30,066 nucleotides of DNA from a virus. The stretch is taken from positions 1 to 30,066 of IMG/VR virus record IMGVR_UViG_3300002231_000547, one strand, 5' to 3'. Position numbers and translations under genes: made by a program. The notes beneath the pieces are model-generated. The model had not been told where the DNA came from, ran no database searches, and worked only from the letters and a program-made list of their open reading frames with translations. Positions 1-30,066 of this stretch are shown here, in pieces. Within the stretch, counting starts at the first letter, position 1; each line of letters begins with the position of its first letter.

Positions 1-235
1 TGGATGAAAAAAGGATTTACTGAAGAAGAAGCTATAAAAAAGAGATCTGAAAGACAGATCACCTTTTCTTTGGATATTTGTCAGGAGAAACATGGAAAAT
101 AAAAAACACCTTGAATTAGAAAGAGACCGTTCCATAAAAGCATCAGGATACAAAGTGCTTCACATAAAAGAAATTGATTATAAACAAAACCCTAAGGAAA
201 CTATTTCATTATGCTTAAATTATCTGACACAATAG
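1..235 (+). pseudogene. 3' remnant of a Vsr-like homing endonuclease gene
   Basis: Two reading frames give pieces of one family. Frame 1 (1-102) encodes a GFTEEEAIKKRSERQ-type repeat, usual upstream of the catalytic core in phage endonucleases. From 92 another frame encodes ERDRSIKASGYKVLHIKE and stops at 235; this is the usual C-terminal end of Vsr-like (EDxHD) homing endonucleases. The catalytic part with its FDGxxWH-type motif is not present between them, so this is either an internal deletion or a frameshifted, decayed gene. It overlaps the start of the intein C-fragment (211), an arrangement known for fractured phage genes in which an endonuclease gene separates the two halves of a split intein. 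Family assignment is by recalled motif similarity only. The 5' end lies outside the window. Confidence 0.6.
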
Positions 236-579
236 AAAGAAAATTTACAGATTCATTTGATATTGATGAATGGGAAATAGAAACTGACACCGGATGGCAG
301 GATATTTCATCTATTCATAAAACTGTGCCATATACAGTTTGGGAAATAAAAACAGAATCAGGAAAATCATTAAAGGCCGCTGATACTCATATTTTATTTG
401 ATGGAGAAATGAATGAAATATTTGTTAAAGATTGTATTCCAGGATTCACAATAATAATGACTAAAGATGGCCCAGAACAAGTTTCTAATCTTTATGAATT
501 AGATTATTCCGAACCAATGTATGATGTTTCGGTTCCTAATGGTGAACGATTTTATTCTTCGGATATACTTTCACATAAT
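211..579 (+). other. C-fragment of an atypically split intein (TerL insertion)
   Basis: The first 123 residues have intein, not terminase, features: a block-B-like AADTH, a block-F-like YDVSVPNGERFYSSDIL, and the terminal SHN followed by Thr as +1 nucleophile. The first splicing block (N-terminal Cys) is absent, so a short N-fragment must be encoded elsewhere, upstream. A C-fragment of about 120 residues that contains block B matches the atypical split seen in AceL-TerL and VidaL inteins, which also sit in phage TerL. Splicing in trans would rebuild the Walker A loop. The split is supported by the independent ATG and by the endonuclease frame running past it to 235. Confidence 0.8.
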
Positions 580-1984
580 ACAGTTTCCTCCGCTAGTTAT
601 CTCCTCTGGTATGGTCTATTTCATGAAAGTAAAACCATTGGAATTCTAGCCAACCTAGGAGATATGGCACGAGAAATCCTTTCACGTATCAAGATGGCGT
701 TTGAACAACTACCAACATGGTTACAACAAGGAGTTGCCGGTGACTGGAACAAAGGAAGAATCCAATTTGAAAATGGTTCCAAGTTCGTGGCTTTTGCCAC
801 TAGCGGGGATGCTGCTCGTGGATATTCATTTTCATATCTTTACATTGACGAATGCGCCATTATTGAGCATGGAATATGGGAAAACTTTTACAAATCGACT
901 TATCCGACGGTCTCTTCAGGTACCGAAACTAAGATTACTCTTGTGTCAACTCCCAAGGGATTGAACCATTTCTATAAACTTTGGACCGAAGCTGAAGAAA
1001 AAATACAATTCATATAAGACATTTGATGTCCATTGGGCTGATGTTCCTGGCAGAAATAAAGCTTGGAAAGAAAAAACCTTAAGCTGATATTGGTCAAGAA
1101 GCGTTTCAACAGGAATATGAAACCGAATTCCTAGGTTCATCGAATACACTCATTCTCGGTTCACGACTGAGAGAATTAGCTTTTAAAAAACCAGCTCATG
1201 AAAAACATGGGTTGGCTGTCTATGAAGGACCGGATAGTAAATCACACCTATATCATAACAGTGGATACAGCAAGAGGAAAAGGTCAAGATTATTCAGCTT
1301 TTATTGTTTCTAATGTTACCGAAATCCCGTACAAAATGGTTGCCAGATTTAGATCCAATGACATTCCCGTATTTAGGTATCCTGATGTGATTCATAGGGT
1401 GGCGGTTGATTACAATGAAGCTATGGTATTGATTGAAGTGAATGATATTGGTCAGCAAGTGGCTGACATTTTGAATCAGGATTTTGAATATGAAAATGTG
1501 ATGATGTCCTCGATGAAAGGAAGAACCGGTCAAGTGCTCGGTGCTGGATTTGCCGCTTCTTCCAGACCTGGTATTACCATGTCTAAAGCTGTTAAACGAG
1601 TTGGATGTTATAACTTGAAAGACTTGATAGAGGATAAGAAATATCTATTGAATGATGCTGATACAATCACAGAGCTTTCGGTATTTGTTTCCAAAGGCCA
1701 AAGCTTTGAAGCTGAGGAAGGATACCATGATGATTTGGTGATGTGCTTGGTGATGTTGGCATGGGTGGTTTCACAAAAGTATTTACCGTGAATATATGGA
1801 TCAAAACATAGCTGCCAGAATTGCCACAGAAAAAATGAATGCTTTAATGGAGGATATGACCCCATTTGGAATAATAGATGATGGAACAGTGTCTGGAGAA
1901 ACTTTCATTGATAATTCAGGTACAATATGGAATGTTTCAGATCCTGATCCTGAAATGTATCCAGACACATTCAGGAACTTTTAG
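211..1984 (+). CDS. 17: Terminase large subunit (gp17-like), C-terminal fragment with split-intein C-part; frameshifted
   Basis: This is the DNA-packaging motor ATPase/nuclease. Residues 1-123 are an intein C-fragment; the extein begins at Thr (580) at the Walker A position. Visible motifs are Walker B YLYIDECA, motif III LVSTPKGLNHFY (also conserved in T4 gp17), and the nuclease acidic residues in VDTARGKGQDYSAF and EEGYHDDLVM. Translation breaks at the A-run 998-1003, near 1081, near 1240 and near 1780; each is repaired by removing or adding one base, and the intervening frames align collinearly with T4 gp17. The tail after the last break (DQNIAARIATEKMNALMEDM, to 1984) is taken as its C terminus. 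The start ATG 211 has AAGGA about 12 bases upstream, inside the endonuclease remnant. The N-terminal half with Walker A must lie upstream of the window. Confidence 0.9.
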
Positions 1985-1997
1985 AAACACTCAAAAA

Positions 1998-2005
1998 TAT
2001 AAATA
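1998..2005 (+). promoter_or_regulatory. T4-type late promoter TATAAATA
   Basis: Exact match to the T4 late consensus TATAAATA, 14 bases after the terminase stop. A transcript starting about 10 bases downstream would begin at the hairpin at 2015 and read the GIY-YIG endonuclease and tail sheath genes. Confidence 0.6.
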
Positions 2006-2014
2006 AAAGAAAAC

Positions 2015-2051
2015 AAAGCTTCAAAAGGACTCCGAATCCTAATGAAGCTTT
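2015..2051 (+). terminator. Hairpin (probable terminator or 5' mRNA hairpin)
   Basis: AAAGCTTCA (2015-2023) pairs perfectly with TGAAGCTTT (2043-2051), with an inner AGGA/TCCT stem (2026-2029 with 2037-2040), followed by a short T run. It could terminate transcription from the terminase gene, or sit at the 5' end of mRNA made from the late promoter at 1998. Confidence 0.6.
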
Positions 2052-2079
2052 TAATCACAATTTCTTCAGAGGAGAAACT

Positions 2080-2735
2080 ATGATGTATAGTATTTATGTC
2101 CTGACTTGTGAAAATACAGATTTACAATACATTGGTGTCTGTCAGGATTTTGATGATAGGATGAAAGAGCATAGAAAGGCCAGAGGTGGTTGTCGAAAGC
2201 TTTACAACGCTATCAAAAAATATGGTTGGGATTCATTCACAAAGGAAATTTTATTTGAATCGTGGGATCATGAATATGCGTGGAAAACTATTGAACCATT
2301 TTTCATAAAGGAATTCAAAACCAAACATCCTTTAGGTTATAACTTGACTGATGGGGCTGAAGGAGTACCTGGTTTAGTTCATACTACTGAGTCTAATGAA
2401 AAAAACAGACAAGCTCATTTAGGAAAAAAGCTTCCAAAGAAACAAAGGCTTTGTTAAGTAAACTAAAAATGGGAAACACTTTTGCGAAAGGATCTAAAAA
2501 TCCTTGTTCTAAGAAAAAGGCTAATAAGATAAGTAAGGCTAAAGAAAAATTTGATTGGTATATTAAATGTCCTAATGGAACTATCGAAATTACAAAAAGT
2601 ATTCCAAAATTTTGTAAATTAAAAGGAATACATCAAGGAAATCTTTATTCTACTTTCACAGGAAAAAGAAATCATACAAGTCATTATAAAATAATTGATA
2701 GAAAACTAATAAATAACTTAAAAATAGGAGAATAA
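2080..2735 (+). CDS. GIY-YIG homing endonuclease (Seg-like), one frameshift
   Basis: Free-standing homing endonuclease between gp17 and gp18. The N terminus has the GIY-YIG core: SIYVLTCEN, then LQYIGV, then the Arg in DRMKEHRKARGG; the family cuts intron- or gene-less relatives to spread itself. The C-terminal part is lysine-rich (GNTFAKGSKNPCSKKKANK), like NUMOD DNA-binding segments in T4 Seg proteins. The frame breaks at the A-run 2424-2429; dropping one A joins it to the frame ending at 2735, giving about 218 residues. The start ATG 2080 follows AGAGGAGAAACT. The ribosome site of gp18 (AGGAG) lies within its last codons, so the element is inserted tightly against the sheath gene. Confidence 0.88.
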
Positions 2736-2736
2736 C

Positions 2737-4874
2737 ATGGCTTTTCAAATTAGCCCAGGAATTGTTTCTAAGGAAATTGATTTGACCACTACCCTAAATC
2801 CATCATTCTCAACTACCACAGGTGGTATCGTTGGTCCTTTTGTTTGGGGACCTTTGAATGACGCTGTATTGGTTGATGGTGAAGTTGCTATGGTTGAAAC
2901 TTTCTGGAAACCAAATTCTGAAACGTATGTGACGTTTTTCACAGCCGGTTCCTTTCTTTCATACGGGAACCAATTAAGAGTTGCTCGTGTTGCTAATGAA
3001 TTAGTAGCACTCAATTCGACTTCATCCACACAATCAATTACCGGTGTAGTTAATGTTGCTTCTGGAACATTAGATTTACTACAACATGACGGTGTTGGAA
3101 CTGCTACTCTTTTTGATGTTGAATTGAGAGCCGGACAAACAATTGTGGTAAATGCTGAAACAAGAGTAGTAAATAACGTAGTAAATTCCACTCAAGCTTA
3201 TGTAACAACCGATTTTTCCGGTGCTATTGCTAATGGAAATGCTGTATCTGTTTGGGGAGAACTTATCAAAAATGACGCTGATTATGACGCGAATTTTGCT
3301 GATGGATCTGGAACTTCCGAAGTTCTTTGGACTGCAAAATATCCCGGATCTATTGGTGATTCGATGAAAGTTTCTATTTGTCCTTCATCCAATGCTTTTT
3401 CTCATGTACCTACTGAAACAGCAAATACTTTGGGCACTACGATTACTTTTAGTGCTAATATGGCAGGACAAGTTGTTGTCGGTTCTTATATCAAAGATGA
3501 TCAAGGTGGATCGCCTTCAGGAGAACAAAGACAAATTACAGCTTCAACCAATAATACTGTTTACACACTTGCTTCTAGTTTCACGACTAATATAGCGGAT
3601 GCTACATCTGTGACTGTAAAATGGGAATATGCTGATGTTCTTGGTTCAGCTCCTGGTACAACAGATTACGCTTCTACAAGAGGTGGATTGAATGATGAAA
3701 TGCACATGGTTATAGTTGATGAAGATGGTGACTGGACAAATGATCCTGGTTCTATTCTCGAAACTTACAAAGGACTTTCATTCGCATCTGATGCTAAACT
3801 CGATGATGGTTCAGCTAACTATTATGCTGAAAAAATCGCTCGTGAATCAAAATATATTGTTTGGACGGATCACCTTCCTGCAGGATTGAATTGGGGAACG
3901 GCAGCTGTCGGAACAACTTTTACTCATGTTGAATCTCCTAGCACTTTAAGTTTATTCGGAGGTCTTGACGGAAATACACCTGCTGAAGGATTCGGAAATG
4001 ATGAAATGATCCGAGGATATGACCTATTTAAGAATGCAGCGGAAGTAAATGTGGCTCTTCTTAGTGGGTGGGGATGACAAATCAAACTGTTGCTCTTCAT
4101 ATCATCCAAAATATTGCAGAATTTAGAAAAGATGTTCTCGCATTCTTTTCTCCAGAATTTTCTGATGTTGTTGCTAATGAAGGAAATGAAGTTGATGATG
4201 TAGTAGCTTTTAGAAATTCACTTGTTTCTACATCATACGCTTCTATGGATTGTAACTGGAAATCAATGTATGACAAATACAATGATACATTCAGATGGAT
4301 TCCATGTAATGGTGATGTAGCCGGTCTTTGTGTAAGAACTGACAATACCAGGGACGCATGGTTTTCACCCGCCGGATTTAATAGAGGTTTCATTAACAAT
4401 GCTGTGAAACTTGCATGGAATCCAAATAAAGCTGAGCGTGATGTTCTTTATCCAGCTACTATAAATCCTATCAACTCATTTACAGGACAAGGGATTATCC
4501 TTTATGGTGATAAGACAATGTTAACAAAAACTTCAGCTTTTCAACAAATTGGAGTCCGTAGATTGTTCATCATCCTTGAAAAAACGATTGAACAAGGTGC
4601 TCAATATACCTTGTTTGAATTCAACGATGCTTTCACAAGAAACCAGTTTAAGTCTATTGTGGAACCATTCCTAAGGGATGTTAAAGGTCGAAGAGGATTG
4701 TTTGACTTCTTAGTTGTATGTGATGAGTCAAATAACACACCAACTGTTATTGACCGAAATGAGTTTATCGGTGATATTTATTTGAAACCTGCTCGTTCCA
4801 TCAACTTCATTACATTGAATTTTGTAGCTGCTAGGACTGGTGTTGAATTTAGTGAAATCGTTGGTAAGTTTTAA
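2737..4874 (+). CDS. 18: Tail sheath protein (gp18-like), one frameshift
   Basis: Contractile tail sheath subunit that surrounds the tail tube. The N terminus MAFQISPGIVSKEIDLTTT and GGIVGPFVWGP are typical of T4 gp18, and the C-terminal part (LKPARSINFITLNFVAARTG) is the conserved sheath end. Full length is about 712 residues, near the T4 size. The frame breaks in the G-rich stretch 4065-4074; one extra base there would join LLSG to VGMTNQTVALHIIQN. The gene is followed by a late promoter and a strong hairpin, then by a second homing endonuclease that separates it from gp19. Confidence 0.95.
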
Positions 4875-4882
4875 TATAAATA
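4875..4882 (+). promoter_or_regulatory. T4-type late promoter TATAAATA
   Basis: Exact TATAAATA immediately after the gp18 stop codon. As at 1998, it is followed within a few bases by a hairpin and then the TTTTAATCACAA element before a homing endonuclease. Confidence 0.6.
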
Positions 4883-4886
4883 TAAC

Positions 4887-4922
4887 AAAACCATGAAAGA
4901 ATTGGAGTTCTTTCATGGTTTT
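4887..4922 (+). terminator. Strong hairpin with T-run behind gp18
   Basis: A perfect 15-bp stem: AAAACCATGAAAGAA (4887-4901) pairs with TTCTTTCATGGTTTT (4908-4922) around the 6-base loop TTGGAG. The T-rich 3' arm fits an intrinsic terminator for gp18 transcripts; because of the overlapping late promoter it may also be a 5' mRNA hairpin for the endonuclease. Confidence 0.8.
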
Positions 4923-4949
4923 TAATCACAACTTTTAATCAGAAAAGCT

Positions 4950-6407
4950 ATGACTACTGATATTTATAAATTTATAAATAAAAATATTTTCAATTCAATA
5001 GGAAGAATTAATTCATTAGCTTCAAAAAAAGAATGGTGGATAAAAAAAGGAATTGAAAAAGAATGGGATTTATTCATAGAGAAAACTAATTTTTTAATTC
5101 CCAATTCAAAGAATATTTTAAAACAAAGAGTTTATTGTCTTGCAAATGATATAAAAGAATTACCAAGATGCTATTGTGGAAATCCTCTTACATTTTCTTT
5201 ACCATTAAAAACTTATCATGAATATTGTTCTGTAAAATGCCAAGGAAATTCACCTAAAGTAAAAAATAATAGAGAAAAAACTTGCATTAAAAAATTTGGA
5301 TCTAAAAGTCCTCTTGAAAATAATGAAGTTTTATCAAAAATTAAAAAAACAAATCAAAAAAAATATGGTGTTGATTTTCATACTCAAAAAAATATTCCTA
5401 AATCTTCTTTGGAATTAATTGAAAATCGAGAATGGTTGCAAAACCAACATCATAATTTAAAAAAATCAGCTATTGAAATATCTAATATTCTTGGGTATAA
5501 AAACAATACTGAGGTTTTAAAAAGATTACATAAATTTGGAATTGAAATTAAAAATTATGCTGTTTCATCTTTTGAAAATGAAATTTATGAATGGCTGAAA
5601 TTAAATTATGATGGTGAAATAATAAGAAATTCAAGGAAAATTATTTCTCCTAAGGAATTAGATTTTTATTTACCAAAAGAAAAATTAGCAATTGAATTTG
5701 ATGGTATTTTTTGGCACAATGATAAAAGAGTTTCAAAGAATTATCATATTGAAAAAACAAAAGAATGTGAAAAAAAAGGAATCCAATTACTTCATATTTT
5801 TGAAAATGAATGGAATAATAAAAAGGATATTTGGAAATCAATATTAGAAACTAAATTAGGAAAATCTAAAAGAATATTTGCTAGAAAATGTAAAATTATT
5901 TATTTGGATACTGAAAAAAAGAATAGATTTCTTAATAAAAATCATCTACAGGGTTCTTGTGTTTCTAAAATAAACATAGGTTTGGAATATCATGGGGAAT
6001 TAATTTCGGTGATGACATTCGGTAAATCCAGATTTTCTGAAAAATATGATTGGGAAATTATTAGATTTGCTAATAAAATAGGGATGTCTGTGGTAGGAGG
6101 AGCTTCAAAAATATTAAAAGAATTTAAAAAATATAATAAAGGTTCTATAATAACTTATGCTGATAAAAGATATTCTAATGGAAATTTATATGAAAAATTA
6201 GGATTTAATTTTTCACATGAATCCAGTCCGAATTATTTTTATTTCAATTCGGATAATATTTTATATTCTAGGAATAAATTTCAAAAACATAAATTAAAAA
6301 ATGTATTGAATATATTTAATTCTGATAAAACTGAATATCAAAATATGATTGATAATGGATATATGAGAATTTGGGATTGTGGGAATCTTTCTTTTCGTTC
6401 CTTATAA
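4950..6407 (+). CDS. Vsr-like (EDxHD) homing endonuclease between gp18 and gp19
   Basis: This 485-residue protein is intact. The middle part carries the catalytic core of the Vsr-like homing endonuclease family: KELDFYLP (about residue 235), LAIEFDGIFWHNDK (about 248-261) and the following GIQLLHIFENEW. The N-terminal third has Cys pairs (CYCGNPL, YCSVKCQGNS) that may form a zinc finger, and SPLENNEVLSKIKKTNQKKYG repeats common in phage DNA-binding modules. The C-terminal part (VMTFGKSRF, YADKRYSNGNLYEKLGF) resembles a conserved phage endonuclease-associated domain. Base composition looks more AT-rich than the flanking tail genes, in line with recent transfer. It is read with gp19, whose late promoter overlaps its stop. 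Confidence 0.85.
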   Translation: MTTDIYKFINKNIFNSIGRINSLASKKEWWIKKGIEKEWDLFIEKTNFLIPNSKNILKQRVYCLANDIKELPRCYCGNPLTFSLPLKTYHEYCSVKCQGNSPKVKNNREKTCIKKFGSKSPLENNEVLSKIKKTNQKKYGVDFHTQKNIPKSSLELIENREWLQNQHHNLKKSAIEISNILGYKNNTEVLKRLHKFGIEIKNYAVSSFENEIYEWLKLNYDGEIIRNSRKIISPKELDFYLPKEKLAIEFDGIFWHNDKRVSKNYHIEKTKECEKKGIQLLHIFENEWNNKKDIWKSILETKLGKSKRIFARKCKIIYLDTEKKNRFLNKNHLQGSCVSKINIGLEYHGELISVMTFGKSRFSEKYDWEIIRFANKIGMSVVGGASKILKEFKKYNKGSIITYADKRYSNGNLYEKLGFNFSHESSPNYFYFNSDNILYSRNKFQKHKLKNVLNIFNSDKTEYQNMIDNGYMRIWDCGNLSFRSL

Positions 6408-6410
6408 ATA
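6403..6410 (+). promoter_or_regulatory. T4-type late promoter TATAAATA for gp19
   Basis: Exact TATAAATA overlapping the endonuclease stop codon, 34 bases before the gp19 start. The downstream bases AAACAAAACACT closely match those after the late promoter at 13804. Confidence 0.7.
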
Positions 6411-6444
6411 AAACAAAACACTTAACAAATTATTGGAGATAACA

Positions 6445-7002
6445 ATGGCTTTTGAACTATCGGATTTTCAAGCTAAACTAAAAGGTGGAGCAGCTAGACC
6501 TACCCTATTCTTAGCTTCTCTTGCTAATCCTTCCGGAATTCCCGGTATTACTTTTGATGATACAACAAGTTTTTTCATCAAAGCAGCTCAAATTCCAGCT
6601 TCTACAATTCCAGAGCTAATCGTTCCTTTCATGGGAAAAGAATTGAAGATTGCTGGTGATAGAACTTTTGAACCTTGGACAATCACTATCATCAACGATA
6701 TTGATTTTACAGCAAGGAGTCTACTGGAAGAATGGATGGCTGGTATTGCACATCATAATGCAACCGCTGGAACAACCGGTGATATTTCTGGTTATGGTGC
6801 TCAATTATCAGTAAAGCACTATAAAGATTCTGAAGAAACCCCTTCAGCTGAATACCAGTTTATTGGTGCTTGGCCTTCTCAATTAGATGCTATTGAACTC
6901 GGTTGGGATAACAAGGATGCTGTAGAGGAATATGGATGTACATTTTCTTACCAATATTGGAAGAAAATTACTCCTAAGCCTGGCGCTAACCTAGATAAAT
7001 AA
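6445..7002 (+). CDS. 19: Tail tube protein (gp19-like)
   Basis: Subunit of the inner tail tube through which DNA passes. MAFELSDFQAKLKGGAARPTL and FEPWTITIINDIDFTARSLLEEWM are typical for T4 gp19, and the length of 185 residues is close to T4 gp19 (about 163). The start ATG 6445 follows TTGGAGAT; an upstream in-frame TTG at 6433 is part of that ribosome site and is not used. The C terminus ends in YQYWKKITPKPG. Order gp18-gp19-gp20 is as in T4 apart from the endonuclease insertion. Confidence 0.95.
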   Translation: MAFELSDFQAKLKGGAARPTLFLASLANPSGIPGITFDDTTSFFIKAAQIPASTIPELIVPFMGKELKIAGDRTFEPWTITIINDIDFTARSLLEEWMAGIAHHNATAGTTGDISGYGAQLSVKHYKDSEETPSAEYQFIGAWPSQLDAIELGWDNKDAVEEYGCTFSYQYWKKITPKPGANLDK

Positions 7003-7015
7003 GAGGTTATAAATT

Positions 7016-9992
7016 ATGGATATATTTGGTATATCCATCACCAAAAAGAAGCAACCTATAGAAAAAGCTGTGTCATTTATCCCTAAAGTGGAAGATGATG
7101 GTGCTATAGTTGTTTCTTCAGGTGCTGGAGCCTACGGGCAATATATAAACATGACCGGTTTTAATCCAAAAACCGAAATTGATTTGATTAATAAGTATCG
7201 TAAAATATCAATGATGCCAGAGGTAGAATCTGCTATCCTTGATATTGTCAATGAAGCTATAGTTGAAAACGATAACGAAAGACCTGTTGAGGTTGCGTTT
7301 GACCCTGCTTTGAAAATGCCTGTTGCTGTGAAAAATAAAATCACGGAACAATTCAATAGGGTCAAAAGGGCTTTGAATTTTGATTGTGATGCGGCTGAAA
7401 TATTCCATAGATGGTATGTTGATGGGCGTCTATATTATCATGATATTTATGATGAAGAATTTGGTAATGGAAAGAAAGTTTCTGAAGGAATTAAAGAAAT
7501 ACGGTATATTGATCCTAGAAAAATAATGAAAGTCAAAGAAACAGAGGAACAACTGACTAGAAATGGATCCAAAGCCGTAAAAACTGTTGATGAATATTAT
7601 ATCTATACAGAAAATGAATCAAAAACCGATGGTATAAAAATACTCAAAGATTCTATTACATACGTACATTCTGGATTATTCGACCCAAACCGAAATCTTG
7701 TTTTAGGACACCTCAATAAATCAATCAAACCACAAAATCAACTGAATATGCTTGAAAATGCGGCTGTGATTTACCGTATTTCAAGAGCTCCTGAAAGAAG
7801 GATTTTCTATGTTGATGTTGGTAACCTTCCTAAAACAAAAGCGGAGAGTTATCTAAAAGGGATCATGCGTCAGTATAAAAACAAGCTGACTTATAATCCG
7901 GAAAACTGGGGAAACAAAAGATGCCACTGACCAACAGTCAATGCTTGAAGATTTTTGGTTGCCACGGAGAGAAGGTGGGAAAGGAACTGAAGTAACAACA
8001 TTACCGGGTGGCTGTTTTGATATGAATACTAAAATTCCATTACTTGATGGTAGAAAATTATCTTTATATGAATGTGAAAAAGAATTTAATGATGGTAAAG
8101 AAAATTGGATTTATTCATGCTCTCCAGAAACAGGTGAGATAAAGCCAGGAAAAATAGGATGGGCTGGTGTTACACAAAATTCATCTCAAGTTATGGAAAT
8201 TGAATTAGATAATGGTGAGAAGGTTATTTGCACACCCGATCATAAATTTCCGATTATTGGTAAAGGATTTGTTGAAGCTCAAAATTTAAAAATAAATGAA
8301 AGTTTTATTCCATTTAATACAAGAAATCAACAAATAAAGAAAAAAGGAAAAGAATATAATCAAATCTATCAAAATCATTCAAAAAAATGGGAATTTGTAC
8401 ATCGAAGTGTTGCTAAAAATATAAATTTAGAAGAATTTGTTTTTGATGTTGATACAAAAAAAGATACTATACATCATAAAGATTTTGATAGATTTAATAA
8501 TAATCCTGAAAATCTTGTTTTGATGAATAATAAGGATCATTTTAAATATCATTCTTATTTAGGATTTTCAAAAGAAAATCAAATAAAAGGAACAATTGCT
8601 GCTAAAGAGAAAATTCAAAATATGACTGAAAAGGAATATAATGAATTTTGTGAAATAATCAGTAAGAATTCAAAAAAATATTGGAATGAGTTAACACAAG
8701 AAGAATATTTAATTCAATGCAAAAAAATATCCAAAGCTCAAAAAATTAGAATAAATAATTTTGATTCTTTTGAATATGAAAAAATGTTAACTCATTTAAA
8801 CAATATTTCTGAAAAAGGAAATAAAGCTTTAAATTTAAAAATAAAAAATATTAAAGATTTTCAAAATAAATTTCGAAATTCCATTAGTAATGATAAAATC
8901 ATTTTAAGTAAAAAAAGATCTTTACAAAACAAAAAAAGATTTCTCGACAATGATTACAAAGAAAGGGTTTTTAAAAATCAAACAATAAAATTTCCAAGAG
9001 AATTATTGAATTTTGTTTCATCTTCTAAAAATAAAACAGCAAGAGAAATTGTAAATGAAATAAATAATAATGAGATTTTGAATGTATTTTTAGAAGAAAA
9101 TAAAAATACAAAATGTGCTAATTGGAATAATGATTGTTTTAGATTAACTCATTTAAATAAACTTGTGAATTTTTATGGTTATGATAATTGGAGACATTTT
9201 AAGAAAGATTTGAATGTTTACAATCATAAAATAGTTTCAATAAAATTTTTAGAAAAACCAATAGAAGTTGGTACTCTAACTATTGATAATGAATATCATA
9301 CATTTGCTATCTCACAAGGAATTTTTACAAAAAATTCTAATCTTGGGGAAATGGAAGATGTTGATTATTTCAAGAAAAAATTATACAAATCATTAAATGT
9401 TCCTATTTCAAGGATGGATCCTGAAAATCAATTCAACATGGGTCGGTCACAAGAAATAACAAGGGATGAGCTAAAATTCCATAGATTCATACAAAAATTA
9501 CAAAAGCGATTTTCTCTCTTGTTTTATGACTTACTGGAAAAACAACTTATATATACAAAGACTCTTTCAAAAGAAAAATGGAAAGAAATTAAACCAATGA
9601 TTTCGTTTCAATTTGCTAAAAACAACCATTTCTATGAATTAAAAGAAACCGAATTGATAACGGATAGACTGACCATAATGAGGGATATCCAAGATTATAT
9701 TGGAACTTATTATTCAGCTGATTGGGTAAGAAAAAATATCTTGAAACAATCTGATATAGATATAAAGGAAATTGATAAGCAAATAAAACGTGAAGTGGAA
9801 GGTGGTGATATTGCTGAACCAGATTTGGATGCTGAAAGGCAAGCTAGAATGGGAACAGTTCCAGAACCTGAAATGGATGTACCACCATCTGATGGAGAAG
9901 GTGAAGCTCCTCCAGATGATAATCCTCCTCAAGAAGAGGATAATAATTTTCTTGCTGGTTCAACAAAATTGAAATTAGCAACCAAACGATAG
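7016..9992 (+). CDS. 20: Portal protein (gp20-like) interrupted by an in-frame intein; one frameshift
   Basis: Portal vertex protein forming the DNA entry ring. N-extein features include EVESAILDIVNEAIV, VDGRLYYHDI and YRISRAPERRIFYVDVGNLPK; the conserved MLEDFWLPRREGGKGTEVTTL-type block ends at Gly 8012, and SNLGEMEDVDYFKKKLYK resumes after the intein at 9336. The frame breaks at the A-run 7902-7905: one A fewer gives NPETGETKDATDQQSMLEDF, the known portal sequence. Without the intein and break, the protein is about 550 residues, close to T4 gp20 (524). The C terminus is acidic and proline-rich, then ends FLAGSTKLKLATKR. AAGAGG upstream of ATG 7016 is the ribosome site. Confidence 0.95.
8013..9335 (+). 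mobile_element. Intein with HNH homing endonuclease in portal protein
   Basis: An uninterrupted 441-residue insertion at PGG / SNLGEM. Splicing signs: first residue Cys (8013), block-B-like CTPDHKF, block-F/G-like EYHTFAISQGIFTKN, terminal Asn, and Ser as +1 residue. The penultimate residue is Lys rather than the usual His, as in some active inteins. In the middle lies an HNH-type region, TIHHKDFDRFNNNPENLVLM (about 8467-8526), followed by lysine- and asparagine-rich sequence and RFRLTHLNK-like DNA-binding segments. The insert is visibly more AT-rich than the flanking portal sequence. Its intact frame, in a gene with an indel elsewhere, supports a functional element. Confidence 0.9.
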
Positions 9993-10000
9993 GAGAAAAA

Positions 10001-10227
10001 ATGGCAAAAATGAGATCTGGTGGGGAGATCAGGAGTCCCCTTATAATCCAAAGAAAAAACAAACTTTGATTGAAGTTCCGGAACAACCAAATATATTACC
10101 AGAAGAACCAGAACCAAAGATTGAAAAAACTGTTTTGAATGAAGTGAAAAAGGATAGCACTCCTAAAAAACACAAAAGTTCAAAATCACAGAAATTTTTT
10201 GAAAGCAAAGAAGATTCGGGGAATTGA
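10001..10227 (+). CDS. Small head-gene product between gp20 and gp67-like gene, frameshifted
   Basis: After a good ribosome site (AGGAG) the ATG at 10001 reads MAKMRS; then the frame must shift near 10014-10020 to give WWGDQESPYNPKKKQTLIEV and a lysine/glutamate/proline-rich tail ending SKEDSGN at 10227. One missing T (MAKMRSWWGDQ) would repair it. The product would be about 75 residues. Its place between portal and prohead core genes suggests a head assembly role; I do not recognise the family with certainty. Confidence 0.6.
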
Positions 10228-10228
10228 T

Positions 10229-10390
10229 ATGGGAATACAAGATATGATACAAAATGCTGTTGAAGGAAATCCAAATGAATTTCAATCCCAATTCAAGGAT
10301 GAAATCAATACGAGATTAACTACAGCTCTTGGTGATAAAAAGAAAGAAATGGCTGTCAATTTGTTCAATAAGGAGAAAAAGGATGAGTAA
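10229..10390 (+). CDS. Probable prohead core protein, gp67-like
   Basis: A 53-residue protein starting MGIQDMIQNAVEGNPNEFQ at ATG 10229. The segment FKDEINTRLTTALGDKKKEM and AVNLFNKEKK is similar in layout to T4 gp67 (…IDLIKEEKIAIARNFL…), and it sits where gene 67 lies in T4, between genes 20 and 21. The acidic tail of T4 gp67 is missing. It overlaps the next gene by 8 bases, so both are probably translationally coupled. Confidence 0.55.
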   Translation: MGIQDMIQNAVEGNPNEFQSQFKDEINTRLTTALGDKKKEMAVNLFNKEKKDE

Positions 10391-10574
10391 AGTTTCATTT
10401 AAAAGGATTAGAGAATTGGTAAATGAAGAAAGAAAACCAATTTCTGAAAATCCAAAGAAAATGGATAAGATGAAGGATGAGGAATTTTTGCTCTATTTGG
10501 ATAAAATGTCTGATGCTGATAGAAAAAAACACAAAAAAGCCATTGAAAAAAGAATGGCAACTGTTTCATTATAA
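10383..10574 (+). CDS. Small charged protein in prohead core gene cluster
   Basis: A 63-residue protein (MSKVSFKRIRELVNEERKPI…) starting inside the end of the previous gene, with AAGGAGAAAAAGG as ribosome site. It is rich in Lys and Glu and predicted helical (EEFLLYLDKMSDADRKKHKK). Its position matches T4 gene 68, a minor prohead core protein, but sequence alone does not prove that. Confidence 0.6.
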   Translation: MSKVSFKRIRELVNEERKPISENPKKMDKMKDEEFLLYLDKMSDADRKKHKKAIEKRMATVSL

Positions 10575-10583
10575 GGATAAAAG

Positions 10584-11189
10584 ATGGCTACCACATCAAA
10601 TTTAATACTCGACAATTGGAAAAAAGTTGTTTATTGTTTCACAAATCAAGATGTTGACGAAACAACAGCTGCATTGAAAATAGATGCTTCAACTTTGGTT
10701 GGGCATCAAGTTACTGTTACTTTAACAACAACACCAGCTGTTGGTTCTCAATTTCAACCAGGTGATTATATTACAAGTAATGGTGATGGAATAGGATATG
10801 TTGTTGTTCATTCTGGTACAAAATTAACCATTTCTGTTGTATCCGGATCATTTGATACAACAGATGTTATTACAGGACCAAAAGGAAATTCTTTCACTCA
10901 AACTGGTGCATTTGTAGCTTCAACTTATGATTTGAATATTGCAAAAATAAAATGGAGTGTTTCATCCGGTGAAGATGTGAGTATTCTTTTTGATGGTGCT
11001 ACTGATGGTCTTGGATTGGTTTTAAATGGTAATGGTTCTTGGGATTTAAATAATTGGTCTGGAGCAATTCCTAATAATGCCACAACTCCTACCGGTGATA
11101 TAAACATTCAAACAGGAACAACATTCGCCACAAGTGAATATACAATAATTCTTGAATGTCATAAAGTCGCTGGATACGGAGGAGTATGA
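10584..11189 (+). CDS. Probable virion structural protein
   Basis: A 201-residue protein (MATTSNLILDNWKKVVYCF…) with a Thr-, Gly- and Asp-rich beta-strand pattern and no membrane segment. TPAVGSQFQPGDYI and SGEDVSILFDGATDG look like beta-sandwich decoration or head-surface domains. ATG 10584 follows AAGGATAAAAG. The stop codon overlaps the next start (ATGA). I do not recognise a named family; placement among head genes suggests a capsid-associated role. Confidence 0.65.
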   Translation: MATTSNLILDNWKKVVYCFTNQDVDETTAALKIDASTLVGHQVTVTLTTTPAVGSQFQPGDYITSNGDGIGYVVVHSGTKLTISVVSGSFDTTDVITGPKGNSFTQTGAFVASTYDLNIAKIKWSVSSGEDVSILFDGATDGLGLVLNGNGSWDLNNWSGAIPNNATTPTGDINIQTGTTFATSEYTIILECHKVAGYGGV

Positions 11190-11414
11190 AGTTAATTTTT
11201 TGGGTAATAATAACAATAGCAGTTGTTTGTTTTGCTATCTTATTCGCTTATAATGAAGCTGTTGGCTTTGGTGTGAAATCAGCTGTAACAGGTAAGGATC
11301 AAACTATTGCTGTTTCAAGCAATTCTATTATGGTTAATAATCCTAATTTCACACCAGCCACGACAACAACCTTGGCAACAAGTTTAACAATCGACAACAA
11401 CAGGAACACCATGA
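11186..11414 (+). CDS. Small membrane-anchored or exported protein, probable frameshift
   Basis: The start ATG 11186 overlaps the previous stop, with GGAGGA as ribosome site. Residues 1-22 are a strongly hydrophobic segment (LIFWVIITIAVVCFAILFAY), followed by a Thr/Ser/Asn-rich region. In the sequence as given the frame runs on into the next gene; dropping one base near 11391 makes it end LTITTTGTP with TGA at 11412-11414, overlapping the next ATG. That two-gene reading is inference, but both gene overlaps fit the tight spacing of the cluster. Confidence 0.5.
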
Positions 11415-11728
11415 TTACTTTCGGTAAATATCTTCTAGGTGAAGGCGTTGAAAAGGATCCTGAAAAAATCAAAGAGCTTTTTGGGAAAATCAAAGAGGGG
11501 GATTTTTTCAAGGCTTTCATGCAAAATTGGGAATTCTGGTAAGTTGTTAAGAAATCCGGAACATCACAGATTATGGTTAAGAAAGTTGAAAACACAGGCG
11601 ACAAACCACATAAAAACAAGTTTGAACCAGGTAGGGAAGAAAAAGGTAAAGTTAAATTTGATGAAAGAGGCACTGCTTTTCTAAAATTCACAAAAAAAGG
11701 ATATTCAGTATCCATGAAAGTAGCATAA
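11411..11728 (+). CDS. Small basic head protein with capsid-targeting-like N terminus; compensating indels
   Basis: Starts at ATG 11411 (upstream CAGGAACACC) with MITFGKYLLGEG, then KDPEKIKELFGKIKEGDFFK. As given, an in-frame TAA follows WEFW (stop at 11540-11542), but the same frame continues with VVKKSGTSQIMVKKVEN. One extra T near 11526 and one missing G near 11543 would give QNGNSGKVVKKSGTSQ, a smooth basic protein of about 105 residues ending YSVSMKVA. The N terminus resembles the targeting peptide of T4 internal head proteins, which the prohead protease removes. Function unknown. Confidence 0.5.
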
Positions 11729-11922
11729 TGAGCACTTATATCCAATTAGTTGAAAAATACCGAGATGAACAATCAAAACTCAATGAAATGACTGATGATG
11801 ATTGGGCTTATATTCAAAAAATAGTAAGTAAAAGTAAAGACTCCAGAGCCAAGAAAATAATGCAAAAGTTGGATCATTCAATGGCTTCGGATCCAGAAGA
11901 TAATCCTAAGAGGAAAAAATGA
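11728..11922 (+). CDS. Small charged protein upstream of prohead protease
   Basis: A 64-residue protein (MSTYIQLVEKYRDEQSKLNE…) whose ATG overlaps the preceding stop codon and whose stop overlaps the gp21 start. It is helical and highly charged, ending in SDPEDNPKRKK. Its position between gp67-like genes and gp21 fits a prohead core component; no family recognised. Confidence 0.65.
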   Translation: MSTYIQLVEKYRDEQSKLNEMTDDDWAYIQKIVSKSKDSRAKKIMQKLDHSMASDPEDNPKRKK

Positions 11923-12587
11923 AATTAATCACCGAAACATCCAATGATTTTGAAGTGCTTGAGGAAGAAAAATCCGGACAAAAAAACCTTTTCATTGAAG
12001 GCATTTTTCTTCAGTCCGAGATTGTCAACGGGAATCAACGAAAGTACCCGAAAGCCATAATGGCTGAGGCTGTAAAACAGTACGATGAGAAATACATCAA
12101 GAAAAACCGCGCTTATGGCGAACTTGGGCATCCCGAAGGTCCAACTATTAATCCTGATCGTATTTCTCACCGTATCACAAGCCTGAAAGAATATAAAAAC
12201 AATTGGATTGGTAAGGCTCAAATTTCATCAACTCCTCATGGCGAAATAGTCAAAGGATTGATGAAAGATGGTGGTACATTTGCTGTTTCAAGTAGAGGTC
12301 TTGGTTCACTCAAAGAAGTCAAAGGTGAAGATGGAAAAACAGTCAATGAAGTCCAAGACGATTTCTTTCTTTCAACTGCGGCTGATATAGTGATTGATCC
12401 GTCTGCTCCGGATGCTTTTGTTGAAGGAATAATGGAAGGCAGGGAATACATTTGGGACAATGGTCTACTTTCCGAACAAGATATGGAAGAATATCAAAAG
12501 AAAATCAAAGCCACAAAGCAAAAGGACTTTGAAGAAAATTTCACAAACCTTTTTTCGGATTTTATGTGGAAGGTAACAAATGCTTAG
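11919..12587 (+). CDS. 21: Prohead core scaffold and protease (gp21-like)
   Basis: Serine protease that matures the prohead by cleaving scaffold and capsid proteins at short (L/I)xE sites. The 222-residue protein has the conserved block YGELGHPEGPTINPDRISHRI with catalytic His near residue 71, and FAVSSRGLGSL with catalytic Ser near 124-125, followed by STAADIVIDPSAPDAFV. This matches T4 gp21 in motifs and approximate length. The ATG overlaps the previous stop (AGGAAAAAATGA), and the frame is intact. Confidence 0.93.
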   Translation: MKLITETSNDFEVLEEEKSGQKNLFIEGIFLQSEIVNGNQRKYPKAIMAEAVKQYDEKYIKKNRAYGELGHPEGPTINPDRISHRITSLKEYKNNWIGKAQISSTPHGEIVKGLMKDGGTFAVSSRGLGSLKEVKGEDGKTVNEVQDDFFLSTAADIVIDPSAPDAFVEGIMEGREYIWDNGLLSEQDMEEYQKKIKATKQKDFEENFTNLFSDFMWKVTNA

Positions 12588-12648
12588 TTTCGGACAATAT
12601 TCGGAAGAAAAGAAAAAACAAGAAGAAACCCAAGAAAAGGATGAATAA
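12580..12648 (+). CDS. Mini-protein with capsid-targeting-like N terminus
   Basis: A 22-residue ORF (MLSFGQYSEEKKKQEETQEK…) starting within the last codons of gp21 (ATG 12580) and ending by overlapping the next start. Its first residues closely resemble those of the next protein (MQVFGQYIEEARRR). It may be a true internal-type peptide or the remains of a duplicated gene. Coupled translation with its neighbours is likely from the overlaps. Confidence 0.4.
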   Translation: MLSFGQYSEEKKKQEETQEKDE

Positions 12649-12920
12649 TGCAAGTTTTCGGACAATACATAGAAGAAGCTAGACGTAGAGGCGAACCACC
12701 TAAGCCAGGTGACTGGAAAGGCGGATGGTTACCTAAAGGGATGACAAGAGGAACTCCTATTGACAGAAACCGATATCCGGATAAATCAAGACAAGGACTT
12801 GAAGGACCTTGGTCTTTCAATGGAAAAGTCCTTTATTATGATCCAATAGAAGGCAAATATTACGATTCTGATTCTGATTTTTATCTTTCAAACAAAGAAT
12901 TTGACGCATATTCAAAATAG
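12648..12920 (+). CDS. Small protein with capsid-targeting-like N terminus
   Basis: A 90-residue protein starting MQVFGQYIEEARRRGEPP, then a Gly/Pro/Trp-rich middle (KPGDWKGGWLPKGMTRG) and an aromatic acidic C terminus (YYDPIEGKYYDSDSDFYLS). IEE followed by Ala fits the (L/I)xE cleavage rule of the gp21 protease. It lies directly behind gp21, so packaging into the prohead and processing are plausible; the function is unknown. Confidence 0.6.
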   Translation: MQVFGQYIEEARRRGEPPKPGDWKGGWLPKGMTRGTPIDRNRYPDKSRQGLEGPWSFNGKVLYYDPIEGKYYDSDSDFYLSNKEFDAYSK

Positions 12921-12926
12921 GAAACT

Positions 12927-13791
12927 ATGAACGAAGCTGCCAATTTGGTTGAAGCAATGAGCCGCAAGGTTGGGTTGCTTCCAAAATTTCAAGCTTCGAC
13001 TAATAATAAAATTGACTTTATTGATGAATTGGAAGAAATTATAACTGATAAAATTCTCGAAGTAGAAATTCCAAAAGAATATGACCTTTTTCAAAGCGAT
13101 TTATTTAATGCTTTATCCGGATTCGAATCCAAAAAATAAAATAAAACCAAATTTACATGAAATTGAAAATCTAATTTCAAATTTAGAAGTTGGGTTTGGT
13201 CTTGTTGAGGAAGAATTTGATTTTGAACATGTAAAAGAAATAAATCCAGAGAATATCCCAAAATATGTTCCTGATGATCATCCAGTAGATGAACTTTTAA
13301 GGAATGAACCTGAGGTTATAGAGGAAAAGAAAGATTCCAACCTCGACCATATCATGAAAACGATTTCTAATATTAAATCCAAAGTTGATACTGTGGATTC
13401 CGTTGTAGATTCCATCGAAACCAAAGTTGATTCGATGACCAACGCTTTGATTTCAGTTACCACCCAAGCAACGGCCGGATCTACTTCTACGGAAATTAGA
13501 ACTCCATTGACTGATGCTGATGATTTTTATAATGAAATGTTGGTTCTTATTATTAATTCAGGCAAAACAATAGCAAGAAATATAATAGATTATCAAAACA
13601 CTAATGGAGCATTGATTGTGGCGGCTTTACCTTTTACACCATCTGTTAGTGACATTGTGATAATACTAAATAGATTAGGAGCACCTGATGTTGGTTCTAT
13701 GTGGGATGAATCTCTTGCTGGTCATCAAGCATCAGGTTCAATAGGTGAAGCATTAGAAACAGCAAAGGATTTTTCTATTATAAACCCTTGA
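12927..13791 (+). CDS. Coiled-coil virion protein, possibly a head fibre; one frameshift
   Basis: Two overlapping frames (12927-13139 and the one ending 13791) join if one A is removed from the A-run at 13131-13136, giving about 287 residues. The N part is acidic and helical; the centre has coiled-coil heptads (ISNIKSKVDTVDSVVDSIET), and the C part resembles compact terminal domains of phage fibres (NALISVTTQATAGSTSTE, then LPFTPSVSDIVIILNRLGAP). Its place between gp21 and gp22 suggests a capsid-attached protein. The joined reading and the fibre idea are inference. Confidence 0.5.
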
Positions 13792-13803
13792 AAAACTATA
13801 TTA

Positions 13804-13811
13804 TATAAATA
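13804..13811 (+). promoter_or_regulatory. T4-type late promoter TATAAATA before gp22
   Basis: Exact TATAAATA between the preceding stop (13791) and gp22. The following AAACAAAACACT repeats the sequence after the gp19 late promoter at 6403, suggesting an extended downstream preference in this phage. Confidence 0.7.
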
Positions 13812-13864
13812 AACAAAACACTAAAAAACTCATTCTTTAACTGTGAGATGAAGGAGAAACTAAT

Positions 13865-14988
13865 ATGACAGAAGAAACTAAAAACTCTCTTGAGGATGTT
13901 GAGGATTCAACTCTTGAAGAACAACCTTCCGAAAAGAGAAAAAGCCTTATAAATACCATCCTTGAAATGTCAAAAAAAGATGATGAAAACAAGGATGAGG
14001 AAGATGTTGAGGAAGGTGAAAATCCTTTCGCTAAAAAAGATGATGATAAAGAAGATGATGACGAAGATGAAGAGGTTGATGAAGGTCACATGACTACAAA
14101 AGACAAGACTGCTCAAAATAAAAAACGTAATTCTTCAGCTGGAAAAATAGCTAATAAGAAATATAAAAAAGCAGCAAATAAACCTCATAAAATTAACAGA
14201 AATCGTTCCAAATCAGCTAAAATTGCTGCTAGAACTGCTAGGGAAGAATACGATTACACAAATAGATGTAGCCGCTATTTTTAGAAGGACAGGAACTTTC
14301 TCAGGAATTCAAGGAAAGAGTTGCTGTTATTTTTGAAGCAGCTGTGAACCGAAGAATAAAAGAAGTTGAAGAGGATTTGGTTGAACAATATGAAAACTAT
14401 ACCGAAGAAATCTATCAACCGGATTTGGAAGAACAAGTTTCAAATATTACAGAAGGATTGGAAGAAAAATTGGATAAATACTTGAACCACGTGGTTCAAG
14501 AATATCTAACAGAAAATAAACTTGCTGTTGAAACCGGACTCCGAACAGAAATAACCGAAGATTTCATCCACGGTATGAAAGGACTATTCGCTGAGCATTA
14601 TGTAACAGTACCAGAAACGGAGATTGACCTTCTGCAAACTGTTGCCACTAAGGCTGATGAATTCGAGCAAAAATTGAATGCTCAAATTGAAGCGAATATT
14701 GACCTGAAAGAAGAAAATGATGCTCTGAAAAAAGAGAAAATCATTGACGAAGTATCGGAAAACCTGACTTTTGAGGAACAAGAAAATCTCAAAGAAATGG
14801 CCGGGGATTACACCGATGAGGAAAAATTCACCTCAAAAGTTAAAACATTGAAAGATTCTTATCATCCGGAAAAAGTCACTACTAAGACAATTTCAGAATC
14901 GGATGAAAAGATCGTAATAAAGGAACAAAAAAATGTTCCTTCTAATATGAAAGCATACACTGATGCTCTTTCAAGAACTCTTAAATAA
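13865..14988 (+). CDS. 22: Prohead scaffolding core protein (gp22-like), two indels
   Basis: Major scaffold of the prohead, removed by gp21 proteolysis. The N part is very acidic (KKDDDKEDDDEDEEVDEG), followed by a Lys/Ala/Arg-rich segment. Two +1 errors, at 14260-14262 (A) and 14278-14282 (T), split the gene; repairing them gives EGQELSQEFKERVAVIFEAA followed by VNRRIKEVEEDL, the conserved gp22 core. The C part is a long helical coiled-coil protein ending SNMKAYTDALSRTLK. Length about 373 residues is larger than T4 gp22 (269), the excess being the charged N terminus. A GAAGGAG ribosome site precedes ATG 13865. Confidence 0.9.
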
Positions 14989-15009
14989 ATTTTCGTAAAG
15001 GAAACTATT

Positions 15010-16407
15010 ATGTTTAATACTGAAACTTTGATTGAAAAGTGGAAGCCAGTTTTAGAGCATCCGGATTTAGAACCTATTACGGATCCTCACAAACGTGCTG
15101 TCACAGCTCAATTACTTGAGAATCAAGAACAAAATGATATTAAAGAAAGTCAAGGTGGAATGTCTTTCTTGGGGGAGTCAACCTCCAACCCAGCTGGTGA
15201 TACACAAAATATCATTGGTGTTGATACTGATACTGCTGCTAATAGGCATTACCAAGATCCAGTCATGATTTCCCTTATTAGAAGATCAGCTCCTAAGTTG
15301 ATTGCTTATGATATTATGGGTGTTCAACCTATGACCGGTCCTGTTGGATTGATATTTTCTTTGACTTCACAATATGCTAACAGTATTGCTGTTACCGGTG
15401 AAGCTCTTCATGATGAAGCTGATACAGGACATTCCGCATCTGGAGCTGATTCAGCTGGTGCACTTAATCCTCTATACGGACCTGATACCGACGAAACTGG
15501 TAATACAGCTCAAAGAGGAACAAGTGCTGCTAATGCTAATGTTTCAAATGGTTATACTTGGGCGACTGCAATGCCAACTGCAACTGCTGAAGATTTACAA
15601 CCAAATTACATGGGATTTGAAATTAAGAAAATTTCTGTAACAGCTCAATCCAGAGCACTTCAAGCTCATTACACTGTTGAATTAGCACAAGATTTACGTG
15701 CTACTCATGGTTTGGATGCTGAGTCTGAATTGTCAAATATCTTGACTTCAGAAATTACTCAGGAAATCAACCGTGAAGCAGTTAGAACTATTGCTTCTTA
15801 TGCTACTGTTGGTGCTGAGGCTGGAACTGTTGCCTCTGCTGGAACTTTTGACCTTGATGTTGATGCTAACGGACGTTGGTCTGTTGAGAAATTTAAAGGT
15901 TTGATTTTCCAAATTGAACGAGAAGCTAATGCTATCGGTCAAGCTACACGAAGAGGAAATGGAAATATTCTTTTGACTTCTTCCGATGTTGCTTCAGCTC
16001 TTTCAATGGCTGGAAATCTTGACACTGGTGGTTCTATTAGTGGCGGAGCACTTGGTTCTACTGATGTTAATGGAAACGCCCTTGTTGGTGTTCTTAATGG
16101 AAAATACAAAGTATATGTTGATCCTTATTCTCCCACAAGTGCTCAGTGGTTTATTTGTGGATATAAAGGTTCTAACATCTATGATGCTGGTATCTTCTAT
16201 TGTCCTTACGTACCACTCCAAATGTTGAGAGCTACGGTTGAAACAACATTTCAACCAAAAATTGCTTTCAAAACCCGTTATGGAATGGTTGCTAATCCAT
16301 TCGCCACTGCAAGTGGTACTGGTGATTTATCTCATTCAACTTCCGTTATTAACGCGAATGAATTGAATACATATTACAGAAGGGTTTTAGTGGCAAATCT
16401 TATGTAA
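15010..16407 (+). CDS. 23: Major capsid protein (gp23-like)
   Basis: Intact 465-residue main shell protein. Recognised by LIRRSAPKLIAYDIMGVQPM, then TGPVGLIFSL, and later TAQSRALQAHYTVELAQDLR, typical of T4-like gp23, and by the C-terminal YYRRVLVANLM. The sequence FLGE followed by STSN at residues 53-60 matches the gp21 (L/I)xE cleavage rule, though the T4 site is near residue 65. ATG 15010 follows AAAGGAAAC. No vertex protein gene (gp24) follows directly; instead there is a structured RNA candidate and then early promoters. Confidence 0.97.
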   Translation: MFNTETLIEKWKPVLEHPDLEPITDPHKRAVTAQLLENQEQNDIKESQGGMSFLGESTSNPAGDTQNIIGVDTDTAANRHYQDPVMISLIRRSAPKLIAYDIMGVQPMTGPVGLIFSLTSQYANSIAVTGEALHDEADTGHSASGADSAGALNPLYGPDTDETGNTAQRGTSAANANVSNGYTWATAMPTATAEDLQPNYMGFEIKKISVTAQSRALQAHYTVELAQDLRATHGLDAESELSNILTSEITQEINREAVRTIASYATVGAEAGTVASAGTFDLDVDANGRWSVEKFKGLIFQIEREANAIGQATRRGNGNILLTSSDVASALSMAGNLDTGGSISGGALGSTDVNGNALVGVLNGKYKVYVDPYSPTSAQWFICGYKGSNIYDAGIFYCPYVPLQMLRATVETTFQPKIAFKTRYGMVANPFATASGTGDLSHSTSVINANELNTYYRRVLVANLM

Positions 16408-16408
16408 T

Positions 16409-16509
16409 CAGGGATTTCCCTGGTTTCTAAGGCTGGGGAAAAACGAGCAAGGTTAGCGGACCCTTGTAAAAAAACCGCACTCTCCTTCCTACCCCACTTC
16501 AGAAACCAG
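16409..16509 (+). ncRNA. Candidate structured RNA with pseudoknot behind gp23
   Basis: Helices readable in the sequence: outer 9-bp stem CTGGTTTCT (16420-16428) with AGAAACCAG (16501-16509); TGGGG (16434-16438) with CCCCA (16492-16496); GAG (16445-16447) with CTC (16480-16482); and on top an H-type pseudoknot, CAAGG (16448-16452) with CCTTG (16462-16466) and loop GCGG (16456-16459) with CCGC (16475-16478), joined by an A-rich linker. A mutually exclusive small hairpin CAGGGA/TCCCTG (16409-16422) overlaps the outer stem. The A-rich pseudoknot recalls preQ1-I riboswitches in shape, but no queuosine gene follows. It may protect the 3' end of gp23 mRNA or act as a terminator. Confidence 0.5.
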
Positions 16510-16526
16510 GTTCTCCCATAAAAAAC

Positions 16527-16555
16527 TTGACAAATCAGCCTCATTGTGTTATACT
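16527..16555 (+). promoter_or_regulatory. Early sigma70-type promoter 1
   Basis: TTGACA (16527-16532), 17-base spacer, TATACT (16550-16555), preceded by TTGTGT. It marks the switch from late head genes to the tRNA/accessory region. Confidence 0.8.
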
Positions 16556-16594
16556 GTTTTTAATGAATTTGAGATTATTCCAAAAAAAAAGTGC

Positions 16595-16623
16595 TTGACA
16601 TTCAAAAATAATTGTGTTATACT
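16595..16623 (+). promoter_or_regulatory. Early sigma70-type promoter 2 (tandem)
   Basis: TTGACA (16595-16600), 17-base spacer, TATACT (16618-16623), with the same ATTGTGT before the -10 box as promoter 1, 68 bases downstream of it. Both read into the ORF at 16690 and the tRNA region. Confidence 0.8.
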
Positions 16624-16689
16624 TGTAATATAAAGTAAAGAAAGATTCACTTTCTTATCCAATTAATCCTTTATTATGAGGTATTCATT

Positions 16690-16908
16690 ATGGCTTTAAC
16701 AACTCAAGAAATCAAAGATATAAACCGAGAAACACTAAATACAGAAATAGATAAGTATTTAACCACCAATCAACTATCTTATCAAAATTATTCTGATGAA
16801 TGGCTTAAAGGTGATTTCACTCATGTTGTTTTTGAAAATTGGCCTGACACCACATTAAGATATGATGATGGTCGTCCAATTAATAATAAAGGTATGAATG
16901 AACGATAA
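16690..16908 (+). CDS. Hypothetical early protein
   Basis: A 72-residue acidic protein (MALTTQEIKDINRETLNTEI…) right behind two tandem early promoters, with GAGG upstream of ATG 16690. It is probably soluble and contains WPDTTLRYDDGRPINNKG. No family recognised; first gene of the early operon. Its end overlaps the next start. Confidence 0.65.
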   Translation: MALTTQEIKDINRETLNTEIDKYLTTNQLSYQNYSDEWLKGDFTHVVFENWPDTTLRYDDGRPINNKGMNER

Positions 16909-17020
16909 AGATTGTCCAGACTGTAAAGAATCATGGCTTGATGAAAACGGTGAATGTCAAAATCCAAATTGTGACAATTATTGGCTGAAACGAGCCAGAG
17001 ATCGTAAATTGGGGAATTAG
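16898..17020 (+). CDS. Small zinc-ribbon-like protein
   Basis: A 40-residue ORF with CPDC and CQNPNC, a spacing that fits a four-Cys zinc ribbon, then a basic tail (YWLKRARDRKLGN). It overlaps the previous gene by 11 bases and its stop TAG is made of positions 8-10 of the tRNA-Ala. Too short for a firm family call. Confidence 0.5.
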   Translation: MNDKDCPDCKESWLDENGECQNPNCDNYWLKRARDRKLGN

Positions 17021-17086
17021 TTCACTTGGATAGAACACCTGTTTTGCACGCAGGAAAACTCGGATCGTAACCGAGATTCTCCACCA
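17011..17086 (+). tRNA. tRNA-Ala (UGC)
   Basis: GGGGAAT pairs with ATTCTCC (one G-U), D-arm GTTC/GAAC, anticodon arm CCTGT-TTTGCAC-GCAGG with anticodon TGC, discriminator A and encoded CCA. The T-loop is ATCGTAA: position 54 is A and 58 is T, the reverse of the normal T54/A58 pair; C56 and T55 are kept. Confidence 0.9.
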
Positions 17087-17098
17087 TTATTGTAAATT

Positions 17099-17953
17099 AT
17101 GAATAAATATGATTTAACTCCTGTTGAAAAACATGGAGATTTCTATTTTAAACGTGATGACTTATTCCAACCATTTACCGATTCATTGATAAATGGTGGG
17201 AAGGTTCGTCAAAACCTCTGTCTATTCGAAGAAAACAGAGATTTGATAGAAACCGTCCATGAAGGCAAAGTAATTACGGCAGCTTCTGTGACCTCGCCTC
17301 AAGGGTTAATAGTAGCTCTTTGTGCTAAGGAATTCGGGTTCACATCGACTTTCGGCATTGGCAACACAACCACAGAAGATGCGATAAAGAATCATCCAAT
17401 GGTTGGATTAGCACATAAGGCTGGTTCTACCATTAAAATATTGTCTGAAACCCAAGCTTTCAATAATGTCTTGTATAATAGACTGAAGAAAGAAAAAGGT
17501 TTCGTGGTTGCTTTCGGGATCAATCTTGAAAATGATAAATCAGCCATTGTTGATAGTATCGCTTCTCAAGTTGAGAACATACCGGATGAAGTTAATACCA
17601 TGGTGATCCCTCAGGGGTCTGGTATCACATCTGGTGGAATTCTCAAAGGGATAAGTAAGTACAAACCTAACATAAAGACAATACACCTTGTGCAACCGTT
17701 CGGATATGACAGAATGAATACGGTTGATAAAATTGAAGAACATGAACCACTTTTTGGAGATAGGCCTTACGATTTGAAACTACATCTTGGTAAATACCCA
17801 TATCACAAATTCTTAAAGAAGAACTATCATGGCATTGATATGGATTGGGTATATGAGTCTAAAGCTTTTGAATACATGACGGAGAACATACAGTTTTCCA
17901 AATTAGATAATGTGTGTTTTTGGATAATCGGAAATACCAATGAATTAAGGTAA
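17099..17953 (+). CDS. PLP-dependent fold-type II enzyme (ACC deaminase / D-cysteine desulfhydrase-like)
   Basis: A 284-residue protein of the tryptophan-synthase-beta superfamily. DFYFKRDDLFQPF, then NGGKVRQNL with the likely Schiff-base Lys near residue 35, SVTSPQGLIVALCAKEFG, and the phosphate-binding-type PQGSGITSGGILKGI are visible. Relatives deaminate ACC or degrade D-cysteine; the substrate here cannot be read from sequence. The usual SNH after the Lys region is changed to SPQ, so activity may differ. It lies 4 bases before a GNAT-like gene, probably one operon. No clear Shine-Dalgarno precedes ATG 17099. A metabolic or DNA/RNA-modification role is speculation. Confidence 0.7.
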   Translation: MNKYDLTPVEKHGDFYFKRDDLFQPFTDSLINGGKVRQNLCLFEENRDLIETVHEGKVITAASVTSPQGLIVALCAKEFGFTSTFGIGNTTTEDAIKNHPMVGLAHKAGSTIKILSETQAFNNVLYNRLKKEKGFVVAFGINLENDKSAIVDSIASQVENIPDEVNTMVIPQGSGITSGGILKGISKYKPNIKTIHLVQPFGYDRMNTVDKIEEHEPLFGDRPYDLKLHLGKYPYHKFLKKNYHGIDMDWVYESKAFEYMTENIQFSKLDNVCFWIIGNTNELR

Positions 17954-17956
17954 ATA

Positions 17957-18934
17957 ATGAATTTTGATTTCTTGAAGAGCTTAAAAGATCCATGTCATAA
18001 GAAAATATTGATTGAATATTTAGTGCCTATAAGACATAATCATAAATCTATATTCAATCAATATTTATCCAGAAGGTTGGATAAGTATGGGCCGGAAGGT
18101 TATTTCTATTATTCACACATACCAAGAACATCGGAATTTGAACATAATAACAGATTTTTGTTTTTGGAAATAGACATGCCTGGTGATAAGGTTCTTACCT
18201 GCTTCAAGCATGTTGCTATGAATGAAGCTAATTATATCCGATTGATACATTCACCGACTAGCCTAACAGCTAATATAGATAATGAAAAGTTTATTTTTGA
18301 TACCTTAATAAATAATGGATTAATAAAATGTGCATATCTAAATGCTGCTGAATGTAAAGAATATGGATATCCTCATGATAAAGAATGCTATGAGGATTTC
18401 TATTCAGACCTAAATGAGTTGAGGCAGAAACAAAAAAGGTCTAAATGGAGATCCAAGTATAGCATAAATAAATTCGAAAGGGATCCAAATTATCAATTCG
18501 AAGTTTTGGATGCTACAAATTCGGAAATGATGAATCTATTTTCCGATTGGAAGAAAGATGTAAAAAATCTAGGCTATGTTAAATTTTATGAACGTATATT
18601 CGAATCAATTGAATATTCACCTATGAATGAATGTCCTGAGGACATACAAGCTTATTCGATTAGAATATCTGGTAAGCTTTCAGGCTTGATAATTTTCTTT
18701 GGTATGCTTGATGATACTTATTTTTCACAAGTAGTTAATATGGCATATTCCGATGATGATTATGCTAAGAAATTCCTAGGTGTGTGGCTGATGTATTTTT
18801 CAACCAAAGAATTACTCGTAAAGTTTCCTGATGCTAAATTTTCATATTGTGCTGGACAGATTTCATCTAGTTTAAAAAAATATAAGAGGATCCAAAACAC
18901 ATCCTCTATCAAATATTACAGGATGGATTTCTAA
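17957..18934 (+). CDS. GNAT-like acyl/aminoacyltransferase (DUF2156-like)
   Basis: A 325-residue protein. The second half (QAYSIRISGKLSGLIIFFGM, then VNMAYSDDDYAKKFLGVWLM and FPDAKFSYCAGQISSSLKKY) has the pattern of the GNAT-type domain of phosphatidylglycerol lysyltransferases and related aminoacyl-tRNA- or acyl-CoA-dependent enzymes: a strand-turn pair, an acceptor helix, then a helix before a conserved (N/C)xG-type strand. No membrane helices as in full MprF. It follows the PLP enzyme by 3 bases, suggesting a joint pathway, and borders a tRNA cluster. The family call is by pattern and is moderate only. Confidence 0.5.
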   Translation: MNFDFLKSLKDPCHKKILIEYLVPIRHNHKSIFNQYLSRRLDKYGPEGYFYYSHIPRTSEFEHNNRFLFLEIDMPGDKVLTCFKHVAMNEANYIRLIHSPTSLTANIDNEKFIFDTLINNGLIKCAYLNAAECKEYGYPHDKECYEDFYSDLNELRQKQKRSKWRSKYSINKFERDPNYQFEVLDATNSEMMNLFSDWKKDVKNLGYVKFYERIFESIEYSPMNECPEDIQAYSIRISGKLSGLIIFFGMLDDTYFSQVVNMAYSDDDYAKKFLGVWLMYFSTKELLVKFPDAKFSYCAGQISSSLKKYKRIQNTSSIKYYRMDF

Positions 18935-18935
18935 T

Positions 18936-19115
18936 ATGACCATACAAGAAAAAAGTGATATATTTCAATTTATATTGGGTGCATTTCATCCATTATCATT
19001 ATTTTACATTTTTGTATTCGATACTATTATTACAATTAATTTAGGAGGTAACATGGCATTGGTTTTCAATGCTGTAATTCATGAAACGCTGAAATATACG
19101 GCGTTTATAGTTTAA
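18936..19115 (+). CDS. Small membrane protein
   Basis: A 59-residue ORF with a hydrophobic centre (FILGAFHPLSLFYIFVFDTI). An internal ATG at 19053, preceded by TTAGGAGGTAAC (a strong ribosome site), could start a 20-residue product instead. The stop TAA lies inside the D-arm of the tRNA-His. Function unknown. Confidence 0.45.
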   Translation: MTIQEKSDIFQFILGAFHPLSLFYIFVFDTIITINLGGNMALVFNAVIHETLKYTAFIV

Positions 19116-19174
19116 TGGCAGAACGGTGGATTGTGGTTCCACAAGTGAGAGTTCGATTCTCTTTAAACGCCCCA
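19100..19174 (+). tRNA. tRNA-His (GUG)
   Basis: GCGTTTA/TAAACGC acceptor, anticodon arm GTGGA-TTGTGGT-TCCAC with anticodon GTG, G at -1 (19100) opposite discriminator C (19171), as required for His, and encoded CCA. D-loop has GG and the T-loop is canonical TTCGATT. Confidence 0.93.
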
Positions 19175-19179
19175 AATAT

Positions 19180-19255
19180 GCGGGCATCGTCTAACGGCTA
19201 GGACATGAGGCTTTCACCTTCAAAATGGCGGGTTCAATTCCCCCTGCTCGTACCA
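19180..19255 (+). tRNA. tRNA-Glu (UUC)
   Basis: Acceptor GCGGGCA/TGCTCGT with G-U pairs, anticodon arm TGAGG-CTTTCAC-CTTCA with anticodon TTC, T-loop TTCAATT, discriminator A, CCA encoded. One C-C mismatch in the T-stem. Confidence 0.9.
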
Positions 19256-19267
19256 AAAAGGATTATT

Positions 19268-19606
19268 ATGAAAAAAGTTGCAATACTAATTACATCATTA
19301 TTTTTAGCTTCCAATGTTTATGCGGGGAGTCCAGTTTTCAATGGCGAAAAGCTTTACAAAAAACATTGCAAGAAATGCCATGGACTGGAAGGCGAAGGGA
19401 AAAGAAACAAAAAGAATCCGAAAAAATATAAATATAAACCTGTAAATGTTTATACAGAAAATGAATTGAAAGATATATTGATTGAATATCGTGAAATGAG
19501 AGGTTTACCAATTTCATATCAAGAAAAGAAAATGGTGAAGGCCGCTTTGAGATTAAGAACATCCGGCGAAGTTGCTGCTGTATCAGAATTCATAGGAAAA
19601 AAATAA
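19268..19606 (+). CDS. Secreted c-type cytochrome (c553/c5-like)
   Basis: A 112-residue protein. Residues 1-19 are a signal peptide (MKKVAILITSLFLASNVYA) with a likely cut before Gly20; then FNGEKLYKKHCKKCHGLEGE carries a CXXCH haem site (C34, C37, H38). Met77 in EYREMRGLP may be the second haem ligand; the C terminus (VAAVSEFIGKK) is the usual final helix of small cytochromes. It would act in the periplasm after host haem attachment, as an electron carrier. It lies between tRNA-Glu and tRNA-Thr; ATG 19268 follows AAAAAGGATTATT. Electron-transport genes are rare in T4-like phages, so it is likely host-derived. Confidence 0.85.
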   Translation: MKKVAILITSLFLASNVYAGSPVFNGEKLYKKHCKKCHGLEGEGKRNKKNPKKYKYKPVNVYTENELKDILIEYREMRGLPISYQEKKMVKAALRLRTSGEVAAVSEFIGKK

Positions 19607-19608
19607 AT

Positions 19609-19683
19609 GGCCAATTAGTTCAATCGACAGAACACGGGATTTGTAACCCTGAAACCTCAGTTCAATTCTGAGATTGGCCTCCA
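19609..19683 (+). tRNA. tRNA-Thr (UGU)
   Basis: GGCCAAT/ATTGGCC acceptor, D-arm GTTC/GAAC, anticodon arm CGGGA-TTTGTAA-CCCTG with anticodon TGT and an A31-C39 mismatch, T-arm CTCAG-TTCAATT-CTGAG, discriminator T, CCA encoded. Confidence 0.9.
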
Positions 19684-19684
19684 T

Positions 19685-19692
19685 TATAAATA
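19685..19692 (+). promoter_or_regulatory. TATAAATA late-promoter-like box behind tRNA-Thr
   Basis: Exact TATAAATA two bases after the tRNA-Thr CCA. It could give late expression of the downstream tRNA-Tyr and methyltransferase, or be a chance match in AT-rich DNA. Confidence 0.4.
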
Positions 19693-19708
19693 ATTAGGAG
19701 TAAGTAAA

Positions 19709-19726
19709 ATGAAAAGTGAACCCTAT
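19709..19726 (+). repeat. 18-base repeat copy 1 (duplicated ORF start)
   Basis: ATGAAAAGTGAACCCTAT occurs here and again at 23330. Both copies have a GGAG ribosome site upstream and run into a tRNA (Tyr here, Pro there). The encoded start is MKSEPY; this copy could read MKSEPYYTRGMSLVAVCKTV to a stop at 19780 within the tRNA. Confidence 0.7.
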
Positions 19727-19733
19727 TATACCA

Positions 19734-19823
19734 GGGGGATGTCCCTGGTAGCGGTCTGTAAAACCGTGGTCATAAAATAATCTAGGAAGGCGACGAATGG
19801 TGCAATTCCATCATCCCTCACCA
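19734..19823 (+). tRNA. tRNA-Tyr (GUA)-like, abnormal D-arm
   Basis: GGGGGAT/ATCCCTC acceptor, anticodon arm GCGGT-CTGTAAA-ACCGT with anticodon GTA, long variable region (type II, as expected for Tyr), discriminator A and CCA. The D-arm is too short, and CCAGGG/CCCTGG (19731-19746) can instead form a hairpin with the acceptor strand. T-loop TGCAATT has G55. It may be damaged by an indel. Confidence 0.65.
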
Positions 19824-19830
19824 AAATATT

Positions 19831-20286
19831 ATGTTATCAACTGAATCTTTAGAAAAAATCATTGAAATGTACCCTGAATCCAAGACTGTTTTGGATGTTG
19901 GTGGTGGTATCCTTCAAGAGCATTCTTTGAGATTTTCCAAAGAAGGAAAAGAAGTGACTTTGGTTGATTATGATACTGGTCCTGAATCCGAGAGATTGAA
20001 ATGTGTTCAAGGTGATTTCATGAGTATTACCAATTTGGGACTATATGATATTGTATGGAGTTCTCATAATTTAGAGCACCAGCTAAATATTAATTTATAC
20101 ATACAACATCTGTTCAGTCATTTGAAAAACGATGGATTGATGATGATAACTGTACCACCTAAAAAAGATACAATAGATGAAGCTATGGAACGAAAGAAAG
20201 CTGAAATGGCTGTTCCTGAATTTACGGATACTGAAGCAAGGAAATTTGTAAAAGAATTTAATGAAAGTAAAAAATTGGCTAATTGA
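19831..20286 (+). CDS. Truncated SAM-dependent methyltransferase
   Basis: A 151-residue protein with a class I methyltransferase N part: KTVLDVGGGILQEHSLRF (motif I), VTLVDYDTGPES (end of beta-2), LKCVQGDFMS and DIVWSSHNLEHQ, then GLMMITVPPKK. In full-length phage relatives the fold continues after VPP with more strands; here the sequence turns into a charged helical tail (EAMERKKAEMAVPEFTDTEA) and ends. This suggests a truncated or fused gene. The target is unknown. It starts 7 bases after tRNA-Tyr. Confidence 0.7.
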   Translation: MLSTESLEKIIEMYPESKTVLDVGGGILQEHSLRFSKEGKEVTLVDYDTGPESERLKCVQGDFMSITNLGLYDIVWSSHNLEHQLNINLYIQHLFSHLKNDGLMMITVPPKKDTIDEAMERKKAEMAVPEFTDTEARKFVKEFNESKKLAN

Positions 20287-20287
20287 T

Positions 20288-20497
20288 ATGGGAATAAATT
20301 ATGATGAAAAAACCAATAAACTCACTCTTGATGGTGAGGATTTGGTTATTATGGAAGAAATTGCAAATGAAAAAGGCGTTTCTGTAGAACGAGCTGTGAA
20401 CCTTGTTTTTCAACAGTTTATTGATGATCCAGAATCTGTATCTCAAGTAATGGAGGATATAAAAAATGGCGAATTATCGGAAGAAGAAAACTCCTAG
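20288..20497 (+). CDS. Small acidic protein
   Basis: A 69-residue protein (MGINYDEKTNKLTLDGEDLV…) starting one base after the methyltransferase stop. A predicted strand plus helices (IMEEIANEKGVSVERAVNLV) could resemble a ribbon-helix-helix regulator, but this is weak. It overlaps the next gene by 32 bases. Confidence 0.55.
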   Translation: MGINYDEKTNKLTLDGEDLVIMEEIANEKGVSVERAVNLVFQQFIDDPESVSQVMEDIKNGELSEEENS

Positions 20498-20651
20498 ATC
20501 CAGGTCAGCTTGTAATATGTGTAAGCCTTGGAAATCTCGTGGTGTTTCAAAAAATGGTTCGGAGAGTGTACCTCATTCAGAATATGTGTTTAGAGAATCT
20601 TATAAGGAAGAAATTGAAAATTGGGAATCGATTTATGAATACTGTGAATGA
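20466..20651 (+). CDS. Small basic protein with CxxC
   Basis: A 61-residue protein: basic N terminus (MANYRKKKTPRSRSACNMCK) with a single CNMC pair, then an acidic aromatic C terminus (YKEEIENWESIYEYCE). Related short proteins with the RKKK...CNLCKPWK pattern are common in phage and bacterial genomes, of unknown function. The stop overlaps the start of the HIT gene (ATGA). Confidence 0.6.
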   Translation: MANYRKKKTPRSRSACNMCKPWKSRGVSKNGSESVPHSEYVFRESYKEEIENWESIYEYCE

Positions 20652-21019
20652 TTGCTATTTTTTGTCACTTACCGGAAGAAAGAATATACCTTGAAAATGA
20701 AAAATGGATAGCTATAAAAGATGGTTATCCAGTAACGGAAGGTCATACACTTTTAATACCGAAAAGACATAGTGCAAATTATTTCGGACTTGCTTATGTT
20801 GAATATTTTTCCTTGAAATCATTTATGGTATTTGTTATTAAGAATTTGAAGGATGAATATCCGGAAGTGAATGATTGGAATATTGGAATGAATTGTGGTG
20901 AATATGCTGGTCAAACAGTATTTCATACTCATATCCATTTAATACCCCGTCGAGAAGGTGATGTAGAAAATCCTAAAGGCGGTGTGAGGCATTTAATACC
21001 TGGAAAAGGAGATTATTAA
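20648..21019 (+). CDS. HIT-family hydrolase
   Basis: A 123-residue histidine-triad protein. The signature QTVFHTHIHLIPRR gives His93, His95 and His97, and the N part has GHTLLIPKRHSANYF as in nucleotide hydrolases of the HIT superfamily (AMP-lysine, ADP-sulfate or dinucleotide substrates in relatives). It would act in the cytoplasm on nucleotides; its substrate is not readable. It overlaps both neighbours and is probably co-translated with them. Confidence 0.85.
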   Translation: MIAIFCHLPEERIYLENEKWIAIKDGYPVTEGHTLLIPKRHSANYFGLAYVEYFSLKSFMVFVIKNLKDEYPEVNDWNIGMNCGEYAGQTVFHTHIHLIPRREGDVENPKGGVRHLIPGKGDY

Positions 21020-21192
21020 TGGCACTAGGAACAAAAGCGATTTTAGGTGGGGGAAACGGGATATTATCTGAAAAAGAAGATCCAAAAATAATGATGGATA
21101 CTGATAAAAAATCACCAATTTCTATATCAAATTTTACAACAAAAGAAATTTTAGAAGAATTAATGAGGCGAAATGAAAACGACACAATATAG
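21019..21192 (+). CDS. Hypothetical small protein
   Basis: A 57-residue ORF (MALGTKAILGGGNGILSEKE…) overlapping the HIT stop by one base, with GGAGATTATTA upstream. The Gly-rich start followed by an acidic helix has no known family. It ends before tRNA-Trp. Confidence 0.55.
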   Translation: MALGTKAILGGGNGILSEKEDPKIMMDTDKKSPISISNFTTKEILEELMRRNENDTI

Positions 21193-21219
21193 TTGGCGAA
21201 AGCCATATACTCTATAAAT

Positions 21220-21293
21220 GGGTGTGTGGTGTAGTGGTAACATAAATGATTCCAAACCATTTGACGAGGGTTCGATTCCTTCCACATTCGCCA
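21220..21293 (+). tRNA. tRNA-Trp (CCA)
   Basis: GGGTGTG/CACATTC acceptor with G-U pairs, D-loop with GG, anticodon arm AATGA-TTCCAAA-CCATT with anticodon CCA and an A31-C39 mismatch, T-loop TTCGATT, discriminator G, CCA encoded. Confidence 0.92.
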
Positions 21294-21304
21294 AAAAATA
21301 ATGC

Positions 21305-21333
21305 TTGACAAACGTAATCGGATTTGTTATACT
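21305..21333 (+). promoter_or_regulatory. Early sigma70-type promoter 3
   Basis: TTGACA (21305-21310), 17-base spacer, TATACT (21328-21333), with TTTGT before the -10 box. It lies directly behind tRNA-Trp and reads the small gene at 21371 and the central tRNA group. Confidence 0.75.
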
Positions 21334-21370
21334 GTATTTGTGAGTAAGAAATCTAATCTAAAAAGGTAAA

Positions 21371-21633
21371 ATGAAAGAATTCAAGATACGGTATTCAACA
21401 TGGAAAAATGTACCAAAGCCGAAAAAAAATGATCCCATGAATTCAATACCAATATTCGATAAACACGTTAGAAAAAACGGTTAAAGCTAAGTCAAAAGAA
21501 GATGTAGCTTACGACCAGTGGATGAAGAATAATATTATGGTTGAAGTGTATTTGGGACGATGAAGGCAAGGTCTGGCAACCATTTTTTGACATGGATGAG
21601 CCAAAGAAACACAAATTCTTTAAAGTACCGTAA
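21371..21633 (+). CDS. Small early protein, two frameshifts
   Basis: From ATG 21371 the reading MKEFKIRYSTWKNVPKPKKN breaks in the A-run near 21474 and again in the T-run near 21551. With one base less at each point the protein is about 86 residues, continuing VKAKSKEDVAYDQWMKNNIM and ending DMDEPKKHKFFKVP. It is the first gene after early promoter 3. No family recognised. Confidence 0.55.
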
Positions 21634-21635
21634 TT

Positions 21636-21711
21636 GGTCCAGTAGCTCAACTGAAAGAGCAAAACACTTCTAATGTTTAGGCTGAAGGTTTGAATCCTTC
21701 CTGGACTACCA
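21636..21711 (+). tRNA. tRNA-Arg (UCU)
   Basis: GGTCCAG/CTGGACT acceptor, D-arm GCTC/GAGC, anticodon arm AAACA-CTTCTAA-TGTTT with anticodon TCT, T-arm GAAGG-TTTGAAT-CCTTC (position 56 is T), discriminator A, CCA encoded. Confidence 0.92.
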
Positions 21712-21768
21712 ATATAGAAAGAAAAACGAAATGGAATACTTTTTTAAACCTTGGATAAAACAGAAAAT

Positions 21769-21843
21769 GCCAAGGTAGCTCAAATAGTAGAGCAGGAGAA
21801 TGAAAATCTTTGTGAGTCGGAGCATTACCGACCCTTGGCACCA
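21769..21843 (+). tRNA. tRNA-Phe (GAA)
   Basis: GCCAAGG/CCTTGGC acceptor, D-arm GCTC/GAGC with loop AAATAGTA (AG in place of GG), anticodon arm GGAGA-ATGAAAA-TCTTT with anticodon GAA, T-arm GTCGG-AGCATTA-CCGAC, discriminator A, CCA. The T-loop has A54, G55 and T58. A 15-codon ORF from 21731 ends at its U8-A9-G10. Confidence 0.88.
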
Positions 21844-21856
21844 CGCATCAATAGTT

Positions 21857-21930
21857 GCGTCCATAGCAAAGGGGATATGCTCCGGTCTTTTAAACCGGCG
21901 ACGCTGGTTCAATTCCAGCTGGGCGCACCA
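21857..21930 (+). tRNA. tRNA-Lys (UUU)
   Basis: GCGTCCA/TGGGCGC acceptor, D-loop with GGGG, anticodon arm CCGGT-CTTTTAA-ACCGG with anticodon TTT, T-arm GCTGG-TTCAATT-CCAGC, discriminator A, CCA encoded. Confidence 0.93.
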
Positions 21931-21944
21931 AAAAAGGTTATATT

Positions 21945-22112
21945 ATGAAAAAGAAAAAATTGAAAAAATGGCTTAGAGAAATCTTATATACCAATTATGG
22001 CGGCTGGCCTGGAATGATTGAAAATGAAAAAATCGAAAAGTGGTATTGGAAACATAATGAAAAGATTTTAAGTGAAAATAACCCAACCGGCGAATATGTT
22101 TCTTTTAAATAA
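21945..22112 (+). CDS. Small basic protein
   Basis: A 55-residue ORF (MKKKKLKKWLREILYTNYGG…), basic at the N terminus and aromatic in the middle (IEKWYWKHNEK). AAAAGG lies upstream of ATG 21945. No family recognised. Confidence 0.5.
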   Translation: MKKKKLKKWLREILYTNYGGWPGMIENEKIEKWYWKHNEKILSENNPTGEYVSFK

Positions 22113-22124
22113 TAAAAAACAAAT

Positions 22125-22340
22125 ATGTTTCGGACAATTATCAAAAGACATGATTACGAATACCGATTACTAGATGATGACATAAAACGAATAATAAGTT
22201 TGAAACTACTAAAACCAAATCAACCACGATATTACAAGAAAGATTTACTCATTTCTTTTTGTGATGGAATACAAATTATCGAATACACAAATTCAATAGA
22301 TGCTCAAAAGGGATTATCTGTTGTTAGAAACAAGAAATAG
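22125..22340 (+). CDS. Hypothetical small protein
   Basis: A 71-residue protein (MFRTIIKRHDYEYRLLDDDI…), basic, ending KGLSVVRNKK. No clear Shine-Dalgarno; it starts 13 bases after the previous stop. It precedes tRNA-Asn. Function unknown. Confidence 0.55.
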   Translation: MFRTIIKRHDYEYRLLDDDIKRIISLKLLKPNQPRYYKKDLLISFCDGIQIIEYTNSIDAQKGLSVVRNKK

Positions 22341-22359
22341 AAAAGTTACAATATTAAAC

Positions 22360-22435
22360 TGTAGAGTGGCCGACAAGTAAGGCGGCAGCCTGTTAAGCTG
22401 TGTCTATGTGGGAGCGTTACCCACCTCTACAGCCA
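22360..22435 (+). tRNA. tRNA-Asn (GUU)
   Basis: TGTAGAG/CTCTACA acceptor, D-arm GCC/GGC with loop GACAAGTAA (AG, not GG), anticodon arm GCAGC-CTGTTAA-GCTGT with anticodon GTT, T-arm GTGGG-AGCGTTA-CCCAC, discriminator G, CCA. T-loop has A54, G55, T58. Confidence 0.88.
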
Positions 22436-22445
22436 AAATTCAAAA

Positions 22446-22520
22446 GCGGGTGTCTTCCAACGGTAGGATCACAGATTTCCAATCTGAAAATGAGGGTTCA
22501 ATTCCACTCCATCCGCTCCA
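22446..22520 (+). tRNA. tRNA-Gly (UCC)
   Basis: GCGGGTG/CATCCGC acceptor, D-loop with GG, anticodon loop TTTCCAA with anticodon TCC, T-loop TTCAATT, discriminator T, CCA encoded. The 5' T-stem strand lacks one base against CCACTC, again like a single-base deletion. Confidence 0.88.
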
Positions 22521-22534
22521 TATCAAAAGGAAAT

Positions 22535-22861
22535 ATGAAAGATTTTGTAATATTGAATGACAGAGAAATAGTCAATATAAAGACAATTCGAAGAGTAGTT
22601 TTTGAAGGATTTCTTTGGCCTTCTGGCACCACGGATGATGAAAAAGTTAAATTAGCACCAACCACTAATATAGGTGATATTTACTTACTCATGGCTAATG
22701 GTGAAAGGATGGTTATTTATCCTGGAGTTGCTGTTGATAAAGATGGTATTGAATCATTCAATAAATCACATAAAATATTCAAAATGTTAGCAGAAGAATT
22801 GGACGCTGGATTTCTATTAGAAGGGAATTGGAGTCCTGATTTGAAACCAAACGAATTCTAA
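22535..22861 (+). CDS. Hypothetical protein
   Basis: A 108-residue protein starting MKDFVILNDREIVNIKTIRR at ATG 22535 (AAAAGGAAAT upstream). VKLAPTTNIGDIYLLMANGE followed by RMVIYPGVAVD suggests a small beta domain with a helical end (FNKSHKIFKMLAEELD). No family recognised. It lies between tRNA-Gly and tRNA-Cys. Confidence 0.6.
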   Translation: MKDFVILNDREIVNIKTIRRVVFEGFLWPSGTTDDEKVKLAPTTNIGDIYLLMANGERMVIYPGVAVDKDGIESFNKSHKIFKMLAEELDAGFLLEGNWSPDLKPNEF

Positions 22862-22863
22862 AA

Positions 22864-22938
22864 GTGCCGTTGTCCGAGCGTCAAAGGTAACTGATTGCAA
22901 ACCAGTTTAGACAGGTTAGATTCCTGTACGGCACTCCA
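22864..22938 (+). tRNA. tRNA-Cys (GCA)
   Basis: GTGCCGT/ACGGCAC acceptor, anticodon arm ACTGA-TTGCAAA-CCAGT with anticodon GCA and an A31-C39 mismatch, T-arm ACAGG-TTAGATT-CCTGT (A at position 56), discriminator T, CCA. The D-loop lacks GG. Confidence 0.88.
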
Positions 22939-22944
22939 AAAAAT

Positions 22945-23021
22945 AGGGGTGAAGCTTAACGAGTCTAAGCATTTCTCTGATACGGAAAAGATAGTGGGTG
23001 CAAGTCCTACCGCCCCTACCA
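22945..23021 (+). tRNA. tRNA-Ile (GAU)
   Basis: AGGGGTG/CGCCCCT acceptor, D-arm GCTT/AAGC with loop AACGAGTCT (AG), anticodon arm TTTCT-CTGATAC-GGAAA with anticodon GAT, T-arm GTGGG-TGCAAGT-CCTAC (G55), discriminator A, CCA encoded. Confidence 0.9.
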
Positions 23022-23033
23022 GACAGGATGATT

Positions 23034-23234
23034 ATGTACGAAATAAAAAAAGGTGTTAGTGTTGAATCATGGAGAGGAAAGGATTCTGATAATTCAATAA
23101 AATACAAAACACTCCATCCGATCCGATTCAAGGATTGTATCCATGAATCGGATGATAGAATGCTATTTGAGAATGATGACGGGTGGCATTTTATAGCTCT
23201 AACACAAGATGTAAATTATACAATAAGAAATTAA
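23034..23234 (+). CDS. Hypothetical small protein
   Basis: A 66-residue protein starting MYEIKKGVSVESWRGKDSDN. ATG 23034 is preferred over the in-frame ATG 23028 because AGGA lies 7 bases before it. It is acidic toward the C end (HESDDRMLFENDDGWHFIAL). Function unknown; lies between tRNA-Ile and tRNA-Asp. Confidence 0.5.
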   Translation: MYEIKKGVSVESWRGKDSDNSIKYKTLHPIRFKDCIHESDDRMLFENDDGWHFIALTQDVNYTIRN

Positions 23235-23235
23235 T

Positions 23236-23311
23236 GCGGCTCTTTGGTCTAATGTAGGGCACTTCCCTGTCACGGAAGCCGGTACCGGTTCAAATCCGGT
23301 AAGAGTCGCCA
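23236..23311 (+). tRNA. tRNA-Asp (GUC)
   Basis: GCGGCTC/GAGTCGC acceptor, anticodon arm CTTCC-CTGTCAC-GGAAG with anticodon GTC, T-arm ACCGG-TTCAAAT-CCGGT. The 3' end reads CACA where discriminator plus CCA is expected, so one base may be missing; the D-stem is weak. Confidence 0.8.
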
Positions 23312-23329
23312 CAAAAAAGGAGAAACACT

Positions 23330-23347
23330 ATGAAAAGTGAACCCTAT
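23330..23347 (+). repeat. 18-base repeat copy 2 (duplicated ORF start)
   Basis: Second copy of ATGAAAAGTGAACCCTAT, again behind AAGGAG. The reading MKSEPYPPGNVWV ends at the U8-A9-G10 of tRNA-Pro. Confidence 0.7.
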
Positions 23348-23361
23348 CCACCCGGAAATGT

Positions 23362-23437
23362 CTGGGTGTAGCTCAAATGGCAGAGCACTGGTTCTGGAAA
23401 CCAGCGGTTAGAGGATCGTGGCCTCTCACCCAGACCA
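23362..23437 (+). tRNA. tRNA-Pro (UGG)
   Basis: CTGGGTG/CACCCAG acceptor with C1-G72 as in bacterial Pro tRNAs, D-loop with GG, anticodon arm CTGGT-TCTGGAA-ACCAG with anticodon TGG (position 33 is C rather than T), T-arm AGAGG-ATCGTGG-CCTCT (A54, T58), discriminator A, CCA. Confidence 0.85.
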
Positions 23438-23441
23438 AACA

Positions 23442-23449
23442 TATAAATA
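23442..23449 (+). promoter_or_regulatory. TATAAATA late-promoter-like box before DUF1127 gene
   Basis: Exact TATAAATA five bases after tRNA-Pro. A small hairpin AGGGG/CCCCT (23473-23489) follows, then the DUF1127 gene at 23528. Confidence 0.5.
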
Positions 23450-23527
23450 CTAAGTTAACCCAATAAGCTGAAAGGGGAATATAACCCCTCAAGATAAACA
23501 TTAAATATAGAAAGAAGAAAGCTTACT

Positions 23528-23767
23528 ATGAACATAACCCATATTAATTATTTTTTAGGGACGAAAGAAGAAAACGAACAAAAATCAAGTGTAATTTACA
23601 AAATTATAAATTTCCTTCAGGAAACAAAGGAAATTTGGTCTGCAATTTTAAAACGAAATAGTGAACGTAGACAACTAGCAGCAATGAACGACTATCAGCT
23701 TCGGGATATAGGACTGACTCGTGCGGATGTATCAAAAGAAGTCAATAAATGGTTTTGGCAAATATAG
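23528..23767 (+). CDS. DUF1127 (YjiS-like) protein
   Basis: A 79-residue protein. The C-terminal half, ERRQLAAMNDYQLRDIGLTR followed by ADVSKEV, matches the DUF1127 signature (RRELxxLsDxxLxDIGLtRxdi). In Rhodobacter and Agrobacterium short DUF1127 proteins bind RNA and affect sRNA maturation and nutrient regulation. The N part (MNITHINYFLGTKEENEQKS) is not part of the domain. Such proteins are mainly proteobacterial, so this gene points to host origin and possibly to phage control of host RNA. A late-promoter box at 23442 may drive it. Confidence 0.85.
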   Translation: MNITHINYFLGTKEENEQKSSVIYKIINFLQETKEIWSAILKRNSERRQLAAMNDYQLRDIGLTRADVSKEVNKWFWQI

Positions 23768-23777
23768 GAGGAGACAA

Positions 23778-23885
23778 ATGAAAAAAACATTATTGAAGCT
23801 CCTCGCTTTGGGGGAGCTAAAACAATCTAATAAACCTGATGTAGATTTGGTACGTTTTAATGTATCAATGATGGGTATGAGATAG
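23778..23885 (+). CDS. Small peptide
   Basis: A 35-residue ORF (MKKTLLKLLALGELKQSNKP…) with a very strong ribosome site (AGGAGGAG) directly behind the DUF1127 gene. It could be a short regulatory or leader peptide. No family recognised. Confidence 0.4.
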   Translation: MKKTLLKLLALGELKQSNKPDVDLVRFNVSMMGMR

Positions 23886-23893
23886 CCGGTAAA

Positions 23894-23917
23894 ACTCCGG
23901 CATATATATGCCGGAGT
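23894..23917 (+). repeat. Perfect 24-base palindrome overlapping the tRNA-Leu 5' end
   Basis: ACTCCGGCATAT is followed by its exact reverse complement. The right half contains the 5' acceptor strand of tRNA-Leu (UAA), so the leader can pair with it and compete with the mature fold. Confidence 0.85.
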
Positions 23918-23986
23918 ACGCCAATAGGCAGAGCGAAATGACTTAAAATCATTTGGTTGGTGGTTCGAGTCCACTTTCCGGTACCA
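23910..23986 (+). tRNA. tRNA-Leu (UAA), short variable arm
   Basis: GCCGGAG/TTCCGGT acceptor, Leu-like 3-bp D-stem CGC/GCG with an 11-base loop, anticodon arm AATGA-CTTAAAA-TCATT with anticodon TAA, T-arm GGTGG-TTCGAGT-CCACT, discriminator A, CCA. The variable region is only 5 bases, not the long arm usual for bacterial Leu tRNAs. Confidence 0.88.
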
Positions 23987-24011
23987 TCAATTAACTATAT
24001 AAAAAATAAAT

Positions 24012-24090
24012 GCGGGTGTGGGCAATTTGGCAAAGCCGCTTGGTTTAGACCCAAGAGATTTTGAAGGTTCGAACCCTTCCATCCGTACCA
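24012..24090 (+). tRNA. tRNA-Leu (UAG), short variable arm
   Basis: GCGGGTG/CATCCGT acceptor, D-arm GGC/GCC with an 11-base loop including GG, anticodon arm CTTGG-TTTAGAC-CCAAG with anticodon TAG, variable region AGATTTT (7 bases), T-arm GAAGG-TTCGAAC-CCTTC, discriminator A, CCA. Confidence 0.9.
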
Positions 24091-24096
24091 AAAATC

Positions 24097-24288
24097 ATGA
24101 AAATAGATGACGAATTCACAACAGAAACCGGTAGATGGCGAATTACCGATGTAGGTACGAGAGTAATTATCGCTATAAAACTGGATAAAGATGATGAGAG
24201 TTGGTATAACGGACCACCTTATGCAGTGGTTGAAACCGTTTTTGATGAATATAACCAGGAAAGTATTATCATAAATGAAACCAATTAA
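24097..24288 (+). CDS. Hypothetical small protein
   Basis: A 63-residue protein starting MKIDDEFTTETGRWRITDVG, at ATG 24097 just behind tRNA-Leu. A beta-rich pattern (RVIIAIKLD, YAVVETVFDEY) is visible. It overlaps the next ORF. Function unknown. Confidence 0.5.
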   Translation: MKIDDEFTTETGRWRITDVGTRVIIAIKLDKDDESWYNGPPYAVVETVFDEYNQESIIINETN

Positions 24289-24445
24289 ATGTGTAATTAA
24301 AGATTGTAATTTAAATATGCACTGTGATAAAAAATATTGGTGGTGTTATAAACATGGTATTGTGAAATTAGTAACAAATGAAAATTGTTTTAATAATGGA
24401 GATTGTGAAGATTGTCTTGCAAGAAAAGAAGCTCCTGTGGTGTAA
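24275..24445 (+). CDS. Cys-rich small protein
   Basis: A 56-residue ORF with eight Cys residues including CVIKDC, CDKKYWWC and CEDC, perhaps two zinc-binding sites. Its stop TAA lies in the D-arm of the following tRNA. No family recognised. Confidence 0.5.
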   Translation: MKPIKCVIKDCNLNMHCDKKYWWCYKHGIVKLVTNENCFNNGDCEDCLARKEAPVV

Positions 24446-24506
24446 CAGACAGCATGCCGGGTTTTCGACCCCGTTGGCGAGGGTGCAAATCCTTCCGGGA
24501 GTACCA
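24431..24506 (+). tRNA. tRNA-Glu (UUC)-like, second copy
   Basis: GCTCCTG/CGGGAGT acceptor, D-loop AACAGACA (AG), anticodon arm CCGGG-TTTTCGA-CCCCG gives anticodon TTC with one C-C mismatch; a missing G in this arm is possible, so identity is not sure. T-arm GAGGG-TGCAAAT-CCTTC (G55), discriminator A, CCA. Confidence 0.65.
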
Positions 24507-24509
24507 TAT

Positions 24510-24517
24510 TATAAATA
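24510..24517 (+). promoter_or_regulatory. TATAAATA late-promoter-like box before kinase gene
   Basis: Exact TATAAATA four bases after the tRNA CCA and 43 bases before the kinase start; a short CA repeat (24537-24547) lies in the leader. Confidence 0.5.
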
Positions 24518-24559
24518 CAGAAAAATCTATTAATTCACACACACACATAAAAGAACAAT

Positions 24560-25526
24560 ATGGAACGATTCAAAAGCTTTGTTGAACCGGACTATTTATC
24601 TGATGCGATGATGATGGGTCCGGAAGCTGATATGTTAGTTGAAAAACTTATCACATTTGGTGGTAAGGCTTATCCTAAATTTGGTAATGTTGTTATACTT
24701 GCAGGAGGGGCAGGATCCGGTAAAGGATTCACTATTGAGAATCTATTAGGAATTGATGGAATGACATTTGATGTGGATGCTTTGAAATTAGCAGCTTCAA
24801 AAATGCCATTGATACGAAAACGAGTGAAAAAGGAACTCGGAGTTGACATAGAGAAATTGGGTAGAAGTCTGAAGGATCCTGATAATGTATTCAAGCTCCA
24901 TACAATAATTGGAGACCATTTAAAACTAGATGATAGAAAAATGGGAGCTTCAATGAATGGTATTATATCAGCTGATCCATCAAGAAAACCAAATCTAATT
25001 TTTGATGTGACAATGAAAAATATACAGTAAATTAAGAGGAATATCCCAAAATGTAACTGATGTAGGATATAAAAAAGAAAATGTCCATATTGTTTGGGTA
25101 TTGAATTCTATAGATGTAGCACTTCAACAAAACAGAGAACGAGATAGAATGGTACCTGAGGACGTCCTTGTACAGACTCACCAAGGTGTTTCAATCACAA
25201 TGGAAATGTTATTGAAAGATGCTGGAACATTAAGAAAATATATGGATGGCGATCTTTGGGTAACAGCTAATCTTAAATTTGTTGATTCAACATTGAAATC
25301 ACGTGGAAAAAATGATGATACATTTGCCGGGGATAAGATAGGATTCAAAGGAAACACAAAAGGTGGTGGATATGTGACTGATGCCAACTATTTCAAACTC
25401 AAGGCTAAAGGAAAACCACCAGTTCCAATGAAGAACATAGACAAAATATTGATGAAGAAAATTCAAGATTATACTCCAGTAATGATGAACTGGGACAGAA
25501 CACAAATCAATTTACCAGATAAATAG
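24560..25526 (+). CDS. P-loop kinase, zeta-toxin/PNK-like, one frameshift
   Basis: Nucleotide-binding protein with Walker A ILAGGAGSGKGFTIENLL (GSGK near residues 52-55), a following FDVDALK that fits the acidic base/magnesium site, and an LIFDVT strand. The frame breaks in the A-run near 25019; with one A less it continues MKIYSKLRGISQNV into VHIVWVLNSIDVALQQNRER (lid with Arg pair NRERDRM) to 25526, about 322 residues. The order P-loop, acidic strand, Arg-rich lid resembles zeta toxins and polynucleotide kinases. The substrate (UDP-sugar, nucleic acid end, or DNA base) is unknown. It is possibly late-expressed. Confidence 0.7.
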
Positions 25527-25596
25527 CGGGCGGATAAGTATCCAGTGAGGGCTCATATCCCTTGCCTTATCGGAGCGTTACCGGTGCCCGCCTCCA
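25526..25596 (+). tRNA. tRNA-Met (CAU)-like, reduced D-arm
   Basis: GCGGGC pairs with GCCCGC of the 3' strand, anticodon arm GAGGG-CTCATAT-CCCTT with anticodon CAT, T-arm ATCGG-AGCGTTA-CCGGT, discriminator T, CCA. The D-arm is GGAT-AAGT-ATCC, with only a 4-base loop. T-loop has A54, G55, T58. CAU could also mean Ile (lysidine). The first base overlaps the kinase stop. Confidence 0.7.
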
Positions 25597-25670
25597 TAAA
25601 CGAAGGGGAACATAGCATGAGCAAACGAGTAAATGCTGCAAATGCTCAGGTGGCTATACACTAGCTACTT

Positions 25671-25745
25671 GGGCGTGTAGTATAATGGTTATTACACCGG
25701 GCTTTGAACTCGGTAAAGATGGTTCGAATCCATCCACGCTTGCCA
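25671..25745 (+). tRNA. tRNA-Gln (UUG)
   Basis: GGGCGTG/CACGCTT acceptor with two G-U pairs, D-loop with GG, anticodon arm CCGGG-CTTTGAA-CTCGG with anticodon TTG, T-arm GATGG-TTCGAAT-CCATC, discriminator G as usual for Gln, CCA encoded. A 15-codon ORF (25617-25664) precedes it; nothing else is seen in that gap. Confidence 0.92.
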
Positions 25746-25752
25746 CACAAAC

Positions 25753-25829
25753 GGGAGTGTAGCTTATGTGGTAGAAGCGTTGTTCTTATAAAGCAGAGAT
25801 AGTTGGTTCGAATCCAACCACTCCTACCA
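25753..25829 (+). tRNA. tRNA-Ile (UAU)
   Basis: GGGAGTG/CACTCCT acceptor, D-arm GCTT/AAGC with GG, anticodon arm TTGTT-CTTATAA-AGCAG with anticodon TAT (reads AUA), T-arm GTTGG-TTCGAAT-CCAAC, discriminator A, CCA. UAU-type Ile tRNAs are uncommon in bacteria, which usually use lysidine-CAU. Confidence 0.9.
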
Positions 25830-25871
25830 AGGATATATTATGAAAATGAAAAATATTATTGTTAAATAACA

Positions 25872-25948
25872 AGTGGCGGAATAGTATAATAGGAGTACAT
25901 CGGTTTTACATTCCGAAAGCGAGGGTGCGATTCCTTCTTCTGCTACCA
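25872..25948 (+). tRNA. tRNA-Val (UAC)
   Basis: AGTGGCG pairs with TTCTGCT with one C-T mismatch and G-U pairs; anticodon arm TCGGT-TTTACAT-TCCGA has anticodon TAC; T-arm GAGGG-TGCGATT-CCTTC (G55); discriminator A, CCA encoded. The D-loop contains AGG. Acceptor stem is weak. Confidence 0.78.
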
Positions 25949-25984
25949 ATCCTATATTATGACAACCCATAATATAGGAGAAAA

Positions 25985-27076
25985 ATGGCTGATATTTTGA
26001 AAATATTTAACAAACTCACCATAATATATTCCAAATCTTCATTAATTCTAATTTCAATATGGTTATTTCTTGTTTATATTGTATTAGGATGGTTGGTTTT
26101 AGGTGCTCTTTCCTCATATCTAATCCAAGATAAAATATCTAAATCAGAACTCCTCAAAGACCTTTACACTATTTCGGGTGTAATGCGTGTCCAAAATCAT
26201 GCAAAGATTATTGAAGATGAAATACTTGAATATAAAGAGGATCATATAAAATTAAAAACAGAATTACAAGATGTGATGAGCAAAGCTATTATAATAGAAT
26301 CAGATATAGCTGAATTGGAAGATAATACACTATCATTACCTATGATTGGAAATTTGGATATAGGAAGACTAATTCAAAGTGTCCTTAGTAATGTTGGAAA
26401 AGTAGAAGAAATAGAAGAATCAAAAGCTAATGAAAATTTATTGAAAAGGAAAAAAAAGGAAAAAAGAGCTTTGGTGTTTAAAATTGCATCCTTAAAGAAA
26501 TCAATTAATGAAACAAATACATTAATTTCCAGTAACCGTGATGATCTGAATAAATATCTTGCTGAACATGATCCTGTACTTGATACTTTACATGAATTGA
26601 AGTTTATGACCAGGTTCAAATTTGAGATTTTGGTTACAATGCCGATAGAGCTTCTTACTCTTATATTAACGATTTCAATGGGTGGACTAGGATCCATTAT
26701 ATTCCTGACTAAACAATTTTTTAATTATAATGAAGAATCACTATCTTGGTATTTCTTTCGTCCCTTCCTAGGAATGATTACAGCACTGGTCATATACATA
26801 CTATCAAAGAGTGGACTTTCAGTTATGGCATCCAGTGAATCAGTTCCAAACCCATTCTTTATGAGCTTTCTTGCTATTGTTTCCGGGTTGTTTTCAGAGC
26901 ACGCTTACGAAAAAATAGAAGAGGTAGGTAAGAATATATTTGCCACTGAAAGTCAGAAGAAAATGGAACAATGGGAAGTTGAAATGTTAAAATTTGAAGG
27001 TCCTGAAAGAAGAGGTCAACAACCCGCTTCAGATAAAGAAATCAGAAAATACATAAGAGGAGAGGAAGATGCCTGA
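25985..27076 (+). CDS. Membrane protein with coiled coil
   Basis: A 363-residue protein. One N-terminal membrane segment (LILISIWLFLVYIVLGWLVL), a long coiled-coil region (about residues 70-210) rich in Lys and Glu, then three C-terminal membrane segments: a first (LTISMGGLGSIIFLTKQFF), a second (RPFLGMITALVIYILSK) and a third (FFMSFLAIVSGLFSEHAYEK), followed by a charged cytoplasmic tail. The last part resembles a family of bacterial membrane proteins with a GLFSExAxxKL motif, function unknown. AGGAGAAAA precedes ATG 25985 and its end overlaps the next gene. A lysis-control or superinfection role is only a guess. Confidence 0.75.
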   Translation: MADILKIFNKLTIIYSKSSLILISIWLFLVYIVLGWLVLGALSSYLIQDKISKSELLKDLYTISGVMRVQNHAKIIEDEILEYKEDHIKLKTELQDVMSKAIIIESDIAELEDNTLSLPMIGNLDIGRLIQSVLSNVGKVEEIEESKANENLLKRKKKEKRALVFKIASLKKSINETNTLISSNRDDLNKYLAEHDPVLDTLHELKFMTRFKFEILVTMPIELLTLILTISMGGLGSIIFLTKQFFNYNEESLSWYFFRPFLGMITALVIYILSKSGLSVMASSESVPNPFFMSFLAIVSGLFSEHAYEKIEEVGKNIFATESQKKMEQWEVEMLKFEGPERRGQQPASDKEIRKYIRGEEDA

Positions 27077-27587
27077 TACAGGTGTTGCTGGGAGAATCCC
27101 TTCTAATTCTAATTTACTCTCACCGACTGGATTTACGTTTCAAGTGTTGAGATTGAAGAATACCAATTTTTTTGTAACAGGAGCAAATCTTCCAGGATTA
27201 ACCAGTGGACCAGCTGTAACTGGTACATTCTTGAATGATTTGAAAATGCCTGGTGATAATGTTGAATATGAAGATTTATCCATTACTTTTCAAGTGGATG
27301 AAGATTTGAAATGTTGGCAAGAAATACATGATTGGATTCGTGGTTCAGGTTGGGCTGTGAAACAAGCAGAATATCCTAATGAATCCACCGATAGAATTTC
27401 TGACTGTGACTTAACCATCCTTACTGCCGCACACAATCCAAATATCAGAGTGACTTTCCGAGACGCTTTTCCTGTTGGTTTGTCTGCTATAGAATTAGCA
27501 TCAAACACTGGTGACATAGAATATCCTTCAGCAACAGCCACATTTGCATATAATTATTACTCAATAGAATTAGTGAACCCTACGTAG
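27069..27587 (+). CDS. Tail-tube-like protein (gp19 paralogue / gp54-type)
   Basis: A 172-residue protein with the tail-tube pattern: TGFTFQVLRLKNTNFFVTGA, NLPGLTSGPAV, MPGDNVEYEDLSITFQVDED, LKCWQEIHDWIRGSGW, VTFRDAFPVGLSAIEL and YPSATATFAYNYYSI. Marine T4-like phages carry a comparable second tube-fold protein, annotated as tail tube or baseplate tube. It shares fold but little sequence with the gp19 at 6445. It overlaps the membrane protein gene by 8 bases, and probably caps or starts the tube at the baseplate. Confidence 0.8.
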   Translation: MPDTGVAGRIPSNSNLLSPTGFTFQVLRLKNTNFFVTGANLPGLTSGPAVTGTFLNDLKMPGDNVEYEDLSITFQVDEDLKCWQEIHDWIRGSGWAVKQAEYPNESTDRISDCDLTILTAAHNPNIRVTFRDAFPVGLSAIELASNTGDIEYPSATATFAYNYYSIELVNPT

Positions 27588-27596
27588 ACCTTCTAC

Positions 27597-27625
27597 TTGA
27601 CAAAAGAACATCCTTGTGTTATAAT
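27597..27625 (+). promoter_or_regulatory. Early sigma70-type promoter 4
   Basis: TTGACA (27597-27602), 17-base spacer, TATAAT (27620-27625), preceded by CTTGTGT as in promoters 1 and 2. It reads the methyltransferase, uvsY and uvsW genes. Confidence 0.85.
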
Positions 27626-27655
27626 GTTTTATTGTAAATTTGAATTGGATATATC

Positions 27656-29155
27656 ATGCACTACACTAAGAATCCCATTATAGAATCCCCCTTAAATTTG
27701 AATTGGTATGAGCTACATGAATTGGCTGATAAAGATTTTGAATTATGGATCCAGGACATGAAAGATGAGGTTATCAGAATATGGGATGAACAAGGTATCC
27801 CACCCACCAATGGAAAAACAACTGAGCAAATGAAATCTGATTTCCGGAAAATGAAGGATTTCAATGTGATTAAATTTGAAAAACGAGACAATGATGGTGG
27901 ATTATGTATTGTGAATCCGGGTAGATTGGGTTCAGTAGTGAATCAATTCTTCCCTACCATGATGAAAACCAAAATTAATTATACCGAAAAAGGTGATGGT
28001 AAGTCAATATATGATTACTTAGCATCACAACCTGGGTCCTCTGAATCTAAGAGGGTCTTGTCAACGGGCAGAAGAAATTACCAACGTGATTCTTTCTATG
28101 ATTTTTCAAGGTGTGTGAAGAAAAAAGATAGAGATTGTCCTAGTGGTATTTTCGCTATTACAGGTGAACAATGGATTAAATTATGGAATGAAAAACCAAA
28201 TGAAGGATATGACTATTGGTTACACCCTATTAAAGAAAAGAAATATACTGGATGGGCTGGTGAATCGGAAGATATGACAATTGACGGTGAAATGATTGAG
28301 GAGAAAAAGGTTGACCTTGATAATCTACTTGAATATAATGGTAATTATATAAGAATATACAAGAAAGAAAATAAACTATTTCCTGGTATATTCAAACATT
28401 TTAAAAATTCATGGTGTCAAATGGCTGTGAATTTTCCTTGTCTAACAGCGAAATGGGTAACGGAGAAGTATTTAGAACCAGGAAAGAAATCAATTTTATT
28501 TGACCAAAGCTCGGGTTGGGGAGGTAGGATTGCTGGTTCAATGTTATCAAATCGTAATATACATTATGTAGGTACTGATCCAAATCCAGACCATTGGGTT
28601 GATTCATTGAAAAAAACTAAATATGAAATTTTAGCTGATTTTATCAACGATGAAATCACTTCATTTTTTGATGAACCAAACACTTATGATATATTCCGTG
28701 TAGGATCAGAGGTGATACAATATGAAGATAGATTTCAACAATATAAAGGTAAGGTAGATTTAGCATTCACTTCACCGCCTTATTTTATACGAGAAGGTTA
28801 TAGTGAGGATGAAAATCAATCTGGAAAAAAATTCCCAAAATATAATGATTGGAGAGATAATTTTTTATCTCCGACTTTGAAAACAACTGTAGAATGGTTG
28901 AAGCCTGGTGGTTATATTCTTTGGAATATTGCTAATCCAAATTTTAAAAATGAATATGATTTAGAAGGTGATTCATGTAGAATTTTAAAAAATTTAGGAA
29001 TGAAACAAGAACCAACTATTAAAATGGTTCTTGGCTCTATGCCTGGCGGGAATCGGATGGGTGAAGATGGGAAACCAAAGACAAAAAATTTTACTAAAAT
29101 AGGTAATAAATTCGTAAAATTCGAACCGATATTTGTATTTAAGAAAGGTAAATAA
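27656..29155 (+). CDS. DNA methyltransferase (amino-MTase, TSPPY motif)
   Basis: A 499-residue intact protein. SAM-binding motif FDQSSGWGGRIAGSMLSN (about residue 281) with the acidic YVGTDPNPDHW, then the catalytic TSPPYFIREGY (about 371), and a C-terminal LKPGGYILWNIANPNF strand. The order motif I then IV and TSPPY mark an N6-adenine or N4-cytosine DNA methyltransferase. The first 230 residues are a separate domain, perhaps for target recognition. No restriction partner is nearby, so it is an orphan enzyme, likely protecting phage DNA from host restriction. It starts from early promoter 4. Confidence 0.85.
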   Translation: MHYTKNPIIESPLNLNWYELHELADKDFELWIQDMKDEVIRIWDEQGIPPTNGKTTEQMKSDFRKMKDFNVIKFEKRDNDGGLCIVNPGRLGSVVNQFFPTMMKTKINYTEKGDGKSIYDYLASQPGSSESKRVLSTGRRNYQRDSFYDFSRCVKKKDRDCPSGIFAITGEQWIKLWNEKPNEGYDYWLHPIKEKKYTGWAGESEDMTIDGEMIEEKKVDLDNLLEYNGNYIRIYKKENKLFPGIFKHFKNSWCQMAVNFPCLTAKWVTEKYLEPGKKSILFDQSSGWGGRIAGSMLSNRNIHYVGTDPNPDHWVDSLKKTKYEILADFINDEITSFFDEPNTYDIFRVGSEVIQYEDRFQQYKGKVDLAFTSPPYFIREGYSEDENQSGKKFPKYNDWRDNFLSPTLKTTVEWLKPGGYILWNIANPNFKNEYDLEGDSCRILKNLGMKQEPTIKMVLGSMPGGNRMGEDGKPKTKNFTKIGNKFVKFEPIFVFKKGK

Positions 29156-29156
29156 T

Positions 29157-29639
29157 ATGACTGAAAGCGTAGATAATAAATTATCAGAAGTATCAATAAA
29201 AATGCTTAATGATTGGTGGGAAGAAGATTCCAAACTTGATTGGGATACACTAGAAAAAACAACTCTCGACCAACATCAACTCCATCATAAATATTACAAG
29301 GTATATGAACAAGAAAAATGGGTTTGGGATACTCTTTTAGTGAACCTTGAAAATGCCACGAAATGGAGGCGAGAATTCTATTTAGGTAAGTTATCTCAAG
29401 ATAAATTAAAAGATTTTGGATGGTTAGAAGAAGCTAAAGAAATAGGTGGTCGTAAGATATTGAAAAACGAAGTGGATCAATTTCTTTCTTGTGATAAAGT
29501 GCTTGAACCAATTCGTAGGGATGTGGCTGTTGTCGAAATTAAGATTGCTAAACTCAAGGAAATATGCGACATGATAAAATGGCGTCACCAAACTATAAAA
29601 GTAGCACTCGAAATTAGGAAATTCAAAGAAGGACTCTAG
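29157..29639 (+). CDS. uvsY: UvsY-like recombination mediator
   Basis: A 160-residue protein. The C-terminal part, MIKWRHQTIKVALEIRKFKEG, matches the end of T4 UvsY (…AIKHIQDMRAFEAG). UvsY loads the UvsX recombinase on ssDNA covered by gp32. It is a little longer than T4 UvsY (137). The ATG at 29157 follows AAAGGTAAATA; it comes 1 base after the methyltransferase stop. Next to uvsW as in T4. Confidence 0.85.
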   Translation: MTESVDNKLSEVSIKMLNDWWEEDSKLDWDTLEKTTLDQHQLHHKYYKVYEQEKWVWDTLLVNLENATKWRREFYLGKLSQDKLKDFGWLEEAKEIGGRKILKNEVDQFLSCDKVLEPIRRDVAVVEIKIAKLKEICDMIKWRHQTIKVALEIRKFKEGL

Positions 29640-29640
29640 G

Positions 29641-30066
29641 ATGGACGTAAACGCTGATGTTGTATTGGAGGAACTTGATAGCACTTGGATAAAGGTTCAT
29701 TGTGTGGGTTCGATTGCCATGGAGCTATCGGATTTCTTTTCATTCTTTGTCAAAGGTTATAAATTTATGCCGGCGTGGAAATCGGGGTCTTGGGACGGCC
29801 GTATCCGTCTATTCAACATAAGGGATTTCAAGTATATATTCAGGTTTAAAAGGATTTATCTATAAATTCTGCCGTGACCGTGGTTATTCTCATGGCTCTT
29901 TGTATTTGGATGAAGAAACACCATTTTCTTTACATGAAGCTGAGAAATTTATTGAAAAACTTAATCTACAATTGAAACCTCATGATTATCAGGTATCATC
30001 ATTCGCTAAATGTGTACGAAACTCTCGGAATGTGATTGTTTCACCCACAGGATCTGGTAAAAGCTT
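29641..30066 (+). CDS. uvsW: UvsW-like DNA helicase, N-terminal part, frameshifted, cut by window end
   Basis: N-terminal KVHCVGSIAMELSDFFSFF followed by VKGYKFMPAW and SWDGRIRLFNI matches T4 UvsW (…DFFSFEADGYRFNPRF...GNWDGRIRLLD...). The frame breaks near 29820-29835; the other frame continues SGLKGFIYKFCRDRGYSHGS and VRNSRNVIVSPTGSGKS, whose PTGSGKS is helicase motif I. UvsW unwinds branched and stalled-fork DNA and RNA-DNA hybrids. The ATG lies 1 base after the uvsY stop (CTAGGATG). Confidence 0.88.

What the first reader, a model, noticed from the sequence alone, without database searches (positions are those of the whole stretch)
1..582. Fractured terminase: atypical split intein C-fragment with an endonuclease in between
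The terminase C-part starts with its own ATG at 211 and a 123-residue intein fragment that holds block B and the SHN/Thr junction but lacks the N-terminal Cys block. The endonuclease frame runs past this start to 235, so the two must be separate products. A very short N-fragment is expected upstream, as in AceL-TerL and VidaL inteins. Trans-splicing would rebuild Walker A, so packaging would depend on it.
Basis: partly seen in the sequence, partly recalled or inferred. Interest (0 to 1): 0.85.

Follow-up and report, generated by a model that had tools for sequence, protein, structure and literature searches.

The report
Split terminase rejoined by split intein
An environmental T4-like phage encodes its DNA-packaging motor in two separate pieces that must be stitched together by a self-splicing protein, with the remains of a selfish DNA-cutting gene in between; it is a new example of a known kind, and related sequences show the same cassette in several other phage ATPases.

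Summary
Window 211-579 encodes a 123-residue HINT-fold intein C-fragment, then Thr+1 and a T4 gp17-type terminase ATPase domain. The predicted upstream partner exists: contig L103 ends in an exact 99-nt overlap with window 1-99 and carries the terminase N-part ending APRQSGK plus a 41-residue intein N-fragment starting with Cys. Trans-splicing would rebuild Walker A at the site that is uninterrupted in inteinless relatives.

Corrections: the intervening endonuclease is broken in this assembly. Some 105-120 codons including the core are missing; frame 1 stops at 102 and only a C-terminal remnant reaches 235. The 25-nt stop/start overlap (211-235) recurs in 42 of 79 relatives, and L157/L158 are a near-identical intact/deleted pair. 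The insertion site (Thr+1) differs from AceL-TerL and GOS-TerL (Cys+1).

Fractured genes and atypically split terminase inteins are published, so this is a new member of a known kind. Beyond the window, the same cassette sits at Walker A of five P-loop NTPase families. Splicing was not tested.

The parts
1..102 (+). End of the N-terminal part of the homing endonuclease (frame 1), 'WMKKGFTEEEAIKKRSERQITFSLDICQEKHGK*'; this part starts at its own ATG on L103 (531-1, minus strand) and has 177 residues
   Evidence: 57% identical to L003 endonuclease residues 156-190, E 2e-8; exact overlap with L103
92..235 (+). C-terminal remnant of the endonuclease in another frame (homologous from about 119), '...ERDRSIKASGYKVLHIKEIDYKQNPKETISLCLNYLTQ*'; about 105-120 codons with the catalytic core are missing between it and the previous part
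   Evidence: alignment with L003, Cr30, L107, L118, L119, L139, L163 endonucleases
194..198 (+). AAGGA, possible ribosome-binding site for the ATG at 211, inside the endonuclease tail
   Evidence: sequence; 23 of 37 relatives have a 4-base Shine-Dalgarno core within 22 bases upstream of this ATG; inference only
211..235 (+). 25-nt overlap of the endonuclease stop and the intein C-fragment start
   Evidence: same overlap in 42 of 79 split relatives, including L002-L004 and the endonuclease-deleted L158
211..579 (+). Intein C-fragment (IntC), 123 residues; block B (ADTH) at 379-390, Ser-His-Asn at 571-579
   Evidence: AlphaFold2 pLDDT 91, pTM 0.82; VidaL 6vgv is the best PDB match
580..1017 (+). 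Terminase large subunit C-extein, first open stretch, beginning at Thr+1 of Walker A
   Evidence: Terminase_6N; phrog_5989 from profile position 170
1018..1791 (+). Rest of the terminase large subunit; the reading frame is broken between about 1003 and 1230, probably sequence errors
   Evidence: inteinless Cr30 TerL residues 87-489 match window 571-1782

Best explanation
This is a fractured large-terminase gene. One protein, on L103, is the N-extein (85 residues, to the Lys of Walker A) plus a 41-residue IntN. A Vsr-like homing endonuclease gene, gutted in this assembly, sits between. A second protein, starting at window 211, is IntC (123 residues) plus the C-extein. Inferred mechanism: IntN and IntC associate into a HINT domain, Cys1 and Thr+1 carry out class 1 splicing, Asn123 cyclises, and the ligated terminase has ...RQSGK-TVSS..., an intact Walker A. 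Neither half has a complete ATP site alone, so packaging would depend on trans-splicing. The endonuclease would once have spread the cassette by homing into inteinless Walker A alleles; its tail is kept because it overlaps the start, and probably the ribosome-binding region, of the IntC gene. Shown: both halves, their tiling on an inteinless terminase, conserved catalytic residues, predicted fold, conserved gene arrangement. Inferred: association, splicing, dependence of packaging, past homing.
For: L103 carries the partner with an exact 99-nt overlap, terminase-cluster gene order and the best tetranucleotide match (r 0.923; next 0.756). The two halves tile phrog_5989 at 88-170 and 170-296 and the inteinless Cr30 terminase, whose residues from 87 on match window 571-1782. 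The N-part aligns to T4 gp17 111-194, ending at SRQLGK. The IntC model is a confident HINT fold: VidaL Z 14.0, Cat IntC Z 12.9. Intact loci with the same order: L002-L004 and dozens more. A cis intein sits at the same site in Ackermannviridae.
Against: No splicing assay. L103 and the window are separate contigs, and the join rests on a 99-nt overlap that ends exactly at the endonuclease break, so an assembly branch there is possible. The terminase frame is broken downstream (about 1003-1230); if those breaks are real, this copy is non-functional.
Confidence: 0.92

Rival explanations
1. The break in the endonuclease is an assembly artefact: the population carries an intact endonuclease and the window contig was joined across an ambiguous node. 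The split terminase and intein remain as described.
For: L103 ends exactly at the base where the window's endonuclease breaks, with a k-mer-like 99-nt overlap. Other genes of the contig have frame breaks.
Against: L157 and L158 show a natural 833-nt deletion of the same gene that keeps the same tail; L138/L148 look like a second such pair. No other contig holding the tail was found.
Confidence: 0.4
2. The intein is an ordinary cis-intein whose N-part was separated from the C-part by sequencing errors.
For: Ackermannviridae have a contiguous intein at this very site, and this contig has frame breaks.
Against: IntN ends in its own stop on L103, about 100 nt before a separate endonuclease ATG. 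79 of 79 viral-contig relatives with both parts are split, with the same 25-nt overlap in 42. A homing domain inside a cis-intein normally sits near the C-terminal third, not before block B.
Confidence: 0.04
3. A decayed, non-splicing relic: the phage is defective or another terminase copy does the packaging.
For: TerL frame breaks at about 1003-1230; gutted endonuclease.
Against: IntC is intact with every invariant residue; breaks also hit the tail sheath and portal genes, which points to sequence errors rather than decay of one gene. No other terminase N-part in the own record.
Confidence: 0.06

Closest known systems
Fractured genes (Dassa et al. 2009, doi 10.1093/nar/gkp095; cited in PMC13014065, text not held)
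   Same: Host gene split by a split intein with a free-standing homing endonuclease gene between the halves; that the endonuclease family there is Vsr-like is from memory
   Different: Here the intein is split near its N-terminus, and the endonuclease has lost its core in this assembly
AceL-TerL and GOS-TerL (PMC11766414, PMC13014065)
   Same: Natural atypically split terminase inteins with short IntN (25 and 37 residues) and IntC of 104 and 115 residues, split after the first helix (S2); the 41-residue IntN here looks like the same type
   Different: They use Cys+1 (PMC11766414 table 3); here Thr+1 at Walker A, so a different insertion site
VidaL (PDB 6vgv)
   Same: Best structural match of the IntC model, Z 14.0; natural atypical split
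   Different: IntN of 16 residues, split at S1 (PMC13014065); here 41 residues
Ackermannviridae TerL cis-intein (e.g. Salmonella phage Marshall, 'intein from Cys110 to Asn268')
   Same: Same insertion site, homologous IntC (about 34-40% identical), Thr+1
   Different: Contiguous, no endonuclease
TerL1-a P-loop inteins of mycobacteriophages (PMC5050341)
   Same: Inserted between the Walker A Lys and Thr
   Different: Cis inteins in terminase_1; here split, in a T4-type terminase

Membership tests
Intein (HINT splicing domain), class 1 | HINT fold | tested here: met
   AlphaFold2 pLDDT 91; 69 PDB chains with Z 8 or more, the listed rows being inteins and other HINT domains
Intein (HINT splicing domain), class 1 | C-terminal His-Asn and Cys/Ser/Thr at +1 | tested here: met
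   SHN|T at 571-582; S121 H122 N123 invariant in 53 sequences
Intein (HINT splicing domain), class 1 | Cys or Ser at position 1 | tested here: met
   Cys1 on L103 directly after the Walker A Lys
Atypically split intein | Natural split with a short IntN (15-37 residues in the published cases) and a long IntC, as two genes | tested here: met
   IntN 41 residues to its stop, IntC 123, separate stop and start
Atypically split intein | Trans-splicing activity | not testable with these tools
   needs proteins
Fractured gene | Free-standing homing endonuclease gene between the halves | tested here: inconclusive
   N-part on L103 and C-terminal remnant present, core missing in the assembly; intact in L002-L004 and most relatives
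AceL-TerL / GOS-TerL allele | Same insertion site with Cys+1 | tested here: not met
   Thr+1 at Walker A here; +1 of AceL and GOS is Cys in PMC11766414. L005 carries an IntC of Cat type at a second, Cys+1 site
T4 gp17-type large terminase | Homology on both sides of the intein, with Walker A at the junction | tested here: met

The most novel reading that the evidence does not exclude
The window belongs to a large, mostly undescribed family of atypically split inteins that all sit between the Walker A Lys and Thr/Ser of unrelated phage P-loop NTPases (terminase, SbcC/gp46-like, DnaB/gp41-like helicase, clamp loader, ClpX-like). The cassette moves between genes by using the conserved Walker A coding sequence, and repeatedly loses its endonuclease while keeping the endonuclease tail as the leader of the downstream half-gene.
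Probability: 0.55. Interest if true: 0.6.

Novelty: new member of a known kind. Interest (0 to 1): 0.45.

Why it matters
Few naturally occurring atypically split inteins are described (Hoffmann et al., PMC7891396, expect further ones to be very rare), and they are valued for protein labelling. This locus leads to 53 distinct IntC sequences, most with their partners, all at Walker A, including closely related intact and endonuclease-deleted alleles. That makes it possible to test how a split intein persists after its mobile part is lost, and supplies many candidate pairs with Thr+1 or Ser+1.

Tried and rejected
N-part elsewhere in the own record: no match with L003's N-part, so it lies off this contig. 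Exact 30-mer from the IntC in viral contigs: none. Exact 30-mer from the endonuclease tail, to find an intact version or the other branch of the assembly: none. The last 31 bases before the break occur in L103 only. Single-protein Pfam scans did not name the endonuclease convincingly; the PI-PLC-C1 and ROS_MUCR matches are below cut-off and were disregarded. The key papers (Dassa 2009, Bachmann 2015, Stevens 2018) are not held. The tree of IntC has many open forks, so host switching is suggested, not shown.

Full report
What is there. The window is the first 30,066 bases of a 36,408-base viral record, and base 1 is the contig end. ATG 211 opens a frame whose first 123 residues are an intein C-fragment and whose remainder is the ATPase domain of a T4 gp17-type terminase. 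In an alignment of 53 relatives, K11, E22, G28, W29, T38, A57, D58, H60, G87, M103, D105 and S121-H122-N123 are invariant. AlphaFold2 on that alignment gives pLDDT 91 and pTM 0.82. The nearest solved structure is VidaL, a naturally and atypically split intein (Foldseek E 5.4e-6; Z 14.0, 2.3 A over 108 residues). The IntC of the engineered atypical Cat intein also matches (Z 12.9). Other inteins score within about one Z unit, so the fold alone does not decide the subfamily.

The missing half. Scanning viral contigs for the first 30 bases of the window returned one contig, L103 (IMGVR_UViG_3300002231_001121). Its reverse complement ends in exactly window 1-99. Its last genes include a terminase N-part of 126 residues: 85 residues ending APRQSGK, followed by CLLYQSLTSIRNKKTGEIIEIPIGEFFDMIDKKQESININE and a stop. 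About 100 bases on comes the ATG of an endonuclease that runs into window 1. Three independent checks tie the halves together. First, they tile the profile phrog_5989 at 88-170 and 170-296. Second, the L103 part aligns to T4 gp17 up to SRQLGK, and the inteinless terminase of Caulobacter phage Cr30 matches window 571-1782 from its residue 87, directly after its QSRQSAK Walker A. Third, L103 has by far the most similar tetranucleotide profile among 70 loci (0.923; next 0.756).

The split is real. In L002-L004 the whole arrangement is on one contig: terminase N-part with a 34-residue IntN, endonuclease, IntC plus terminase C-part. Of 84 IntC loci examined, 79 include the N-part and all 79 are split; in five the N-part was not found; none is cis. 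In 42 loci, many of them near-duplicates, the endonuclease ends 24 bases past the first base of the IntC ATG, exactly as 211/235 in the window. A sequencing error would not reproduce that.

The endonuclease of this assembly is broken. Positions 1-99 match residues 156 to about 190 of the L003 enzyme in frame 1 (stop at 100-102), and 119-226 match residues 306-341 in frame 2. The region with the EFNGDYWH-like core of the relatives is absent. The break coincides with the end of L103, so an assembly branch cannot be excluded. Natural precedents exist, however: L157 and L158 are about 98% identical on both sides, and L158 lacks 833 bases of the endonuclease while keeping its last roughly 45 codons and the overlap. 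L138 versus L148 looks like another such pair. The simplest reason for keeping the tail is that it holds the start region of the IntC gene; 23 of 37 relatives have a Shine-Dalgarno core there. That is inference.

Family context. The same IntC family occurs as a contiguous intein at the same site in Ackermannviridae (Kuja, VAP7, Marshall and others); a Campylobacter phage terminase also carries a contiguous relative. It is split without an endonuclease in Delftia phage PhiW-14, Agrobacterium phage Atu_ph07 and L005. Cr30 has an inteinless terminase with a related, intact endonuclease just upstream. In 78 of 80 close terminase relatives Walker A is uninterrupted (the two rows labelled 'intein?' by the script read GKSVT and are uninterrupted; the other two showed no motif). 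The cassette also sits at Walker A of SbcC-like proteins, DnaB-like helicases, a gp44-like clamp loader and a ClpX-like protein. On the IntC tree the host gene changes at least five times and the endonuclease state at least eleven, with weak support at many forks.

Known or new. Fractured genes with split inteins are published (Dassa et al. 2009), as are the atypically split terminase inteins AceL-TerL and GOS-TerL (PMC11766414, PMC13014065), and insertion between the Walker A Lys and Thr is called a 'classic' P-loop insertion (PMC5050341). The window is therefore a new member of a known kind. It is not the AceL/GOS allele, which has Cys+1; an IntC of Cat type is seen at another site of L005. 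The breadth of the Walker A family may be new, but the central 2009 paper could not be read here.

Limits. No splicing was tested. The window's terminase frame is broken between about 1003 and 1230, and the tail sheath and portal genes have breaks too, which points to sequence errors in this contig. The source environment of the record was not given.

Noticed in passing
end of window, continuing in L009 1-2374 (record 30067-32440): A second fractured gene on the same record: a UvsW-like helicase with an intein N-fragment after '...MVICDE', a 320-residue endonuclease-like ORF, then a 35-residue intein C-fragment before 'CHQAKSK' and the helicase C-domain. This one is split at the usual (canonical) position.
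   Followed up: partly
window 7016-9992: The T4-type portal protein carries a large intein with an HNH endonuclease domain (about residues 25-465 of the second ORF); a frame break lies near 7930.
   Followed up: partly
L005 399-3897: A terminase in three pieces with two split inteins: one at Walker A without endonuclease, one of Cat type at a Cys+1 site with an endonuclease between its halves.
   Followed up: partly
L020 2062-5479 (Vibrio phage Va1): Terminase split at a Cys+1 site, with the Vsr-like endonuclease fused in frame to the intein C-fragment.
   Followed up: no
L002-L004: The terminase C-part holds a second, contiguous mini-intein after '...SSTAIRGFS'.
   Followed up: no
L104 2900-5479: The endonuclease between the halves lacks the EFNGDYWH core and shows a GIY-YIG-like stretch instead; a further SegE-like GIY-YIG match lies in the terminase C-part.
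   Followed up: no
window 2080-2457 and 4950-6407: Further homing endonuclease genes (GIY-YIG; phrog_3339) flank the tail sheath gene; the record is rich in mobile endonucleases.
   Followed up: no
window about 1003-1230, about 4060-4075, about 7930: Frame breaks in three essential structural genes suggest indel errors in this contig.
   Followed up: partly
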